NCBI RefSeq assembly: GCF_028561335.1
Contig: NZ_JAQQTG010000049.1
Coordinates: 1-64,000, forward strand
DNA length: 64,000 nucleotides
Source of the DNA: Aequorivita todarodis
GTDB lineage: Bacteria > Bacteroidota > Bacteroidia > Flavobacteriales > Flavobacteriaceae
Reading direction: 5' to 3'
Shown in pieces: positions 1-64,000 of this stretch; the stretch's first letter is position 1; each line of letters opens with the position of its first letter. The translations under genes were made by a program, and so were the position numbers. The notes under the pieces are model-generated. The model was not told where the DNA came from. It ran no database searches and saw nothing but the letters and a program-made list of their open reading frames with translations.

Positions 1-91
1 TTGGTTGTAGGATTGAAAATTGGTATTCATATCTTTGATTGTCAGTACTTAAAGATAAAAAATAACCAATTTTTAAGCAAGCTTTTTAATA

Positions 92-126
92 GAAAAAGCC
101 GCCCCAGGTTTTGAGACGGCTTCTTT
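92..126 (-). terminator. Rho-independent terminator of the lipoprotein gene
   Basis: An 8-bp stem (98-105 with 113-120, two G-T wobbles) is followed on the minus strand by a T-rich run. It lies 25 nt past the stop codon of the minus-strand lipoprotein gene. Bases 1-91 hold no gene that I can see. Confidence 0.75.
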
Positions 127-149
127 TAAAAAGCGGTTAATTGTAATAT

Positions 150-752
150 TTAACCCAATTTATCCAAATCTATTTCGTCAATTGCGTCCCAAGTTTCATC
201 AATATCCATGTTGTTTCCTTTGGCTTCCAGATAGAAACGGTTGCCTTCCATCAATTGAATAGTACTGTTGTTGTTTCCTGAACGATATTCCTCAATAGCT
301 TTTGTGCCATTCTTGGTTACGGTCCTTCGGGAGCCGTTTTCACTTTCTTCCTCAAAATCTTGGCTCATTACCATCCGAATGCCTGCCGTGGCCGCCGCGC
401 CCACTTGGCCAGCGCCGTCAATGATGCTGATGGTGAATTTTTTCGATTTGTCTTCATTGGCATAAGCTGCTTCAATAGAGGCAATGCCCATCATCCCGGC
501 TTGGCCGGCTTTATAGCTGATGCGTTTCATTCCATTTACCTCATCGGGCAGCCAAGCTTTTAATTCCTCGTTGGTGAGCGGGGTTGCTTCTTGCAGTTCT
601 TTGATGTCGTCCTGCATTTTGGTCATTTCTTCCACCGCATTGGAGGTATTTGAAACCGCCTCTTTGGTTTCTTTTATTTTTTTGCTCACGGGATTGTCTT
701 TACAGCTTACAAAAGCCGAAAAAACAAAAAGAGCCAATAGATACTTTTTCAT
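150..752 (-). CDS. Uncharacterised lipoprotein, 200 aa
   Basis: Not a family I recognise. The N-terminus is a lipoprotein signal (MKKYLLALFVFSAFVSC) with the acylated cysteine at residue 17. It is followed by a charged, probably helical linker rich in Lys and Glu (about 20-55) and then a compact domain containing a glycine/alanine-rich stretch (GAGQVGAAATAG, about 113-124). It should be anchored to a membrane on the periplasmic side or exposed at the surface. It stands alone, with its own terminator, next to a divergently organised region. No catalytic motif is visible. The start is fixed by the signal peptide. Confidence 0.8.
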   Translation of the reverse strand: MKKYLLALFVFSAFVSCKDNPVSKKIKETKEAVSNTSNAVEEMTKMQDDIKELQEATPLTNEELKAWLPDEVNGMKRISYKAGQAGMMGIASIEAAYANEDKSKKFTISIIDGAGQVGAAATAGIRMVMSQDFEEESENGSRRTVTKNGTKAIEEYRSGNNNSTIQLMEGNRFYLEAKGNNMDIDETWDAIDEIDLDKLG

Positions 753-855
753 AATTGAAGGTTTTAATTAATGATTAATTTTGTTGAATTTCAAACACTA
801 ATATAATCAATATCAATAAAATATCGATAGCATGTGAAAAAGTTATCGTGAAGCA

Positions 856-1434
856 TTACATTTCGGAAGCTATCTTTTCCAGTTCGGCATACCAGTTTTC
901 GCCGAATTTGCGGATAAGGGCAGTTTTCACAAATTTATAAACGGGCACTTGCAGCTCTTTTCCCAAAGTACAGGCATCATCACAAATGGGCCAGCGGTGG
1001 TAGTTTACCGCTGCAAATTCACTGTATTCTTGTACCCGAACAGGATATAGATGACAAGAAATAGGTTTTCTGAACCCGACAGCTATCGGGTCGATGGCGC
1101 CAGCATTGAAGGCATCTTCAATGCCACAGCTTGCAATGCCTTTGTCCGTAAAAGTTACGTAAGCACATTCCTTTCCTTCCACGAGTGGAGTTTCCAGTTC
1201 GCCGAGCTCGGTTTTAATGTGAGTGCCCTGTTTTTCAATGGCAGCAATACCTTCGGGGCGAAGGAAAGGCTTCACTTTTGGGTAAATATCCCTAAGAATT
1301 TTTACCTCCGCTTCAGTAACAGGAGCTCCCGCTTCACCTTCAATGCAGCATGCACCTTTGCAGGCGTTGAGGTTGCACACGAAATCCTTTTCGATTAAAT
1401 CTTCGGAGACTATTGTCTTGCCAAGTTGAAACAT
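856..1434 (-). CDS. DUF3109 family cysteine-rich protein
   Basis: The protein has the DUF3109 pattern: CNLNACKGACC near residue 22-32 and later conserved cysteines (SCGIEDA, PISCHLYP, CDDACTLG), which probably bind a metal or Fe-S cluster; the function is unknown. The frame is open to an ATG at 1494, but I use the ATG at 1434 (MFQLGKTIVSED). A perfect -7 element lies between the two, so the first 20 codons cannot be in the main transcript. The segment IDPIAV just before FRKPISCHLYP looks like an in-frame insertion derived from a palindromic repeat (1074-1091), because relatives usually go almost directly from a short acidic loop into this motif (from memory). Confidence 0.85.
   Translation of the reverse strand: MFQLGKTIVSEDLIEKDFVCNLNACKGACCIEGEAGAPVTEAEVKILRDIYPKVKPFLRPEGIAAIEKQGTHIKTELGELETPLVEGKECAYVTFTDKGIASCGIEDAFNAGAIDPIAVGFRKPISCHLYPVRVQEYSEFAAVNYHRWPICDDACTLGKELQVPVYKFVKTALIRKFGENWYAELEKIASEM
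1074..1091. repeat. Palindromic repeat inside the DUF3109 coding sequence
   Basis: ACCCGACAGCTATCGGGT is an 18-nt palindrome with one mismatched pair. It resembles the CCCGATAGCTATCGGG palindromes that I recall as dispersed intergenic repeats of Flavobacteriia. Here it is translated in frame (minus strand, residues DPIAV). Only this copy was seen in the window. Confidence 0.5.
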
Positions 1435-1438
1435 GCGG

Positions 1439-1446
1439 CAAAGATA
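1439..1446 (-). promoter_or_regulatory. -7 promoter element (TATCTTTG) of the DUF3109 gene
   Basis: TATCTTTG on the minus strand fits the Bacteroidetes -7 consensus TAnnTTTG perfectly. It ends 4 nt before the ATG at 1434, so the transcript is leaderless or nearly so. It decides the start codon. Confidence 0.7.
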
Positions 1447-1525
1447 AATTGTTTCGGCATTCCATTCCGAAGAAATTGTGCTTTTATTAACCATGTTTTA
1501 TTTTACGCCAACGGGAATTATTGTC

Positions 1526-1533
1526 TAATTTTG
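1526..1533 (+). promoter_or_regulatory. -7 promoter element (TAATTTTG) of the marC-like gene
   Basis: TAATTTTG matches TAnnTTTG and lies 19 nt before the ATG, giving a short leader of about a dozen bases. Confidence 0.65.
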
Positions 1534-1552
1534 CGGGCTCAAAAAGAAAAGG

Positions 1553-2134
1553 ATGAATTTCAACTTTAAGGAAATAGCTACGGCCACAATGGTGCTTTTT
1601 GCCGTAATCGATATAATAGGGAGTATCCCCATCATTATCGGTCTGCGCGAAAAAGCCGGGCATATTAACTCTGGGAAGGCTTCAATAATTGCCGCAATTG
1701 TAATGATTGTATTTCTTTTTTTAGGCGAAAGTATTCTGCATCTTATAGGTGTAAACGTCAATGAATTTGCAGTGGCGGGTTCTTTGATACTTTTCTTTAT
1801 TGCCTTGGAAATGATTCTTGGGGTAACCCTTTTTAAGGAAGGAGATACCACGCCCGATTTGGCTTCTATCTTTCCGTTGGCATTTCCGTTGCTTGCCGGG
1901 CCGGGAAGTTTAACGACCCTACTTTCACTGCGGGCCGAGTATGCCATCGAAAATATTATTGTGGCAATACTTGTGAATATTGTAATTATTTATGCCGTTT
2001 TGAAAACTTCTGCCCGGTTGCAACGCTTTTTGGGAAAGAACGGAATTGCGGTAATCCAAAAAATATTTGGTGTAATTTTGCTGGCCATTGCGGTGAAGCT
2101 TTTCACCTCAAATATTCAAGAACTTTTTAATTAA
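1553..2134 (+). CDS. MarC family integral membrane protein
   Basis: 193 residues with six predicted hydrophobic segments in two groups of three, typical of the MarC/NAAT family in length and architecture. The opening region (ATATMVLFAVIDIIGSIPI) and the AFPLLAGPGSLTTL motif near 100-115 are characteristic. Family members sit in the cytoplasmic membrane. Their substrate is uncertain: the name comes from the mar locus, but a role in antibiotic resistance is not established, and some archaeal relatives take up small amino acids. It is transcribed away from the DUF3109 gene from its own promoter. Confidence 0.85.
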   Translation: MNFNFKEIATATMVLFAVIDIIGSIPIIIGLREKAGHINSGKASIIAAIVMIVFLFLGESILHLIGVNVNEFAVAGSLILFFIALEMILGVTLFKEGDTTPDLASIFPLAFPLLAGPGSLTTLLSLRAEYAIENIIVAILVNIVIIYAVLKTSARLQRFLGKNGIAVIQKIFGVILLAIAVKLFTSNIQELFN

Positions 2135-2202
2135 TTTAAAAGTTGTGGAACAAAGAGGGCGAATTTTTTTTCTTGCCCCATTCACATAAAAAGAACCATA
2201 CA

Positions 2203-2400
2203 ATGAAAATTTTCATCTACATTTTAATGGCTTGTGCTGCAGGACTTGTTGTTTTCAACAGTACAAAACTAAATTTTGACCATTTGCTTGAAGGCGATAG
2301 CTCTGTTGCGGCAGTAGGTATTTTGGCTGGATTGTGTGCTTTACTGGCACTTGGTATTTTGCTTATTTCTAAAAAAATTGCTTCCAAAGTAAAAAAATAG
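2203..2400 (+). CDS. Small two-helix membrane protein, 65 aa
   Basis: Starts MKIFIYILMACAAGLVVFN, then a short polar loop with LNFDHLLEGDSS, a second hydrophobic helix (VGILAGLCALLALGILLIS) and a lysine-rich tail, so both ends should face the cytoplasm. An in-frame start 60 nt upstream would add a polar stretch with no hydrophobic logic, so the ATG at 2203 is preferred. It follows marC by 68 nt and is probably co-transcribed. Small proteins of this shape are common in Flavobacteriia; function unknown. Confidence 0.65.
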   Translation: MKIFIYILMACAAGLVVFNSTKLNFDHLLEGDSSVAAVGILAGLCALLALGILLISKKIASKVKK

Positions 2401-2404
2401 TCTT

Positions 2405-4006
2405 TTACTTTTTGTCCAAATGATTTTTTGCCTCCAGTTCCAAGACCTTTAAGAGCATGGGGTCTGTTTCGTTGAGAATTATTTCGTACTCATTCGGGCC
2501 GAAAAGCTGTTGGGCGATGTTCGCTTTCAGCGTTCTTTTAAGCTCTTCGGTATAATTTGAAAGATCTATCTGGGCTTCGTTGAATTTAGCGTATTCAATA
2601 AATTCCTTTGAAAGGGCGTCGTCCACTTTAAAATTCTTCCTAAAATCATCGAATTTAATTCCCTTAAAAAAGGTTCTGTTCTTTTCGAGATATTCAAAGA
2701 TGAAGTAACTCATAAACCCGCTGCGAGCAACATATTGCAGGGTTTCATTTTCCACGCTCGTATCTTTCGGCACAAAAACATCTGGAATAATTCCACCGCC
2801 ACCATACACCACTTTTCCTTTAGGGGTAACATATTTCAGGGAATCGGCAACCTTGATACTATCTGCGTGTATCAATTCGCCGTTGCGGTACCGTTTTTCA
2901 TAATCGCTGTAATAGGTGTCATTTCCTTTCCCGTATGGCCGTTGAATGGAACGGCCCGTCGGGGTATAATAGCGGGCAATGGTCAAACGCACCGCGCTGC
3001 CATCGCCGAGTGACATTTCGCGCTGCACCAATCCTTTTCCGAAAGAGCGGCGACCGATGATGGTTCCTTTGTCATTGTCTTGAAGCGCACCAGCCACAAT
3101 TTCGCTGGCAGAAGCCGAGTTTTCGTTTATTAGCACATAGAGTTTTCCGTGTTCAAAATCGCCACGGCGGGTCGCGTATGTTTTATTGATTTCGCCACTT
3201 TTATTTTTTGTGATAAGAACGAGTTTGTCGTTTTCCAAAAACTCATCAACTACCCTTTCGGCAGTTGAAATATAGCCTCCCGGGTTGCCGCGGAGGTCCA
3301 AAACAAGTTTTGTGATGCCTTGGTCTTTCAGCTTTTCGAGGGCGCTTTCAAATTCTTTATAAGTGGTTTCAGAAAAGCGGTTCAGTTTTATATATCCCAA
3401 ATCGTCGGCCAATTTATAGGAAGCGTCCACGCTTACCAGCGGCACTTGTTTTCTCCGCACCTTTATTTCCAAGGTCTTGTTTTCACTGGGGCGATAAACG
3501 TCCAGCGCAACTTTGCTGTTTATTTCGCCTTTCAGATAATTTGAGATGCTGTCGCGCTGGACCAATTCACCAAAAAGTTTTTTTCCGTCGGCATAAAGGA
3601 TTCTGTCGCCTCCTTTTATCCCTGCCTTTTCTGCGGGACCGCCTTCAATGGCGCGGATTACGGCAATGGTATCTTTATAAACATAAAAGCTAACGCCAAT
3701 GCCCGTGAAGGCGCCACGCATATCGTCTGCATTGTGCTGGTATTCGCTTTTGGGAATATACACCGAATGTGGATCGAGGTTTTCAAGAATTCCGTTTACC
3801 GTAACATCCACGATGCTGTCCGTATTTACATTGTCCACATATTCGTAATCTATATAATCTATAAGCCTATTGAGCTTGTCTTTTTTTGAGCTAGTGGCAA
3901 AGATTTTTTCGGTATTATCGTGAAAATTGAGTTTGGACCCAATAAAAACACCCGCGGCAAGTGCCAACCCGATCCATAGAGGCAAGTATTTTTTTTGATT
4001 TCCCAT
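2405..4006 (-). CDS. S41 family C-terminal processing peptidase
   Basis: 533 aa. One N-terminal anchor (LPLWIGLALAAGVFIG) puts the enzyme in the periplasm. A PDZ domain follows (about 85-180, GIGVSFYVYKD to GIKGGDRIL), then the S41 core. The nucleophile serine lies in NENSASASEIVAGALQD and the general-base lysine in GRRSFGKGLVQ, so the Ser-Lys dyad is intact. The C-terminal third is an extra helical region common in Bacteroidetes members. It overlaps the upstream deaminase gene by one base (TAATG), so the two are translationally coupled. CtpA/Prc-type proteases trim or degrade periplasmic and envelope proteins; the substrate here is unknown. Confidence 0.92.
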   Translation of the reverse strand: MGNQKKYLPLWIGLALAAGVFIGSKLNFHDNTEKIFATSSKKDKLNRLIDYIDYEYVDNVNTDSIVDVTVNGILENLDPHSVYIPKSEYQHNADDMRGAFTGIGVSFYVYKDTIAVIRAIEGGPAEKAGIKGGDRILYADGKKLFGELVQRDSISNYLKGEINSKVALDVYRPSENKTLEIKVRRKQVPLVSVDASYKLADDLGYIKLNRFSETTYKEFESALEKLKDQGITKLVLDLRGNPGGYISTAERVVDEFLENDKLVLITKNKSGEINKTYATRRGDFEHGKLYVLINENSASASEIVAGALQDNDKGTIIGRRSFGKGLVQREMSLGDGSAVRLTIARYYTPTGRSIQRPYGKGNDTYYSDYEKRYRNGELIHADSIKVADSLKYVTPKGKVVYGGGGIIPDVFVPKDTSVENETLQYVARSGFMSYFIFEYLEKNRTFFKGIKFDDFRKNFKVDDALSKEFIEYAKFNEAQIDLSNYTEELKRTLKANIAQQLFGPNEYEIILNETDPMLLKVLELEAKNHLDKK

Positions 4007-4440
4007 TATTCTATATCCAAATCTGTAATGTGTTGTATGCTTACTCCGGCTTTCTCAAGAAAGGTAATGCCCGAGTTGTCTTTATATTCGTTGTAATAAA
4101 CCAATCTTTTTATACCTGCTTGGTGTATCAATTTGCTACATTCCTTGCAGGGCGACATGGTTATGTAAAGCGTTGCGCCCTGACAGGCCTGGGTTGACGA
4201 CGCCACTTTTAAAATTGCATTTGCTTCGGCATGCAGCACATACCATTTTGTGTAGCCTTCGTCGTCCTCACAAATATTTTCAAACCCGGTAGGCGTGCCG
4301 TTATAACCATCGCTGATAATCATTTTGTCCTTTACAATAAGCGCGCCAACCTGTCTGCGCTTGCAATAGGAAAGTTTGCTCCACTCTTGGGCCATCCGCA
4401 GATAGGCAATATCGTATTTGCGTTGTTTGCTGTCCTTCAT
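4006..4440 (-). CDS. dCMP deaminase family protein (ComEB-like)
   Basis: 144 aa with the zinc-dependent cytidine/deoxycytidylate deaminase signature: HAEANAIL (zinc His and catalytic Glu, about 71-78) and PCKECSKL (two zinc Cys, about 98-105). The GYNGTPTGFENICED segment near 45-60 is typical of dCMP deaminases. It is expected to convert dCMP to dUMP, feeding thymidylate synthesis. It is the first gene of a two-gene unit with the S41 protease, a pairing I recall as frequent in Flavobacteriaceae. Naming to dCMP deaminase rather than ComEB rests on family resemblance only. Confidence 0.88.
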   Translation of the reverse strand: MKDSKQRKYDIAYLRMAQEWSKLSYCKRRQVGALIVKDKMIISDGYNGTPTGFENICEDDEGYTKWYVLHAEANAILKVASSTQACQGATLYITMSPCKECSKLIHQAGIKRLVYYNEYKDNSGITFLEKAGVSIQHITDLDIE

Positions 4441-4527
4441 ACTTTTATATAGGTAGCGAAATTACTGGGAAGTTACGCCACTGCCAAAAAAAATGTTGTT
4501 AAGTTATTGCCAAAGAAGTTGAGGGGC

Positions 4528-4547
4528 CTATGAGTTTAAAAAGTTTA
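4528..4547 (+). repeat. Solo end-like sequence of the four-helix-bundle element
   Basis: CTATGAGTTTAAAAAGTTTA differs by one inserted A and the first base from the inverted-repeat end of the element at 41830-42411. It lies in the 183-bp gap between the hupE-like gene and the deaminase gene. It is preceded by GTTGAGGGG (4518-4526), which also precedes the relic at 32102. No four-helix coding remnant is visible here. Confidence 0.4.
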
Positions 4548-4623
4548 GGGGAAAAGTGGGGAACTCTAATTTTATTTATGAAGCCGCCCGGGCTCCCTTT
4601 TACCCTGTTTCGCGAATCTCTTC

Positions 4624-5202
4624 TCAAAAAATCCAATTGTTTATGAGCATCGGTATAACCATTCCTATAACTAATGAAGAAACCACCAGTACCCAATCTC
4701 TTTTGTTGAAACGGAAGATGGTTTGAAAGATAAAGGCGATAATCAAAATAATAATGACCACTATAATCTGTGCGGCTTCAATGCCAAGGGCGAATTCGAG
4801 CAATGGCAGAAAGCCTCCGCCACTGTCCAATGCAGTAAAGAACGAGGCAAACCCCAATCCGTGAATCAATCCGAAGAAAAGAGTTACCATATAAAAAAGG
4901 CCCATTTTTTCAACTTTCTTTTCTTTTCCTGCTGTAAAAAGGTTGAAAAGAGCCGTGACTAAAATAGTAACCGGAATTAAAAATTCGATGACCCTGCCCG
5001 AAACACTAATTACGTTATAACTGGCCAAAAGCAATGAAACCGTATGCCCCAGCGTAAATAGGGTAACAAGGAGCAACAATCTTTTCCAAGAGGAAAAAGT
5101 ATAGGCAGCACAAAGCACGATCAAAAAGAGAATGTGGTCGTAGGCCTTCCAATCCAGCACGTGGTGGAGGCCAAGATTAAAATACAACCAAAAATCAGAC
5201 AT
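4624..5202 (-). CDS. HupE/UreJ-like membrane protein
   Basis: 192 aa, about six transmembrane helices. Conserved histidines sit in helix-associated motifs: GLHHVLDWKAYDHILFL (11-27), TLGHTVSL (about 51-58) and FGLIHGLGFASF (about 109-120). This is the pattern of the HupE/UreJ family, whose members are linked to nickel or cobalt transport beside hydrogenase and urease genes. No such enzyme is nearby, so the metal is open. It is a single-gene unit with its own -7 element. A weak hairpin (about 4572-4598) follows the stop. Confidence 0.8.
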   Translation of the reverse strand: MSDFWLYFNLGLHHVLDWKAYDHILFLIVLCAAYTFSSWKRLLLLVTLFTLGHTVSLLLASYNVISVSGRVIEFLIPVTILVTALFNLFTAGKEKKVEKMGLFYMVTLFFGLIHGLGFASFFTALDSGGGFLPLLEFALGIEAAQIIVVIIILIIAFIFQTIFRFNKRDWVLVVSSLVIGMVIPMLINNWIF

Positions 5203-5229
5203 TGGGGATGATGTTTTTCAAGATTTGCC

Positions 5230-5237
5230 CAAATATA
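5230..5237 (-). promoter_or_regulatory. -7 promoter element (TATATTTG) of the hupE-like gene
   Basis: Minus-strand TATATTTG fits TAnnTTTG and lies 27 nt before the ATG at 5202. Confidence 0.55.
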
Positions 5238-5284
5238 GTGATTGTAATCAATATTCTTAGCTTGAAAAACACACTTTTAAAAAT

Positions 5285-7015
5285 TCAAATAATCACCCGC
5301 ACTTCGCCCAACTGCTGAACCCGATACGGAAACAGTTCGCCCGGAGCGCCTATAAACATAAAGTTGATCGGGATCTTCCACCGCTTTGACAATTCCTTTA
5401 TTTTTTCGGGACCAAAAATGCCCGGCTCCTCCACAAATTGGATTTTGATGTCGGGATACATGCGGTTCAGGACCTCAATGTCATTTTTTAGATTGTTCGC
5501 CACTTTCATCCCTTCATCGAGTACGGCAACAATTTTCAATCTCTTGGTAGGCTCGTTGTGTTTTATGTACTGCATTACCTTATTCAGGGTTTCCACGTTA
5601 TCGTTATTGGTAAAAAACACAAACTGTTTGTTGGTGAGTCGCTGCAACTTGTTTTTCGTGATTTGGTTCCATTTTTTAAAAAACTTGTTGTCATCGGGAG
5701 CGATATATTCTATGAACCTGAGAGCCGCCTTCAGTATATAATGATGGTAAAGCATAAAAAACACAACCAGCAAGGTAGGGACCAAGTATTCAAAAAAGGT
5801 TATTAGAAAACCCGGGTTCAAAATAATATTGCCCAACAGTGCGGCAATAACCGAGGCAATGGCAAGAATTACTGCCAAATAGGAAGCGCGCTCAGGCCGC
5901 GGAAGGTTTTTTCGATTTACTTTCAACAACAAGTTACCAATCCCAAAAAGTACCATCACCGATAGAAAAGCAATGGTATAGACCCCCGCCAATGAAGGCA
6001 AATCGCCATGCGTCACCACGAGAATGGAAGTGCATAGCGCGAAGAATAGAATGAAAATTAAATAGGGGCTTTTCTTTTTGTTCCTTTTCAGTAAAAAACT
6101 GGGAAGCACCCGATCCAGTGCCATGCGTTCCATCAAGCCACCCACGCCCACATAGGAGGTTAGGACGGCACCGCTCAAAACCAGGGCGGCGTCAATTCCT
6201 ATTAAAAAGGAGAGCCAATGGCCGCCCGAAGTTTCCCCAAGAAAGGAGAGCAGCGCGTCCTGATTGTTGTTTACTATTTCCTGGGGAAGCAGCCCCAAGG
6301 CCAAAAAAGCGATAAGCGGATTAAAAATGCTCACTACGATCCACATATTGCGCAGCGTTTTAGGGAATACTCCGGGCTGTTGCTCCTCCACGTAATTTGC
6401 CGAACTTTCAAAGCCACTAATGCCCAGCATGGCTGCTGAAAAGCCAAAAAAGAGCGCCATGGTAATGCTTCCGCCAACGGGCATTTTAAAATTTGCAATC
6501 AAGGTTTCAAAACCGTTGCTGAAGAAAAAGTAGAGGCAAAATCCACACAAAAGCGTAAGGGAAAGAAGATGGAACAGAAAAATAGCAACGGCCACTTTTG
6601 AGGATTCGCCTATACCCAATATAACCAAGCCCATAAACAACAGCAAAAGGCCTATAGTAACCGGAAACACGGGGATTGCTCCCCAAACACTGTGGGCATA
6701 TTTAACGGCCTCGCTTGCGGAAAGCACTGCCGTGGCCATATAGGACAGGACGGTCAAGGCCGCCGCAACCGAGGCTGTGGATTTTTTGGTGGTGTTTAAA
6801 AGCGCATTGTAGGCTCCCCCGTTTAAAGGCAGGGCGCCAACTACCTCGCCGTAGATTTTTCGGAAAAGAAACAAAACGCCGGCAACCATCAAAAGCGAGA
6901 TCCACGCGTATTGGCCTGCATAAAAAATGGCAAGTGCCGAAACATATAAACATGAAGAACTAATGTCGTTGCCACAGATAGCGGTGGCTTCCAGTTGGTT
7001 TAGTTTTTTAGGCAT
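5285..7015 (-). CDS. APC family amino acid permease with C-terminal cytosolic domain
   Basis: 576 aa from the ATG at 7015 (MPKKLNQLEATAICGND). An in-frame GTG 33 nt upstream is possible but adds nothing typical of the family. About twelve hydrophobic helices span residues 15-430, with APC hallmarks such as GGAYNALL near 66 and FGFSAAMLGISGFESSANYVEE near 190. The last ~140 residues are soluble and contain alternating hydrophobic strands (LKIVAVLDEG, INFMFIGAPGE) that recall a Usp-like or nucleotide-binding fold. It should be an amino acid or amine transporter of the cytoplasmic membrane; the substrate cannot be told. It is monocistronic. Confidence 0.85.
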   Translation of the reverse strand: MPKKLNQLEATAICGNDISSSCLYVSALAIFYAGQYAWISLLMVAGVLFLFRKIYGEVVGALPLNGGAYNALLNTTKKSTASVAAALTVLSYMATAVLSASEAVKYAHSVWGAIPVFPVTIGLLLLFMGLVILGIGESSKVAVAIFLFHLLSLTLLCGFCLYFFFSNGFETLIANFKMPVGGSITMALFFGFSAAMLGISGFESSANYVEEQQPGVFPKTLRNMWIVVSIFNPLIAFLALGLLPQEIVNNNQDALLSFLGETSGGHWLSFLIGIDAALVLSGAVLTSYVGVGGLMERMALDRVLPSFLLKRNKKKSPYLIFILFFALCTSILVVTHGDLPSLAGVYTIAFLSVMVLFGIGNLLLKVNRKNLPRPERASYLAVILAIASVIAALLGNIILNPGFLITFFEYLVPTLLVVFFMLYHHYILKAALRFIEYIAPDDNKFFKKWNQITKNKLQRLTNKQFVFFTNNDNVETLNKVMQYIKHNEPTKRLKIVAVLDEGMKVANNLKNDIEVLNRMYPDIKIQFVEEPGIFGPEKIKELSKRWKIPINFMFIGAPGELFPYRVQQLGEVRVII

Positions 7016-7252
7016 TTTTTGGGATTGAAAGATTAAAGGTAAGAACACAAAAAAACTTTTATGAAAAAGATTTTGTTAAAATTTAGGAAGGAAAAAGTAA
7101 TTCAGTTTAAATGTAAATAAGAATATTGTTTTATTTCTTAGAGAGAAAAACAAGATTTGGAAATATTTGATTGGCTCACAGAAAAAACAACATTTCTATT
7201 GAGGTTCTGTATTTTGAGCCGGTTCCAAGGCTTCAATGGGACTGGTATAATT

Positions 7253-7286
7253 AAAAAACCCCCCAACAATTTCTGTTAGGGGATTT
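7253..7286 (-). terminator. Terminator after tRNA-Leu
   Basis: On the minus strand CCCCTAACA and TGTTGGGG form a stem with one bulge, followed by six T residues. It lies directly downstream of the tRNA gene. The rest of the 7016-7288 gap shows no other feature. Confidence 0.75.
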
Positions 7287-7288
7287 TG

Positions 7289-7370
7289 TACTCAAGGTGG
7301 GAATCGAACCCACACTCCCGAAAGAACTGGATTTTGAATCCAGCGCGTCTACCAATTCCGCCACTCGAGC
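7289..7370 (-). tRNA. tRNA-Leu (anticodon CAA)
   Basis: The minus strand folds into a class II tRNA: acceptor GCTCGAG paired with CTTGAGT (two G-U pairs), D arm GCGGAATTGGTAGACGC, anticodon stem CTGGA/TCCAG with loop TTCAAAA (anticodon CAA, reads UUG), a short extra arm and the T arm GTGGGTTCGATTCCCAC. CCA is not encoded. A terminator follows. Confidence 0.95.
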
Positions 7371-7457
7371 AAACGGGAGGCAAAAATAAACAATTATTTA
7401 TAATTTACTTAAAAATTTATCCAGCTATTTTTTTAAAAATCACTAACTATTAATTTT

Positions 7458-7465
7458 TACCTTTG
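7458..7465 (+). promoter_or_regulatory. -7 promoter element (TACCTTTG) of prs
   Basis: TACCTTTG fits TAnnTTTG and lies 28 nt before the prs start codon, leaving a leader of about 20 nt. Confidence 0.65.
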
Positions 7466-7493
7466 TTGCCTAAATAACCCAAAACCACAAATT

Positions 7494-8432
7494 ATGTCAA
7501 CCGCTGTTCCGGAACCAAAGATTTTTGCCTGTAAACAAAGTGAAGAGCTCGCGCAGGACATTGCAGATGCCTTCGGAATACCTTTGGGAAAGGTAATAAC
7601 ATCTCATTATAGCGATGGTGAATTTCAGCCTTCCTTTGAAGAATCCGTTCGCGGAAGTCGCGTCTTTTTAATTGGTTCCACCTTTCCGAACAGCGACCAT
7701 TTAATGGAGCTTTTGCTGATGATAGACGCCGCAAAGCGAGCTTCGGCAAGACATATTACAGCCGTATTGCCTTACTTTGGTTGGGCGCGTCAAGATCGAA
7801 AAGATAAGCCGCGTGTGCCGATTGCCGCAAAGTTGGTCGCAAAAATGCTTGAAACCGCAGGAGCAACACGTATCATTACAATGGATTTGCATGCAGACCA
7901 GATTCAAGGTTTCTTTGAAAAACCAGTGGACCATCTTTTTGCCTCAACCATATTTCTTCCTTATTTAAGAAGTTTTAAACTTGACAATCTTACAATAGCT
8001 TCTCCTGATATGGGCGGTTCAAAACGTGCCTATGCCTATTCAAAATTTTTGGAAAGCGATGTGGTAATCTGCTACAAGCAGCGTGAAAAAGCAAATGTAA
8101 TCTCGCACATGGAACTGATTGGTGATGTAAAAGGGAAAAACGTCGTTTTGGTTGATGATATGGTTGATACAGCCGGCACCCTCACTACCGCTGCCGATTT
8201 GATGATGGAGCGCGGTGCTTTGAGTGTTCGCGCGGTTTGTACGCACCCATTGCTTTCTGGAAATGCTTACGAGCGAATTGAAAAATCGCAAATGCTCGAA
8301 CTGATCGTTTCAGATTCCATTCCTACCAAACCGAGCAAGAAAATTAGGGTTATAAGTTGCGCAAAATTGTTTGCAGATGTTATGTTGAGCGTAAATGCCA
8401 ACAAGTCTATAAGCGGCAAGTTTTTAATGTAA
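7494..8432 (+). CDS. prs: Ribose-phosphate pyrophosphokinase
   Basis: 312 aa, the usual length. It makes phosphoribosyl pyrophosphate (PRPP) from ribose 5-phosphate and ATP for nucleotide, His and Trp synthesis in the cytoplasm. Visible motifs are PYFGWARQDRKD (ATP-binding loop, about 94-105), MDLHADQIQGFF (about 130) and the PRPP loop VVLVDDMVDTAGT (about 215-227). The -7 element upstream and the hairpin downstream make it a single-gene unit. The hairpin overlaps the promoter of the next gene. Confidence 0.97.
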   Translation: MSTAVPEPKIFACKQSEELAQDIADAFGIPLGKVITSHYSDGEFQPSFEESVRGSRVFLIGSTFPNSDHLMELLLMIDAAKRASARHITAVLPYFGWARQDRKDKPRVPIAAKLVAKMLETAGATRIITMDLHADQIQGFFEKPVDHLFASTIFLPYLRSFKLDNLTIASPDMGGSKRAYAYSKFLESDVVICYKQREKANVISHMELIGDVKGKNVVLVDDMVDTAGTLTTAADLMMERGALSVRAVCTHPLLSGNAYERIEKSQMLELIVSDSIPTKPSKKIRVISCAKLFADVMLSVNANKSISGKFLM

Positions 8433-8487
8433 ATTTCTTCACACGGAAAAAATCAAATTTCCTAAACCGATAATCCAAAATAAAATT

Positions 8488-8495
8488 TATCTTTG
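8488..8495 (+). promoter_or_regulatory. -7 promoter element (TATCTTTG) of rplY, overlapping the prs terminator
   Basis: A perfect TAnnTTTG match that ends 2 nt before the prs terminator hairpin. Transcription would begin about 5-7 nt further on, inside the 5' arm of the hairpin. Confidence 0.6.
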
Positions 8496-8496
8496 C

Positions 8497-8530
8497 ACTC
8501 CCTAAAAAACAGCTTTTTAGGGAGTTTTTT
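8497..8530 (+). terminator. Terminator of prs inside the rplY promoter region
   Basis: ACTCCCTAAAAA (8497-8508) pairs perfectly with TTTTTAGGGAGT (8514-8525), loop of 5, followed by a T run to 8530. It lies 64 nt after the prs stop and 24 nt before rplY. Confidence 0.85.
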
Positions 8531-8553
8531 AATAAATAAACAATTCAAACAAA

Positions 8554-9201
8554 ATGAAATCTATTACAATTAAAGGATCACAAAGAGAAAGCGTGGGCAA
8601 AAAGGCAACGAAAGCCCTACGTAATGCTGGAATGGTTCCTTGCGTAGTTTACGGAGGGGATGAGCCAATTAGCTTTTCAGCAGAAGAAATTGCATTTAAA
8701 GACTTGGTTTACACTCCAGACGTACACACGGTTGTAATCAACCTGGGAGGCACAAAAATTAACGCCATCCTTCAGGATATACAATTTCACCCAGTGACTG
8801 ACCGTATTCTTCACATCGATTTTTACCAAATTTTTGATGACAAGGAAGTAACTATGGAAATTCCGGTGCGTACCGTTGGTAACTCCCGCGGTGTTCGTAA
8901 CGGTGGGGTTTTGCGTATTGTTACACGTAAACTTCGTGTGAAGGCTTTGCCAGAAAATCTACCGGATTTTATTGAGGCAGACATTACCGAAATGCGTATT
9001 GGTAACAAAATGTACACAAAGTCACTTAAAACTGACAATTACAAAATCATGCACCCAGATAACACCGTTATCTGTCAGGTTAGAACTTCACGTACCGCCA
9101 TTGTGGACGAAGTTGAAGAAGAAGATGAAACTGCTGAAGGTGCAGAAGGAGAAGAAGTTCCAGCTACAGAAACCGATGATGTTGCTGCAGTAAAGGAATA
9201 A
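8554..9201 (+). CDS. rplY: 50S ribosomal protein L25/general stress protein Ctc
   Basis: 215 aa, the long (CTC) form of L25: an N-terminal 5S rRNA-binding domain ([34 protein letters not shown]) and a C-terminal beta domain, ending in an acidic tail (about 187-206, Glu/Asp-rich) common in Bacteroidetes. It binds 5S rRNA in the large subunit. It lies between prs and pth, a conserved order in bacteria. It has its own promoter and a strong terminator. Confidence 0.95.
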
Positions 9202-9224
9202 ATTTCTTTTTAAGAAGATTACCC

Positions 9225-9257
9225 AAAAGCATCCCGTTAATTCGGGGTGCTTTTTTT
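9225..9257 (+). terminator. Terminator of rplY
   Basis: GCATCCCG (9229-9236) pairs with CGGGGTGC (9243-9250, one wobble), followed by seven T residues; flanking A/T pairs lengthen the stem. Confidence 0.85.
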
Positions 9258-9282
9258 ATTTTTACCGAAGATTGACAGTAGT

Positions 9283-9918
9283 ATGTTTTCATTTTTCAAA
9301 AAACTTTTTTCGGCAAAAACTGTCGATACTATTTCAGAAGAAACAGATCCAATGAAGAAATTCCTTATTGTGGGCCTTGGCAATATTGGCCCAAAATACG
9401 CAAACACCCGCCACAACATCGGTTTTAAAGTGGTCGATTTTTATGCCGAAAAGAATTCACTTTCGTGGGAAACGGCAAAATTGGGCGACGTTACTTCGCA
9501 TAAAGTAAAAGGAAGAACGCTCATATTTCTGAAGCCGAGCACGTATATGAATTTAAGCGGAAAGGCCGTAAATTACTGGCTTGAAAAAGAAAAAGTTCCG
9601 TTGGAAAATATGCTGGTGATTACGGACGATTTAAATTTGGCTTTTGGAACCATTCGCGTAAAAACCAAAGGCAGCGACGGCGGGCACAACGGATTGAAGG
9701 ATATTCAGAATACGCTGCAAACCACCAATTACAACCGTTTCCGTTTCGGGATAAGCGATGCTTTTTCGAAAGGACGACAGGTAGATTACGTTTTGGGCGA
9801 ATGGGAAGCCGAAGAGGAAAAACAACTGCCCGAGCGGCTGGAGTTAAGCTGCAAGATTATAGAATCCTTTGCCCTCGCGGGGATGAATATTACGATGAAC
9901 ACATATAACGGCAAATAA
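9283..9918 (+). CDS. pth: Peptidyl-tRNA hydrolase
   Basis: Releases peptides from stalled peptidyl-tRNA. The core begins at MKKFLIVGLGNIGPKYANTRHNIGF (9352), with the catalytic His in TRHNIGF, the KPSTYMNLSG motif and GSDGGHNGL further on. The ATG at 9283 adds 23 residues (MFSFFKKLFSAKT...). I keep it because I recall similar short basic extensions in other Flavobacteriaceae. The ATG at 9247 lies inside the preceding terminator and is unlikely. It sits 3 nt before the ribF start, so the two are one operon. Confidence 0.93.
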   Translation: MFSFFKKLFSAKTVDTISEETDPMKKFLIVGLGNIGPKYANTRHNIGFKVVDFYAEKNSLSWETAKLGDVTSHKVKGRTLIFLKPSTYMNLSGKAVNYWLEKEKVPLENMLVITDDLNLAFGTIRVKTKGSDGGHNGLKDIQNTLQTTNYNRFRFGISDAFSKGRQVDYVLGEWEAEEEKQLPERLELSCKIIESFALAGMNITMNTYNGK

Positions 9919-9920
9919 TT

Positions 9921-10853
9921 TTGAAGAAATATCCATCAGCTTCCGCATATAAAAATTCCCGCCAAAGTGTGGTCACAATCGGCACTTTTGATGGCGTGCA
10001 TATTGGCCACAAAGCCATTTTGAAGCGTTTGGTAGAAACCGCAAAAAAGGAAAATCTGGATTCCGTGGTGCTTACTTTTTTCCCACATCCGCGGATGGTG
10101 CTTCAGCAAAATGTGGATATAAAATTGATAAACACCATCGAAGAGCGCACCGAACTGCTCGAAAACACAGGGCTGGACCATTTGGTTATCCATCCGTTTA
10201 CCCACGCTTTTTCACGATTGACCGCTTTGGAATACGTGCGCGATATTTTGGTAAATAGTTTAAAGGCGAAAAAAATCATCATCGGTTACGACCACCGCTT
10301 CGGAAGAAACCGAAATGCCGATATTGAGGATTTAAAGGAATTCGGAAAAACCTATAATTTTGAAGTGGAGGAAATTTCAGCAAAGGAAATTGACGATGTG
10401 GCCATCAGTTCCACAAAAATCCGCAAATCCTTGAACGAAGGCGATATTGAAACGGCCAACAATTATTTGGGGTATAACTTTATGATTTCGGGTGAAGTGG
10501 TAAAGGGAAAAGCCATTGGCCGAACTATAAATTACCCTACGGCGAATTTGAAATTGAAGGAAAACTACAAACTCATTCCCAAAAACGGCGTTTATATTGT
10601 AGAATCCACAATTGAAGGCGAAAAAAAATTTGGAATAACAAGCATCGGCACCAATCCCACCGTTGGCGGAACCGAAAAAACCATCGAAACACATTTTCTC
10701 AATTTCAATAAAGACCTTTACGGAAAGGAAATAACCATTGCGTTTTTAAAATACATCCGCGACGAGGAAACGTTTGATTCGGTGGAAATTCTAAAACAAG
10801 AAATTGAAAAGGACGAAACCTTCGCAAAGCAATTTTTAAAGGACCGTGGATAA
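9921..10853 (+). CDS. ribF: Bifunctional riboflavin kinase/FAD synthetase
   Basis: 310 aa. The N-terminal nucleotidyltransferase carries TIGTFDGVHIGHKAIL (about 20-35, HxGH signature) and YDHRFGRNRNAD (about 114-125). The C-terminal kinase domain starts near 190 (GEVVKGKAIGRTINYPTANLKL). It turns riboflavin into FMN and FAD. The start is a TTG at 9921: the encoded KKYPSASAYKNSRQSVVTIGTFDG matches the family N-terminus and no ATG is available. It overlaps the next gene by 8 nt. Confidence 0.95.
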   Translation: MKKYPSASAYKNSRQSVVTIGTFDGVHIGHKAILKRLVETAKKENLDSVVLTFFPHPRMVLQQNVDIKLINTIEERTELLENTGLDHLVIHPFTHAFSRLTALEYVRDILVNSLKAKKIIIGYDHRFGRNRNADIEDLKEFGKTYNFEVEEISAKEIDDVAISSTKIRKSLNEGDIETANNYLGYNFMISGEVVKGKAIGRTINYPTANLKLKENYKLIPKNGVYIVESTIEGEKKFGITSIGTNPTVGGTEKTIETHFLNFNKDLYGKEITIAFLKYIRDEETFDSVEILKQEIEKDETFAKQFLKDRG

Positions 10854-12183
10854 ATTTCTTTTCAAACAAATTGACAATATTGGTTTGGTCCTTTTTAGGG
10901 CCGTTTTTGGTCTTTTGATTACCATCGAGGCTTTTGGAGCAATTGCCACAGGGTGGGTACGGCGTACACTGGTAGAGCCGCCTTTCACTTTCAACTTTAT
11001 TGGGTTTGACTTTTTGCAACAACTGCAAGGGCCCGGAATGTATTATTACTTCGTGATAATGGGTATTTTCGGGATTTTTGTGATGCTTGGTTTTAAGTAT
11101 AGGTTCAGCATGATAGCCTATGCGCTAATGTGGACCTGCGTATATTTAATGCAGAAAAGCAGCTACAATAACCATTATTACCTAATGATGCTGCTGTGCT
11201 GGATTATGGCCTTTCTTCCCGCCAACCGATGGTTTTCAGTGGATGCAAACCTAAATCCTGAAATTAAATCGCCGTCCATGCCGCGCTGGGTGCTGTTGAT
11301 TTTGATTTTGCAGGTATGGATAGTTTATACCTACGCCTCCATCGCAAAACTATACCCCGATTGGCTCGATGCCTCCATGCCGGCACTGTTGATGGCCGGG
11401 AAAAAAAATTATTGGCTCATTGGCGAATTTTTGCAGCAAAACTGGGTGCATTGGGCCATTGCTTATACGGGTATTTTTTTCGATTTGCTCATAGTGCCGT
11501 TAATGCTGTGGAAACGTACGCGCTTATTGGGTTTTATAATTTCCGTGTTTTTTCATCTTTTCAACTCAATCGTCTTTCAGATTGGCATTTTTCCGTATAT
11601 GTCCATTGCGTTCGCACTGTTTTTCTTTTCTCCGGAAATACTCAAAAAACGATTTCTCCCGAAGAAAAAATTATATACGGGCAATGCGGTAATCGTGCCG
11701 AAATACAAAAACCTGTTGCTTGCGGTTTTTGGGATTTATTTCGCCTTTCAAATAGGTTTACCGCTGCGGCATTGGTTCTTTAAGGACGATGTGCTTTGGA
11801 CCGAAGAAGGCCACAGGCTTAGCTGGCGGATGATGCTCCGTTCCAAAAGCGGAAGTCTTACAGTGTGGGTAAAAAATAAGCCTGATGGTGAAAAGAGACG
11901 GTACAATTATAGTGAGCTTTTGGGTCCCAAGCAACAAGGCTCCGTCGCTACAAAGCCAGATGTTATGTGGCAACTTGCCCAAAAAATAAAAGCAGTGGAA
12001 GCTAAAAAAGGGAATGATGTGGCTGTGTATATGGAAGCTTCCGTTCGCGTAAATCACGGTAAATACCACCCCTTTACCGATCCAACCGTAGATTTGGCCG
12101 CCGAGCCATGGCATCCCTTTAAGCATAGTGAATGGATTTTGCCCTCGCCGGAGGATTATAATGAAAAGCCAGTAAAAGAATAA
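10846..12183 (+). CDS. HTTM domain protein (vitamin K-dependent gamma-carboxylase homologue)
   Basis: 445 aa, start GTG inside the end of ribF. About eight hydrophobic segments between residues 10 and 310 form an HTTM domain, followed by a soluble C-terminal part (315-445). The sequence YASIAKLYPDWLDASMP near 165-180 aligns with the region of vertebrate gamma-glutamyl carboxylase that holds its catalytic lysine, and the lysine is kept (alignment from memory). Bacterial homologues are membrane proteins of unknown physiological reaction; some may keep vitamin K epoxidation only. Overlap with ribF implies co-expression with flavin synthesis, but no functional tie is proven. Confidence 0.8.
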   Translation: MDKFLFKQIDNIGLVLFRAVFGLLITIEAFGAIATGWVRRTLVEPPFTFNFIGFDFLQQLQGPGMYYYFVIMGIFGIFVMLGFKYRFSMIAYALMWTCVYLMQKSSYNNHYYLMMLLCWIMAFLPANRWFSVDANLNPEIKSPSMPRWVLLILILQVWIVYTYASIAKLYPDWLDASMPALLMAGKKNYWLIGEFLQQNWVHWAIAYTGIFFDLLIVPLMLWKRTRLLGFIISVFFHLFNSIVFQIGIFPYMSIAFALFFFSPEILKKRFLPKKKLYTGNAVIVPKYKNLLLAVFGIYFAFQIGLPLRHWFFKDDVLWTEEGHRLSWRMMLRSKSGSLTVWVKNKPDGEKRRYNYSELLGPKQQGSVATKPDVMWQLAQKIKAVEAKKGNDVAVYMEASVRVNHGKYHPFTDPTVDLAAEPWHPFKHSEWILPSPEDYNEKPVKE

Positions 12184-12194
12184 GGCGATTTTCC

Positions 12195-12202
12195 TAACTT
12201 TG
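12195..12202 (+). promoter_or_regulatory. -7 promoter element (TAACTTTG) of serS
   Basis: TAACTTTG fits TAnnTTTG, 22 nt before the serS ATG and 11 nt after the preceding stop codon. Confidence 0.6.
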
Positions 12203-12224
12203 CGCTTCAAAATATTTTAGGAAA

Positions 12225-13496
12225 ATGCTACAAGTAACCGACATCCGAGAAAACAAAGAGAAATATATAAAAGCCCTTGCCAAACGCGGCATAGATGCTG
12301 CTTCCGTTTTGGAAGAAGTTTTAAATGCGGATGAAGAACGCCGAGCTTCACAAGCGCAGCTGGATGAGGTTTTGGCACAGAGCAATTCCTATTCAAAGGA
12401 AATCGGGAAACTTTTTCAAAGTGGCGAAGTCCAAAAAGCAAACGAACTAAAAGAGAAAACAGTTGAATTGAAGGAGTCCTCAAAACAACTGAACGAGCAA
12501 ATGCTTGCCGCTGCCGAAAAATTGCAGCAATTACTTTATACGCTTCCAAACATTCCGAATGATTTGGTGCCTGCCGGAACTGATGAAAACGACAACGAAG
12601 AAGTTTTCAAGGAAGGCGAAATTCCAAAACTTGTTGATGGCGCGCTACCGCATTGGGAACTTGCCAAAAAATACGATTTGATTGATTTTGAACTCGGCGT
12701 AAAAATTACGGGCGCAGGTTTTCCTGTTTACAAAGGGAAGGGCGCGCGTCTGCAACGGGCGTTGATTACCTACTTTTTGGATAAAAACACAAAAGCCGGT
12801 TATACCGAATATCAAGTGCCGCATCTGGTGAACGAAGCTTCGGGCTATGGCACCGGCCAACTTCCGGACAAGGAAGGGCAGATGTACCATGTGGGCATTG
12901 ACGATCTTTATTTAATCCCTACCGCTGAGGTTCCCGTAACAAATATGTTCCGTGGCGATTTACTGAACCATTCCGAATTGCCAATTACCTGCACAGGCTA
13001 TACGCCTTGTTTTAGAAGAGAAGCAGGAAGCTACGGCGCGCACGTTCGCGGTCTAAACCGTTTGCACCAATTTGATAAGGTGGAAATCGTCCGCATCGAG
13101 CATCCTGATAATTCCTACCAAGCTTTGGACGGAATGGTAGAGCACGTAAAGGAAATTCTTCGCGAATTGAAATTGCCATACCGAATTCTTCGCCTATGCG
13201 GCGGCGATTTGGGCTTTACTTCAGCATTGACGTATGATTTCGAAGTATTTTCAACCGCGCAGGACCGTTGGCTGGAAATTTCATCATGTTCAAATTTTGA
13301 AACCTTCCAAGCCAATAGATTGAAACTTCGTTTTAAGGACAAAGACGGTAAAAACAAACTCGCGCACACATTGAATGGAAGTGCTTTGGCATTGCCGCGT
13401 GTTCTGGCGGGCATTCTTGAAAACTACCAAACCGAGGATGGAATAAAAATCCCGGAAGTCTTGGTTCCGTATTGCGGGTTTGATTTTATAGACTAA
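12225..13496 (+). CDS. serS: Serine--tRNA ligase
   Basis: 423 aa, normal length. The N-terminal 100 residues form the long antiparallel coiled coil that grips the extra arm of tRNA-Ser (Lys/Glu/Gln-rich, 25-100). The class II catalytic core follows: motif 2 CFRREAGSYGAHVRGLNRLHQF (about 265-286), preceded by LIPTAEVPVTN, and motif 3 NGSALALPRVLAGILENYQ near 385-403. It charges tRNA-Ser in the cytoplasm and also the selenocysteine tRNA where present. Confidence 0.97.
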   Translation: MLQVTDIRENKEKYIKALAKRGIDAASVLEEVLNADEERRASQAQLDEVLAQSNSYSKEIGKLFQSGEVQKANELKEKTVELKESSKQLNEQMLAAAEKLQQLLYTLPNIPNDLVPAGTDENDNEEVFKEGEIPKLVDGALPHWELAKKYDLIDFELGVKITGAGFPVYKGKGARLQRALITYFLDKNTKAGYTEYQVPHLVNEASGYGTGQLPDKEGQMYHVGIDDLYLIPTAEVPVTNMFRGDLLNHSELPITCTGYTPCFRREAGSYGAHVRGLNRLHQFDKVEIVRIEHPDNSYQALDGMVEHVKEILRELKLPYRILRLCGGDLGFTSALTYDFEVFSTAQDRWLEISSCSNFETFQANRLKLRFKDKDGKNKLAHTLNGSALALPRVLAGILENYQTEDGIKIPEVLVPYCGFDFID

Positions 13497-13517
13497 TTTT
13501 TTAGTGTAGTAAACAGC

Positions 13518-13556
13518 AAAAACCCCAAAAGTCTCAAGAACCTTTGGGGTTTGTTG
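13518..13556. terminator. Terminator between convergent serS and an exported-protein gene
   Basis: AACCCCAAAAG (13521-13531) pairs with CTTTGGGGTT (13542-13551), extended by weaker pairs. T-rich on the plus side and A-rich on the 5' side, so it may serve both strands. Confidence 0.75.
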
Positions 13557-13577
13557 TATTTAAATATATCAAATTTT

Positions 13578-14348
13578 CTACTCTTTCGGTGCAGACATAG
13601 TTGTGTATTCCAAAACAAGGGCACTCAGCCAGTCCCAATTAATGGATTTGTAAGGATATTTTGCCATAAACTCGGCATTGTCGCCAAAAAGGAATTCATA
13701 ATTTTCCTCAAAATCACTTTTAGGAAGCCAGATTACTTTATCGCCTTTTTGCACGTAGTATGATTTTACGACACCGCCGCCAATAGTAGGGCCAGGCCCC
13801 ATTTTAAACCCTGAGGATTCTTTGGCAAAAGGATCGTGGTAAACAGAGATTATTTGGCTGAAGTCTGGATTGATCAACTGCATCAAAAACTCCCTTTCGT
13901 CTTTTTTGTTTTTCAGGGAAACCTTTTGGTTTACGAAATAAATCTGGTCATTGCTCGTAATTTTCTTTACACTGTTTCTTCCGCCCATCCCGAAGTTGCT
14001 GAATTTTTTGGACACTTTTCCAAATTTTTCAAAACCGCTTGCATATAGATAAGCTTCGGCAATTTGCTGTGCGTCGTAGGTCTCCTTATTGCCCGTTACA
14101 CTGTCCTTAAAAACAATTTGGGCAATCTGGCCTTTTTTGGTTACAACACCTTTGCAATACCCTTTGTGTTCGGAACCATCTTTCATAATAACGGTTGATA
14201 CTTTTTTTGTGGCCGGTTGGTCAAAACCTTCACTGAAATAATACGCTTTAAGCATATCGCGTTCTTCGTCGGTATATTTCACCTTGTCTTGCGCAAAGGC
14301 AAAACCGCAGGCCATCATAAATACAATTGATAAAAATTTTAGTTTCAT
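13578..14348 (-). CDS. Uncharacterised exported protein, 256 aa
   Basis: I do not recognise the family. The ATG at 14348 starts a clear signal peptide (MKLKFLSIVFMMACGFAFAQ, cleavage before DKV). A longer frame from 14441 would bury this signal and is rejected. The mature part is mixed alpha/beta with many lysines, a glycine-rich patch (KMGPGPTIGGGVV) and no cysteines that suggest a cofactor. Proteins with this look are common, poorly studied periplasmic or outer-membrane-associated proteins of Flavobacteriia. Confidence 0.75.
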   Translation of the reverse strand: MKLKFLSIVFMMACGFAFAQDKVKYTDEERDMLKAYYFSEGFDQPATKKVSTVIMKDGSEHKGYCKGVVTKKGQIAQIVFKDSVTGNKETYDAQQIAEAYLYASGFEKFGKVSKKFSNFGMGGRNSVKKITSNDQIYFVNQKVSLKNKKDEREFLMQLINPDFSQIISVYHDPFAKESSGFKMGPGPTIGGGVVKSYYVQKGDKVIWLPKSDFEENYEFLFGDNAEFMAKYPYKSINWDWLSALVLEYTTMSAPKE

Positions 14349-14491
14349 AATGTTGAGATTTATTGGTTGCTGAAACAATATTCCAACATTAATTTGAAAC
14401 GGAGCATTTTTTTTCTGGAAAATCGTTCCCCAAGGCATCAAAATACGGCATATGCCCTATAAAGTTTAGCGCCACTTCGAATTTTAAAAGG

Positions 14492-14519
14492 AAAAAGGAG
14501 CCCGATTCGGCTCCCTTTT
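14492..14519 (-). terminator. Terminator of the PiT gene
   Basis: GGAGCC and GGCTCC (14497-14502, 14509-14514) form the stem; the minus strand continues in TTTTT. It lies 24 nt past the stop codon of the phosphate transporter. Confidence 0.8.
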
Positions 14520-14542
14520 CGCTAAAGATGTTCTGGAATTTA

Positions 14543-16786
14543 CTACGCTTTTTTATAGCTGGTGTAATACTCTTCCATCAAATTCATCAAAGCTTTTACC
14601 AAATCCTTGGTTTCGAGCAACAGGCTGAAATACAAAGTGGTGTTTTTCGGGCTCGATTCTTCGGTGCGGGTTCGGGCTATCTGCTTTTCAATCTTGTTTG
14701 AAAGACTTGCGAAGATTTCCTCTTTTTTAGAAAGTACATTCCCGATTCGCTGGAATTCTTTTTTGTGGAAAATATCCTCAATTTCATTTAAGAGTTCTTC
14801 CAAATGTTGGTCTATTTCCTGCAAATCTTTAATTTGGTTGAAGCGAAGCGCTTTGTGATTGTTGTTCACATGCTTGTAACTCGCCTTCGAAATGAATTCC
14901 AAGGACTGCACAACATCGGTCAAATACCCTAAAATCACGATATAGAAATTACTTCCCCGGACGCTGGTTTCGTCAAGATTCTTAATGAAATAGAAAATGT
15001 TGTCGCGCAGTTCTTCCACTTCATCGTTCAATTTATTTACCCCTTTTTTGCTCTTTTTCAGTTTTTTGGTGTCCTGTTTGGCAAGGCCGCGAAGCATATC
15101 GCTGTAAATTTTGTTGGAACGTGAAACCACATTGCTGATGTTTTCGGCACTTTCCTGGATTATTCCCTGAACGGTTTTGCTTTCGGTTTTCTTCAAGCCA
15201 CTTTTATCCAGTTTTAGTTTCACTTTGTTTTTGTGCGAAAGATAATTCCGAACCAACAAAAGGATAGCCAATAACAGCAATACGGCAATCATTGCGCCCC
15301 TTCCTATATAAATTAAATAGGCGAGCGTTCCTGCAGCAACAAAAGCTACAAAAGCCGTAAAAAACCAACCGCCGATAACGTTGAGCACGCCGGCAACCCT
15401 GTAAACTGCGCTTTCACGGCCCCATGCTCTGTCGGCCAAGGATGTACCCATAGCCACCATAAAGGTTACATAGGTTGTGGAGAGCGGCAATTTCATAGAA
15501 GTTGCGGTTGCAATCAATATACCTGCAACCATTAGGTTTATGGAGGCACGGATCATGTCAAAAGCAGGCAACTCATAGGTTTTATGCTTCGGAAGGTTAA
15601 CAACGGGTTTTTCAAACCGCTTGTCTATTTTTGTTTGAAGCGATTTGGGGAGAATGAACTCAAAATAGGTCGCAATCTGGGTGCTCGATTTTACCAAAAA
15701 CCGCGAAAGCATATTCGGGCTGAACTTTTCGTGCCCTTCGCCTTGACGTGCAAGGTCTATCTCGGTATCAGAAACGGTACGTGCTTTTTTGGAAAACCAA
15801 AGGGTAAGTACCATAATACCACCCGCAATAAATAGAAGCAAGGGTTCTGCGGGCACCTGATCTGCCAGACTGTGCATATTGTAATCTGAAGCCGCCACCC
15901 CGGAAGCTGCCCAATCTATGTAACTATGGTAGGCCGCCATCGGTACGCCTATAAAGTTTACCAAATCGTTCCCCGCAAACGCCAGGGCAAGACTGAAAGT
16001 ACCTACAGCAATTACGATTATGAGAATGTTCTTTTTGAAAATCATCATAAAAAGCTGTGAGAATACCGTCCAGAATATGAAGCTGCCGCCGATAAGCAAC
16101 CAAGTGTCGCTTTCAATAATGTTTTTAAAACTTCCGTAAAATGGCGTACCCTTTAATCCTTTTACGAGGATGAAATAACTAATACAGGTAAGGGCCAAAC
16201 CACCAAAAATAGCCCCGAAATATTTCATCTTCCGTTCTACATGAAATGTAAACACGAGCCTTGAGAGGTACTGCACGACCGCACCCACGGTAAACGCAAT
16301 TACCACGGAGAGTAGGATTCCCGTGATGATTTCTACCGCTTTTTCGGTGTTGATGTATTTTGTGATGGCTGAAATGGTCTCCGCATCGTTATGGCCTATT
16401 TTTATCAATGCCATAATAACGGCAGCTCCCAAAAGTTCAAAAACGATGGAGACCGTGGTAGATGTGGGCAACCCAATAGTGTTAAAGAAATCGAGCAGTA
16501 AGATATCGGTTATCATTACCGCCATAAAGATGATCATGATTTCATCAAAGTAAAACTCGCCGGGGACAAAGATACCTTTCCGCGCTACTTCCATCATCCC
16601 GCTTGAGAAAACGGCCCCAATGAAAATTCCCAAACTGGCGATTATCAAAATGGTCCTAAAGGAAAGTGCCTTGGAACCGATGGCGGAATTTAGAAAGTTT
16701 ACGGCATCGTTACTTACCCCAACCACCAAATCTGCAATAGCAAGTGCGGCAAGCGCCACGATCATTAATAAGTAGATATTATCCAT
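14543..16786 (-). CDS. PiT family inorganic phosphate transporter
   Basis: 747 aa. Two PiT signature repeats are visible: GVSNDAVNFLNSAIGSKAL near 23-41 and FAGNDLVNFIGVPMAA near 270-285, with GLPTSTTVS (about 105) and KLPLSTTYVTFMVAMGTS (about 428-445). About 11-12 membrane helices run to residue 515. The rest (520-747) is a long helical, coiled-coil domain resembling the DUF47/PhoU-like proteins that usually accompany PiT transporters, here fused to the permease. It imports phosphate with a cation. It lies 74 nt downstream of an OprP-like porin gene and has its own candidate Pho-type operator. Confidence 0.92.
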   Translation of the reverse strand: MDNIYLLMIVALAALAIADLVVGVSNDAVNFLNSAIGSKALSFRTILIIASLGIFIGAVFSSGMMEVARKGIFVPGEFYFDEIMIIFMAVMITDILLLDFFNTIGLPTSTTVSIVFELLGAAVIMALIKIGHNDAETISAITKYINTEKAVEIITGILLSVVIAFTVGAVVQYLSRLVFTFHVERKMKYFGAIFGGLALTCISYFILVKGLKGTPFYGSFKNIIESDTWLLIGGSFIFWTVFSQLFMMIFKKNILIIVIAVGTFSLALAFAGNDLVNFIGVPMAAYHSYIDWAASGVAASDYNMHSLADQVPAEPLLLFIAGGIMVLTLWFSKKARTVSDTEIDLARQGEGHEKFSPNMLSRFLVKSSTQIATYFEFILPKSLQTKIDKRFEKPVVNLPKHKTYELPAFDMIRASINLMVAGILIATATSMKLPLSTTYVTFMVAMGTSLADRAWGRESAVYRVAGVLNVIGGWFFTAFVAFVAAGTLAYLIYIGRGAMIAVLLLLAILLLVRNYLSHKNKVKLKLDKSGLKKTESKTVQGIIQESAENISNVVSRSNKIYSDMLRGLAKQDTKKLKKSKKGVNKLNDEVEELRDNIFYFIKNLDETSVRGSNFYIVILGYLTDVVQSLEFISKASYKHVNNNHKALRFNQIKDLQEIDQHLEELLNEIEDIFHKKEFQRIGNVLSKKEEIFASLSNKIEKQIARTRTEESSPKNTTLYFSLLLETKDLVKALMNLMEEYYTSYKKA

Positions 16787-16808
16787 TCTGGTTTTTATTA
16801 AATTGGTG

Positions 16809-16854
16809 CAAATTTCCCATTTAAATCAGGAATGATTGTTACCAAATTGTTATC
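16809..16854 (-). promoter_or_regulatory. Candidate PhoB-like operator and -7 element upstream of PiT
   Basis: Read on the minus strand: GATAACA (16854-16848), 4 nt, GGTAACA (16843-16837), 4 nt, a degenerate TTCCTGA (16832-16826), then 9 nt and the -7-like GAAATTTG (16816-16809). Two near-identical heptamers every 11 bp is the geometry of PhoB/OmpR family direct repeats. The same spacing to -7 is seen upstream of the porin and lipoprotein genes. Confidence 0.5.
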
Positions 16855-16860
16855 TGTATT

Positions 16861-18075
16861 TTAAAAATCTATTTGAAAGCGCCCCTGTAAAATTGTTGCG
16901 TTTCCTTGGTCTTTAATATCTGCCCAAATATAGTTTACCATTAAACGGGTTGCCGGATTCAAATACCAATTCAAGCCCAAAGCAAGGTCCGACTGTTTTC
17001 CGCCAAAGATTGATTTATCGGTCAAATCTGTTTCCGAATAACGCACAGCCACCTCCCAAGCTCCGGCGCCGCTGGCTTTTCCGCCGAAATTTCGATTGGG
17101 TTTTACCCTGTCAAAACCTTCGTATGAACTTTTATAGTTTTTGCTTTCACCCGTTATAAAAAAGCTCGCTTCGCCATAAAAATTGGAAAAAGCGAAGTCA
17201 TCGGCAATGGTTTTTACGGTAGCGTTTAAATATTCCCCCTGAAAAGAAAACGGCCCGTGTACGTACGCCGCCTCGTAATTCGTGAGGGCAATACTTTCTA
17301 CATCTTCCAAAATTCCGGTAGAAATATATTTGGGAGCCAAATACGCGCCGGGTCTTATAGCAACTTGGTACGCTTTGCTCTCTGGTTTTCTGTAGCTGTG
17401 TGCTGCGCCCAAATGCAATAATTGTCTTTTTTCTATATTTCGTATTGCCAGACCGGTCATTCTTCCCGTTATCACATAGCCATCATCGGCAAAGGCATCG
17501 TCGCTGCTGTTGTTTGCATTTCGAAAAGCCCCCACCTGGGCAGATAGACGCTGGGCTAAAAAATCGTTCAGCAAAAGGATACCGTTGTTGCGGCTTTGGG
17601 CGAAGGCATCATTTTGGCCCGGCTCCATAAAAGTGGTGTATTTGCTGCTGTTTAGGGCCGATAGCCGAAAAGGTTCCTTAAAATGCCCAATCATAATGTT
17701 GCCTACAACAGGAATATCGCCCACTCCAATGTACACATCCTTTAGCTCCGTTTCATCACCGGCAAAATCTACTTGAAATTTGAAGAAAGTATGTTCATAA
17801 ATAGTTCCAGAGAAAAATAACCTTGCCCGTCTTATCTCGGTCCCGCTTTTTGCTTCAAGGGGGCCATAGGTTTCATTGAGGGCGCTATTTTGGAAGAGGT
17901 AGGCGTGGTCCACCATAATCCGACCGCCGAATTTTAATTTAAATTGCTGGTCCTGACTTTCCAATTTAAATCCGTTGTCCCATTTAAAAGAAAAGGGATT
18001 GCCGGGTGTTTCCTGCGAAAACGTAGTAAAAAAAGAAAACACCAAGGCACTGAAAAGGAAGTGCTTACGCTGCAT
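16861..18075 (-). CDS. Phosphate-selective porin (OprO/OprP family)
   Basis: 404 aa. A signal peptide (MQRKHFLFSALVFSFFTTFSQ) precedes a beta-rich protein with the OprP family opening (FSFKWDNGFKLES, LKFGGRIMVDHAYLF) and many alternating amphipathic strands ending in aromatic F (GRFQIDF), as in a 16-stranded outer membrane barrel. RRARLFFSGTIYEHTFFKFQVDFAG near 83-107 is a family hallmark. It should let phosphate, or pyrophosphate in OprO-like members, cross the outer membrane, feeding the PiT transporter encoded just downstream. An 11-bp-periodic operator-like array lies upstream. Confidence 0.9.
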   Translation of the reverse strand: MQRKHFLFSALVFSFFTTFSQETPGNPFSFKWDNGFKLESQDQQFKLKFGGRIMVDHAYLFQNSALNETYGPLEAKSGTEIRRARLFFSGTIYEHTFFKFQVDFAGDETELKDVYIGVGDIPVVGNIMIGHFKEPFRLSALNSSKYTTFMEPGQNDAFAQSRNNGILLLNDFLAQRLSAQVGAFRNANNSSDDAFADDGYVITGRMTGLAIRNIEKRQLLHLGAAHSYRKPESKAYQVAIRPGAYLAPKYISTGILEDVESIALTNYEAAYVHGPFSFQGEYLNATVKTIADDFAFSNFYGEASFFITGESKNYKSSYEGFDRVKPNRNFGGKASGAGAWEVAVRYSETDLTDKSIFGGKQSDLALGLNWYLNPATRLMVNYIWADIKDQGNATILQGRFQIDF

Positions 18076-18103
18076 TGAAAATCAGTTTTAGTTTTTGTCG
18101 CCA

Positions 18104-18149
18104 CAAAGGACTGATTTTATGGCAAATTGAATGTTTCTTTAATGTTAAG
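18104..18149 (-). promoter_or_regulatory. Candidate PhoB-like operator and -7 element of the porin gene
   Basis: Minus strand: CTTAACA (18149-18143), AGAAACA (18138-18132), ATTTGCC (18127-18121), each separated by 4 nt, then 9 nt and -7-like GTCCTTTG (18111-18104). Register and distance equal those at the PiT and lipoprotein genes. The same stretch is part of a perfect 11-bp inverted repeat (TTTAATGTTAA/TTAACATTAAA, 18139-18174). Confidence 0.5.
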
Positions 18150-18181
18150 TTAACAGGGTAATATTAACATTAAAATTCAAA

Positions 18182-18210
18182 GAAAAGGGCTGTGCAAATA
18201 GGCACAGCCC
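18182..18210 (-). terminator. Orphan intrinsic terminator in the porin upstream gap
   Basis: A perfect 9-bp stem with a 6-nt loop, followed on the minus strand by TTTTCTTT. No annotated minus-strand gene ends here. Confidence 0.6.
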
Positions 18211-18341
18211 AATTTGAAAATCTAGTCGACAAAAACTAAACGATTTCAAAAATTGCCCAATATAATAGGCAATTACAAAGAAAATCTATCGATCATAACT
18301 TAGTGTGAAGATAGCTTTACCAAATCATTAAGATATTGATT
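18182..18341 (-). ncRNA. Candidate small RNA upstream of the porin gene
   Basis: The gap between the porin and the MORN-like gene is 400 bp and has no coding frame. On the minus strand it holds a -7-like AGTCCTTTGT (about 18346-18355, ten bases shared with the porin promoter). It then has a hairpin AATTGCC/GGCAATT (about 18249-18273) and a 9-bp GC-rich hairpin, GGGCTGTGC/GCACAGCCC (18187-18210 on the plus strand), followed by TTTTCTTT, which looks like an intrinsic terminator. No gene on this strand needs that terminator. Together they outline a transcript of roughly 160 nt. The start is a guess. Confidence 0.3.
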
Positions 18342-18389
18342 CGAAACAAAGGACTATTTTTAAAACACTGAAAATAAACAGGTTAAAGG

Positions 18390-18446
18390 TTTAATGTTAA
18401 GTTAACGTTACCAAATGGTTTCGTAAGCGTTAATTTTGTAAATTTG
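18390..18446 (+). promoter_or_regulatory. Candidate PhoB-like operator and promoter of the MORN-like gene
   Basis: Plus strand heptamers TTTAATG (18390), GTTAACG (18401), CAAATGG (18412) and GTAAGCG (18423) repeat every 11 bp and end 9 nt before TAAATTTG (18439-18446), a perfect -7. A second -7, TAATTTTG (18431-18438), overlaps. The 17-nt TTTAATGTTAAGTTAAC here is repeated exactly at 18139-18155 in the porin upstream region. Confidence 0.45.
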
Positions 18447-18475
18447 ATTATTCTGAAAATCTAAAACTTCGAAAA

Positions 18476-18835
18476 ATGAAAAATTTAATCACCCTTTTTG
18501 CAATCGTATTAACAGTTTCAATGGCATTTGCACAAAATGCTAATAAAAACACGTATTATTTGGATGGCAATGTGATTAAGGCAACAATATATCACGATAA
18601 TGGAACGGTTGCACAAACTGGCTACTATACTGCAGACAATAAGCTAACTGGAGAATGGGTGAGCTATGATTTTAACGGTAATAAGACTGCCATTGCGCAA
18701 TATAATAATGGTGAAAAAGTGGGCACGTGGTATTTCTTTACAAATGAAGACATAAAAGAAGTTTCTTATGCTGATGCCCGTATTGCCAAGGTTGTAACTT
18801 GGAAATCTGACGATATTCAAATTGTTTCTAATTAA
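18476..18835 (+). CDS. Small exported MORN-repeat protein (YwqK-like)
   Basis: 119 aa. The signal peptide MKNLITLFAIVLTVSMAFA is followed by short Gly-Trp/Tyr repeats of MORN type (GTVAQTGYYTADNKLTGEWVSYDFNGNKTAIAQYNNGEKVGTWYFF, described here by its repeated G-x-W/Y pattern at about 43-88). Such YwqK-like proteins are often automatically called toxin-antitoxin components, but no partner toxin is here. The upstream repeats shared with the porin suggest that phosphate limitation may induce it. Function unknown. Confidence 0.75.
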   Translation: MKNLITLFAIVLTVSMAFAQNANKNTYYLDGNVIKATIYHDNGTVAQTGYYTADNKLTGEWVSYDFNGNKTAIAQYNNGEKVGTWYFFTNEDIKEVSYADARIAKVVTWKSDDIQIVSN

Positions 18836-18855
18836 ACTCTAATTCTATTATACAT

Positions 18856-18887
18856 AAAAAACCCTAGCTCAAATGCTAGGGTTTTTT
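18856..18887. terminator. Bidirectional terminator between convergent genes
   Basis: AAAAAACCCTAGC and GCTAGGGTTTTTT (18856-18868, 18875-18887) form a perfect 13-bp stem with a 6-nt loop. It ends the MORN-like gene (plus) and the TonB receptor gene (minus). Confidence 0.9.
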
Positions 18888-18906
18888 ATTTTTCAAGTAA
18901 TACATT

Positions 18907-21738
18907 TTAAAATTTGAGTGAGTAGCCCAAACTAATTTCTTGTCCCGGACTCCATTTGGAAAATAGTTGATCTTCTGCTCCAAACGATTGATAAACGCTT
19001 TCAATATCGTCATTTAATAAGTTGTCAAACTTTAAGGATATTGTTGAATTTCTGTTTGATCCAAAGCTTTTTGAAATGTTCAGTTTCACATTGTGAAAGG
19101 GCATTGTATAAACATCTGCCACATCTCCTGCGCCTACAATTTGAAGGGTTTTTCCCTGAGTATTGTAGAAAAGGCCTCCTTGGAGTCCAGTTTCCGCATA
19201 TTTATAATTGAAGCCAAGGTTTATTAAATAAGGGCTTTGGCCTTGCAATTGTCTATTGTCGTCAAGAGTTTCACCGGTACGTAAATTATCTAGCCTTCCT
19301 TCCCTTTCGTCTTCACTGTACTGCTGTTGCGATTCTATAAGTGAGAAATTTAAATTAAAATCTATATTCTGTAAACCGCTTATAAACCCGAGATTTTTTC
19401 TTATTTCTAGCTCACCCCCAAAAACTTTTGCGTCTCCTAAGTTTAGTGGCGTGTATTGTCCATATGCCCTTCTGATAAATGAAAGCTCAATAGGATCAGT
19501 AAAAGATTTATAGAATCCGCTTATTGCGAAGAAATCTCCTGCTTCTCCATATTGTTCGTATCTAATGTCAAAATTATTTACATAAGTAGGCTGAAGGTTT
19601 ATATTGCCAATAAATGTGGTACTGCTTATTGGGTCAAAAATTTCGGCGAGTGAGGCTTCTTTAAATGAAGGTCTTGCCGTAGTTATTGAATAGGAAGTAC
19701 GTATTTTTTTGTTTTCATCTTCATTCAAATCAAAAATTAGATTTGCCGATGGGAAAAAGTCGGATTTTTCTAAAATTTTGGTATCTTCCAGTCTGGTTCC
19801 GTCCTGTCTTTCACCTGTGTAAATCAAGTCGAATTTTTCAAACCGCACCCCTAAAGCTGCATTCATCCAATTTGTTACCTTAAATTCTTCAGCTATATAC
19901 CCTGCTGCGATTTGTATTTTTGAATTGTAAGAATCTGAATCGTTGGAGTCTTGGCGCACATAGGTTCCGCTATTTGTATTTGGGTCATAAATATTTTCTG
20001 GGATCAATAGTTGGTTTGGATTACCTCCAAATGTTGCCGACGAAAAATTAAGCAACGGCAAAGAGTATTTTATTACTTCAAAGTCTCTTTCTTTTTGGGT
20101 AAAGGCACCGCCAATTTTAGCTTTTGCTTCAAAGCCAAAAAGATTGTGATCCTTTTCAAGGCCAATTTTTCCGGCAAGATTTAACTCTTCAAGTGATCTA
20201 AAAAATCTGGAGGCATCGCCAGATTCACTTGGCTCAATTGTAAATACTTCCTCGCCCGTATTGGGATTTATTGATACTCTAAATGGAGTTGTGCGAAAAT
20301 CTTTATCGTCCACCTTGGCAAGGGAGGGCGATAGGTTCCATTCCAAATTCCAGTCATTATTACTGCCAAGGGTATGTGTGCCTTTTAATAGTCCATTTGT
20401 AATGGATCTCTGAACGTAGGTTAGGTTGTCTTTTTTAATCGTATTGCTGCTAACTATAAAATTGTCCAGCCTAAAAATGCCCGCTTCAGATTCTCCATTT
20501 TGGATGTGAAGTACATTAAATTGATATTTTGATTTTTCGGTTTTAAATGTTAATCCACCAAGGGCGCTAATTAAAACGGTGTTGTTTCCTAACTCACCAG
20601 TTTGTGTGCGGTCTGCTAAAAGTTCAAAATTAGATCTGTCTGATTCGTCTTTTCTGTATAGCTGGCCATTGATGTATTCATCGTAATACTTTGTTTCATT
20701 TCGGTATGACACTGATGCCAAATACCCTAATTTATTTTCGCCTACATCAAATTGATCTCCCGCTGTTATAGCAAAGTTATAGTTCATAAAACTTTGTTCC
20801 CGCTCTGCTGCCATTTGTGGGTTAAACCGTTGGGTTAAATCTCGAACAAGCTCTCCGTCCTGTTGCGGTAAAGGCACTTGTTGCGATTGGGGAATAGGAT
20901 TGTCCCTTAGCCCGTCATCAAAACCTAAAAAGTCTGTACCACTTTTATCGCCTGTTAAGTAGTTGTTTTTGAAATGAAAATCAGCGTTGTAGCCCACTCC
21001 AAGCGAAATACTATATTCAGCCCTGCTAGGAATGTCCTTGGTTACGATGTTTATTACACCGCCGGTAAAGTCGGCTGGCTGGTCTGCAGTTGCAGATTTG
21101 GTAATCAATACATTTTCTAGAATTTGTGAAGGAAAAATATCCAGTTGCAGTGTATTTCTATCAGGGTCCAAACCGGGCACTTCCATGCCATTTAGTATGG
21201 ATTTTGTGTATCGGTCTCCTAAGCCCCTAACATACACGTATTTTCCTCCTTGTACCGAAACGCCCGGAACGTTTTGAACTGCTGAAGCCACATCGCTTGC
21301 ACCAGTTTTTTTAATGGATTCCAAAGACAAGCCATCCATTAGGGTAACTGAGTTTTTCTGAATGCTTAAAACAGAAGCTTCTGTATTTTTACGGGCAGTT
21401 GTGGTAACAACCACTTCATCCAGTTGTCCAGCAGAAGCATTAAGCGTAACATCAACAGTTGTGGTTTGGCCTGGATTTATTTTTACTTCTGTAATTTCCT
21501 TAGTTTGATATCCAACGAACGAGAAAACAAGTGTGTAAGTTCCAGCATCTAACTTTAGGTTGTACTTGCCATCAAAATCAGAGGTTGTTCCCGTTTGTGA
21601 ACCTTTCACAATAACGTTTGCAAAAGAAAGCACGTCATTATATTCACCATCATTTATAACCCCCGTAACAACACCTGTTTGTGAAAAGGAAATTTGAAAT
21701 AAAAACATTGCAATAAGCAATGGGAAAATATTTTTCAT
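18907..21738 (-). CDS. TonB-dependent receptor with carboxypeptidase-regulatory-like N-domain
   Basis: 943 aa. The signal peptide MKNIFPLLIAMFLFQISFS is followed by a CarboxypepD_reg-like domain (about 22-105, GVINDGEYNDVLSFANVIVKG, YTLVFSFVGYQTKEI), then the plug (about 110-235) with a TonB-box-like LDEVVVTTTAR. The 22-strand barrel ends in aromatic LGYSLKF. It takes up a ligand across the outer membrane using TonB energy. It lies 92 nt downstream of a beta-helix lipoprotein gene and is likely its operon partner, as SusC-like receptors pair with surface lipoproteins. The lipoprotein is not SusD-like. The shared Pho-like promoter suggests a phosphorus-containing substrate. Confidence 0.92.
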   Translation of the reverse strand: MKNIFPLLIAMFLFQISFSQTGVVTGVINDGEYNDVLSFANVIVKGSQTGTTSDFDGKYNLKLDAGTYTLVFSFVGYQTKEITEVKINPGQTTTVDVTLNASAGQLDEVVVTTTARKNTEASVLSIQKNSVTLMDGLSLESIKKTGASDVASAVQNVPGVSVQGGKYVYVRGLGDRYTKSILNGMEVPGLDPDRNTLQLDIFPSQILENVLITKSATADQPADFTGGVINIVTKDIPSRAEYSISLGVGYNADFHFKNNYLTGDKSGTDFLGFDDGLRDNPIPQSQQVPLPQQDGELVRDLTQRFNPQMAAEREQSFMNYNFAITAGDQFDVGENKLGYLASVSYRNETKYYDEYINGQLYRKDESDRSNFELLADRTQTGELGNNTVLISALGGLTFKTEKSKYQFNVLHIQNGESEAGIFRLDNFIVSSNTIKKDNLTYVQRSITNGLLKGTHTLGSNNDWNLEWNLSPSLAKVDDKDFRTTPFRVSINPNTGEEVFTIEPSESGDASRFFRSLEELNLAGKIGLEKDHNLFGFEAKAKIGGAFTQKERDFEVIKYSLPLLNFSSATFGGNPNQLLIPENIYDPNTNSGTYVRQDSNDSDSYNSKIQIAAGYIAEEFKVTNWMNAALGVRFEKFDLIYTGERQDGTRLEDTKILEKSDFFPSANLIFDLNEDENKKIRTSYSITTARPSFKEASLAEIFDPISSTTFIGNINLQPTYVNNFDIRYEQYGEAGDFFAISGFYKSFTDPIELSFIRRAYGQYTPLNLGDAKVFGGELEIRKNLGFISGLQNIDFNLNFSLIESQQQYSEDEREGRLDNLRTGETLDDNRQLQGQSPYLINLGFNYKYAETGLQGGLFYNTQGKTLQIVGAGDVADVYTMPFHNVKLNISKSFGSNRNSTISLKFDNLLNDDIESVYQSFGAEDQLFSKWSPGQEISLGYSLKF

Positions 21739-21830
21739 AAAAATATATTTATAAAATTTGCCCGTCTTCTTTTAGAAAGACGAGCAAATTGCTAATTGAT
21801 TTAAAACAAGTTAAATGAGAATACAAATTT

Positions 21831-23087
21831 TTAGAAAGCTCCTTTAGATTGTGTGTAAGTCCAAGTAAAGTTTGAAAGATTGGCTCCTCCTGAATTTCCA
21901 GAGTTTGCCCAAGAAGCAGCTCTTTCAGTAAATGATGGATTAAGGATTATCGGTGTTTCGCCTTCGCCAGTTTTTTCAACAAAAATGTCATTAGCGTTAG
22001 CAACACCACTAGGTAAGCTTACAGTCCAATTTGAAAACGATAGCTTTCCATTGAGGAAGTTTTGTGCCACTGCATTGTTGTCTAACTCTACATCAGAATC
22101 TGCTTTAAAACCTACTGCATAAATGTTTTTTAGGGTGCCCATTGCTCTGTCGCGCAAATCTGCATATTCGCCATTTTCTGTAGTAGTATTTCCGATTAAC
22201 GTGATACCGTCCAGTGTGAATTTTCCTTCCAACGATCCTGCTGGGCCGTCAATTTCTAAAGCGTGGTCTGAAACATTTCCTAAGATTGCAACGGAATTTG
22301 AAATTGTACCGGAATAAGCCTCGTCTATATCAAGGGCATCATCACCGCAGGCCCAAACTATTGCGTTTGAAACATTTACAGATCCTCCGAACCACTCGAT
22401 GCCATCATCCACATTTGCTACAACTTCAATGTTTGAAATAGAAGTTCCTGTTCCCACGGCTCCAAGTGTAAGACCGTTAATTTCATTACCATCCCCAATA
22501 GAAGTACCTCCGTGGCGAATGGAAACATAATTCAAAGTACCTGAATCATCTGCATTATCAGATCCTCCATAAAGACCATTCGTGTCACTGGCTGGAATAC
22601 CTTCAATTTGGTTTTCAAGGGCATCACCAGACAAAGAGGCTTTTGCCTTACCTAATATTATAACACCGCCCCAAAGGCCTCTGTCATTTTCAGTAAGATT
22701 AGTGCCAAATTTTTGTCCCAATGCTATATTATCTGCAATTGAAGTAAATATAATTGGCTTATCTGCCGTTCCATTAGCTTCAATTTTTGCACCTCTAGCA
22801 ATAATAAGTACAGCAGCACTAGCTTCTTGACCCGCATAGGCTTTTATTATTGTTCCTTCATTAATGGTTAAGGTAGCGCCGGAGGTAACTGTTACACGGC
22901 CATCAAGTTCCCAAATAACATCATTGGTTAATGTCATGTCTGATGTAATTTGACCAGATAGTTTATTGTTTACGGGATCTGGGTCTGGATCAATAATTGG
23001 TCCGTCGTCATTACTGCTGCAGCTAACGCTAAGCACAAGAGCAAAAATCGCTATTAGAGGTAAAAAGAATTTTTTCATTAGTTTCAT
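21831..23087 (-). CDS. Surface lipoprotein with predicted right-handed beta-helix
   Basis: 418 aa. The lipobox LSVSC lies about residue 20-24, followed by an acidic SSNDDGPIIDPDPDP linker of the type that marks surface-exported lipoproteins in Bacteroidetes. The rest is built of short repeated strands with Ile/Val/Asn-Gly turns (TLTINEGTIIKAYAG, ISNIEVVANVDDGIEWFGG, SVNVSNAIVWACGDDALDID), as in parallel beta-helices. DxD-rich turns (DDALDIDEAY) may bind calcium. It has no SusD similarity. Two in-frame ATG codons (23087 and 23078) both fit; the first is given. It is the first gene of the operon with the TonB receptor. Confidence 0.8.
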   Translation of the reverse strand: MKLMKKFFLPLIAIFALVLSVSCSSNDDGPIIDPDPDPVNNKLSGQITSDMTLTNDVIWELDGRVTVTSGATLTINEGTIIKAYAGQEASAAVLIIARGAKIEANGTADKPIIFTSIADNIALGQKFGTNLTENDRGLWGGVIILGKAKASLSGDALENQIEGIPASDTNGLYGGSDNADDSGTLNYVSIRHGGTSIGDGNEINGLTLGAVGTGTSISNIEVVANVDDGIEWFGGSVNVSNAIVWACGDDALDIDEAYSGTISNSVAILGNVSDHALEIDGPAGSLEGKFTLDGITLIGNTTTENGEYADLRDRAMGTLKNIYAVGFKADSDVELDNNAVAQNFLNGKLSFSNWTVSLPSGVANANDIFVEKTGEGETPIILNPSFTERAASWANSGNSGGANLSNFTWTYTQSKGAF

Positions 23088-23115
23088 CTTAATTTTATAG
23101 ATTAATTTCTTGGGG

Positions 23116-23161
23116 CAAAGATGGTTCTCTTATGTAAGGTTTGTGTTAAACTGAAGTTACC
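23116..23161 (-). promoter_or_regulatory. Candidate PhoB-like operator and -7 element of the lipoprotein-TonB operon
   Basis: Minus strand: GGTAACT (23161-23155), TTTAACA (23150-23144), CCTTACA (23139-23133), each separated by 4 nt, then 9 nt and CATCTTTG (23123-23116), a one-mismatch -7. This is the clearest three-repeat example of the array shared with the porin and PiT genes. Confidence 0.55.
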
Positions 23162-23263
23162 AGTTCGTCATTTTAGGGTTAGCTAAACGTTAAGCCGAAA
23201 CCAAAAAAAATTGATTGGTTTGCCTTTTGAAAATAGTATCTTGCCTACAAAATTTTTAAAATT

Positions 23264-24595
23264 ATGATGCAATGGGAACAGTTGCTTTCACTACGGAAGC
23301 ACGGAGATAAAAACAAAAGACTGAGAATTGAGGAGAACGAGACCCGTTTGGGGTTTGAAGTAGATTATGACCGGGTAATTTTTTCCTCCGCTTTCCGAAG
23401 TTTGCAGGATAAAACCCAAGTTATCCCGCTTTCAAAGACTTCGTTTGTTCACACCCGATTAACGCATAGTTTGGAAGTTTCCGTGGTGGGGCGCTCATTG
23501 GGAAGAATCGTGGGGAAGGAAATCCTCAAGAAACATCCACAATTGCAGGGTGTGCACGGGTATCAGTTTAACGATTTTGGGGCGATTGTTGCTGCCGCTG
23601 CCTTGGCACACGATATTGGCAATCCTCCGTTCGGTCACAGTGGCGAAAAGGCCATTGGCGATTACTTTCTGAACGGAAATGGCAAACGTTTTAAAAATCA
23701 ACTTTCCGAAAAGGAATATCAGGATTTGGTTGCTTTTGAAGGAAATGCCAATGGGTTCAAAATCTTGACGGAATCCAAAAACGGGGTTGAAGGCGGCCTG
23801 CGGCTGACCTTTGCAACCTTGGGAGCCTTTATGAAATACCCCAAGCAATCGCTTCCGAAGAAACCTACAGCGCACGTTGCCGATAAAAAATTCGGCGTTT
23901 TTCAAAGCGATACGGATTTTTTTAATGAAGTGGTTTCCGAACTCGGGCTTTTAAACAGGAACAATACTGGTTTTGCGCGCCATCCGCTTACTTTTTTGGT
24001 GGAAGCTGCGGACGATATTTGCTACACGATAATCGATTTTGAGGACGGAATCAACCTCGGATTGATTGAAGAGGACATCGCGTTGGAATATTTGATCAAT
24101 TTGGTCCGAAACAATCTAAAAACGGAAGTCTATTCCCGATTGAATACACCGCAGGACCGATTGGCCTATTTACGCGCGCTTGCCATAAATACGCTGATTG
24201 CAGAGGCGGCGGCTATTTTTATTGAAAACGAAACGGAAATTTTAAAAGGAACCTTTTCCGAAGCCTTGCTGGACAGAAGCCAATACAAAGCCCAGATTGC
24301 CGATATTATAAAGATAAGTGTTGAAAAAGTGTACCAAAGCACCGAAGTGATGGAAAAGGAAATAGCTGGCTACACCATATTGAGCACATTGCTCGATGCT
24401 TTTACTACGGCTTTTGAAAACCATCAAAACGGAAACGCACGCCATTACGATACACTTTTGTTGCGAATGTTTGAAGGGAATATTTCCGAAAACCAATCGG
24501 TTTATGGATATGTAATGGACTGCTGCAGTTACATTTCACGATTGACGGATGGGAATGCGCTTCAAATTTTCCAGAAAGTAAAAGGGAATTTATAG
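23264..24595 (+). CDS. dgt: Deoxyguanosinetriphosphate triphosphohydrolase
   Basis: 443 aa, the usual length. It splits dGTP (or other dNTPs in family members) into the nucleoside and triphosphate. The HD domain metal ligands are visible: TRLTHSLEVS (about 65-74), LAHDIGNPPFGHSGE (about 114-128) and EAADDICYTIIDFED (about 245-259). N-terminal FSSAFRSLQDKTQV is also typical. It diverges from the lipoprotein operon across 176 bp and ends 160 bp before the protease pair. Confidence 0.93.
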   Translation: MMQWEQLLSLRKHGDKNKRLRIEENETRLGFEVDYDRVIFSSAFRSLQDKTQVIPLSKTSFVHTRLTHSLEVSVVGRSLGRIVGKEILKKHPQLQGVHGYQFNDFGAIVAAAALAHDIGNPPFGHSGEKAIGDYFLNGNGKRFKNQLSEKEYQDLVAFEGNANGFKILTESKNGVEGGLRLTFATLGAFMKYPKQSLPKKPTAHVADKKFGVFQSDTDFFNEVVSELGLLNRNNTGFARHPLTFLVEAADDICYTIIDFEDGINLGLIEEDIALEYLINLVRNNLKTEVYSRLNTPQDRLAYLRALAINTLIAEAAAIFIENETEILKGTFSEALLDRSQYKAQIADIIKISVEKVYQSTEVMEKEIAGYTILSTLLDAFTTAFENHQNGNARHYDTLLLRMFEGNISENQSVYGYVMDCCSYISRLTDGNALQIFQKVKGNL

Positions 24596-24757
24596 AAAGA
24601 CCTCTTTGGGGTAAGAGGGAATTGTGTTAAATATCAGCTTTTTAGTAAAATTTCGAAAATTTTACAATAATTTTAAAAGAGCTAAAGCATACCCAATTGA
24701 CATTGTTTCAATTTGTTATGGCTTATTAACTTCGCTAAAAACTTAATCTATGGTCCT

Positions 24758-27346
24758 ATGAAAAAAATTCTTTACTTATTCATCATTTTTACCGCCAATC
24801 TTTCCTTCGCACAGGATTACAGTGGCGTGATAAAAACATATCTTGAGCAAAACCGATCAGCGTATTCGTTACAGCAGCAAGATATTTCAGACATTTCAGT
24901 GGTATCACAAAGTTTCTCAACGAGCATGCAGGCCTATACTGTTTATGTAGAACAACGATACCAAGGCATTAAATTGTTTAATTCCACTTCCCCTTTTTTG
25001 GTAAAGGATGGGGCGGTTGTAAGCGCAAAAGTTTCATTTACCGAGAACATTGCTTCAAAAGTCAATGGAGTAAATCCCGCATTAACAGCAAATATAGCCA
25101 TTGCAAAAGCGGCTGCCGCACTTGGGCTGGATGCACCTTCCAATTTAGAATTGCTTCAACAGGGAATGGATAATACCTATATTTTTTCCGATGGAAATAT
25201 TTCATTGGAAAATATTCCCGTACAGTTGGTCTATCAAAAAATGGAGAATGGCAATTCTTTAAGACTGGCTTGGGATTTAAGTATCTATTTACGCGATGCA
25301 AGCCATTATTACAGTGTGCGTATGGATGCGACGACCGGGGACTTGCTGGAAACTATGGATTGGGTTTCGCAATGCCATCTGCCTGATTTTTCTGCGACCC
25401 ATAAGCACGGCTCAAAAAACAACGAAAGTATTTTGATGGGAAACCATACTTCAATCAAAAAAAACACACTTGTAGATGCCCAATATCGGGTTTTTGCGTT
25501 GCCATTGAGAAACCCGGACGATGGGCCAGACACCTTGGTGATCAATCCTGAAGATGCAACGGCCTCCCCGTTTAAATGGCATGACACAAATGGTGCTGCA
25601 GGTGCCGAATACACAATTACACGAGGAAACAATGTTTATGCATATTTGGATTTGTGCGATACAGATTCGGGAGATTCACCCGATGGTGGGCCTACTTTGA
25701 ATTTTGATTTTCCTTTTAACCTGCCTCAGGCTCCGGCTAACTTTAGAGATGCTTCAGCCGTGAATTTGTTTTATTTGAATAATACCATTCACGATGTAAT
25801 GTACCAATATGGTTTTGATGAAGCCAGCGGCAACTTTCAGGAAAACAATTATGGCAATGGCGGTAATGGCAGCGATTCAGTAAACGCAGAAGGGCAGGAT
25901 GCCGGCGGAAACGACAATGCAAACTTTGCAACCCCACCGGATGGCGGTAACCCAAGAATGCAAATGTACCTTTGGGGTGCAAGTTCTGCACCGGTTGCAA
26001 ATATTTTTACAATTAATGGCGGCCCTCTTGCCGGAACCTATAGTGGTGTTGCCGCGGGTTTTGGAGCAGGAATCCCTATAAATCTGACCCAAGATTTAGT
26101 TTTGGTGGAGGATGATGACGCTGGTCCCTCTTCCGACCCGAATGACGGTTGCGACAATATTACGAACGGGCCGTCCATAAATGGGAAAATTGCCGTAATA
26201 AGAAGAGGGGAATGTGAATTTGGATTTAAGGTTTTGGCCGCGCAAAACAACGGTGCCGTTGCAGCTATTATTGTAAACAATGTGGCCGGCAATCCACCGC
26301 TTATGGGTGGCGGCGTCTTTGGCTGCCAAGTTACAATTCCGGCATTTGCCATTTCAAATGTTGATGGAGAGCCTATAATAACTCTTTTAGACGGTGGTGG
26401 TTCCGTAAACGGGACAATAAACGGGACAGATGTTCCGGTAAGCCGTGACGGCGATCTTGACACTGAAGTTGTTGTACATGAATATGGCCACGGAATCTCA
26501 AACCGACTTACCGGCGGGCCTAACAATACAGGATGCCTGCAGAACGAAGAACAAATGGGAGAGGGCTGGAGCGATTTTTTCGCATTGGTGATGACAATCT
26601 ATAATGGAGACCAAGGAGCAGATGTAAGGCCGATGGCCTCTTACGCCTCTGGCGATCCCAATGGAATCAGGACCCATCCTTACAGTACAAATTTTGGTGT
26701 AAATCCACATACTTATGACGACATTAAAACCGAAGTTGCCCCACACGGAGTGGGATCGGTATGGGCAGCGATGCTTTGGGAAATGACGTGGGATTTAATA
26801 GATGAATACGGTTTTGATCCGGATATTTACAATGGAAATGGCGGTAACAATGTAGCATTGCAACTGGTAATCGATGGTTTGAAACTACAGCCCTGTAGCC
26901 CGGGATTTGTGGATGGAAGAGATGCTATTCTTGAAGCAGATGTATTGGCCAACGGTGGCGCAAACAGATGTATTATTTGGCATGCTTTTGCCAGAAGAGG
27001 CCTTGGGTTAAGTGCAAGTCAAGGAAGTTCATCCAGCAAGTCTGACGGCACTGAAGCTTTTGATGTACCTGTTGATTGCCAATTAGGAACAAACGATAAT
27101 GGTAGCATTAAGAATTTCATAATCTATCCAAACCCGTCCAAGGGCGAAATAAACATTATGTCTAGAGTTGATGTGGGCAACGCAACCCTTTCTATATTTG
27201 ATATAAATGGCAGAAAAGTCTTTACCCAGCAAGTAGAGCTCCATAACAGCACAAGCATTCAGGCAGGGGGGCTTAATGCAGGGGTTTATTTGATAAAGAT
27301 AGAAAGTGAAAATAGCACACAAACTTCTAAATTAATTATCAATTAA
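24758..27346 (+). CDS. M36 (fungalysin-like) metallopeptidase with PA domain and T9SS sorting domain
   Basis: 862 aa from the ATG at 24758 (MKKILYLFIIFTANLSFAQ signal peptide). A start 45 nt upstream would bury the signal. Order: an N-terminal propeptide (FTP-like, about 20-185), the catalytic core with an inserted PA domain (about 430-550, GKIAVIRRGECEFGFKV), the zinc site VVVHEYGHGISNRL near 573 and the downstream ligand in QMGEGWSDFF. A C-terminal T9SS type A domain (YPNPSKGEINIMSRVDVG to LIIN, last ~75) follows. It should be exported to the surface or medium and degrade proteins. The adjacent gene is a close paralogue. Confidence 0.92.
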   Translation: MKKILYLFIIFTANLSFAQDYSGVIKTYLEQNRSAYSLQQQDISDISVVSQSFSTSMQAYTVYVEQRYQGIKLFNSTSPFLVKDGAVVSAKVSFTENIASKVNGVNPALTANIAIAKAAAALGLDAPSNLELLQQGMDNTYIFSDGNISLENIPVQLVYQKMENGNSLRLAWDLSIYLRDASHYYSVRMDATTGDLLETMDWVSQCHLPDFSATHKHGSKNNESILMGNHTSIKKNTLVDAQYRVFALPLRNPDDGPDTLVINPEDATASPFKWHDTNGAAGAEYTITRGNNVYAYLDLCDTDSGDSPDGGPTLNFDFPFNLPQAPANFRDASAVNLFYLNNTIHDVMYQYGFDEASGNFQENNYGNGGNGSDSVNAEGQDAGGNDNANFATPPDGGNPRMQMYLWGASSAPVANIFTINGGPLAGTYSGVAAGFGAGIPINLTQDLVLVEDDDAGPSSDPNDGCDNITNGPSINGKIAVIRRGECEFGFKVLAAQNNGAVAAIIVNNVAGNPPLMGGGVFGCQVTIPAFAISNVDGEPIITLLDGGGSVNGTINGTDVPVSRDGDLDTEVVVHEYGHGISNRLTGGPNNTGCLQNEEQMGEGWSDFFALVMTIYNGDQGADVRPMASYASGDPNGIRTHPYSTNFGVNPHTYDDIKTEVAPHGVGSVWAAMLWEMTWDLIDEYGFDPDIYNGNGGNNVALQLVIDGLKLQPCSPGFVDGRDAILEADVLANGGANRCIIWHAFARRGLGLSASQGSSSSKSDGTEAFDVPVDCQLGTNDNGSIKNFIIYPNPSKGEINIMSRVDVGNATLSIFDINGRKVFTQQVELHNSTSIQAGGLNAGVYLIKIESENSTQTSKLIIN

Positions 27347-27369
27347 ATACGGGTAATTTTTATAGGTAA

Positions 27370-27400
27370 AGAGAGGCCTTATAGCGGCCTCTTTTTATTT
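27370..27400 (+). terminator. Terminator after the first M36 gene
   Basis: AGAGGCC pairs with GGCCTCT (27372-27378, 27386-27392), followed by TTTTATTTT. The rest of the 285-bp gap to the second protease gene is AT-rich with no clear feature. Confidence 0.85.
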
Positions 27401-27631
27401 TCTATAGGAAATACTAACCATTTGACACCTAAGTTTTGAAGAGTCGAAATAGGGCTCAAAATTAAAATATTGGAATATTACACGTCTAAATATGTTAAAA
27501 AATGAGTTGAAGAAGGTTTTATAGCCAATTTTATGATATTTTTATAAATTCTATTTTTGGAAATTTTATATCAACATTTTTTTTGATCAATCATTTCTGA
27601 TCGTAATCACCTAAAAACTTAATTTTATCTT

Positions 27632-30220
27632 ATGAAAAAAATTCTTTACTTACTTGTCATTTTTGCTGTAAATGTTTCCTTTGCACAGGATTACAGCACT
27701 GTGATAAAATCGTACCTTCAACAAAACAGAGCGCAGTATTCGCTACAACAGCAGGATATTTCGGATATTTCAATTGCTTCCCAGAGTTTGTCAAAAAGCA
27801 TGAAAGTCCACAATGTTTATGTTGAACAACGCTACCAAGGCATTAAATTATTCAATTCGGTTTCCCCATTCGTTATAAAAGATGGGGCTGTAATAAGCGC
27901 GAAACTTTCTTTTACTGAAAATGCTGCTGCAAAAGTAAACAGCACTTCCCCGTCTATTTCCGCGGTAATGGCAATATCAAAAGCTGCAAACGGGCTTGGT
28001 CTGGAAAATCCTTCAAATCTTAATTTATTGGAAACAATTTCAGATAACAGCTACATTTTTTCCAATGGCAATATTTCTCTTGAAAACATTCCCGTAGAAC
28101 TTGTTTATCAAAAAATGGATGAAACGGGCGCATTAAAACTTGCTTGGGATTTGAGTATCTACCTACTGGATGCCTCACATTATTACAGTGTTCGTGTTGA
28201 TGCCCTTACTGGGGAATTATTGGATACAAACGATTGGGTGGTGAGCTGTAATTTTGAAGGATCGCACTCCCATACCAATTCAGGCAGTATGCTTTTCTCA
28301 AATACTAAAGTAAACCATTCAAGCCGCACGCTTGGCGATGGTTCTTCGTATCGTGTATTTCCTTTGCCGCTGATTGCTCCTAACGATGGAGACGACCAGA
28401 TAGTTTCTGACCCTTCCGACCCTATCGCTTCCCCATTTGGATGGCATGATTGGGATGGAGTAGCCGGTCCAGAGTTTACGGTAACTAAGGGTAACAATGT
28501 TCTGGCAAATGAAGACCGAAACGGTAACAATGGTAATGGTGATACCGCTGAAGGTGGCCCAACACTTACCTTTGATTTTCCTTTTGACCTTCCGCAGGTT
28601 CCAGTTAACTTTTTGGATGGGGCGATTACCAATTTGTTTTATATGAACAACATGATGCACGACATTCTTTACCATTACGGTTTTGATGAGGCAAGCGGAA
28701 ACTTCCAAAAAAACAACTATGGCAACCCGGGCAATGGAAATGACTTTGTTGTTGCCGATGCGCAGGATGGCAGTGGCCTGAACAACGCAAACTTTGGAAC
28801 CCCACCTGATGGTGGCGCACCAAGAATGCAAATGTATCTGTGGAGTGCCCCAGGCAAAGTATTGGGAACTTTTCTTACCGTGAATAACGGTCCGTTGGCT
28901 GGTGTTTATTATGCAGCCGATTCCAATTTTGCACCTGAATTACCGGTTTCTCCCATAACTGCAGATTTAGTGGTGATTGAAGATGACGGAGGCGATCCGA
29001 ACGACGGTTGTAACAATGTAACCAACGGGGCTGATTTGAACGGTAAAATTGTTGTAATCAGAAGAGGAACTTGCGCTTACAACATAAAAACCCTCGCTGC
29101 ACAAAATGAGGGTGCGGTAGCTGTAATAGTTGTGAATGACGTTCCCGGAGACCCTCTTGCAATGGGAGGAAATGGTTCCGGCATCACAATACCTGCTATT
29201 ATGGTCTATCAATCAGACGGAGAGGCATTGATTACCTCACTTCTAAATGGAGATACCATAAACGCCACTTTAAAAAATGACGGTTCAGGAAATGATCCTT
29301 TCCAAAGAGATGGCGATCTTGACAATGTGATTATCGCACACGAATACGGCCATGGCGTTTCCAACCGTTTAACCGGTGGTCCAAACAATACTGGCTGTCT
29401 TCAAAATGAAGAACAGATGGGCGAAGGTTGGAGCGATTATTTTGGACTGATACTTACAATGAAGCCAGGTGACACCAGAAACGACTACCGAGGTATAGGT
29501 ACCTATGCCCTGGGTGAAGGAATAGGTGGAAGAGGCTTGAGAACCAAATATTACAACACAGACTTCGCAGTAAATAATTTTACATACAATAGCATTAAGA
29601 CCCAAGCAGTTCCTCACGGGGTAGGCTCCGTTTGGACAACCATGCTTTGGGATTTAACTTGGGATTTGATTGACCAATACGGTTTTGACCCAGATATTAA
29701 AAACGGAACCGGCGGTAATAACATTGCGCTTCAACTTATTATGGACGGAATGAAACTTCAGCCTTGCAGCCCGGGATTTGTAGATGGGCGTGATGCTATC
29801 CTGGAAGCAGACCAACTTCTTTATGCAGGGGCTAACAGATGTCTTATCTGGCGTGCTTTTGCCAAGAGAGGTCTTGGAGAAAATGCTTCCCAAGGAAGTA
29901 CCAACAGCAGATCCGATGGAACAGAGAATTTTGATATTCCAGTAGGATGTGAGTTAGGTATTTCTGATAATGACGCTAACAAAATCAATTTCATAGTATA
30001 TCCAAATCCTTCAAATGGAGAACTTAGCATCAAATCTCGAATAGATGTTGGAGAAGCTACAATCTCTATTTTTGATATGAACGGTAGAAAAGTGTTCAAC
30101 CAAACAATTGAACTTCACCAAAGCGCGACCATCAATGCATCTGCGCTTACTTCAGGTATCTACTTGATGCAGATTGACAGTGCTGACCGTTCGCAGACAA
30201 CTAAATTGATAATCAACTAA
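27632..30220 (+). CDS. M36 (fungalysin-like) metallopeptidase, tandem paralogue
   Basis: 862 aa with the same architecture as its neighbour: signal peptide MKKILYLLVIFAVNVSFAQ, propeptide, core with PA insertion (GKIVVIRRGTCAYNIKT), zinc site IIAHEYGHGVSNRL near 569, GEGWSDYF, and a T9SS C-terminal domain ending TKLIIN. The two proteins are collinear and very similar throughout, and their leaders share CTAAAAACTTAAT just before the ATG, so the duplication included the translation start region. Both active sites are intact. Differences cluster in the loops after the propeptide and in the PA domain, suggesting different substrates or export timing. Confidence 0.92.
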   Translation: MKKILYLLVIFAVNVSFAQDYSTVIKSYLQQNRAQYSLQQQDISDISIASQSLSKSMKVHNVYVEQRYQGIKLFNSVSPFVIKDGAVISAKLSFTENAAAKVNSTSPSISAVMAISKAANGLGLENPSNLNLLETISDNSYIFSNGNISLENIPVELVYQKMDETGALKLAWDLSIYLLDASHYYSVRVDALTGELLDTNDWVVSCNFEGSHSHTNSGSMLFSNTKVNHSSRTLGDGSSYRVFPLPLIAPNDGDDQIVSDPSDPIASPFGWHDWDGVAGPEFTVTKGNNVLANEDRNGNNGNGDTAEGGPTLTFDFPFDLPQVPVNFLDGAITNLFYMNNMMHDILYHYGFDEASGNFQKNNYGNPGNGNDFVVADAQDGSGLNNANFGTPPDGGAPRMQMYLWSAPGKVLGTFLTVNNGPLAGVYYAADSNFAPELPVSPITADLVVIEDDGGDPNDGCNNVTNGADLNGKIVVIRRGTCAYNIKTLAAQNEGAVAVIVVNDVPGDPLAMGGNGSGITIPAIMVYQSDGEALITSLLNGDTINATLKNDGSGNDPFQRDGDLDNVIIAHEYGHGVSNRLTGGPNNTGCLQNEEQMGEGWSDYFGLILTMKPGDTRNDYRGIGTYALGEGIGGRGLRTKYYNTDFAVNNFTYNSIKTQAVPHGVGSVWTTMLWDLTWDLIDQYGFDPDIKNGTGGNNIALQLIMDGMKLQPCSPGFVDGRDAILEADQLLYAGANRCLIWRAFAKRGLGENASQGSTNSRSDGTENFDIPVGCELGISDNDANKINFIVYPNPSNGELSIKSRIDVGEATISIFDMNGRKVFNQTIELHQSATINASALTSGIYLMQIDSADRSQTTKLIIN

Positions 30221-30244
30221 GATTGGATATCATTTTTGAAACTG

Positions 30245-30274
30245 AAAAGGGGCTCGAAAGAGCCTCTTTTTTTT
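30245..30274 (+). terminator. Terminator between the second M36 gene and dxs
   Basis: AGGGGCTC/GAGCCTCT stem with a GAAA tetraloop and eight T residues on the plus strand. Its last bases touch the dxs stop codon. Confidence 0.85.
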
Positions 30275-32051
30275 ATAGATTTTTTTGAAGGATTTGTTTT
30301 ATTTTTTCAGAAGAAATACCTGCGATTTCCTGTAATTCTGAAATGGTTCCGTGTTGGGGAAAAACATCGGGAATGCCCGTAACCACAATTTTGTTCGTAT
30401 AACCTTTGGAAGCAGCGAAAGCAGCAACCGAAGTTCCCAGGCCGCCAAGAATCGTTCCGTCTTCAACGGTAATAATTGTTTTGTATTTCTTGAAAATTTG
30501 ATGAAGAAGCGCCTCATCCAAAGGCTTTAGGAAACGCATATCAACCAAGCCAATTTTTTCCTGTTGCGGAGGCGATAACATTTTCATTGCTTTTAGCGCA
30601 TTTTCGGCTATGGTTCCAAGGGTCAGGACAGCTATTTCGTTCCCTTCTTTCAAAACAGCAGCTTTTCCGATTTCAATATTGCTAAAAGGATTTTGCCATT
30701 CCAAAATCTTTCCCCTACCGCGTGGATAGCGGATAAATATCGGCAAATCCAGTCCCTGCTGGGCCGTAAACATGATATTGCGCAGCTCCATTTCATTACG
30801 GGGCGCGAAAATGATGAGGTTTGGGATACAGTTTAAATAGGCCAAATCAAAAATACCGTGGTGTGTGGCGCCGTCTTCACCCACAATGCCAGCGCGGTCC
30901 AAACAGAAAATAACGGGTATTTTCTGAAGACAAACATCGTGAATTACCTGATCGTAAGCTCGTTGTAAAAAAGTGGAATAAATATTACAGAACACATAAA
31001 ATCCCTGTGTTGCCATGCCCGCAGCAAAAGTAACGGAATGCTGTTCGGCGATTCCAACGTCAAAGGCCCGTTCAGGATATGCATCCATCATGAATTTTAA
31101 GGAGCTTCCAGTGGGCATTGCGGGAGTAATACCTATAATTTTTTTATTTTTTGAAGCAAGTTCAACGAGTGTTTTTCCGAATACATCTTGAAATTTAGGA
31201 GGTTGCACCTCAGTGCTTTTTGGAGCCAGATTACCTGTAAGTGCATCAAATTTGCCGGGTGCGTGATATATCACTTGGTTTTCTTCGGCTTGCCGTAACC
31301 CCTTGCCCTTGGTTGTAATTATGTGGAGTATTTTTGGTCCCGGAACATTTTTAAGTCTTTCCAGTTCTGAAATGACCAAGTTCAAATTATGGCCGTCAAT
31401 GGGCCCCGAATAGTTGAAGTTTAAAGCTTCAAAAATATTGTCAGCGTCCTTTGCGCCATTGGATTTCACTTTGGTGAAATATTCCTTTAACGCACCCACG
31501 CTTGGGTCTATGCCAATGGCGTTATCGTTTAAAATTATCAAGAGATTGGTGTCCGTAACGCCGGCATGGTTTAAGGCTTCAAAAGCCATTCCACTGGCGA
31601 TGGAGGCATCGCCGACTACAGCTATATGCTGTTTGTCAATTTCGCCTTTCAATTTGGAGGCAATGGCCATTCCCAAGGCGGCGGAAATTGCGGTACTGCT
31701 ATGTCCAACCCCAAACGTGTCGTATTCACTTTCGTCGCGTTTTGGAAAACCACTGATACCGCCCAACTGTCGGTTTGTGTGAAAAATCTCTTTTCTTCCG
31801 GTCAAAATTTTATGGCCGTAGGCTTGGTGGCCCACGTCCCAAACCAAAATATCATCGGGCGTTTTAAACACATAATGAAGTGCAATGGTAAGTTCTACCA
31901 CGCCCAGACTGGCGCCCAAGTGCCCTTCTTTTGCAGCAACTATGTTTATAATGAATTCACGAAGTTCCCGTGCCAATTGCGGCAATTTTTCCTGCGGAAT
32001 TTTCCGAAGGTCTTCGGGGGAATGAATGCTATTTAATAATTTTTCTGACAC
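30273..32051 (-). CDS. dxs: 1-deoxy-D-xylulose-5-phosphate synthase
   Basis: First enzyme of the MEP isoprenoid pathway; condenses pyruvate and glyceraldehyde 3-phosphate with thiamine diphosphate. Visible: GHLGASLGVVELTIALHYVF, the ThDP-binding GDASIASGMAFEALNHAG with the later NDN, DRAGIVGEDGATHHG, and the C-terminal transketolase domain. An in-frame ATG at 32072 exists, but a perfect -7 (TATCTTTG) lies between it and the GTG at 32051, and the GTG gives VSEKLLNSIHSPEDLRKIP, which fits the family N-terminus. I therefore start at the GTG (592 aa). Confidence 0.93.
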   Translation of the reverse strand: MSEKLLNSIHSPEDLRKIPQEKLPQLARELREFIINIVAAKEGHLGASLGVVELTIALHYVFKTPDDILVWDVGHQAYGHKILTGRKEIFHTNRQLGGISGFPKRDESEYDTFGVGHSSTAISAALGMAIASKLKGEIDKQHIAVVGDASIASGMAFEALNHAGVTDTNLLIILNDNAIGIDPSVGALKEYFTKVKSNGAKDADNIFEALNFNYSGPIDGHNLNLVISELERLKNVPGPKILHIITTKGKGLRQAEENQVIYHAPGKFDALTGNLAPKSTEVQPPKFQDVFGKTLVELASKNKKIIGITPAMPTGSSLKFMMDAYPERAFDVGIAEQHSVTFAAGMATQGFYVFCNIYSTFLQRAYDQVIHDVCLQKIPVIFCLDRAGIVGEDGATHHGIFDLAYLNCIPNLIIFAPRNEMELRNIMFTAQQGLDLPIFIRYPRGRGKILEWQNPFSNIEIGKAAVLKEGNEIAVLTLGTIAENALKAMKMLSPPQQEKIGLVDMRFLKPLDEALLHQIFKKYKTIITVEDGTILGGLGTSVAAFAASKGYTNKIVVTGIPDVFPQHGTISELQEIAGISSEKIKQILQKNL

Positions 32052-32055
32052 AGGA

Positions 32056-32063
32056 CAAAGATA
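32056..32063 (-). promoter_or_regulatory. -7 promoter element (TATCTTTG) of dxs
   Basis: A perfect -7 on the minus strand, 4 nt before the GTG start; implies a leaderless dxs transcript and rules out the upstream ATG. Confidence 0.7.
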
Positions 32064-32101
32064 GGTTTTCAAAATTGTATATTTGGGTTGAGGGGATTTA
32101 G

Positions 32102-32227
32102 AAGTTTATAAGTTTAGTCTAAAATTAGGGCACTATGAGAATATTTGGCTTTGAAAAATTACAGGTTTGGCAAAAATCAAGAGAACTTTCTGTCTTTGCT
32201 CATCTCGCTAAACCTTATAACCTTTAA
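32102..32227 (+). pseudogene. Deletion relic of a four-helix-bundle (S23/IVS-like) gene with its ends
   Basis: AAGTTTATAAGTTTAG (32102-32117) is followed by an ATG at 32135 that encodes MRIFGFEKLQVWQKSRELSV, about 14 of 20 residues identical to the start of the intact gene at 41956-42327. Homology then stops abruptly, and the frame closes at 32227 after 30 codons. The right edge (32208-32223) read backwards, AGGTTATAAGGTTTAG, is an imperfect inverted copy of the left edge. It looks like a deletion derivative of the element. It abuts the TTG start of tadA. Confidence 0.65.
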
Positions 32228-32230
32228 GTT

Positions 32231-32680
32231 TTGATTAACCCCTACGACGATACCTATTTTATGAAACGCGCCCTCCAAGAGGCAGAAGCCGCCTATGATA
32301 AAGGCGAAATACCCATTGGCGCCGTTATAGTCATAAACAACCAAATAATTGCCCGGGCACACAATCTTACCGAAACGCTAAACGATGTTACGGCCCATGC
32401 CGAAATGCAGGCCATTACTGCTGCCGCTAATTTTTTGGGAGGAAAATATTTGATTGATTGTACGCTTTACGTAACCATTGAGCCCTGCCAAATGTGCGCT
32501 GGGGCTTTGTTTTGGAGCCAGATTTCAAAAGTTGTTTATGGCGCAAGAGATGAACATCGTGGGTGTATTGCCCTAAATGCGAAACTTCATCCTAAAACAG
32601 TGCTTACTGGCGGCGTAATGGCCGATGAGGCATCACAACTGCTAAAACGGTTCTTTATCGAGAAAAGGAACTTAAACTAA
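32231..32680 (+). CDS. tadA: tRNA-specific adenosine deaminase
   Basis: 149 aa. Zinc deaminase motifs: TAHAEMQAI (about 54-62, His ligand and catalytic Glu) and PCQMCAGAL (about 84-92, Cys ligands), with the TadA-type ARDEHRGCIALN near 104-115. It makes inosine at the wobble base of tRNA-Arg(ACG). The start given is a TTG, because INPYDDTYFMKRALQEAE matches the family N-terminus; an ATG 30 nt downstream (32261) is the alternative. The relic element lies directly upstream and may have replaced the original promoter or leader. Confidence 0.88.
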   Translation: MINPYDDTYFMKRALQEAEAAYDKGEIPIGAVIVINNQIIARAHNLTETLNDVTAHAEMQAITAAANFLGGKYLIDCTLYVTIEPCQMCAGALFWSQISKVVYGARDEHRGCIALNAKLHPKTVLTGGVMADEASQLLKRFFIEKRNLN

Positions 32681-32683
32681 ATT

Positions 32684-32712
32684 AAAAAAGCCTTTCAAAA
32701 ATGAAAGGCCCT
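32684..32712 (-). terminator. Terminator between tadA and the cold-shock gene
   Basis: GCCTTTCA and TGAAAGGC (32690-32697, 32702-32709) form a perfect stem. The minus strand continues in TTTTTTAATTT, so it mainly serves the cold-shock gene and may also slow tadA transcripts. Confidence 0.8.
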
Positions 32713-32734
32713 TGGTTTCCAAATCGTATATCTT

Positions 32735-32932
32735 TTAGTCATGGATTACGCGCACTTGGGCGGCAACCATTCCTTTTCTTCCTTCCTCTTCAACATATTC
32801 TACTTTGTCCCCTTCGTTAATGGCTTCACCATTTAAGCCGGTTACGTGTACAAAAATGTCCTTTCCGGTTTCATCATTGGTGATAAAACCAAAACCTTTT
32901 GATTCGTTAAAAAACTTTACTGTTCCTTCCAT
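32735..32932 (-). CDS. Cold-shock domain protein (CspA family)
   Basis: 65 aa, a single cold-shock domain. RNP1 (KGFGFI, about 12-17) and RNP2 (DIFVHV, about 25-30) are intact, so it should bind single-stranded RNA or DNA and act as an RNA chaperone. It is monocistronic with a leader of about 25 nt by the -7 position, shorter than the long regulated leaders of E. coli cspA. Whether it is cold-inducible cannot be judged. Confidence 0.95.
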   Translation of the reverse strand: MEGTVKFFNESKGFGFITNDETGKDIFVHVTGLNGEAINEGDKVEYVEEEGRKGMVAAQVRVIHD

Positions 32933-32962
32933 TGTAAATAAAAAATAAATTAATAATTAGAT

Positions 32963-32970
32963 ACAAATGT
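32963..32970 (-). promoter_or_regulatory. -7 promoter element (TACATTTG) of the cold-shock gene
   Basis: Minus-strand TACATTTG fits TAnnTTTG, 30 nt before the ATG at 32932. Confidence 0.6.
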
Positions 32971-33028
32971 ATAATAATTATGATTTCATGAGTTAAGGAA
33001 ATCAAAAATTTTTATAGCTGCCCGTTGC

Positions 33029-33274
33029 TCAAATCTTCTTATCTTTTTGGTAATCCTGCATTTTCTGAATGTTTTCCTTGGTAAGCATATAGTCCTTTAC
33101 ACTGCGGTTTTTCCAGCGGTGATAGATGAATAGGGGCATTAAAATAAAAAATCCGACCAATAAGGTAAGGCCGATAATCAAGTTGCCAGTGCCTTCATCT
33201 GTGGATTTTATGTAAAAACCAACACCTAAACTTATAGCTACGGATATAAATAATATTGCAATAACGTACTTCAT
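33029..33274 (-). CDS. Small two-helix membrane protein, 81 aa
   Basis: Two hydrophobic segments (VIAILFISVAISLGVGFYI and LIIGLTLLVGFFILMPLFI) separated by a short polar loop, then a basic cytoplasmic tail (HRWKNRSVKDYMLTKENIQKMQDYQKDKKI, described by its Lys-rich 52-81 region). Not a family I can name. It lies 29 nt downstream of the CLC channel gene on the same strand and is probably its operon partner. Confidence 0.7.
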   Translation of the reverse strand: MKYVIAILFISVAISLGVGFYIKSTDEGTGNLIIGLTLLVGFFILMPLFIYHRWKNRSVKDYMLTKENIQKMQDYQKDKKI

Positions 33275-33303
33275 TTTTTAGTTTTTGACTACTGACCACT
33301 GAA

Positions 33304-35100
33304 CTATTTCCCCGAAAAATCAATCAATTTTCTTCGGTATGCAGTTAGCAATTTCGATTTTGAAACGAAACCGTAATATTCCCCATTATTGATTACCGGA
33401 AGGTTCCACGCACCGGTGTCCTGAAATTTCTTCATAACATCGGTCATCTTGTCCTGGTTCAGGTTAATGATTCCCGGCGGACTGTGCATGAGCTCTGTGG
33501 CTTTTACTTCTTCATATAAATTTTGATCGAACATTACGGGCCGCAGATCGTCCAAAAGAATGATTCCTTCCAAGGCATTTGTTTTTTTGTTCAATACGGG
33601 AAACAGGTTTCTTTTCGATTTTATTACCGCCTCGTGAACGATTTCGCCTAAATTCATCTGCGGATGGACAGCTATAAAATCGCGTTCAATTACCGAGGTT
33701 ATGTCCATCAAAGTGAGTACCGCGTGATCTTTGTTGTGCGTAATAAGGTCGCCTTTTCGGCCCAATTCCATCGTATAGACCGAATGGGGTATAAAATATT
33801 TGGTTAGCGAATAGGAGATGGCCGCGGTGACCATCAAAGGTATAAAAAGCTCGTACCCGCCCGTTACTTCCGCGATAAGGAAAATTGCGGTCAACGGGGC
33901 GTGAAGCACACCGGCCATCAAGCCCGTCATTCCAACCAGGGTGAAATTACTCTCTGAAACCGGGTTGTTGAGCAACCCGATATTGTTCAAAATTTTAGCA
34001 AAACAGTTCCCCATAATACTTCCCATAAAAAGGGTTGGGGCAAAAATACCGCCCACGCCGCCCGCGCCAAAAGTGAGGGCACTGGCTATAATTTTAAAGA
34101 CCACCAAGCCCGCAAGTAGCAGAATGACAACCCAGATACTGGATAGGTCTAAATTGAAAAAGTTGTTTTCCAAAGCGGCGTTGGGATTGCCCTGCACCAA
34201 ATTGTTGATTACGTCGAAACCTTCGCCGTAAAGGGGAGGAATGAAATAGACGATGACGCCAAGGCCAATTCCGCCAATCAACAGGCGTTTAATGGGACTG
34301 CCAATTTTTTCAAAGAAATCCTGAATATAGGAATACATCTTTGTGTAATAAATGGAAACCATAGACGCTACCAATCCCAATAAAATAAAGAAAGGAATGT
34401 CGTTGATCTCAAATTTATCCGTGATTTTGAAGGGAAGTAAAACGTCTGTTCCCAAAAAGAAATAGGAAGTGGTAATTGCAGAAATAGACGCCAACAACAA
34501 AGGTACCATTGAAGCCAAAGTGAGGTCGAGACTGAAAACCTCTACCGCAAAAACAATGGCGGCTATGGGCGCCTTGAAAATTGCTGACATGGCACCGGCG
34601 CCGGCACAGCCGATCAACAAAGTTCGGGTAGCTTGGTTCATATGTAAAAGCCGCGACAGATTGGAACTTATTGCGGCCCCCGTCGCAACCGTTGGACCTT
34701 CAAGCCCCACAGAACCTCCAAAACCAACAGTAATTGGTGCGGTTATCAAACTGCCGAATATTTGAAAAGGCCGCATAAAACCTTTACGTTTTGAAATTGC
34801 GTAAAGTGTCGAGGGAATTCCGTGGCTAACTTTATGGCGAATTAAGTAACGCATCGCCAAAAATGCCAAAGTAAGACCGATAAGCGGAAAAATGAAATAG
34901 AAGGCCGTCTGGTATTCTGCAATAAGTTTGCCTTCTAAAAGATGCTGGATTAAGTGGGTGAAGTTTTTTAGAATTACTGCGCCCATCCCTGCCAGAAGAC
35001 CAACCAATATGCTCAGAAACAGCACAAATTGTCTGTGGGAGATATGCTTTATCCTCCAAATGAGGAAGCGGGTCAGTATATTTCTTTTTTGTGTTGGCAT
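33304..35100 (-). CDS. CLC family chloride channel/transporter with CBS pair
   Basis: 598 aa from the ATG at 35100; a start at 35127 would lie inside the aspS terminator. Ion-pathway motifs are intact: GGSVGLEGPT (external gating glutamate kept), FKAPIAAIVFAVEVFS (internal proton glutamate kept, pointing to a Cl-/H+ exchanger rather than a channel) and GAGGVGGIFAPTLFMG. Two CBS domains occupy roughly 455-590 and may sense nucleotides. It acts in the cytoplasmic membrane; similar proteins aid acid or osmotic tolerance. Confidence 0.92.
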   Translation of the reverse strand: MPTQKRNILTRFLIWRIKHISHRQFVLFLSILVGLLAGMGAVILKNFTHLIQHLLEGKLIAEYQTAFYFIFPLIGLTLAFLAMRYLIRHKVSHGIPSTLYAISKRKGFMRPFQIFGSLITAPITVGFGGSVGLEGPTVATGAAISSNLSRLLHMNQATRTLLIGCAGAGAMSAIFKAPIAAIVFAVEVFSLDLTLASMVPLLLASISAITTSYFFLGTDVLLPFKITDKFEINDIPFFILLGLVASMVSIYYTKMYSYIQDFFEKIGSPIKRLLIGGIGLGVIVYFIPPLYGEGFDVINNLVQGNPNAALENNFFNLDLSSIWVVILLLAGLVVFKIIASALTFGAGGVGGIFAPTLFMGSIMGNCFAKILNNIGLLNNPVSESNFTLVGMTGLMAGVLHAPLTAIFLIAEVTGGYELFIPLMVTAAISYSLTKYFIPHSVYTMELGRKGDLITHNKDHAVLTLMDITSVIERDFIAVHPQMNLGEIVHEAVIKSKRNLFPVLNKKTNALEGIILLDDLRPVMFDQNLYEEVKATELMHSPPGIINLNQDKMTDVMKKFQDTGAWNLPVINNGEYYGFVSKSKLLTAYRRKLIDFSGK

Positions 35101-35112
35101 CTTTAAAACTAT

Positions 35113-35142
35113 CAAAAAATCCCGCAAATGCAGGATTTTTTT
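35113..35142 (-). terminator. Terminator of aspS
   Basis: ATCCTGC/GCGGGAT stem (35119-35125 with 35130-35136 on plus coordinates) with an ATTT loop and a T run on the minus strand, placed between the aspS stop codon and the CLC start. Confidence 0.8.
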
Positions 35143-35143
35143 C

Positions 35144-36907
35144 TTAAGATTTTAGCGTAACCTTTAAATGAAGCTCCTCCAACTGTTTTTGGTCAATTGG
35201 CGCAGGCGCATCAATCATCACGTCGCGGCCGGCGTTGTTTTTTGGGAAAGCAATAAAGTCGCGGATGGTTTCCTGCCCGCCCAAAATGGCAACCAATCTA
35301 TCCAAACCGAAGGCAATTCCGCCGTGCGGTGGTGCCCCGTATTGAAAAGCATCCATCAAAAAGCCGAACTGTGCCTTTGCTTCTTCGGGTGTGAAGCCCA
35401 AATAATCGAACATCAACGCCTGCGTTTTTTTATCGTGGATACGGATGGAACCGCCGCCGATTTCGTTTCCGTTTAAAACCAAATCGTAGGCATTGGCCTT
35501 TACCTCGCCAGGGTTTGTGGCCAAAAGTTCCAACTGTCCCGGTTTTGGGGAAGTGAAGGGGTGGTGCATGGCGTGGTAACGCTCCGTTTCCTCGTCCCAT
35601 TCCAATAGCGGGAAATCCACAACCCAAAGCGGGGCGAATTCGTCATTCTTTCTTAAACCAAGTTGTTCTGCCAAATGCATGCGCAGTGCGCTTAACTGGG
35701 TTCGCGTTTTATATTTGTCTCCGGCCATTATAAGCATTAAGTCGCCAGGTTTCGCATTACATTTTTCGGCCCAGATTTTTAAAGTTTCCTCATCAAAAAA
35801 TTTATCAATGGAAGATTTCAAAGTGCCATCGACATTGTATTTTACCCAAATTAAACCTGTAGCTCCAATTTGGGGTCGCTTTACGAAATCTACCAAGGCA
35901 TCAATCTGCTTTCGTGAATATTCCGCACAGCCTTCCACATTTATTGCCACAACCAATTCAGCTTTATCAAATATTGGAAAACCTTTGGGCTCAAAAGTTC
36001 CCCCTTCGGGGGTTAGGGGGCAAAACTCCATCCCAAAACGAATATCCGGTTTGTCGTTTCCGTACTTCGCCATCGCTTCATCATAGGTCATTCTTGGGAA
36101 TTCGGAAATTTCTACGCCGTTTATTTCTTTTAAAAGATGTTTCGTCAGCCCTTCAAAAGCCTTCAAAATATCTTCCTGTTCCACGAAAGCCATTTCGCAG
36201 TCTATTTGTGTGAATTCCGGCTGGCGGTCTGCACGCAGATCCTCATCGCGAAAGCATTTTACTATTTGGAAATATTTATCCAGACCGCCAACCATCAGCA
36301 ATTGCTTAAAAGTTTGGGGTGACTGTGGAAGCGCATAAAACTGCCCTTCGTTCATTCGGGAAGGCACGACGAAATCGCGCGCGCCTTCGGGGGTTGACTT
36401 AATTAAATACGGGGTTTCTACTTCCACAAAACCTTCGTTTGATAAATAATTGCGAACGGCAATTGCTACTTTATGACGGAAGATAAGATTCTCACGCACA
36501 GGTTTTCTGCGGATGTCGAGGTAGCGATATTTCATACGCAAATCCTCGCCGCCGTCGGTTTCGTCTTCAATAGTGAAGGGCGGAGTAAGGGATTCATTCA
36601 GAATGGTCAGTTCAGAAACCAAAATTTCCACATCGCCGGTTTGCATGTTTGGGTTTTTGGACTCGCGCTCTATTACGGTTCCTTTCACCTGTATTACGAA
36701 CTCACGGCCCAGTTTTGTGGCTTTTTCCATTACTTCCTTGGGAGTTCTTTCCTCGTCAAAAATAAGTTGGGTAATGCCGTAGCGGTCGCGAAGGTCCACC
36801 CAGACCATAAAGCCCTTGTCGCGGGTTTTTTGTACCCAGCCCGCGAGGGTTACTTCCTTGTTTATATCTGCCGCCCGAAGCTGGCCGTTGTTGTGCGTTC
36901 TGTACAT
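35144..36907 (-). CDS. aspS: Aspartate--tRNA ligase
   Basis: 587 aa, bacterial type: OB-fold anticodon domain (1-110, [26 protein letters not shown]), class II core with motif 2 [19 protein letters not shown] (about 218-236), an inserted GAD domain (about 290-420) and motif 3 [13 protein letters not shown] near 540. It charges tRNA-Asp. Residues [11 protein letters not shown] in the GAD region (after PDIRFGME) do not look like the family: they are the translation of a dispersed palindromic repeat (35997-36021) inserted in frame. The enzyme must tolerate this surface insertion because no other aspS is seen. Confidence 0.95.
35997..36021. repeat. Dispersed palindromic repeat inserted in the aspS reading frame
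   Basis: These 25 nt match the intergenic copy at 61603-61627 in 23 of 25 positions when read on the minus strand (core CCCCCTAACCCCC, then GAAGGGGG). They contain a self-complementary CCCCC/GGGGG pair and encode CPLTPEGG in AspRS. Confidence 0.7.
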
Positions 36908-36912
36908 ACTAT

Positions 36913-36932
36913 TTCCCGCGAAGGCAGGAATC
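36913..36932. repeat. Palindrome in the aspS leader (CCCGCGAAGGCAGG type)
   Basis: TTCCCGCGAAGGCAGGAATC forms a 7-bp stem with a CTTC loop (minus strand), 6 nt before the aspS ATG. I recall this sequence type as a common dispersed repeat of Flavobacteriaceae; only this copy was seen here. Its hairpin would lie in the ribosome landing zone. Confidence 0.45.
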
Positions 36933-36964
36933 TTTTGAATTAAACCTATATTTTATTGAGACGG

Positions 36965-36972
36965 CAAATTTA
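36965..36972 (-). promoter_or_regulatory. -7 promoter element (TAAATTTG) of aspS
   Basis: TAAATTTG on the minus strand fits TAnnTTTG, 57 nt before the ATG; the leader so defined contains the palindrome at 36913-36932. Confidence 0.55.
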
Positions 36973-37055
36973 ATAAGTAATTAATGAATAGTTGTGGTTT
37001 TAAAGGTATTATTATTGGGGCGGGTCTATTCACCACGAATTTCCGAATGTTTATA

Positions 37056-37094
37056 AAAGAAAAGACCTGCAAGATGTTGAAAACCTTGCAGGTC
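37056..37094 (-). terminator. Terminator of the RND efflux operon
   Basis: GACCTGCAAG and CTTGCAGGTC (37064-37073, 37085-37094) form a perfect 10-bp stem; TTTTCTTTT follows on the minus strand. It is 29 nt past the stop of the pump gene. Confidence 0.88.
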
Positions 37095-37123
37095 AGTTAA
37101 ACTCATACGAATATTCTTATAAA

Positions 37124-40100
37124 TTATGCAATTCGGCCATTATTCATAGCTTGTTTCGCCTTCAGCTTTTTAATCTCTTTCATCCGGCGTCTTTTTCTGA
37201 ATTTAATTTTGGCGCGATTTACCAAATAGAACATTACCGGAACCACAATTAAGGTCAAGAAAGTGGCGAAGATCAATCCGAAGATTACCGTCCACGCCAG
37301 CGGGCCCCAGAAAATCACGTTGTCACCGCCAATGTAAATGTTTGGGTTGTAATCCGTGAACAGCCCAAAGAAATCTATGTTAAACCCAATGGCCAACGGA
37401 ATTAGGCCTAAAACAGTTGTGATGGCAGTCAACAAAACAGGACGCAAACGCGACTTTCCACCCGCAACTATCAACTCAAAATACTGGCGTTTGGTGAGCA
37501 TTTGGTCTTCATCCATTTGCAGATCGTACATTTTTCTGTCAATGAGAATCTGAGTGTAGTCTATCAATACGATGGCGTTGTTGACCACGATTCCCGCAAG
37601 GGAAATGATACCCATCATCGTCATAATAATCACGAAATCCATTTGGAAAACCACCAGCCCGAGGAATACCCCAGCCAAACTTAGCACCACCGAAGTTAAA
37701 ATAATCATCGGTTTGGAAAGCGAGTTGAACTGCGCCACCAAAATCAGCAAGATTCCACCCAAAGCATAGAACAGCGCCAACAAAAGGAAGCCCATGTTGT
37801 CTGCCTGTTCTTCCTGTTCGCCCGTAAAAGCAAGGGTTATGTCTTTTGGCAGATCGTAATTCTGAAGCTCGGTTTTTAGGTCGTTTACAATTTCGGTGGC
37901 GTTGTAGCCCCCAATCACGTTGGAGTAAACGGTAATGGTCCGTTTCAGATCTTTCCTTTTAATAGAACTGAAGGAAGCGGTATTTTTCTTCGTAACCATT
38001 GCGGAAATAGGCACTTGCACAATTTTTCCTTGATTGTTCCTAAAGGTAATTGGCTGGTTGAAAAGCGCGCTTTCATCATAACGTGATTTTTCGGAAAGGC
38101 GGACGTTTATTTCGTAATCGTCATCACCTTCTTTATAGGTGGAAGCTTCTTCCCCAAAAATGGCACGGCGCAGGGTTTGCCCAATCTGTCCGGTGGAAAT
38201 GCCCAATTGCCCCGCTTTTTCACGGTCCACGGTTACGTCCATTTCGGGTTTACTTTTGTTGACGTCTATCTTCAGTTCCTCGATACCGCTGATGCCCAAA
38301 CCTTCAATATAGGAACGCAGATTTTCGGCTTGGCGAAGCATTTCCTCATAATCCTCACCAATCAATTCAATGTTTATTGGGTAACCCACGGGCGGGCCGG
38401 CAGCATCCTTTTCAACAATAATGGAAGCGCCCGGAAAGCCTTTTACGGCATCGCGCACTTCTTCAAGAACGGTGCTACTTTTCACGCCACGGCGCAGTTG
38501 GAAATCGCGCATGGAAAGGGTAATCTTTCCTTTTTGCGGCATTTCGTTGCTTTGGCCGCCGTCAGTCTGCGGGTTTCCGGCACCTTGGCCCACCTGCGAA
38601 ATGGCAGATTCTACCATATAGTTGTAGCCGTTGTCATCATATTTCGCAATGGCGTCAAACACACGTTTTTCAACCTGTTTTGTAAGCTCGTTGGTCTTTT
38701 CAATATCGGTTCCCTGCGGATATTCAATGTAGGTAATAATCTGGTTGGGCTCATTTTCGGGGAAGAAAAGCACTTTTGGCTGTGCAATTCCCACTAAAAT
38801 GAAAGAGAAAATTAAAAGTGCAATCGTTCCGAAGAAGAATACGTAGGCTTTTCTTCCGCGCAAGGCGTATTTCAGAATCCGTTCATAGAAATTTTCCAGC
38901 TTTTTAAGCGATTTGTACTGAAAATAATCCACGGCACCGGCCAAGATATATTTATAAACCCAAAGCATAATTGCAGTGAGGATTGCCAAGTTTCCAAAAC
39001 CTCGGAAAGCGGCCACGTCCATTGCAAACCCTGCAACCAAAAGCAGCAACCCAACGCCCAAAAGGATCAAACTCCAACGGATCAGTTTCTTTTTTGCCAA
39101 CGGCTCTTCTTCGGTTTTCATAAATTCTGAAGTAAGCATGGAATTTATAATCAACGCCACAAATAGGGAGGATGAAAGCACCACGGAAAGTGTGATGGGG
39201 AAGTAAATCATAAATTTACCAATGGTTCCCGGCCACAGCCCAAGTGGGAAAAACGCCGCTAAGGTGGTTGCGGTTGAAGCGATAATGGGCCAGGCAATCT
39301 CGCCCATACCTTGTTTGGCGGCTTTTCGCGGCGGCATGCCCTCGCTCATTAAGGTATATACGTTCTCCACCACCACAATCCCGTTGTCCACCAGCATCCC
39401 AAGACCCATCACGAGCCCAAAAAGCACCATGGTGTTCAGCGTGAAACCCAATGCCGAAAGGATAAATAGCGACATGAGCATAGAAAGCGGAATGGCGAAA
39501 CCAACGAAGAGCGCGTTTCTGAAACCGAGGAAAAACATCAAGACCAGTACAACCAAAATTACCCCGAAGATGATGTTGTTTACCAAGTCGTTCACCTGGT
39601 TTTCGGTCTTTATGGATTGGTCGTTCGTGAGACTGATGTGCAGACTTTTTGGAAGATAACTTTCCTGTTCTTCGGCAACAATTTTTTTGATCTGCTCTAC
39701 GGCCTCGATCATGTTTTTTCCGGCGCGTTTTTTCACGTCCAGCATCACCACTGGGTCGCCATATTCACGCGCATAGGTTGTAGGGTCTTTTTCCTGGAAC
39801 TTTATATCGGCAATGTCTTTTAGGAAAATGATGCCGTCATCTTTTTTAACCACAACGTTTTCCAACTCTTTCGGGTCTTCAATTTCACCCGTAATCCGGA
39901 TGTTTTTTTGAACGCCGTTGGTAATAATGTTTCCGCCGGAAATCGTATTGTTTTCCCCTTTTACCGCGTTGATGATATTGTCAAAACTAACCTGCGAGGC
40001 GGTCATTTTATAGATGTCAACCGCAATTTCAACTTCTTTTTCCTCGGCCCCGCGAATGGTGGCTTCCTTTATCTGGGGAAGCAATTCAATTTTATCTTGG

Positions 40101-40621
40101 AGGTATTCGGCATAGTCCTTCAACTGCTGTACGGGGTAATCGCCCGTAAGGTTGATGTTGAGGATGGGCATTTCTTCGGAAAAATTCAGGTCGAAAACAT
40201 TCGGCTCTACCTTGGCGCCATTGGTAAGCGTGGGCCAAGTGGTTTCTGCCTTTACCTGGTCCACCTTATCTTTTACGGATTGTTTTGCTACGGGTATTTC
40301 AACATTTTCCTCAAATTCAACAATAATAATGGAGTAATCCTGAAGGGTAGTTGAAGTGATTTCCTTTACGCCGGCAACGTCCTTAAATTCCTCTTCGAGT
40401 GGTTCTGTGATGAATTTCTCAACATCCTCGGCAGAGTTTCCGGGGTTTACGGAGCTCACGTAAATTTTGGTCTCGATAATCTCTGGGAAAGCCTCGCGCG
40501 GCATACTGTAATATGAGTAAGCACCCAAAAACAGGATGATGGCCATAATTACATAGACCGTCATTTTATTGTCAATGGCCCAAGACGAAATACTAAATTC
40601 TTTATACGGGTTTTTGCTCAT
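37124..40621 (-). CDS. RND family efflux pump, inner membrane subunit
   Basis: 1165 aa, AcrB/CzcA/MexB-like. The first helix is near 20-38 and the first periplasmic porter domain follows. Central helices carry VFGLVMGLGMLVDNGIVVVENV (about 400-421), where the two neighbouring acidic and Asn residues form the proton relay region, and the second half has GIISLAGIVVNNAIVLIDYT near 1015-1035. A rather long loop with two extra hydrophobic stretches (about 505-560) lies between helices 6 and 7. The substrate cannot be read from sequence. It is last in the order tetR-tolC-hlyD-RND, 15 nt after the adaptor gene. Confidence 0.95.
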   Translation of the reverse strand: MSKNPYKEFSISSWAIDNKMTVYVIMAIILFLGAYSYYSMPREAFPEIIETKIYVSSVNPGNSAEDVEKFITEPLEEEFKDVAGVKEITSTTLQDYSIIIVEFEENVEIPVAKQSVKDKVDQVKAETTWPTLTNGAKVEPNVFDLNFSEEMPILNINLTGDYPVQQLKDYAEYLQDKIELLPQIKEATIRGAEEKEVEIAVDIYKMTASQVSFDNIINAVKGENNTISGGNIITNGVQKNIRITGEIEDPKELENVVVKKDDGIIFLKDIADIKFQEKDPTTYAREYGDPVVMLDVKKRAGKNMIEAVEQIKKIVAEEQESYLPKSLHISLTNDQSIKTENQVNDLVNNIIFGVILVVLVLMFFLGFRNALFVGFAIPLSMLMSLFILSALGFTLNTMVLFGLVMGLGMLVDNGIVVVENVYTLMSEGMPPRKAAKQGMGEIAWPIIASTATTLAAFFPLGLWPGTIGKFMIYFPITLSVVLSSSLFVALIINSMLTSEFMKTEEEPLAKKKLIRWSLILLGVGLLLLVAGFAMDVAAFRGFGNLAILTAIMLWVYKYILAGAVDYFQYKSLKKLENFYERILKYALRGRKAYVFFFGTIALLIFSFILVGIAQPKVLFFPENEPNQIITYIEYPQGTDIEKTNELTKQVEKRVFDAIAKYDDNGYNYMVESAISQVGQGAGNPQTDGGQSNEMPQKGKITLSMRDFQLRRGVKSSTVLEEVRDAVKGFPGASIIVEKDAAGPPVGYPINIELIGEDYEEMLRQAENLRSYIEGLGISGIEELKIDVNKSKPEMDVTVDREKAGQLGISTGQIGQTLRRAIFGEEASTYKEGDDDYEINVRLSEKSRYDESALFNQPITFRNNQGKIVQVPISAMVTKKNTASFSSIKRKDLKRTITVYSNVIGGYNATEIVNDLKTELQNYDLPKDITLAFTGEQEEQADNMGFLLLALFYALGGILLILVAQFNSLSKPMIILTSVVLSLAGVFLGLVVFQMDFVIIMTMMGIISLAGIVVNNAIVLIDYTQILIDRKMYDLQMDEDQMLTKRQYFELIVAGGKSRLRPVLLTAITTVLGLIPLAIGFNIDFFGLFTDYNPNIYIGGDNVIFWGPLAWTVIFGLIFATFLTLIVVPVMFYLVNRAKIKFRKRRRMKEIKKLKAKQAMNNGRIA

Positions 40622-40636
40622 GGTGCAAAGGTTTTC

Positions 40637-41797
40637 TTAGTTTTTGATGGTTACTTTCTGTCCGTCACGAAGGGTTTTTGCGCCTTCCTTAATTATGGTA
40701 TCGCCTTTTTTGAGGCCAGATTTTACCTCGGTGTGGTTTTGGTAGGAAAGCCCGGTTTCAAGCAGCACGCGTTTGGCAATCCCAACGGAATCGTTTACGG
40801 GGTGGTAGATATAGGCAATCGTTTCGCCGGCGGCATTTTCCTGCAATACATTTTCAGGAACGGTAATGGCTCCTTCCGCGCTGTAATCGTTCACTTTTAC
40901 GGTGGCGATAAGGTTTGGTTTTACCAGTCCATCTTTATTGGGAATTTCAACCTGAATGTCAAAACTTCTGTTGTTCGGGTTGATGTAGTTGCTCACTTGG
41001 CGAACCTTTCCGGTGAATTCTTCATTGATGGAAGCTAATTTCACCTTTACCTGTGTACCCTTGGTAATGTTTTTAAGATAGGTTTCAGGAATGGAGGCCT
41101 TTACGTACATATTGCTCAAATTCACCAAACGGATGATTGGGGTTTGTCCGGGAACCACCACTTGGCCTGGGTCTGAAATAATCTCATCCACAACGCCGCT
41201 AAAGGGTGCGGTGATAACGGTTTTGGCCAATTGGGCGCGCAATTGATTGGTAACGTTTTTAGCAGATTCATAATTGGTCTTGGCCTGTAAATATTGTATT
41301 TCGGAACCAATTTTTTGTTCCCACAACCTTTGCTGACGCTCAAAAGTGGTCTGCGCCAAAGCCATTTGGGCTTCTTGTTGCGCTACCTGGCTGGAAAGGC
41401 CGCCATCGTCTATTTTTGCAAGGCGCTGCCCTTTGGAAACGCGTTGCCCTTCCTTCACATACACATTGGTAAGTACACCGGAATATTCCGCATTTAAAAC
41501 TACGTTTTGGTCTGTTTCCACATTGCCCTGCACTTCAACATAATGTTTAAAAAGGGTGTCTTTAATAACCTCAGCGGTAATTAAAGCTGGTCTTTCTTTC
41601 TTTTCGTTTTCGTCTATGTAGGCGTTCAGTTTATCTATTTCGGCCTTAAGTTCGCGCTGTTGTTTGTTCAGTTCGGCACGCTTGGCTTTTACCGCCGCCA
41701 TGTCCTTCGAATCAATAACCGCATCAACAGATTTGTTGTCACCTCCGCAGGAAGCGAGCGTGATGATTGTTATTAGTAGTAGAAATGATTTTTTCAT
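40637..41797 (-). CDS. RND efflux periplasmic adaptor subunit (lipoprotein)
   Basis: 386 aa. Lipobox LASC at about 14-17 anchors it. A short coiled coil (about 30-65, KAKRAELNKQQRELKAEIDKL region) precedes the split lipoyl/barrel-sandwich domain (GVLTNVYVKEGQRVSKGQRLAKID and TVITAPFSGVVDEIISDPGQVV), the beta-barrel and the membrane-proximal domain. It bridges the pump and the TolC-like channel. The start is set by the signal peptide. Upstream lies the four-helix element rather than the tolC gene directly, so the operon is interrupted but not broken by strand. Confidence 0.93.
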   Translation of the reverse strand: MKKSFLLLITIITLASCGGDNKSVDAVIDSKDMAAVKAKRAELNKQQRELKAEIDKLNAYIDENEKKERPALITAEVIKDTLFKHYVEVQGNVETDQNVVLNAEYSGVLTNVYVKEGQRVSKGQRLAKIDDGGLSSQVAQQEAQMALAQTTFERQQRLWEQKIGSEIQYLQAKTNYESAKNVTNQLRAQLAKTVITAPFSGVVDEIISDPGQVVVPGQTPIIRLVNLSNMYVKASIPETYLKNITKGTQVKVKLASINEEFTGKVRQVSNYINPNNRSFDIQVEIPNKDGLVKPNLIATVKVNDYSAEGAITVPENVLQENAAGETIAYIYHPVNDSVGIAKRVLLETGLSYQNHTEVKSGLKKGDTIIKEGAKTLRDGQKVTIKN

Positions 41798-41829
41798 TGT
41801 TGATTTATTTTTAGAAAGTCGATTAGTTG

Positions 41830-42411
41830 AAAGTTTATAAGTTTAAGTGTTTATGAGTTTAAATGTTTAAAAGTTATTGTGTGAAAAAGTTTATTGCTTT
41901 GATTTATACTATGAATTTGAATCTTTTTTGTGCAATTTCATAAACTCTTGATCTTTTAAACTTCTTTATTCTTGATTTGGGTTTTATATAGTCCGTTTAA
42001 CATTGCGGCTATTTCTGAAATATTTTCCCGAATCTCGCTATATAATTCGTCAGACAGAAGTTCCAAATCATTTGCAAGAATGGATTGATTCAAAAGTTCT
42101 AAGGCAGAACTATGGGCTATTTCAGTAAATCGAGCTTTATCCTTAAAAGAATGTCTTCCAGTTCCTTCAGCTATATTAGAGGAAATAGAAATTGCAGCGC
42201 GTCTCATTTGACTTGTTATACCAAATTTTTCTTCCGAAGGAAAATCTTTGGTGCTTTTGTAAATTTTTATGGAAAGCTGCCGTGCTTTCTGCCAAACATT
42301 TAATTTTTCAAACGAAAATATTCTCATAATTTTTGTTTTAATGTATAAATTTTTACAGTCTAATTTCTTTGGGTAAGCACTGTTCAATAAACTTTTAAAC
42401 TCATAAACTTT
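41830..42411 (-). mobile_element. Candidate single-gene mobile cassette (four-helix-bundle protein) with inverted-repeat ends
   Basis: The segment between hlyD and tolC begins with AAGTTTATAAGTTTAAG and GTTTATGAGTTTAAATG (41830-41864) and ends, read inwards on the other strand, with GTTTATGAGTTTAAAAG (42411-42385). The two ends are imperfect inverted repeats of about 24 nt. Between them is one gene for a four-helix-bundle protein. No transposase is present. The right end begins 3 nt past the tolC stop codon. A truncated copy is at 32102-32227 and a solo end at 4528-4547. Confidence 0.5.
41956..42327 (-). CDS. Four-helix-bundle protein (23S rRNA IVS/S23-like family)
   Basis: 123 aa from the ATG at 42327 (MRIFSFEKLNVWQKARQLSIKIY); an upstream in-frame ATG at 42387 lies in the element end and is rejected. 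Family hallmarks are the opening F-E-K-L-x-V-W-Q-K-A, PSEEKFGITSQMRRAAISISSNIAEG (about 30-55) and four amphipathic helices. Relatives are encoded in intervening sequences of 23S rRNA genes, and others are accessory proteins of diversity-generating retroelements; neither setting is present here. It probably forms a basic, nucleic-acid-binding pentamer or bundle. Role unknown; likely the cargo or partner of a small mobile unit. Confidence 0.88.
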   Translation of the reverse strand: MRIFSFEKLNVWQKARQLSIKIYKSTKDFPSEEKFGITSQMRRAAISISSNIAEGTGRHSFKDKARFTEIAHSSALELLNQSILANDLELLSDELYSEIRENISEIAAMLNGLYKTQIKNKEV

Positions 42412-42413
42412 TT

Positions 42414-43793
42414 TCAGTATTTCCCTTTAATTTCTTCATAATTCATCCGTAACTGCGGAATGTTCAGAACCGTTTCAAGATTCGCTTTTTCATTGATTAG
42501 CGTAAGCATGGATTGAAAATATTGTTGCTGTGCCATATATAATTGAGTTTGGGCCTGGCGCAAGTCAAAACTGGTTGAAAGGCCTTCCGTGAATTTCACT
42601 TGGTTTTTACCTTCAATACGCTCGGCCAGCGCAAGGTTTTTCTTTGAGTTTTCATAATTCTCAATAGCGAATTGGTAATTGCTTTGCGCAGTTGTCAAGT
42701 CAAGTTTTATTTGTTGTTTGGTTTGCTCAAGTTCTGTCTTAGCTTGGTCCAATGCTATTTTGGTGCGTTGGCTGGCGGCGCTTCGCATGCCACTGCTGAA
42801 AATGGGAATATTCAGACTGACCCCCAAAACAGAGGACTGATACCATTTTTGGTCACCGTTAAAAAAACTGAAATCATCACTGTTTGCTGAAGTTCCATAA
42901 TTCACAAAAGCCGAAAGTCTTGGGAGGAACTTGCTTTTTTCAAGCCTGTTTTCAAAATAGCGCTGTTCCGTAAGGTTAAAGGCAATTTTATAATCTACGT
43001 TTTCTTCAATTTTTAGGGATGAATCCAACAGCGAAAGACTTATGTTTTGATTGGCCAATTGGTCCAAATCATCGGTCAGGGTTACCGGGGCTTCCACGTC
43101 GATTCCCAAAGCAAGATTGAACATTTGCTTGGCGATGGCTTGGCTTCTGCGGGCATTGTTGAGTTGGGTTTCAATGTCCAAAAGGGTTATTTCCAGTTGC
43201 TCAACGCTTTCTTCCTCTGTTAAACCATTCTCATAGATTTTTCGGGTTTCGTTGAGGTTTTCTTCAAGATTGGTCTTGTTTTTTTCAAAAATGTCCACCA
43301 GTTCCTGCGCCAGCAAAACACTTCCGTAGGCGTTGATTACACCTTTCCGCACTTCCAAACGTGTTTTCTCGTTGGCATTTTCAGAATATCTTAAAAACGC
43401 CTTTGCGGCTTTTAAACCTACCAGATAGCTTCCATCAAAAATTAGCTGGTTTAAGGTAGCCACGGCGTTCGCATTTTGCTTGGTTCCAAAGGTTATGGGA
43501 ACAAAGGTGCCGGGCTCGCCGCCACTAAATTCGCCTGGAATAAGGGTTACGGGCTGTTTTAGATTGTTTTGGTAACTGATATTGCCATCTATCTGCGGAA
43601 GGCCCTGCGCGGTGGTTTCCCACTTTTGCTTGATGGCTTTGGCAATATCGCGTTGCGCGTTTATGGAGGTGTAATTGCTGTCCAAAGCAAAGGTTACGGC
43701 CTCTTCCAAACTGAACGTATAATTTTTCTGCTGCTGCGAAAAACCTAAAGTAGCGCACAATAGCAAACTGAAGATTAAAAGTTTTTTAGTCAT
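42414..43793 (-). CDS. TolC family outer membrane efflux channel
   Basis: 459 aa. Signal peptide MTKKLLIFSLLLCATLGFSQ, then two OEP repeats of long helices (QQQKNYTFSLEEAVTFALDSNYTSINA; KSKFLPRLSAFVNYGTSANSD; coiled stretches near 160-240 and 345-440). It should form the trimeric outer membrane duct of the tripartite pump. Its start overlaps the end of the tetR gene by 8 nt, so the regulator and channel are coupled. Confidence 0.93.
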   Translation of the reverse strand: MTKKLLIFSLLLCATLGFSQQQKNYTFSLEEAVTFALDSNYTSINAQRDIAKAIKQKWETTAQGLPQIDGNISYQNNLKQPVTLIPGEFSGGEPGTFVPITFGTKQNANAVATLNQLIFDGSYLVGLKAAKAFLRYSENANEKTRLEVRKGVINAYGSVLLAQELVDIFEKNKTNLEENLNETRKIYENGLTEEESVEQLEITLLDIETQLNNARRSQAIAKQMFNLALGIDVEAPVTLTDDLDQLANQNISLSLLDSSLKIEENVDYKIAFNLTEQRYFENRLEKSKFLPRLSAFVNYGTSANSDDFSFFNGDQKWYQSSVLGVSLNIPIFSSGMRSAASQRTKIALDQAKTELEQTKQQIKLDLTTAQSNYQFAIENYENSKKNLALAERIEGKNQVKFTEGLSTSFDLRQAQTQLYMAQQQYFQSMLTLINEKANLETVLNIPQLRMNYEEIKGKY

Positions 43794-44397
43794 TGGTTTG
43801 ATGCTCTTTGATGAATTTTTTTAGTGTGAGAAAACCTTCGGATGTTACAATTCCTCTCAGGTGATATTCAAGATATTCCTCGGTTACGAATTTTGCAGGA
43901 AACTTATCTTTGGGAAACAGGTTTTGGTCCTTGATGCCGTGGATGCCCAAAAAATACAGGCGGGCAACAAAATCTGGATCCAAATTGCTTCGGTATAGCC
44001 CTTGCTCAATGCCTTTCTTCATGTTTTTTCGGGTACACTCCATCATTTTCTCAAAATGGTTTTGATGTAGTTTCTGGCTTATTTCAGGATAATATTTCTG
44101 AAGTTGGTACTGTGGCGAGGATTGGTCATTTTCAAGTTTGCGCAGGATGAATTTCTTAATTTCAAATAATTCCTCAATGGGGTTTTGGTCCAAGGCGCAA
44201 ATTTCGTCTATGCCGCTGGTAATGCTATCCATAACACAAAAGGTGCATTCCTTTACCAAAGCGGTTTTATTTTTAAAATGCGTATAAATGGTTTTTTTTG
44301 AAATGGCCATTTCATTGGCGATATCGTCCATGGTAACGCTCTTAAAACCAAGTTTTAAGAAGAGGTCGGTGGCTTTTTGGATAATCTTTTCTCTCAT
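43786..44397 (-). CDS. TetR/AcrR family transcriptional regulator
   Basis: 203 aa from the ATG at 44397 (MREKIIQKATDLFLKLGFKSVTMDDIANEMAISKKTIYTHFKNKTALV region: helix-turn-helix at about 24-44). A TTG four codons upstream is rejected because it is part of the -7 element. The C-terminal ligand domain is of the usual length. As first gene of the efflux operon it probably represses its own operon until an effector binds; its operator is expected around 44400-44550. Confidence 0.92.
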   Translation of the reverse strand: MREKIIQKATDLFLKLGFKSVTMDDIANEMAISKKTIYTHFKNKTALVKECTFCVMDSITSGIDEICALDQNPIEELFEIKKFILRKLENDQSSPQYQLQKYYPEISQKLHQNHFEKMMECTRKNMKKGIEQGLYRSNLDPDFVARLYFLGIHGIKDQNLFPKDKFPAKFVTEEYLEYHLRGIVTSEGFLTLKKFIKEHQTND

Positions 44398-44406
44398 AAC
44401 AGGGGG

Positions 44407-44414
44407 CAAAGATA
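44407..44414 (-). promoter_or_regulatory. -7 promoter element (TATCTTTG) of the efflux operon
   Basis: A perfect -7 on the minus strand, 9 nt before the tetR ATG. It is the only strong promoter upstream of tetR-tolC-hlyD-RND. Confidence 0.65.
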
Positions 44415-44462
44415 GGTTGCGGAAACTTTTAAAACAAAAATAGTTTCCTTAGTTTTATTTTA

Positions 44463-44508
44463 TTTAACAGAAGCTTAACAGCTATGCTATTTTGACACAT
44501 TAATTGTG
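44463..44508 (+). promoter_or_regulatory. Weak candidate for the 11-bp-periodic operator upstream of the polyprenyl synthase
   Basis: TTTAACA (44463-44469), 4 nt, CTTAACA (44474-44480), 4 nt, a degenerate TGCTATT, then 9 nt and TAATTGTG (44501-44508), a one-mismatch -7. This is the same layout as at the phosphate genes. It lies in the divergent gap between tetR and the polyprenyl synthase, so it could also belong to another OmpR-type regulator or be chance. Confidence 0.3.
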
Positions 44509-44553
44509 GCCTTTTGCTTAGCTTGTTTTACTTTAGCCGAAATTTTTTGAAGG

Positions 44554-45528
44554 ATGGAGGTTTTAAAGAAATACAATTCAGAATTGCAGCAGCATCTTGA
44601 AAACGCCGTTGCCCAAAAGGAGCCGCACCAACTCTACGACCCTATAAAATATATTCTTTCGTTGGGGGGCAAGCGCATTCGGCCGGCATTGACGTTGATG
44701 GTTTGCGATTTTTTCGGAACCGATTTCAAAAAGGCAATGAGCGCTGCCCTGGCAGTAGAGCTGTTTCATAATTTTTCGCTCATCCACGACGATATTATGG
44801 ATAATGCGCCACTGCGCCGCGGCAAAAGGACCGTCCATGAGAAATGGGATGTAAACACCGCAATTCTTTCGGGTGATGCGATGCTTATTTTGGCATATCG
44901 TTTCTTTGAAAACTACGAACCCAAAATGTTTCACGAATTGGCGAAGCTTTTCAGCGAAACGGCCCTGCAAGTTTGCGAAGGGCAGCAACTGGACATGGAT
45001 TTTGAAACCCGGGATGATGTAACCCTTGTGGAATACATAAAAATGATAGACCACAAAACCGCAGTCCTTTTGGGAGCGGCGATGAAAATGGGCGCTATCG
45101 TTGCCGAAGTTTCCGAAAGCGATAAAGACAAAATTTATCAATTCGGAAGAAATTTGGGTATTGCCTTTCAATTGCAGGACGATTATCTGGATGTTTTCGG
45201 CAATCCCGAAACCTTCGGAAAACAGGTGGGCGGCGATATTATTTCAAATAAAAAAACCTTTCTGTATTTAATGGCGGTGGGCGAGGGCACTTCGGCCCAA
45301 GCGGAGGAACTGGAGCATCTTTTCACCATAAATCCAAAAGACCCTGCCGATAAGATTGCTACGGTTAAGGAAATATTTTCAAGCTCTGGTGCAGCCGAAG
45401 CTACGCAGGCAGAAATAGAAAAATTCAGTCATTTGGCGTACTCGCTTTTGGATGAAATAGATATTTCTGAGGAGAAAAAGAAACTGCTCCGCAAATTCGG
45501 GAAGGATTTGATGGAGCGCGACGTTTAA
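44554..45528 (+). CDS. Polyprenyl synthetase family protein
   Basis: 324 aa, all-helical trans-prenyltransferase. The first aspartate-rich motif is LIHDDIMDNAPLRRGKRT (about 72-90) and the second is QLQDDYLDVFG (about 206-216). GGKRIRPALTLM near 34-45 is also typical. It elongates allylic diphosphates with IPP; products could be geranylgeranyl or longer chains (menaquinone side chain). The residues before the first motif are too ambiguous to set the chain length by eye. The 3' end overlaps the convergent barrel gene by 4 nt. Confidence 0.93.
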   Translation: MEVLKKYNSELQQHLENAVAQKEPHQLYDPIKYILSLGGKRIRPALTLMVCDFFGTDFKKAMSAALAVELFHNFSLIHDDIMDNAPLRRGKRTVHEKWDVNTAILSGDAMLILAYRFFENYEPKMFHELAKLFSETALQVCEGQQLDMDFETRDDVTLVEYIKMIDHKTAVLLGAAMKMGAIVAEVSESDKDKIYQFGRNLGIAFQLQDDYLDVFGNPETFGKQVGGDIISNKKTFLYLMAVGEGTSAQAEELEHLFTINPKDPADKIATVKEIFSSSGAAEATQAEIEKFSHLAYSLLDEIDISEEKKKLLRKFGKDLMERDV

Positions 45529-46058
45529 AAATACACCCGCACGAAAGGGGCAAAGGCACTTGCGTAAATACTTTCATCCGCATCAAAAAGCACATCGTAA
45601 CGGATGCCAATTGTAAAATTATTGCTATGGAAACCGACGCCCAGAAATAAGGCCGGATACCAATAGTTCCGCGTTTTGTCGGGGCTTCCCAAGTATTTAT
45701 ACTTTCGGGTTACATGCAATTCCTCAAATTCTGCCGAAAGCTGTATTTCCGGTATCACGTTGTAAAGTGCCAGCACACTTCCGCCCAGAATGGTCGCGTT
45801 GGTATCGTTTTTTAGGCTTGCATACGTTCCGTTTAGCGCCACTCCGGCCGCAAACTGGTCGTTAAACTGATAAATGGCACTGGGCGCAAGGGTTCCGCTG
45901 AAAAAACCATCGCCAAAACTAAGGCCGATTCCTCCACCAAAACGCACGTGCTGCCAGAATTCATTTTTATTGTCTTGACTGAACGATTTAGTAACGCCAA
46001 GAAGAAACAGTGCTATAAAAAATAATTTGCCAACACACCTAAATTCAGTCTTTTTCAT
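45525..46058 (-). CDS. Small outer-membrane beta-barrel-like protein
   Basis: 177 aa. An N-terminal signal (KLFFIALFLLGVTKSFSQ) is followed by eight or so amphipathic strands (RFGGGIGLSFGDGFFSGTLAPSAIYQF pattern, FTIGIRYDVLF, FAPFVRVYF with C-terminal Phe), typical of a small barrel inserted by BAM. Relatives next to odhA are often labelled alpha-ketoglutarate decarboxylase in databases; that name must be a transfer error from the neighbour, since nothing enzymatic is visible. It converges on the polyprenyl synthase gene with overlapping stop codons. Confidence 0.75.
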   Translation of the reverse strand: MKKTEFRCVGKLFFIALFLLGVTKSFSQDNKNEFWQHVRFGGGIGLSFGDGFFSGTLAPSAIYQFNDQFAAGVALNGTYASLKNDTNATILGGSVLALYNVIPEIQLSAEFEELHVTRKYKYLGSPDKTRNYWYPALFLGVGFHSNNFTIGIRYDVLFDADESIYASAFAPFVRVYF

Positions 46059-46126
46059 TATGAATACTTTAAGATTTTCCGCCTATAAATATATAGAATC
46101 AGGCGGAGTAGTTTGCGTAATTGTTG

Positions 46127-46134
46127 TATTTTTG
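46127..46134 (+). promoter_or_regulatory. -7 promoter element (TATTTTTG) of odhA
   Basis: TATTTTTG fits TAnnTTTG, 37 nt before the odhA ATG. Confidence 0.5.
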
Positions 46135-46171
46135 TACCGTTTTATCAAAATGACCCATTTGTACATTTATC

Positions 46172-48943
46172 ATGGATAAATTTTCCTTCTTAAACGCGAT
46201 GCATCCCTCCCAAATCGCGGAACTTTACGAAAAATATTTACAATACCCCGATAGCGTTGAGCCAAGTTGGCGTGCTTTTTTCCAAGGTTTTGACTTTGGT
46301 TCGGAGAATAGTGCACAGGAATTCTTTGGCACCGCCGAGCCTGTGGAAACCCAAGATTACGACGTGGGCGCTATCTGCGCAGATGTTATAAAGGAGTTTC
46401 AGGTTATAAAATTAATCGATGGTTACAGGACGCGCGGGCACCTTTTTACCAAAACCAATCCCGTACGGGACCGCCGGAAATATACACCAACCTTGGCAAT
46501 CGAGAATTTTGGCCTTTCACAGCACGATCTTAAGGCTACTTTTAAGGCCGGGGAAATTATTGGTATTGGCGAGGCTACCCTTGAAGAAATCATAAAACAC
46601 CTTGAGAGCATTTATTGCGATTCCATCGGGATTGAATATATGTACATTCGCAGGCCGGAAGAAATCCAGTGGATTCAACAAAAGTTGAACGTTAATGATA
46701 ATCAGCCCAGTTTCTCCAACGAACATAAAAAGCATATTCTTAAAAAACTCAATGAGGCTGTGGCTTTCGAGAGTTTTCTTCATACGAAATACGTAGGTCA
46801 AAAACGGTTTTCACTGGAAGGAGGCGAAAGTTTGATTCCCGCCTTGGATACCTTAATTGAAAATGCTGCCGAAAAAGGCGTGGAGGAATTTGTAATGGGA
46901 ATGGCCCACCGCGGCCGATTGAGCACGTTGACAAATATCTTCGGAAAAAGTGCCAAGGACATTTTCAGCGAGTTTGACGGAAAGGATTATGCGCAGGATA
47001 TTTTTGATGGCGACGTAAAATATCACTTGGGCTGGACTTCAAAGCGCAAAACCGAATCTGGCAAAGAAATAAATCTTAATATAGCTCCCAACCCTTCACA
47101 TTTGGAAACCGTGGGCGCCGTGGTACAGGGAATAGCCCGTGCCAAACAGGACGACCATCACAAGGACAATCCAAATAAAGTCTTGCCAATAATTGTTCAC
47201 GGCGACGCGGCCATTGCCGGACAGGGCATTGTGTATGAAATTGTGCAAATGGCACAGCTGGACGGATATAAAACAGAAGGCACGATTCACATAGTAGTCA
47301 ACAACCAAATAGGTTTTACTACGAATTATTTGGATGCGCGCTCCTCAATTTACTGTACCGATGTTGGCAAGGTAACGCTTTCGCCCATCCTGCACGTAAA
47401 TGCGGATGATGTAGAGGCAGTGGTACATGCAATGAATTTTGCGTTGGATTTCAGAATGGAATTTGGCCGTGATGTTTTTATCGATTTGTTGGGCTATAGA
47501 AAATATGGACACAATGAAGGTGACGAACCGCGTTTTACGCAGCCCAAACTTTATAAGGCTATAGCCAAACACGACAATCCCCGTGATATTTATGCCAAAA
47601 AACTGATTGAGGAAGGAGTTATTGATAAGGGCTATGCCGATAAACTGGAACAGGAATACAAAGATAAGCTCGAAGAAAATCTTGAGGATTCCAGAAAAGA
47701 GGACAAAACCACAATTACCGCATTTATGCATGACGAGTGGGAAGGCTACGATTATGCCGAGGAGGATAAAATGATGGAAGCGGTTGATACCACTTTCGAT
47801 TTGAAAAAGTTGGATGAAATTGCCGAAGTAATAACCAAGTTGCCTGAGGATAAAAAATTCCTTAAGAAAATTGCCAAGCTTGTTGAAGCAAGACACACTA
47901 TGTATTTTGAGGACAACAAACTGGATTGGGCCATGGGCGAATTGCTTGCTTACGGATCACTTTTAAAGGAAGGCCACGACGTGCGTATGAGCGGGCAGGA
48001 CGTGGAGCGCGGAACGTTTTCGCATCGTCATGCCGTTATTAAAGTTGAGGACAGTGAAGAAGAAGTGGTGCTTTTAAATCATTTAAAGGGAGATCAAGGC
48101 GATTTCTATATATACAACTCATTGCTTTCAGAGTATGGGGTTGTTGGTTTTGACTATGGGTATGCTATGGCGAGCCCGCGAAGTTTAACCCTGTGGGAAG
48201 CGCAGTTTGGCGATTTCAGCAATGGGGCGCAAATTATGATAGATCAATACATTTCGGCCGCCGAAGACAAATGGAAGCTGCAGAATGGTTTGGTGATGCT
48301 TTTGCCCCACGGTTATGAAGGCCAGGGCGCGGAGCATTCATCGGCGAGAATGGAGCGTTATCTGCAACTTTGTGCAACAGACAATATGTTTGTGGCGGAT
48401 GTGACTACGCCAGCCAACCTTTTTCACCTTTTCAGAAGACAATTAAAGGTAAATTATCGCAAACCGTTGATCGTATTTACGCCCAAGAGTTTGCTGCGCC
48501 ACCCAAAAGTGGTTTCCACTAAAGAAGAATTTGCTAACGGAAGTTTCCAAATGTTGATTGACGATGCCGAGGCAAAAGTTGCAAAAGTGAAAACATTGGT
48601 ATTCCTTACCGGTAAATTCTATTACGATTTGCTGGAAAAAAGGGAAGAATTGAAAAGGGATGACGTTGCATTGGTGCGTATAGAGCAGTTGTTTCCATTG
48701 CCAACGGATGAAATGAAAAAGATTCTAAAGAAATATAAAAACGCCGATGATGTGGTGTGGGCACAGGAAGAACCAAGAAATATGGGCGCCTATTCGCATA
48801 TCTTAATGCACTTTGAAGAAGCGAGAAACTTTAGGGTTTGCAGCAGAAAAATGTACGCGGCACCGGCAGCGGGCAGTACAGTTAGGTCAAAAGCAAGACA
48901 CGCCAAGGTAATTGAAAACGTGTTTGACAAAGATATGGAGTAG
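46172..48943 (+). CDS. sucA: 2-oxoglutarate dehydrogenase E1 component
   Basis: 923 aa, full length. Thiamine-dependent decarboxylase of the TCA cycle complex. The N-terminal FSFLNAMHPSQIAELYEKYLQYP is the segment that binds the E2 core. GMAHRGRLSTLTNIFGKS (about 246-263), HGDAAIAGQGIVYEIVQM with the downstream NNQIGFTT (ThDP/Mg site) and the C-terminal SFRH/ERYLQLC-type region (GAEHSSARMERYLQLCA) are intact. It precedes the E2 gene after an unusually long 430-bp gap. The stop codon is the first triplet of a palindromic repeat. Confidence 0.96.
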   Translation: MDKFSFLNAMHPSQIAELYEKYLQYPDSVEPSWRAFFQGFDFGSENSAQEFFGTAEPVETQDYDVGAICADVIKEFQVIKLIDGYRTRGHLFTKTNPVRDRRKYTPTLAIENFGLSQHDLKATFKAGEIIGIGEATLEEIIKHLESIYCDSIGIEYMYIRRPEEIQWIQQKLNVNDNQPSFSNEHKKHILKKLNEAVAFESFLHTKYVGQKRFSLEGGESLIPALDTLIENAAEKGVEEFVMGMAHRGRLSTLTNIFGKSAKDIFSEFDGKDYAQDIFDGDVKYHLGWTSKRKTESGKEINLNIAPNPSHLETVGAVVQGIARAKQDDHHKDNPNKVLPIIVHGDAAIAGQGIVYEIVQMAQLDGYKTEGTIHIVVNNQIGFTTNYLDARSSIYCTDVGKVTLSPILHVNADDVEAVVHAMNFALDFRMEFGRDVFIDLLGYRKYGHNEGDEPRFTQPKLYKAIAKHDNPRDIYAKKLIEEGVIDKGYADKLEQEYKDKLEENLEDSRKEDKTTITAFMHDEWEGYDYAEEDKMMEAVDTTFDLKKLDEIAEVITKLPEDKKFLKKIAKLVEARHTMYFEDNKLDWAMGELLAYGSLLKEGHDVRMSGQDVERGTFSHRHAVIKVEDSEEEVVLLNHLKGDQGDFYIYNSLLSEYGVVGFDYGYAMASPRSLTLWEAQFGDFSNGAQIMIDQYISAAEDKWKLQNGLVMLLPHGYEGQGAEHSSARMERYLQLCATDNMFVADVTTPANLFHLFRRQLKVNYRKPLIVFTPKSLLRHPKVVSTKEEFANGSFQMLIDDAEAKVAKVKTLVFLTGKFYYDLLEKREELKRDDVALVRIEQLFPLPTDEMKKILKKYKNADDVVWAQEEPRNMGAYSHILMHFEEARNFRVCSRKMYAAPAAGSTVRSKARHAKVIENVFDKDME

Positions 48944-48966
48944 GGACGCACGGCCGTACGTTTCCA
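48941..48966. repeat. Imperfect palindromic repeat abutting the sucA stop codon
   Basis: Starting with the TAG stop, GGGACGCACGGCCGTACGTTTCC has a near-perfect 16-nt palindromic core (ACGCACGGCCGTACGT). It resembles dispersed GGGACGCACGGCCGTGCGTCCC-type repeats that I recall from bacterial intergenic regions. It may fold as a transcript-end hairpin, but no T run follows. Confidence 0.45.
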
Positions 48967-49373
48967 CGTGTTTTTGAAATGTTGTGATGTAACTGAAAAT
49001 GATGGATTATTTTATTATTTTCATACTGTGAAATTGCAGTAAATTCAGAATAAGATTTAAGAAGTCCGCGGCTAAAGATTGATGTTCGATTTTGACCTTG
49101 CGGAATATATGGCGAGGAAACAAGGGTTTTAAAGCAAGCGGTCCGCAGGAATATGGAATGGTTTCCGAAGGATTTTATGTTTGAATTTGCTAAAAATGAG
49201 TTTGAAAACTTGAGGCCACAGATTGCAACCTCAAGTATTTGATACAAAAGGGATAAAACGATAAAGAGCAATCTGAAAGAAAGTGAATAGAATACAAATA
49301 AGTAGATTTATAAAAATCTGAAGAATAAAGAATAAAGAATAGCACCCTCCAGGTTGCAATAAACAATAAGATT
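48967..49373 (+). other. Long gap between sucA and sucB without a recognisable gene
   Basis: About 407 bp. Open frames on either strand lack family resemblance and codon regularity. Seen: an inverted repeat ACTTGAGG/CCTCAAGT (49208-49215, 49229-49236) and a short tandem GAATAAA-type repeat (49321-49339). No perfect -7 element was found close to sucB. Confidence 0.5.
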
Positions 49374-50666
49374 ATGGCATTAGAAATGAAAGTTCCCTCC
49401 CCGGGAGAATCCATCACCGAAGTTGAAATAGCATCTTGGCTAGTAAAGGATGGTGATTACGTTGAAAAAGATCAAGCAATCGCCGAAGTGGATAGCGACA
49501 AAGCTACGCTCGAACTTCCGGCGGAAGCCAGCGGCATCATTACCCTAAAAGCTGAGGAAGGCGATGTGGTAGGCGTAGGCGAAGTAGTTTGCTTGATAGA
49601 TACCGACGCCAAAAAACCGGGCGGTGATGATGCGTCCGACAAAAAGGAAACTTCCAAAAAATCCGAATCCGAGGATACGGAAAAGAAGGAAAAGGCTACA
49701 AAAGAAGCCACTACCGATAAAGGGGAAGCTAAAAAACAAACGCCGTCAAAATCGTCAACTCCCAACCAAGAGCAGGATAAGAAAACATACGCCACAGGTT
49801 CGCCTTCCCCTGCGGCAAAGAAAATTCTTGATGAAAAGGGAATGTCTTCAAAAGATGTGAAAGGAACTGGCCGTGATGGAAGAATCACAAAAGAAGATGC
49901 GGTAAGCGCAACCCCTTCCATGGGAACTCCTGGAAGCGGCAGCCGCGGAAGCGAGCGTAAAAGGCTCTCCATGCTTCGCCGAAGAGTCGCGGAACGTTTG
50001 GTTTCCGCAAAAAATGAAACTGCCATGCTCACTACTTTTAACGAAGTGGATATGTCTGCGATTTTTGAACTGCGAAGCCAGTACAAAGAACAGTTCAAAG
50101 AAAAACACGGCGTAGGGCTTGGGTTTATGTCGTTTTTTACCTTGGCGGTAGTCCGTGCACTGGAACTTTACCCAGAAGTAAACTCCATGATTGATGGCGA
50201 TTATATGATAACCTATGACTTTAAGGATATTTCAATTGCCGTTTCAGGACCGAAAGGTTTAATGGTTCCCGTAATTAGAAACGCCGAAAACCTAAGTTTT
50301 AGAGGTGTGGAAAACGAAGTGAAGCGACTTGCAATTAGAGCGCGCGATGGTGAGATTACCGTAGATGAAATGACTGGAGGCACATTTACAATCTCTAACG
50401 GCGGCGTTTTTGGCAGCATGCTTTCAACGCCCATTATAAACCCTCCCCAATCCGCAATTTTGGGAATGCACAATATTGTGGAGCGCGCCATTGTTCGCGA
50501 TGGCGGGATTGTGGTAGCCCCGGTAATGTACGTAGCACTTTCGTACGACCACAGAATAATTGACGGCCGTGAATCTGTTGGCTTTTTGGTTGCGATAAAA
50601 GAAGCCTTGGAAAGTCCTGAGGAACTTTTAATGGACAATGATGTTAAAAAGGCTTTGGAGCTATAG
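49374..50666 (+). CDS. sucB: 2-oxoglutarate dehydrogenase E2 (dihydrolipoyl succinyltransferase)
   Basis: 430 aa: one lipoyl domain (1-77, lipoylated Lys in EVDSDKATLELPA), a long charged Lys/Glu/Ser linker (about 85-140), an E3-binding domain (SPAAKKILDEKGMSSKDVKGTGRDGRI, about 143-170) and the catalytic core from about 195, ending in the active-site YDHRIIDGRE near 387-396. It carries the succinyl group to CoA. It forms a transcription unit with sucA or is read from a promoter in the intervening 430 bp; a strong terminator follows. Confidence 0.96.
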   Translation: MALEMKVPSPGESITEVEIASWLVKDGDYVEKDQAIAEVDSDKATLELPAEASGIITLKAEEGDVVGVGEVVCLIDTDAKKPGGDDASDKKETSKKSESEDTEKKEKATKEATTDKGEAKKQTPSKSSTPNQEQDKKTYATGSPSPAAKKILDEKGMSSKDVKGTGRDGRITKEDAVSATPSMGTPGSGSRGSERKRLSMLRRRVAERLVSAKNETAMLTTFNEVDMSAIFELRSQYKEQFKEKHGVGLGFMSFFTLAVVRALELYPEVNSMIDGDYMITYDFKDISIAVSGPKGLMVPVIRNAENLSFRGVENEVKRLAIRARDGEITVDEMTGGTFTISNGGVFGSMLSTPIINPPQSAILGMHNIVERAIVRDGGIVVAPVMYVALSYDHRIIDGRESVGFLVAIKEALESPEELLMDNDVKKALEL

Positions 50667-50682
50667 CCGATAATTAGAAAAT

Positions 50683-50712
50683 AAAAAATCCGGCCTGTGA
50701 GCCGGATTTTTT
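50683..50712 (+). terminator. Terminator of sucB
   Basis: AAAAAATCCGGC pairs with GCCGGATTTTTT around a 6-nt loop; T run on the plus strand, and the A-rich 5' arm could serve the minus strand as well. Confidence 0.9.
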
Positions 50713-50734
50713 TGGTTAGTTAGGAAACATCTTC

Positions 50735-50893
50735 TCAGCTAAAAAATAAGGTATTGATCAAATTTAGTAAAAGAACCAATACAACCGAAACAGTTATTAC
50801 TATAACTCCTAATTTGGTAGAAGTTGTAGTAGCAGAGTAATTCTTTTCTTTTTCTTCTATATAAACTGTTTCTTTCATATTGTAAATATCCAT
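50735..50893 (-). CDS. Tiny single-helix membrane protein, 52 aa
   Basis: Minus-strand frame ATG (50893) to TGA (50735). It begins MDIYNMKETVYIEEKEKNYS, a charged cytoplasmic head, and continues with one strong membrane helix (GVIVITVSVVLVLLLNLINTLFF) before the stop. A second ATG at 50878 is possible. The frame shows sensible codon use, unlike the longer overlapping frame on the same strand. It lies 53 nt downstream of the response regulator gene and could be co-transcribed with the two-component system. Not a known family. Confidence 0.5.
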   Translation of the reverse strand: MDIYNMKETVYIEEKEKNYSATTTSTKLGVIVITVSVVLVLLLNLINTLFFS

Positions 50894-50945
50894 ATTTATG
50901 TGGAATTATGAAATACGTGGTAACACGTAAATTTCTGAAAAGCAA

Positions 50946-51584
50946 CTATAACAGTTTTTCATGATGCTCTTTCGCCCAAATGAGGAGACTGTTTGTTTTG
51001 GGCTCTATGTTGAGTTTGGTAATGATGTTGCTTCGGTGTTTTTCTACTGTTCTGTATGAAATGAAAAGTTGTGAGGCGATTTCTTTGTTGGTCTTGTCTT
51101 GTGCAATTAATTTTAAGATCTTTTTTTCAGAAGGGGTAAGTGAGTTCAGTTCTCCATCATCCACAAAAACAACACCTATTAGTTCTTTTATTTTATCACT
51201 AAAAAAAGGAACGCCCTCGGTAACGGTTTTAATACAGTTCTCGATCTCTTCAAGGGCAAATTCTTTCAGGATGTATCCAAAAATGTTGAGCTCCTGTGCT
51301 TTTTGATAGAGATCCTTTTCTTTGTGAAGCGTTATCAAAACAATTTTGGTGTCTAAATCGAGACCCTTGCATTGTTGTGCAATTTCGAGCCCAGACATAT
51401 AGGGCATCTGAATGTCCAGTATTGCGATGTCTGGGTTTTTTTTGGTGATGAGGTTATATGCCTCTCTCCCATCTTTGCCACTTCCCAACAGGTTGTAGCC
51501 TTTTTCTATCAAAAAGTCGCTGAGCCCTTTTAATAGCAATGGATGATCGTCTGCAATAATGATGGATGGTGTAGTTTTGCTCAT
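50946..51584 (-). CDS. NarL/LuxR family response regulator
   Basis: 212 aa. The receiver domain (1-120) has the acidic pair ADDH, phosphoacceptor Asp57 in ILDIQMP and the KEFA lysine near 108. The C-terminal LuxR-type helix-turn-helix (LTPSEKKILKLIAQDKTNKEIASQL pattern, about 148-172, then FISYRTVEKHRSNI) binds DNA. Its ATG overlaps the stop of the kinase gene (ATGA, 4 nt), so the pair is coupled. Target genes are unknown. Confidence 0.94.
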   Translation of the reverse strand: MSKTTPSIIIADDHPLLLKGLSDFLIEKGYNLLGSGKDGREAYNLITKKNPDIAILDIQMPYMSGLEIAQQCKGLDLDTKIVLITLHKEKDLYQKAQELNIFGYILKEFALEEIENCIKTVTEGVPFFSDKIKELIGVVFVDDGELNSLTPSEKKILKLIAQDKTNKEIASQLFISYRTVEKHRSNIITKLNIEPKTNSLLIWAKEHHEKLL

Positions 51585-53590
51585 AACGGAAATTGAAATT
51601 CCAGCACAGTGCCGGTGTCTTTTTTAGAGGTTACTTTCATTTGGCCTTTTAAAAACTTGGTCCGTTCCAAAAGGGTCTTCAATCCCAATGATTTTACATC
51701 TTGGTATTTTTCTGCAAAGTCAAAGCCCACGCCATTGTCACGTATGGAGATAAGGATGTTGTTGGTGAATTTTTTCACGGAAACCTTTCCCGCTTCGGCG
51801 TTTGCGTGTTTCAATATATTGCTGAGGCTTTCTTGGATAATCCGATAGATATTTACTTCGTCTTCTTTTGAGAAAATGTTATCAATATTATCTATTTCGG
51901 CTGAAATGAAAAGCGTCGTGTTTTCATCTATCATGTTTATGGTATATTCAATGGCCTTGGTAATGCCCAGTTCCTGAAGCTGAAAGGGGTGCAAGTCTCT
52001 AGAAATTGACCGAACTTCTTCTATGGTATGGTCCACCATTTTTTTTGTATCATCATCCCCGCTTGCCATCAGCTTGTTCTTGATGACCAACAATTGCTGC
52101 CCGATGCCGTCATGAAGGTCTTTTGATATTCTTCGGCGCTCGCCCTCTTGCGAAATGAGCAGTTCCTGGCTAAATTTTTCCTGAAGGATTTTATTGCTTC
52201 TTAAATGTCTTTGGTTGCGGAAAAGCAAGATAAGCCCAAAACTTAAAAGAACGGCAATGCCTCCAAAGAGCATCGCTTTTTTAAAACTTTCATTATCTTT
52301 TTCAAGAAGGCTGATGTTGGAGGATTTTTCAACCAGTTCCTTTTCCTTTTTTTCGGTTTCGTAGAGGGTTTGGTAGTAGGCAAGTGCGTTTGCGGTACTT
52401 CGGTTGTATATGGAGTCTTTGATTGCATTGGAGGCTTGGTTGTTTTCTACGCTTTTTTTATAATCTCCCATGTCAAAATAGAGCTCGGAAAGAAAAGAGT
52501 AGGAGCTCATAATTTCATCTTCAAGGCCTAAGTTCTTGGCTATGTCGAGTTTATTTTGCGCAAGTTTTAATGCTTCGTCATAGTTGCCCGTTGTTTGAAG
52601 ATATTTAGCTTTTCCGCCCAAAAAGTTTAGTGCTGCTGAAGGATTTCCGGAGAGATCATACTCTAAATTCTCTATGAGTTCGAGATGTTTTTTTGCCTCA
52701 ATAAGTTGGTTGTGCTCACAGTAGTATTCAATTAATCTTGAATGGATCCCAATAAAGGTGGATTGATCTGATTGGGTTTTGTCAAAAACCTTTTCGGCGG
52801 TGAGCAATGATTTGTATTCCAGATCGCGCTCTCCCATTTTTTTGTAGTCCAGGGCTTGATTGTAATATTCATTGGACAAAAATCTATTCAATCCCAATGC
52901 CTTCATCTTTTTGATAAGTGCATTGCGTTCCAATTTGGCTTTTTCATAAAAACCATTCATACTGAACATGCTTATGATGCCTTGTTGCGCATACACCATG
53001 TAGTCATATTCCTTTTTGTTTTCATAAATAGTGTACGCTTGGGTAAAATCCTCTCCCGCCAAAACAAACCTCCCCAAATTTGAATATGCCTGCCCTCTAA
53101 AAAGATAGGTGTCCGCAATGTTCAGGGAATCGTTTTTCGAGAAATTTTCGAGTGCCATATTATAGTCTTCAATGGCTTTTTTAAGATCTACCTTGGTATT
53201 GGCCTTCCCACGTTTAATATAAAGACCGCCCAGCAAGAGGCTGTCCTTTATTTTATACTTGCGCGCAAGTACGCTATTTATTATGGTTATTGCGTTCAGC
53301 GGATCGTTGGCGTAGTTGGTAAGCGGATATTGAAGGTTCATCGCCTTCCTGGCAGCCCCCTCAATACTGTCCATCTCCTGTGCCAGATTTATATATTGGA
53401 TGCTGTATTTTATGAAAGCGTCGCTGTCGGTAAAAAATGTCCGGGACAATAGGCTGTCCAGTGCGGTTAATCTTTCCGTTTTGTTTTTGGCTGCGGCCAA
53501 TTTTTTTTCATAATGTGGAATATCCTGACAATACCCCGAAGCCGGGGAAAATGCAATAATAAAAATGAGGATTACTATTTTTTTCAGCAC
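51581..53590 (-). CDS. Sensor histidine kinase with TPR-type periplasmic domain (HisKA_3)
   Basis: 669 aa, GTG start set by the signal peptide LKKIVILIFIIAFSPASGYCQ. Residues 25-420 are tetratricopeptide-like helix pairs (ENFSKNDSLNIADTYLFRGQAYSNLGRF pattern), followed by a coiled coil, a membrane helix near 437-455 and a cytoplasmic kinase. The dimerisation/phosphoacceptor motif is GERRRISKDLHDGIGQQL with His about 493. The ATP-binding N and G boxes are SLSNILKHANA and RDNGVGFDF. TPR sensors of this kind in Bacteroidetes detect unknown envelope cues. Forms an operon with the NarL regulator. Confidence 0.93.
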   Translation of the reverse strand: MLKKIVILIFIIAFSPASGYCQDIPHYEKKLAAAKNKTERLTALDSLLSRTFFTDSDAFIKYSIQYINLAQEMDSIEGAARKAMNLQYPLTNYANDPLNAITIINSVLARKYKIKDSLLLGGLYIKRGKANTKVDLKKAIEDYNMALENFSKNDSLNIADTYLFRGQAYSNLGRFVLAGEDFTQAYTIYENKKEYDYMVYAQQGIISMFSMNGFYEKAKLERNALIKKMKALGLNRFLSNEYYNQALDYKKMGERDLEYKSLLTAEKVFDKTQSDQSTFIGIHSRLIEYYCEHNQLIEAKKHLELIENLEYDLSGNPSAALNFLGGKAKYLQTTGNYDEALKLAQNKLDIAKNLGLEDEIMSSYSFLSELYFDMGDYKKSVENNQASNAIKDSIYNRSTANALAYYQTLYETEKKEKELVEKSSNISLLEKDNESFKKAMLFGGIAVLLSFGLILLFRNQRHLRSNKILQEKFSQELLISQEGERRRISKDLHDGIGQQLLVIKNKLMASGDDDTKKMVDHTIEEVRSISRDLHPFQLQELGITKAIEYTINMIDENTTLFISAEIDNIDNIFSKEDEVNIYRIIQESLSNILKHANAEAGKVSVKKFTNNILISIRDNGVGFDFAEKYQDVKSLGLKTLLERTKFLKGQMKVTSKKDTGTVLEFQFPL

Positions 53591-53661
53591 AAATGAGAAT
53601 TATTTCAGAGGAAGATAAAAGTACTTAAATTATTGTAAATAAACCATATCCGTAAGCCATT

Positions 53662-54096
53662 CTATTTTACATAGAAGCAATTTCTGCCATAATCGATCAC
53701 GGCTCGGTGTTTCTTTAAAAAATCTGCGCCAATGATGCCATGCACGGGCCCTTCATTCACTTGCGACAGGGCTTCGTTTACATGTGATAGGTCAAAAAGC
53801 ACAAAATCCATATTCCCGATGCTCCAGTTTTTAATGCTGAATTTATTTCCGCGGGAAAGCATGGTTTCCATATTTATGGCCCCAGCTCCCGCAGCCTTAA
53901 TGATGCTTTCCTCGCTGATCAATAAAAAATGTGTGCTATCGGTAAAGCCCACACAGCTTGTGGAAGCGCCCGTGTCCAGTATAAAATCGCCCGCGACCCC
54001 GTTTATTTTTGCCGAAAAAAGATAGTGGTCCGTGGCGAGCTTTTTTAAGGGAATGCGATAAAAGCCTTGGCCTTCGAGAATTTTGCGTAACTGCAT
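53662..54096 (-). CDS. Retropepsin-like aspartic protease family protein
   Basis: 144 aa from the ATG at 54096 (MQLRKILEGQGFYRIPLKKL). A longer frame to 54168 has a Cys-rich, unlikely start and overlaps the divergent tatD gene. The single catalytic motif FILDTGASTSCVGF (about 43-56) and the downstream GIIGADFLKKHRAVIDY (about 120-136, the flap-side GADFL) match clan AA proteases, which need to dimerise. There is no signal peptide, so it is probably cytoplasmic. The substrate is unknown. Confidence 0.82.
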   Translation of the reverse strand: MQLRKILEGQGFYRIPLKKLATDHYLFSAKINGVAGDFILDTGASTSCVGFTDSTHFLLISEESIIKAAGAGAINMETMLSRGNKFSIKNWSIGNMDFVLFDLSHVNEALSQVNEGPVHGIIGADFLKKHRAVIDYGRNCFYVK

Positions 54097-54131
54097 CAAT
54101 TTTTTTGTGTAAAGATAGCAAACAAAATAAG

Positions 54132-54139
54132 TAGCTTTG
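54132..54139 (+). promoter_or_regulatory. -7 promoter element (TAGCTTTG) of tatD
   Basis: TAGCTTTG fits TAnnTTTG and ends 5 nt before the tatD ATG, giving a leaderless transcript. On the other strand TATCTTTA (54110-54117) may serve the protease gene. Confidence 0.6.
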
Positions 54140-54144
54140 CAACT

Positions 54145-54909
54145 ATGTTGACCGATACACACACCCACCTATATAGCGAGGCTTTTGCCGAAGACCGCAA
54201 CGAAATGATGCAGCGCGCTTTTGATGTTGGCATAAAACGCTTCTTTATCCCGGCCATAGATTGTAGCCATACGGAGGCAATGTATGCCTTGGAAAAGGAA
54301 TATCCCCAAAATGTGTTTTTGATGATGGGCCTGCACCCAACCTCGGTAAAGGAAAATTTTGAGGAAGAGTTGGCGCACGTAGCGGAACAATTTAAAAAAC
54401 GGAATTTCTTTGCCGTTGGCGAAATTGGGATAGACCTTTATTGGGATAAAACTACTTTGGGAATACAGAAAACTGCTTTCAAATGGCAAATTCAATTGGC
54501 GAAAAAGCACAAACTGCCCATCGTTATCCATTGCCGAGATGCCTTTGATGAAATTTTTGAAGTATTGGAAACCGAAAAAGGCGATGATCTCTTCGGAATT
54601 TTTCACTGCTTTACCGGAACTTTTGAACAGGCGCAACGTGCCATTTCCTATAATATGAAGCTCGGCATAGGCGGGGTGGTTACCTTCAAGAATGGAAAGA
54701 TCGATACTTTCTTAAATCAAATTCCACTGAAACACATCGTTTTGGAGACCGATTCGCCCTATCTTGCCCCGGTACCCTTTCGCGGAAAGCGGAACGAGAG
54801 CAGCTATTTGGCATTGGTCTGTAAAAAACTTTCCGAAATCTATGGCGTTTCGGAAGCGGAGATTGCAAGGATTACTACGGAAAATTCGAAAGCGGTTTTT
54901 GAAATATAA
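54145..54909 (+). CDS. TatD family metal-dependent hydrolase
   Basis: 254 aa. Amidohydrolase-type metal ligands: TDTHTHLY at the N-terminus (about 3-10), GEIGIDLYWD (about 92-101), IVIHCRDAFDE, FHCFTG (about 153-158) and LETDSPYLAP (about 204-213). Family members are 3'-5' exonucleases or D-aminoacyl-tRNA deacylase-like enzymes in the cytoplasm. It starts leaderless from its own promoter and is followed, after a repeat-rich gap, by the asparaginase gene. Confidence 0.93.
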   Translation: MLTDTHTHLYSEAFAEDRNEMMQRAFDVGIKRFFIPAIDCSHTEAMYALEKEYPQNVFLMMGLHPTSVKENFEEELAHVAEQFKKRNFFAVGEIGIDLYWDKTTLGIQKTAFKWQIQLAKKHKLPIVIHCRDAFDEIFEVLETEKGDDLFGIFHCFTGTFEQAQRAISYNMKLGIGGVVTFKNGKIDTFLNQIPLKHIVLETDSPYLAPVPFRGKRNESSYLALVCKKLSEIYGVSEAEIARITTENSKAVFEI

Positions 54910-54929
54910 ATGTCAAAATAACAAGCAAC

Positions 54930-54995
54930 AAATTCCAAAAGGATAATTTTGGCTTTGGAATGTACAAAATTTGGAATTTCAATTTTTGGAATTTT
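54930..54995. repeat. Imperfect inverted repeat with AAATTCCAAAA motif
   Basis: AAATTCCAAAA (54930-54940) faces TTTTTGGAATTTT (54983-54995), with a further TTTGGAATTT between. The same 11-mer recurs at 63170-63180 with its own inverted partner. It probably belongs to a dispersed AT-rich repeat; it is not a good terminator. Confidence 0.35.
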
Positions 54996-55019
54996 ATTCA
55001 ATATTAAGTAAGTATTAGT

Positions 55020-56048
55020 ATGACAAAAACCCCCAACATCCTCCTTATATATACCGGCGGCACCATCGGGATGATCAAGGATTTTGAGACCGGCGCCCTG
55101 CGCAATTTCAATTTTGACGAATTGCTCAACCACATACCGGAGCTGAAACTTTTGGATTGCAACATTACAACCACCTCGTTCCAAAAACCAATCGATAGTT
55201 CCAATATGAACCCGAAGTACTGGGTGGACATTGCAACCATTATTGAAAACAATTATGAAAAGATGGACGGATTTGTGGTGCTTCACGGCAGCGACACCAT
55301 GAGCTATACCGCTTCGGCATTGAGTTTTATGTTGGAAAACTTGGGCAAGCCGGTTGTTTTTACTGGGTCGCAGCTTCCCATCGGCGATCTGCGGACCGAT
55401 GCAAAGGAAAATTTAATTACTTCCATCCAGATTGCGGCATTACAGGAAAAAGGAGTTTCAAAAATTGCTGAGGTCTGCCTTTATTTTGAATACAAACTGT
55501 ACCGTGCCAATAGGACCACTAAAATTAATGCCGAGCACTTTGAAGCATTTGCCTCGCTCAATTATCCTGAACTCGTGCAGAGCGGGGTGCATTTGGTCGT
55601 GAACAACGAAGCGCTGTACCGGCCAAACAGAAGAAAAAAATTGAAAGTCCATAAAAGTTTGGAAAGCAATATCCTGTTGGTGAAAATGTTTCCGGGAATA
55701 GATGAGGCTACCATTAATCATCTTTTTGACTATCCCGAAATGAAGGGGTTGGTGCTGGAAACGTATGGATCGGGCAACGTTACCAATGCAGAATGGTTTA
55801 TAAATTCACTTAAAAAAGTGATAAAAAGAGGTATCCCCGTCATCAACGTTACCCAATGCTCCGGCGGAAGTGTGAATATGGGCCTTTATGAAACCAGCAC
55901 CGATCTAAAAAAAATAGGTGTTATAAGCGGAAAAGATTGTACCACGGAAGCTGCTTTGGCTAAATTAATGTATTTATTGGGCCAAAAAATTTCGGCTAAC
56001 AGCTTCAAAACCATATTTGAAACCTCATTGCGGGGAGAAATGCAATAA
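55020..56048 (+). CDS. ansA: Type I L-asparaginase (cytoplasmic)
   Basis: 342 aa. The first catalytic Thr lies in LLIYTGGTIGM (about 8-18) and the second in VVLHGSDTMSYTASALSFML (about 86-105), with the Lys in GSQLPIGDLRTDAKEN nearby. It splits asparagine into aspartate and ammonia. There is no signal peptide, so it is the cytoplasmic form. The promoter is not obvious; it may be read from tatD across the 110-bp repeat-containing gap. Confidence 0.93.
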   Translation: MTKTPNILLIYTGGTIGMIKDFETGALRNFNFDELLNHIPELKLLDCNITTTSFQKPIDSSNMNPKYWVDIATIIENNYEKMDGFVVLHGSDTMSYTASALSFMLENLGKPVVFTGSQLPIGDLRTDAKENLITSIQIAALQEKGVSKIAEVCLYFEYKLYRANRTTKINAEHFEAFASLNYPELVQSGVHLVVNNEALYRPNRRKKLKVHKSLESNILLVKMFPGIDEATINHLFDYPEMKGLVLETYGSGNVTNAEWFINSLKKVIKRGIPVINVTQCSGGSVNMGLYETSTDLKKIGVISGKDCTTEAALAKLMYLLGQKISANSFKTIFETSLRGEMQ

Positions 56049-56129
56049 ATAAACCGCTTAAATTATTTTATGGCGTTGTTTTTTTTTTTGATATTTGGCA
56101 CTCCATTCGAAAAAATGGCTGATAGTAAT

Positions 56130-56217
56130 AGAGAGGTGGCCGAGTGGTCGAAGGCGCACGCCTGGAAAGTGTGTATACGCCACAAGCGTATCGAGGGTTC
56201 GAATCCCTTCCTCTCTG
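56130..56217 (+). tRNA. tRNA-Ser (anticodon GGA)
   Basis: Class II tRNA: acceptor AGAGAGG with CCTCTCT, D arm starting TGGCCGAG, anticodon stem CACGC/GTGTG with loop CTGGAAA (anticodon GGA, reads UCC and UCU), long variable arm ATACGC/GCGTAT, T arm GAGGGTTCGAATCCCTT. Discriminator G, no encoded CCA. Confidence 0.96.
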
Positions 56218-56337
56218 CAACAAACTTTTAGGATATTAACAAGCTCATTTTGAGTGTCCATTAATATTCTTGCAGATTAACTAAATTATTTTATATCTTT
56301 AAACCTTTAACTAAAAACAAACTTTAAGTCGATAGCA

Positions 56338-57147
56338 ATGAAAAAATTATTTTCTATTCTGGCAGTTGCCGCAATCGTTTTTGTAGGCACGTTTAACGCG
56401 AACGCCGCAACAGCGCAAACCATGCCAACCAGTTCGCAAGCTCTAGTTACAGCAGCTACTTTCACTATTATTCAAGATGAGCCGGCTCCGGCCGCAGAAC
56501 CCGAAAAAGGATTCCATCAAGAATTGAAAGAACGCTTTGTGGAAGGTGGTCCCGGATTTATGGGGATCGTATTACTTTGTTTAATTCTTGGATTGGCTAT
56601 TGCTATTGAAAGAATTATCTTCCTTAACCTTTCTACTACCAATACACAAAAATTGGCTCAAGACGTGGAAGACGCCCTAAACAGCGGTGGTATTGATGCT
56701 GCCAAAGAAGTTTGCAGAAACACAAAAGGCCCTGTTGCCTCCATTTATTACCAAGGTTTGGATCGTGCCCACGAAGGTATTGACATTGCTGAAAAAGCTG
56801 TTGTTGCCTATGGTGGTGTACAAATGGGCCAACTTGAAAAGAACGTTTCCTGGATCTCCCTTTTCATCGCCCTGGCTCCGATGCTTGGTTTCATGGGTAC
56901 GGTAATCGGGATGATTATCGCGTTCGATAAAATTCAGGCTGCTGGTGATATGAACCCATCATTGGTTGCGGGAGGTATTAAAGTGGCGCTTTTAACGACC
57001 GTATTTGGTTTGATCGTGGCTATTATCCTTCAGATTTTCTACAACTATATTATCGCTAAGATCGATAGTATCGTTAACAGTATGGAAGACGCTTCCATCA
57101 CTTTGATCGATATGTTGTTCGACTACAAACAAAAAAACAAAATCTAA
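56338..57147 (+). CDS. MotA/TolQ/ExbB proton channel family protein
   Basis: 269 aa. Besides the usual three helices (GFMGIVLLCLILGLAIAIERIIFL near 77-100; LFIALAPMLGFMGTVIGMIIAFDKI near 178-200; VALLTTVFGLIVAIILQIFYNYI near 218-240), it carries a cleavable-looking N-terminal segment (MKKLFSILAVAAIVFVGTFNANAATAQ) and a Pro/Ala-rich linker, as seen in Bacteroidetes TolQ-like proteins. It forms the stator channel with the two ExbD proteins downstream and uses the proton gradient to energise TonB or related outer membrane processes. Confidence 0.9.
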   Translation: MKKLFSILAVAAIVFVGTFNANAATAQTMPTSSQALVTAATFTIIQDEPAPAAEPEKGFHQELKERFVEGGPGFMGIVLLCLILGLAIAIERIIFLNLSTTNTQKLAQDVEDALNSGGIDAAKEVCRNTKGPVASIYYQGLDRAHEGIDIAEKAVVAYGGVQMGQLEKNVSWISLFIALAPMLGFMGTVIGMIIAFDKIQAAGDMNPSLVAGGIKVALLTTVFGLIVAIILQIFYNYIIAKIDSIVNSMEDASITLIDMLFDYKQKNKI

Positions 57148-57159
57148 ACAAACCACAAG

Positions 57160-57585
57160 ATGGCATTACATAAAATTTTAAAAATAGTAGCGTTGCTTCT
57201 AGGCGTTGTGGGAGTTATTTTTCTCGCAATGATCATCGCCAAAGGTGATGAGGCCGTATCGGCAACCGGCGAAGGCGTTGATGGTTTCTTGTATGTTGCT
57301 TATATTACATTTGCTATTACAATTGTTTTTGTTCTATTCTTTGTATTAAAAGGAATATTTGCAGGAAATCTAAAAAACACACTAATCTCTGTTGGAGCAT
57401 TCCTTCTTATTGTAGTAATTGCATACCTTTTGGCAGATGGAAACCCAATGCCAATGCAAGAAGGTGAAATGCTTTCCGCTAGCGGCTCTAAATGGGTCGG
57501 AACAGGATTGTACGCTTTTTATATATTAGCTATACTAGCGGTCGGCTCTATGGTTTTCAGCGGAATTAAAAAAGTAACAAAATAA
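57160..57585 (+). CDS. Four-helix membrane protein of the TolQ/ExbD cluster
   Basis: 141 aa with four predicted helices (about 7-26, 43-63, 73-92, 110-135) and little soluble sequence; no enzyme motif. It lies 12 nt after the TolQ-like gene and overlaps the ExbD start (its last base shares TAATG), so all four genes form one operon. An extra membrane protein in this position is a feature I recall from Flavobacteriia and Bacteroidia; its task in the energising complex is unknown. Confidence 0.8.
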   Translation: MALHKILKIVALLLGVVGVIFLAMIIAKGDEAVSATGEGVDGFLYVAYITFAITIVFVLFFVLKGIFAGNLKNTLISVGAFLLIVVIAYLLADGNPMPMQEGEMLSASGSKWVGTGLYAFYILAILAVGSMVFSGIKKVTK

Positions 57586-58214
57586 TGGCAAGAAGAGCAA
57601 CACCCGAAGTAAACGCAGGGTCGATGGCCGACATCGCTTTCCTCTTGCTTATCTTTTTCTTGGTAACTACGACCATCGAGAAGGACAAGGGTATCGCGAG
57701 ACAGTTGCCGCCCAAGGAGCCGCCTACAGACGAACAAGTAAAAATCAAGGAAAAAAACCTCTTTATCGTTAATGTTAACAGAAGCGATCAATTGCTTGTA
57801 GAGGAAAAACTGATGGAGCTTAAAGATCTGCGCCAAGCAGCAATTGCTTTTCTGGATAACGGGGGAGCACCGGCCGGAACTGCAGAGTATTGCGATTATT
57901 GCAAGGGTAAAAGAGATCCAGAATCTTCCGATAATCCCGATAAAGCGGTTATTTCCGTTCAGAATGATAGGCTTACTTCCTATAAAATGTACATCGCCGT
58001 ACAGAATGAATTGGTGGCGGCATACAATTTTTTAAGAGATCGGGAATCGCAAAGACTTTATGGTTGGAAATTTACCGAAAAGACCAAAGACCTTGATGAA
58101 GGAAAGATAAAAGGCGAAGCAGCAAAAGAAGCATTACAGGAAAAACTGGAAACCATTCAAAAGTTATTTCCTCAAAAACTTTCCGAAGCAGAACCTAAAA
58201 AATCCGGACAATAA
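57585..58214 (+). CDS. ExbD/TolR family protein, first copy
   Basis: 209 aa. N-terminal cytoplasmic head, then the single membrane helix MADIAFLLLIFFLVTTTIEKD (about 11-31) with the proton-carrying Asp near its start, and a periplasmic domain with an unusual insertion containing YCDYCKGKRDPESSDNPDKA (about 99-118, CxxC). The CxxC pair in the oxidising periplasm may form a disulfide. It works with the TolQ-like protein. The longer periplasmic part distinguishes it from the second copy. Confidence 0.9.
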   Translation: MARRATPEVNAGSMADIAFLLLIFFLVTTTIEKDKGIARQLPPKEPPTDEQVKIKEKNLFIVNVNRSDQLLVEEKLMELKDLRQAAIAFLDNGGAPAGTAEYCDYCKGKRDPESSDNPDKAVISVQNDRLTSYKMYIAVQNELVAAYNFLRDRESQRLYGWKFTEKTKDLDEGKIKGEAAKEALQEKLETIQKLFPQKLSEAEPKKSGQ

Positions 58215-58224
58215 TATTTAGAAT

Positions 58225-58698
58225 ATGTCAAAATTTAAAAAGAAAAAAGACGGCGGATTGCCAGCCATTTCTACAGCATCCCTTCCGGATATTGTATTTA
58301 TGCTCCTGTTCTTCTTTATGGTTGTAACAGTACTGCGCGATGACAATCTGCTTGTTCAAAACAAATTGCCGAAGGCCGATCAAGTTGAGAAACTAAAGAA
58401 AGACCGATCTGTATATATTTACGCAGGAAAGCCAAGTTCCAGATATCAGGACAAATACGGCACCGAGCCTAAAATACAAATAGGCGATAAGTACACCGAT
58501 CTTTCCAATATTAAGTTTGCATTGACCGAAGCCCGTCAAAAACTACTTCCTGAACTTCAGGACAAAGTGATGGTGGCCCTCAAGGTTGATGAAAAGACAA
58601 ATACTGGAATGGTTACCGACATTAAACAGGAATTGCGCGATCTGAACATGTTAAAGATCATCTACATTACCACTCCTGGAAATGAAATAACGCAATAG
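58225..58698 (+). CDS. ExbD/TolR family protein, second copy
   Basis: 157 aa. Helix LPDIVFMLLFFFMVVTVL (about 19-37) with the conserved Asp; periplasmic alpha/beta domain of normal length. Two ExbD-type proteins in tandem probably make a heterodimer in one stator. It is the last gene of the operon, followed by a strong terminator. Confidence 0.9.
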   Translation: MSKFKKKKDGGLPAISTASLPDIVFMLLFFFMVVTVLRDDNLLVQNKLPKADQVEKLKKDRSVYIYAGKPSSRYQDKYGTEPKIQIGDKYTDLSNIKFALTEARQKLLPELQDKVMVALKVDEKTNTGMVTDIKQELRDLNMLKIIYITTPGNEITQ

Positions 58699-58716
58699 CG
58701 CTATTAAACGCTGTTT

Positions 58717-58761
58717 TGAAAACGCCTTGTCCTGAGGTTTTTGGGATCAAGGCGTTTTTTT
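58717..58761 (+). terminator. Terminator of the TolQ/ExbD operon
   Basis: AACGCCTTG and CAAGGCGTT (58721-58729, 58748-58756) form the stem with an 18-nt loop, followed by a T run. Confidence 0.85.
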
Positions 58762-58787
58762 GTCTCTTTTATTCTGAAAAATACATT

Positions 58788-58795
58788 TATCTTTA
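58788..58795 (+). promoter_or_regulatory. -7-like element (TATCTTTA) of the PorT-like gene
   Basis: TATCTTTA has one mismatch to TAnnTTTG and overlaps an in-frame ATG at 58795, so the next ATG (58801) is the likely start. Confidence 0.45.
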
Positions 58796-58800
58796 TGGGT

Positions 58801-59505
58801 ATGCAAAAGGTATTTAGAAGCTGCTTCACATTTTTTATGGGATTTGTTTCCCTTGCAGCCTTGGCGCAGGATAGCATTCGCCATGCTTCAGTCGATTCAC
58901 TTTATAGAGAGGATCAATTTTATATCGGTCTAACGTATAACGCCCCTTTAAATATGCCTTTTGGGGTGAATACCCGGGGTCTTTCAGGCGGTGTTCAATT
59001 TGGATTTGTTAGGGATATGCCTATTAACAAACAACGAAATATTGCGGTTGCCATAGGCGCCGGAATCGCAATCGACCAATTTGGGGAGAACCTTTTTATA
59101 GGAGAAACTTCAAATGAAGAAACAATTTTCAGGGTTCTGGACGGGAATGTAGATTTTACCCGGAACCGATTCAATATGGCTATCATTGAAGCTCCCCTGG
59201 AGTTTAGATGGCGAACCTCAACACCTTCAACCTATAAGTTTTGGAGAGTCTATGCCGGGTTTAGGGTAGGATATGCATATTGGTACAAAGCAACTTTCAA
59301 ACAACCGGGAAACAATATAAACCAAACAAAAATCCCAGAGTTTGACCCGCTTCGACTGTCTGCCACCCTCAGTTTTGGGTACAGCACCTTCAACTTATTT
59401 GCTTCCTATAGTATTAATCCCTTCTTTAAAGATGCAAAGACTATTGAGGGAGAAACGGTTGATTTTAGGACGCTCAAGCTTGGGTTAATGTTTTATATTC
59501 TATAG
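58801..59505 (+). CDS. PorT-like outer membrane beta-barrel protein
   Basis: 235 aa from the ATG at 58801 (MQKVFRSCFTFFMGFVSLAALAQ signal peptide); longer starts run into the terminator and the -7 element. The mature part is an eight-stranded-type barrel with aromatic strand ends (FYIGLTYNAP, LEFRWRT, YAGFRVGYAYWYKA, LKLGLMFYIL). It resembles the PorT/SprT family tied to type IX secretion, but short barrels are hard to tell apart, so the link to T9SS is a suggestion. It ends 6 nt into the convergent membrane gene. Confidence 0.7.
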   Translation: MQKVFRSCFTFFMGFVSLAALAQDSIRHASVDSLYREDQFYIGLTYNAPLNMPFGVNTRGLSGGVQFGFVRDMPINKQRNIAVAIGAGIAIDQFGENLFIGETSNEETIFRVLDGNVDFTRNRFNMAIIEAPLEFRWRTSTPSTYKFWRVYAGFRVGYAYWYKATFKQPGNNINQTKIPEFDPLRLSATLSFGYSTFNLFASYSINPFFKDAKTIEGETVDFRTLKLGLMFYIL

Positions 59506-60108
59506 CCAAAGATTGAAAAGAATCAATTGCGGCAGTGCTCCCAAAAACAATCCCACGCCTAGTTCGGGGTACGTGTGCGAATCGTTGTTAAGCCTGGAAG
59601 AAGCAACCCAGCCATTTACAAAAAGGAAGAAACTGATAGTAACAAGCAGGTTAATCTTGAAATGTGCGCTCAGCCCCACCAGAAACATCAAAATACCCGC
59701 AACGCCCATTTGGTGAAGGCTGACTTTCAATTTAAAAAAAACCATTACCAGCGCGCTGAAGGCCGAAAAAAGAATTCCCACAAAAAAATAATACAGTTCA
59801 GGGTCTTCGTAAGGATCAAAAACCATTTTAATGATAAGCAACAACAGAATGCACTGTATCATCAATGGAAATTTACGTTCCTTGACTTCTTTTAAATAGA
59901 TGGTTTCCACAACCCGTAAATTTTTCAAAAGAAAGAATATTACAATGGGAATTAGGATGGTAATAATAGCAATTGCAAAAAGTTCTACCCGGACCAATTG
60001 AGGGTCTATATATCTGGGCGTAACACTGTAATAGAGAATGGTGCCCAAAATAGGCATCAACAAAGGGTGAAATAGATAGGAGGCGGCTTTTAGAAATAAA
60101 TTCATCAA
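59500..60108 (-). CDS. Polytopic membrane protein, 202 aa
   Basis: Six hydrophobic helices, the first preceded by LFHPLLMPILG and the last group holding FVNGWVASSRLNNDSHTYPELGVGLFLGALPQ (about 164-195), with a conserved-looking H-x-x-x-E and Arg cluster that recalls PAP2-like phosphatases without their full signature. Function not assigned. Its start overlaps the stop of rpoN by 4 nt, so it is translationally coupled to the sigma factor gene. Confidence 0.75.
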   Translation of the reverse strand: MMNLFLKAASYLFHPLLMPILGTILYYSVTPRYIDPQLVRVELFAIAIITILIPIVIFFLLKNLRVVETIYLKEVKERKFPLMIQCILLLLIIKMVFDPYEDPELYYFFVGILFSAFSALVMVFFKLKVSLHQMGVAGILMFLVGLSAHFKINLLVTISFFLFVNGWVASSRLNNDSHTYPELGVGLFLGALPQLILFNLWL

Positions 60109-61568
60109 ATTTCTTTTCTGAGTCTTGCCACTGGCAAATCCAATTGTTCCCGGTATTTGGCAATGGTCCTGCGGGCAATGGGATAGCCCTTTTCCAATAA
60201 AATTTTAGCGAGTTTATCGTCAGTAAGCGGTTTCCGTTTGTTTTCTTCGGAAATGGTAATTTCAAGAATTTTCTTGATTTCCTTGGTAGAAACATCTTCG
60301 CCCTGATCGTTTTTCATCGATTCGCTGAAAAATTCCTTTATCAACTTTGTTCCGTAAGGCGTGTCAACGTATTTACTGTTTGCAACACGCGAAACCGTGG
60401 AAACGTCCATATTTATTTTGTCGGCTATATCTTTCAAGATCATCGGTTTCAATTTCCGCTCATCCCCGGTCAAAAAATACTCTTCCTGATGGTGCATAAT
60501 GGCGTTCATGGTAACGAAAAGCGTTTGCTGTCGCTGTTTTATGGCATCAATAAACCATTTTGCGGCATCGAGCTTTTGTTTGATGAACATCACAGCATCT
60601 TTCTGCGCTTTCGATTTGTCTTTGGATTCCTTATACCCCTTCAGCATGTTGGTGTAATCGTGGCTCACGTGAAGCTCGGGAGCGTTTCTGCCGTTCAGGG
60701 TTAAATCCAATTCGCCATCCACAATTTTTATCGCGAAATCGGGTACCACGTGCTCCACGATCCTATTGTTTCCGGAATAGGTGCCGCCCGGTTTTGGGTT
60801 CAGACCTTCAATTTCGTGAATGGCATCGCGAAGCTGATCTTCGGTAATATCAAATTTCTGAATGAGTTTTTTATAATGCTTTTTGCTGAAATGATCGAAG
60901 GAATCATCCAATATGTCAATAGCCAACGCAACGGAAGGCGTTTGTTCCCTTCGTTCCAATTGAAGCAATAAACATTCCTGAAGATCGCGGGCCGCAACGC
61001 CGGCGGGATCCAGCTCCTGAACCACTTTTAATACTTTTTCTACTTTGTCCTCGGTGGTGTAAACATTCTGGGTAAAGGCCAAATCATCAACAATATCCTG
61101 GATTTCACGGCGTATGTAACCGCTTTCGTCCACGCTGCCCACCAAAAACTCCGCTATTTCTTTTTCCTCTTCGTCAAGGCGATAGGTACTCAATTGCTGC
61201 ATTAAATGCTGGGTAAAGGAAGTACCCGCCGCATAGGGCATTTGGCGTTCCTCGTCATCTGCGCTGTAATTGTTTGCGGAAAGCTTGTAGCTCGGCACTT
61301 CGTCATCGCTCAAGTAATCATCAACGTTTATATCCGTTTCAATTACTTCGTTGCCTTCGTCGTAGCTATCGTCAAATTCATCATTGCTAAATTCATCATC
61401 AAAGTTTTCACTTTCCTCTTTTCCGCCTTCCAAAGCGGGATTTTCTTCCAATTCCTGCGCAATCCGCTGCTCAAAAGCCTGCGTGGGCAGTTGTATCATC
61501 TTCATCAACTGGATCTGCTGAGGCGATAATTTCTGGGAAAGTTTAAGATTTAATTGCTGCTTTAACAT
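60105..61568 (-). CDS. rpoN: RNA polymerase sigma-54 factor
   Basis: 487 aa. Region I is Gln/Leu-rich (LNLKLSQKLSPQQIQLMKMIQLPTQAFEQ region, 6-35), region II is acidic (about 50-95, Glu/Asp-rich), and the core-binding part follows. The DNA-binding part ends in the RpoN box ARRTIAKYREQL near 467-478, close to the C-terminus as usual. It needs AAA+ activators, none of which lie in this window. A convergent palindromic repeat lies upstream of the start. Confidence 0.96.
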   Translation of the reverse strand: MLKQQLNLKLSQKLSPQQIQLMKMIQLPTQAFEQRIAQELEENPALEGGKEESENFDDEFSNDEFDDSYDEGNEVIETDINVDDYLSDDEVPSYKLSANNYSADDEERQMPYAAGTSFTQHLMQQLSTYRLDEEEKEIAEFLVGSVDESGYIRREIQDIVDDLAFTQNVYTTEDKVEKVLKVVQELDPAGVAARDLQECLLLQLERREQTPSVALAIDILDDSFDHFSKKHYKKLIQKFDITEDQLRDAIHEIEGLNPKPGGTYSGNNRIVEHVVPDFAIKIVDGELDLTLNGRNAPELHVSHDYTNMLKGYKESKDKSKAQKDAVMFIKQKLDAAKWFIDAIKQRQQTLFVTMNAIMHHQEEYFLTGDERKLKPMILKDIADKINMDVSTVSRVANSKYVDTPYGTKLIKEFFSESMKNDQGEDVSTKEIKKILEITISEENKRKPLTDDKLAKILLEKGYPIARRTIAKYREQLDLPVARLRKEI

Positions 61569-61602
61569 AGGTCTAATTACTACTTCATAAAGTTAGGTAA
61601 AA

Positions 61603-61627
61603 GCCCCCTAACCCCCAAAGGGGAAAC
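61603..61627. repeat. Intergenic copy of the CCCCCTAACCCCC palindromic repeat
   Basis: Plus-strand 25 nt starting GCCCCCTAACCCCC match the copy in aspS in 23 of 25 positions. It lies between rpoN and asnS and could add a weak hairpin (CCCCTTTGGGG) after asnS on the minus strand. Confidence 0.65.
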
Positions 61628-61665
61628 CAGACTAAATTTATAGTGCATATTTCTTTCCCTTGGCT

Positions 61666-63108
61666 TTAAAACTCTGCGTTACCCGGAGTACGTGGGTAAG
61701 GAATTACATCGCGAATGTTGCCCATTCCCGTCGTGAACTGTACCAAACGCTCAAAACCGAGCCCAAAACCACTGTGGACCGCGGTTCCAAATTTACGCAG
61801 GTCTAAATACCAATACAGTTCCTCGGTGCTAATGTCCATCGCTTCCATTTTTTGTTTTAGCACGTCATAACGCTCCTCACGCTGTGAGCCGCCAACGATT
61901 TCACCGATACCGGGAAATAGTACGTCCATGGCGCGAACGGTCTTGCCATCGTCATTCAAGCGCATATAGAAGGCCTTGATCTTTGCGGGATAATCGAAAA
62001 GGATAACGGGGCTTTTAAAGTGCTTTTCAACCAAGAAACGCTCGTGCTCGCTCTGTAGGTCGGCGCCCCATTCCTCGATTATATATTTGAATTTTTTCTT
62101 CTGGTTTGGTTTCGAACGCTTCAAAATATCAATCGCTTCGGTGTAGCTTACCCTTTTGAAATTATTCTCCAAAATAAAACGAAGCTTTTCCCGTAGTTTC
62201 ATTTCGCTGCGTTCGTCCTGCGGTTTGTTCTTCTCCTCTTCCAGCAAACGGTTTTCAAGGAATTCAAGATCGTCGGCACAGTTTTCCAACGCATAATTGA
62301 TTACATACTTGATGAAATCTTCCGCCAAATCCATGTTCGCGTCCAAATCATTGAAAGCAACTTCTGGCTCGATCATCCAGAATTCGGCCAAGTGGCGACT
62401 GGTGTTTGAGTTTTCAGCCCTAAAAGTAGGGCCGAAGGTATAAACCTTTCCGAGCGCCATTGCATAGGTTTCGGCTTCCAATTGCCCGCTAACGGTAAGA
62501 TTGGTTTCCTTTTCAAAGAAATCTTCCTTAAAATCTACGTTGCCGTTTTCATCGAGCGGTGGATTTTTGGCGTCCAAATTTGTAACGCGGAACATTTCGC
62601 CTGCGCCTTCGGCATCGCTTCCGGTGATGATGGGTGCGTGCATATAATTGAACCCGTTTTGCTGGAAATATTCGTGCACTGCAAAAGCAAGCTTTGAACG
62701 TGTACGCATCACCGCGCCAAAAGTATTGGTACGGACCCGCAAATGTGCCTGCTCGCGCAAGGTTTCAAGGGAGTGTCTTTTCGGTGAAAGAATGGTAAGC
62801 TTTACGTCTTCAGGGTTTGCTTCGCCCAAAATGGTCAATTTTGTCACTTGTATTTCCACGGTTTGGCCTTGGCCTTGGCTTTCCACAAGTGTGCCCTTAA
62901 CTTCTATGGCCGCGCCAACGGTTACTTTTTTAAGGAGTTCTTCTTCAAAATTTTCAAAATCCACTACACATTGCAGGGTTTTGATTGTTGATCCGTCATT
63001 TAACGCGATGAACCTGTTGCTTCTAAAAGCGCGCACCCAACCACGAATTATTACTTCCACGTGGGTTTTTTCGCTTTTCAACAGTTCGACTATTGTTTTG
63101 TCTTGCAT
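61666..63108 (-). CDS. asnS: Asparagine--tRNA ligase
   Basis: 480 aa. N-terminal OB-fold (VEVIIRGWVRAFRSNRFIALNDGS region, 18-41), class II core with motif 2 FRAENSNTSRHLAEFWMIEPE (about 228-248) and motif 3 GFGLGFERLVQFTTGM near 447-462; the N-S-N in motif 2 separates it from AspRS. It charges tRNA-Asn in the cytoplasm. It has its own -7 element upstream (63128-63135). Confidence 0.96.
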   Translation of the reverse strand: MQDKTIVELLKSEKTHVEVIIRGWVRAFRSNRFIALNDGSTIKTLQCVVDFENFEEELLKKVTVGAAIEVKGTLVESQGQGQTVEIQVTKLTILGEANPEDVKLTILSPKRHSLETLREQAHLRVRTNTFGAVMRTRSKLAFAVHEYFQQNGFNYMHAPIITGSDAEGAGEMFRVTNLDAKNPPLDENGNVDFKEDFFEKETNLTVSGQLEAETYAMALGKVYTFGPTFRAENSNTSRHLAEFWMIEPEVAFNDLDANMDLAEDFIKYVINYALENCADDLEFLENRLLEEEKNKPQDERSEMKLREKLRFILENNFKRVSYTEAIDILKRSKPNQKKKFKYIIEEWGADLQSEHERFLVEKHFKSPVILFDYPAKIKAFYMRLNDDGKTVRAMDVLFPGIGEIVGGSQREERYDVLKQKMEAMDISTEELYWYLDLRKFGTAVHSGFGLGFERLVQFTTGMGNIRDVIPYPRTPGNAEF

Positions 63109-63127
63109 GGTCGTTTTTTAAGAGGAG

Positions 63128-63135
63128 CAAATATA
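63128..63135 (-). promoter_or_regulatory. -7 promoter element (TATATTTG) of asnS
   Basis: Minus-strand TATATTTG fits TAnnTTTG, 19 nt before the asnS ATG. Confidence 0.6.
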
Positions 63136-63267
63136 CTTTTAAATAAAATTCAAAAAAAGTAAAAGGGCCAAATTCCAAAATGGGCATATCGCAATTGGAA
63201 AACCGATTTCAAAACCCAAAGCAGGGATTTTGGAAAGATTTAACTGAATATTGCCATAGAAAATTGA

Positions 63268-64000
63268 TTACTCATTTTCATCGTCATCACTCAAAATCTC
63301 AATCGCAGGTTTTTTCATTGTTTCCTTATTTGCGATACTTCTTTCAAGTGAAAGTAGGAGCGTGGGCAGCAATAGCAGATTGGACAGCATTGCAAAAAGC
63401 AAGGTTATCGAGACCAAAGCCCCCAAGGCCACCGTACCTCCAAAACTGGAAATGGTAAATACTGAAAACCCAAAGAAAAGTACGATGGAAGTGTAAAACA
63501 TACTAACGGTACTCTCGCGAAGTGCGGCAAAAACCGACTTCTTGATCTTCCAGTTATTGGCTATGAGTTCCTGCCTGTATTTTGCAAGGAAGTGAATGGT
63601 ATCGTCCACCGAGATTCCGAACGCAATGCTGAAGACCAAAATAGTGGATGGTTTTATGGGAACGCCTACAAAGCCCATCACTCCGGCGGTTATAATCAGA
63701 GGTAGCAAGTTTGGGATAAGTGAAATAATAATCATTTTAAAACTTCGGAACATCCACGCCATAAATAGGGCTATTAATAAAATGGCCAAAGAGAGTGATA
63801 AAATCAAATTGTTTACCAAGTAGTGTGTCCCTTTCTGAAAAACCAACGCCTTTCCTGTTACCGAAACATTGTAGCGTTCCGGCGGAAAGACTTTATTGAT
63901 TTCTTTGTGAAGATCTTCCTCAATCCGGTTAAACCTATCGGGCTTGGTGTCCTTCATAAAGGTGGTGATGCGCGCAAATTGCCCCGTACTGTCCACATAG
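63268..64000 (-). CDS. RND/MMPL family exporter, C-terminal part (cut by the window edge)
   Basis: The frame is open to the last base, so only the C-terminal ~243 residues are present. After a periplasmic part (VFPPERYNVSVTGKAL) come about five helices, with FSIAFGISVDDTIHFLAKYRQEL near the middle, the proton-relay motif of MMPL/RND lipid or hopanoid exporters, followed by the usual SIVLFFGFSVFTISSFGG and a short acidic cytoplasmic tail. It lies 160 bp upstream of asnS. The substrate is unknown. Confidence 0.85.
   Translation of the reverse strand, partial: YVDSTGQFARITTFMKDTKPDRFNRIEEDLHKEINKVFPPERYNVSVTGKALVFQKGTHYLVNNLILSLSLAILLIALFMAWMFRSFKMIIISLIPNLLPLIITAGVMGFVGVPIKPSTILVFSIAFGISVDDTIHFLAKYRQELIANNWKIKKSVFAALRESTVSMFYTSIVLFFGFSVFTISSFGGTVALGALVSITLLFAMLSNLLLLPTLLLSLERSIANKETMKKPAIEILSDDDENE

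Follow-up and report, generated by a model that had tools for sequence, protein, structure and literature searches.

Regulators of the OmpR family often bind 11-bp repeats, and in enterobacteria the outer-membrane porins are controlled by trans-acting sRNAs such as MicF, MicC, and RybB; most of the known porin sRNAs repress. The Pho box is described in PMC4415409 as a set of 11-nt direct repeats, each with 7 conserved and 4 looser nucleotides, and PMC1906773 gives the SphR units as CTTAACCT, separated by 3-nt spacers. In Flavobacterium johnsoniae, phosphate depletion raises a TonB receptor by 8.0 and a pectin-lyase-fold lipoprotein by 9.9 log2 units (PMC8115612, Table 1); the genes for both adjoin phoBR and OprP, and a PF04101 glycosyltransferase of the same cluster is also induced, whereas OprP itself is not (−1.3, false discovery rate 0.25). 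The main text of that paper contains the words "promoter" and "motif" 0 times, and the parts of it consulted mention no sRNA. In Flavobacterium psychrophilum, the sRNA Rfp18 is reported to act on metalloproteases via its third stem-loop (PMC9723704). Literature searches for a Flavobacteriaceae Pho operator and for a description of the sRNA predicted below found neither.

The window analyzed here, 64,000 nt from Aequorivita todarodis, probably contains a compact phosphate-starvation cluster under a PhoB-type regulator, with an sRNA that pairs with the porin leader. On the minus strand lie genes for a PiT phosphate transporter (14543–16786; PF01384, Pfam 1.1e-28), the Porin_O_P family porin OprP (16861–18075; PF07396, 2.2e-45), a TonB-dependent receptor with a carboxypeptidase-regulatory-like domain (18907–21738; PF13715 and PF07715), and a lipoprotein-like protein (21831–23087); the plus strand encodes a small MORN-repeat-like protein of 119 residues (18476–18835; MORN_2 25.2 bits, below the cut-off of 29.6). 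The start of the MORN-like protein resembles, by eye, a signal peptide. The lipoprotein-like protein has no Pfam match, and its low-confidence structure model (pLDDT 64.7) has 0 Foldseek matches at E ≤ 0.001; the weak matches are mostly to tailspikes, pectate lyases, and polygalacturonases, and the protein is possibly a right-handed β-helix.

The preliminary description had proposed that the PiT, OprP, lipoprotein, and MORN promoters share an operator of heptamers repeated every 11 bp, and a check of the sequence bears this out: all of the heptamers are present at exact 11-bp steps, the gap of 9 nt from the final unit to NNNNTTTG holds at each of the four, and TTTG lies 13 nt downstream of the arrays. 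The same 9-nt register to NNNNTTTG recurs at the sRNA promoter and when 50 porin promoters are aligned to a consensus, and the distance from operator to promoter core is thus fixed at the four promoters and at that of the sRNA; by eye, it is not seen at phoB. The arrays have the composition of a Pho box, 7 conserved and 4 looser nucleotides at an 11-bp period in at least two units. The PiT operator (16826–16854, minus strand) consists of GATAACA, GGTAACA, and TTCCTGA at 11-bp steps, followed by a −7 element, GAAATTTG (16809–16816, minus strand), with a spacing that matches the 50 porin promoters. The OprP operator (18121–18149, minus strand; CTTAACA, AGAAACA, ATTTGCC) is followed by GTCCTTTG (18104–18111, minus strand), and the sRNA operator (18293–18332, minus strand; CTTAATG, GGTAAAG, CTTCACA, GTTATGA at 11-bp steps) by a −7 element with TTTG at its end (18276–18283, minus strand). 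At the lipoprotein promoter, with CATCTTTG at 23116–23123 (minus strand), the three units described initially (GGTAACT, TTTAACA, CCTTACA) are present but are part of six in-phase units (23133–23194, minus strand; CTTAACG, GCTAACC, AATGACG, GGTAACT, TTTAACA, CCTTACA), and by eye this operator is kept in relatives. Upstream of the MORN −7 element, TAAATTTG (18439–18446, plus strand), the plus-strand units TTTAATG, GTTAACG, CAAATGG, and GTAAGCG exist with the 9-nt spacing, but the minus-strand reading fits far better: a four-unit operator (18395–18434, minus strand; ATTAACG, CGAAACC, GGTAACG, CTTAACA) points away from MORN, and the array scores better antisense to MORN in 25 of 25 MORN rows. Because the array faces away from it, the MORN gene could be activated, repressed, or a bystander.

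The 11-bp spacing exceeds chance. Among TAAC pairs on the minus strand it is the commonest (n = 5, one within the TonB gene), each other distance in the 5–24 range being found 0 to 3 times; the plus strand has n = 1 at spacing 11. Bare patterns were not enriched in the host genome, three units plus the −7 box giving 0 matches with ≤3 mismatches and TTAACA-N5-TTAACA-N13-TTTG giving 107 matches with ≤3 mismatches versus 162 in the reversed control, and a matrix was therefore used instead. It has 52 columns, and its training set was 50 porin promoters from genera other than that of the host, with the consensus TTAAtc-N5-GAAACA-N5-TTAACA-N13-TTTG. The eight best full-matrix scores on both strands of the window are those of OprP (28.9), PiT (6.6), MORN on the minus strand (3.5), an unrelated site at 7380 (1.4), the sRNA (1.2 and 0.3), MORN on the plus strand (−3.4), and the lipoprotein (−3.6); in 20 Markov-simulated windows the best score of each had a mean of −5.7 and a largest value of 4.5, so that only OprP and PiT, not the MORN, sRNA, or lipoprotein sites, lie above all 20 maxima. 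When the matrix was cut down to its operator columns, for which the 20 simulated maxima had a mean of 7.3 and a largest value of 13.3, the MORN minus-strand array ranks first (32.0) and a second MORN score (15.6) also exceeds all maxima; PiT (12.3), OprP (11.0), and the sRNA (10.5) lie above the simulated mean and under the largest value, and the lipoprotein site (4.0) lies under the mean. In 884 kb, or 26.5%, of the host genome, the other-genus porin matrix placed the MORN, PiT, porin, and sRNA sites at the top, but the lipoprotein site came at rank 15 in the full model; since it is weak on the matrix, its case rests on the phase of its six units and on its conservation in relatives.

An sRNA gene of about 89 nt (18183–18271, minus strand), unannotated and not listed in the preliminary description, is predicted in the interval from OprP to MORN; it is delimited by alignment, fold z, and family search (model match 18183–18275); the fold z for 18183–18270 is −7.64. 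The predicted RNA has a 5′ hairpin, a conserved core, UUUUGUC (TTTTGTC is invariant in the 51 aligned sequences), and an intrinsic terminator (18187–18210, minus strand) directly followed by a T run (18183–18186), with compensatory changes at 9/9 modeled pairs in 51 sequences. No gene-like reading frame was seen by eye in the three frames of this strand from 18151 to 18330, and the combination of a putative promoter of its own and an intrinsic terminator without a coding frame is that of a base-pairing sRNA. In 71 distinct upstream regions the mean operator score is 9.0 in the sense direction, −15.4 antisense, and −22.7 for shuffles, which ignore kinship. Computation thus places an sRNA gene with an operator-bearing promoter here, the sRNA itself being a prediction from sequence. 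Rfam gave only matches below gathering scores for 16500–19000 and 0 matches at the gathering score for 8 other loci. The family search finds the sRNA across many related genera. The matches examined were 70 of the 71 best-ranked (a second match in genome G102 and lower-ranked matches were left out); 61 carry the seed and 9 have no real seed and were taken as false positives, so that the 116 genomes of the full family listing must also include false positives. The stability of the seed hairpin alone (mean z −1.35; below −2 in 12/71) is weak and was dropped as evidence.

The seed, TTTAGTTTTTGTCG (18227–18240, minus strand), is antisense to the OprP leader, the start of which (18087–18100, minus strand) gives a 14-nt match. 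The exact sequence CGACAAAAACTAAA occurs only twice in the host genome, once at this leader start. If the −7 box stands relative to +1 as PMC9723704 describes, transcription is predicted to start at 18099, and the porin mRNA would begin GACAAAAACU. In 54 of the 61 seed-bearing loci the seed lies just upstream of a matching leader, and 53 of the 54 have a recognized porin. The pairing energy of 51 distinct native pairs averages −20.95 kcal/mol versus −17.25 kcal/mol for swapped pairs, and 0 of 10,000 permutations, a test that ignores kinship, were as good as the native set; the match extends 3 nt beyond the core in 39/54 pairs, where 15.1 are expected. On the porin tree both partners change on 11 of 104 branches (expected 3.3), 9 of the 11 ending in exactly complementary states; the seed changes singly on 4 branches and the leader on 12. 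Seed and leader therefore co-vary in these computations, as in a base-pairing sRNA and its target, and the apparent pairing site of the sRNA is the 5′ end of the OprP mRNA. The start of TonBb, CGACAAAAATG, was considered as a second target and rejected (9 nt only, close relatives only).

In the mechanism that we propose, a PhoB-type response regulator would bind head-to-tail TTAACA-like units every 11 bp, which would replace the −33 element 9 nt ahead of the Bacteroidota −7 box, and would act at PiT, the porin, the lipoprotein-TonB pair, and the sRNA gene; the array adjoining MORN is a further one in the same orientation. The sRNA, transcribed from its own operator-bearing promoter immediately upstream of the porin gene, would pair with roughly 13 nt at the 5′ end of the porin mRNA and most likely block ribosome access to a short leader that has no Shine-Dalgarno sequence. 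Because the operator is common to both genes, starvation would switch on the pore together with its brake, both RNAs presumably being made under that condition, in an incoherent feed-forward loop whose output would be pulsed, capped, or rapidly shut off. The balance of probability slightly favors a Flavobacteriaceae-wide sRNA, co-induced by the phosphate regulator of its target, that caps the porin, with the porin-pst or porin-PiT operon, through the mRNA 5′ end. The repressive sign is a guess from position. The opposite sign, in which pairing protects the 5′ end against degradation or promotes translation and the loop is coherent, is possible but doubtful: the duplex lies at the extreme 5′ end, with about 11 nt left before the start codon, and the operator on both promoters would suit it as well, but in a leader of only about 24 nt the duplex would be expected to reach into the region where translation initiates, and the known porin sRNAs are mostly repressors.

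A PhoB-type Pho box, with PhoB as the presumed binder, is the best reading of the arrays, which precede phosphate uptake genes (PiT and porins) and the regulator gene phoB. Within the genus of the host, phoB has a mean operator score of 13.9 versus −3.1 for shuffles, which ignore kinship (28 loci), and the PiT and porin scores also exceed shuffles; the phoB operators point away from phoB, and the host's own phoB site has a low score (2.3 in sense, 3.9 in antisense). The porin operon of three sister genomes extends to pstSCAB-phoU, with the operator ahead of the porin; at one locus of another genus (L220) a gene for a 79% identical PhoB comes after an sRNA-porin-PiT run. The Pst genes of two genomes (G011 and G014; loci L122 and L123) have a different gene setting and were set aside. 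Operator geometry, conservation, and linkage to phosphate genes were all established computationally. The suggestion that this is the Flavobacteriaceae Pho box is thus upheld in its geometry and phosphate-gene targets, but alkaline phosphatase (PF00245), at −3.1 versus −6.4 for shuffles over 27 loci of the genus, hardly exceeds them and was rejected as a regulon member, and a family search of the host found no PhoU or PstS match; the regulon therefore seems narrow. The scores of the host regulator fall short of the curated cut-offs of TIGR02154 (216.5 versus 296.2) and NF053854 (206.8 versus 270), and these PhoB families are nevertheless its two best. The OmpR-type DNA-binding domain has three matches in the host, and in a family given to 11-bp repeats one of the other two regulators might read the arrays; this is unlikely, because the genes targeted are those of phosphate transport and phoB itself, and the remaining two match RprY best (284.1 and 233.2 bits, below the cut-off of 370) and PhoB less.

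The arrangement of sRNA and porin in relatives bears on how the complementary sequences act. In the 54 loci they are on the same strand, 114–165 nt apart; in four genomes they are 2.8–3.1 kb apart, and the leader motif is retained. L002/L130 keeps the sRNA with a changed leader; at locus L013 a leader-like motif occurs, and the 700 nt around it contain no sRNA. That seed and leader are oppositely oriented DNA sites for a single protein, or a looping element, with no acting sRNA, would account for their joint change and would fit the palindromic core GTCGAC, but is improbable: the seed is flanked by a promoter and by a terminator whose stem shows compensatory changes, the leader lies at the predicted mRNA start, and the two can be 2.8–3.1 kb apart. 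Equally improbable is read-through from the sRNA promoter with pairing in cis, an attenuator that the co-strand spacing in the 54 loci would permit, since the porin has its own conserved promoter and the four genomes carry opposite-strand carbonic-anhydrase and transporter genes in between.

Pairing in trans under a common phosphate operator, if true, would give bacteria without Shine-Dalgarno sequences a built-in brake on phosphate uptake. The analysis provides a usable Pho-box definition for the Flavobacteriaceae and adds a predicted sRNA, undescribed so far, whose named target is backed by co-variation; post-transcriptional control of phosphate uptake in Bacteroidota thereby becomes directly testable.

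The arrays share 11-nt direct repeats with the Pho boxes of PhoB, PhoP, and SphR (Escherichia coli, Streptomyces, and Synechocystis), and the SphR units given in PMC1906773 are close in sequence to those found here. They differ in having TTAACA/GAAACA-like units, up to six in number, in a spacing set to the Bacteroidota −7 box, and in pointing away from the gene at phoB and MORN. The PHO regulon of F. johnsoniae, as presented in PMC8115612, has phoBR, OprP, the TonB receptor, the lipoprotein, and the glycosyltransferase in one cluster, whereas the host phoBR is on a different contig from the porin. The induced receptor and lipoprotein are, judging from domain families and setting, probably the same genes as here, which favors the earlier proposal of phosphate control for the β-helix and TonB genes, but its extension to MORN meets an array that faces the other way. 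Rfp18 and the other F. psychrophilum sRNAs (PMC9723704), compared by description, are likewise conserved structured sRNAs of the same bacterial family. The predicted sRNA resembles MicF, MicC, and RybB, again compared by description, in being short, ending at a terminator, and carrying a seed directed at an outer-membrane porin leader, but its target is a phosphate porin, its seed would pair at the very beginning of the mRNA, and its gene mostly adjoins that of the target, with an operator common to both.

The cluster lies in a genome of 3.33 Mb, and Pfam searches identify in it a lipoprotein (21831..23087, minus strand), which has no Pfam match, with a TonB receptor (18907..21738, minus strand), a small MORN-like gene on the opposite strand (18476..18835), an OprP-type porin (16861..18075, minus strand), and a PiT transporter (14543..16786, minus strand). 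Comparable gene orders are present in many relatives, and the best matches of the porin among the named genome collection are in Aequorivita species. At a locus of one relative (L135, genome G002), the MORN, TonB, and lipoprotein genes are 99-100% identical to their counterparts at 18476-23087, and next to them stands a porin of the other kind, with 66% to OprPb; from these sequences, the porin looks as if it was exchanged as a cassette. The window also contains, at 24713-30220, two tandem secreted metalloprotease-like genes with an HEYGH motif, which we take to be of the fungalysin type.

The preliminary description had named heptamers repeated every 11 bp and ending 9 nt before a -7 box. Every one of these was found, with steps of exactly 11 bp, and the 9-nt gap between the end of the last unit and NNNNTTTG holds in all four promoters. 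Minus-strand TAAC pairs peak at a spacing of 11 (n = 5, versus counts of 0 to 3 for every other spacing between 5 and 24). It should be noted that the lipoprotein promoter contains the three named units but has six in phase, not three (CTTAACG GCTAACC AATGACG GGTAACT TTTAACA CCTTACA), and that the MORN array does have units at 11-bp steps but consists of four units forming a minus-strand operator, which reads away from MORN rather than toward it; this orientation outscores the other in 25 of 25 rows. A bare strict consensus pattern gave 0 matches and a bare two-unit pattern 107, versus 162 in the reversed control; bare consensus patterns are without the discriminating power of a matrix. By a count made by eye, the porin operator is 11 nt farther from the -7 box in the window and at two relatives' loci (L002 and L007) than at five others (L001, L003, L004, L005, and L006), a shift of one helical turn that is expected if helix face matters.

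A matrix was trained on 50 different porin promoters of genera other than the host's, chosen as independent data and aligned on TTTG. The alignment yields TTAAtc-N5-GAAACA-N5-TTAACA-N13-TTTG, three units with an 11-bp period and fixed spacing. Cluster promoters hold seven of the eight best positions of this matrix in the window; the eighth, at 7380-7431, has no TTTG and precedes a ribose-phosphate pyrophosphokinase-like gene (7494). With the full 52-column model, the OprP and PiT sites outscore every one of 20 simulated windows, and the sites of MORN, the sRNA, and the lipoprotein fall short of this; with the operator part alone, MORN is the only cluster site above all 20. A scan with this matrix covered 884 kb of the host, 26.5% of the genome (the window, the phoB region, and 40 sampled stretches), and placed cluster sites at the top, with the lipoprotein lower: in the full model, OprP, PiT, and MORN have ranks 1 to 3 and the sRNA rank 6, but the lipoprotein site only rank 15 (rank 6 with the operator 11 nt farther from the -7 box). 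Six of the seven best operator-only positions are inside the cluster. In the window, the matrix gives the sRNA site a low score of 1.2, or 17.4 when the spacing is 11 nt longer.

The predicted sRNA gene (18183-18271, minus strand; fold z -7.64) has a conserved block, TTTAGTTTTTGTCGACTAGATTTT, with a terminator after it; in 17 of 19 same-genus genomes examined, this block lies on the porin-directed strand, some 140 nt ahead of the porin leader. The exceptions, G005 and G024, bear the most divergent PhoB. Rfam searches gave only sub-threshold matches for the window at E ≤ 1 and no match for eight other loci at the gathering score. Our covariance model has matches at E ≤ 0.01 in 116 of 397 family genomes. 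Among the 70 examined of the 71 best-ranked matches, 61 contain the seed, the stretch antisense to the OprP leader, and nine do not. Of the seed-bearers, 54 have a leader (C/T)GACAAAAA(C/T)T that is preceded by a -7 box and lies downstream of the seed at a distance of 114-165 nt, and 53 of the genes that follow match a porin of the locus at E ≤ 1e-10, only 33 codons being read in the other (L160). The remaining seven comprise four in which such a porin is on the same strand but 2.8-3.1 kb farther downstream, beyond intervening carbonic-anhydrase and transporter genes, one with the porin on another contig, and two in which no porin was found, one of these in a 76% complete genome. At the four distant-porin loci (L142, L143, L168, and L205), the intervening genes, named by eye as carbonic-anhydrase-like and SulP-like, are on the opposite strand. 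Of 20 longer regions, 19 have a recognized porin as the next gene, and 19 have PiT or pst genes after it; L226 ends at a contig edge, and L223 has a 335-aa gene without a match to either porin. The 71 distinct sRNA upstream regions have mean scores on the porin-derived matrix of 9.0 (sense), -15.4 (antisense), and -22.7 (shuffles), so that the sRNA and the porin are most likely under one regulator; the promoter is seen in the sequence, and its activity is a prediction.

According to PMC9723704, the -7 box covers -12 to -5, so that the predicted porin mRNA start is the G of CGACAAAAACT (18099), and the seed would pair with the extreme 5' end of the transcript. The matching 14-mer has just two exact copies in the host genome, one in the porin leader and the other, in complementary form, in the sRNA. 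Native pairs average -20.95 kcal/mol versus -17.25 for swapped pairs (51 pairs; 0 of 10,000 permutations as good), and 39 of 54 pairs are in agreement at the 3 nt past the core, versus 15.1 expected, both figures ignoring kinship. On a tree of 53 porins, both sides change on 11 of 104 branches versus 3.3 expected (P about 5e-6), nine of the 11 ending in exactly complementary states; the seed alone changes on four branches and the leader alone on 12. The seed of L015 is shortened and altered, and its leader matches exactly over 15 nt. There are exceptions to pairing: in L002/L130 the seed is present and the leader changed, and L013 lacks an sRNA within 700 nt of its leader-like motif. An alternative TonB gene of relatives (start region of L120 12621-15449) opens with CGACAAAAATG, 9 nt complementary to the seed, and is a possible second target.

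Three host proteins match the OmpR-type DNA-binding domain. The two best NCBIfam matches of one of them are PhoB models, both below cut-off, and it is encoded beside a PhoR-like kinase and a PF04101 glycosyltransferase that has a weak site (6.9, rank 16 in the 884 kb). At L220, a 79% identical PhoB comes after an sRNA-porin-PiT run. Mean operator scores of upstream regions, compared with their own shuffles, are 24.4 versus -1.2 for MORN (19 loci), 18.9 versus -4.2 for the other porin type (9 loci), 15.1 versus -4.1 for OprP (21 loci), 13.9 versus -3.1 for phoB (28 loci), 13.3 versus -4.5 for the lipoprotein (8 loci), 10.0 versus -5.6 for PiT (23 loci), 5.3 versus -7.7 for the other TonB type (11 loci), 5.2 versus -7.1 for pstS (8 loci), and -3.1 versus -6.4 for alkaline phosphatase PF00245 (27 loci). 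In all 29 rows, the phoB operator points away from its gene; two of these rows, L053 and L124, are both the host's. The phoB site of the host scores poorly; this, and the lack of induction of F. johnsoniae OprP by phosphate depletion (PMC8115612), count against PhoB as the regulator.

A family search of the host genome gave no match to PhoU or PstS, and pstSCAB-phoU stands between porin and PiT in G016, G001, and G019. The presence of these genes behind the porin in some relatives (L119, L120, L121, L223, and L224) and the absence of a host match may mean that high-affinity uptake was gained or lost at a single locus. A second, distant pst set in L122 and L123 adjoins methyltransferase and radical-SAM-like genes, presumably for arsenosugar synthesis. 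A weak Porin_O_P relative (L124 16223-17566) is about 10 kb from phoB, and one is near phoB also in G011, G023, and G004.

We favor a mechanism in which PhoB would switch on the porin operon and the sRNA jointly, and the sRNA would act as a brake by blocking porin translation from the short leader. The main alternative is that the sRNA stabilizes the porin message. The array beside MORN may act on the sRNA side or be a site of MORN repression.

No description of the operator definition or the sRNA was found in the literature searched, which covered few subscription journals; phosphate control of the receptor and lipoprotein is already known from F. johnsoniae (PMC8115612). There, phoBR and PF04101 families adjoin OprP, a TonB receptor, and a pectin-lyase-fold lipoprotein, and phosphate depletion produces log2 rises of 8.0 for the receptor, 9.9 for the lipoprotein, and 5.4 for the glycosyltransferase (Table 1 of that paper). 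The likeness between that cluster and the host's is one of gene families and setting.
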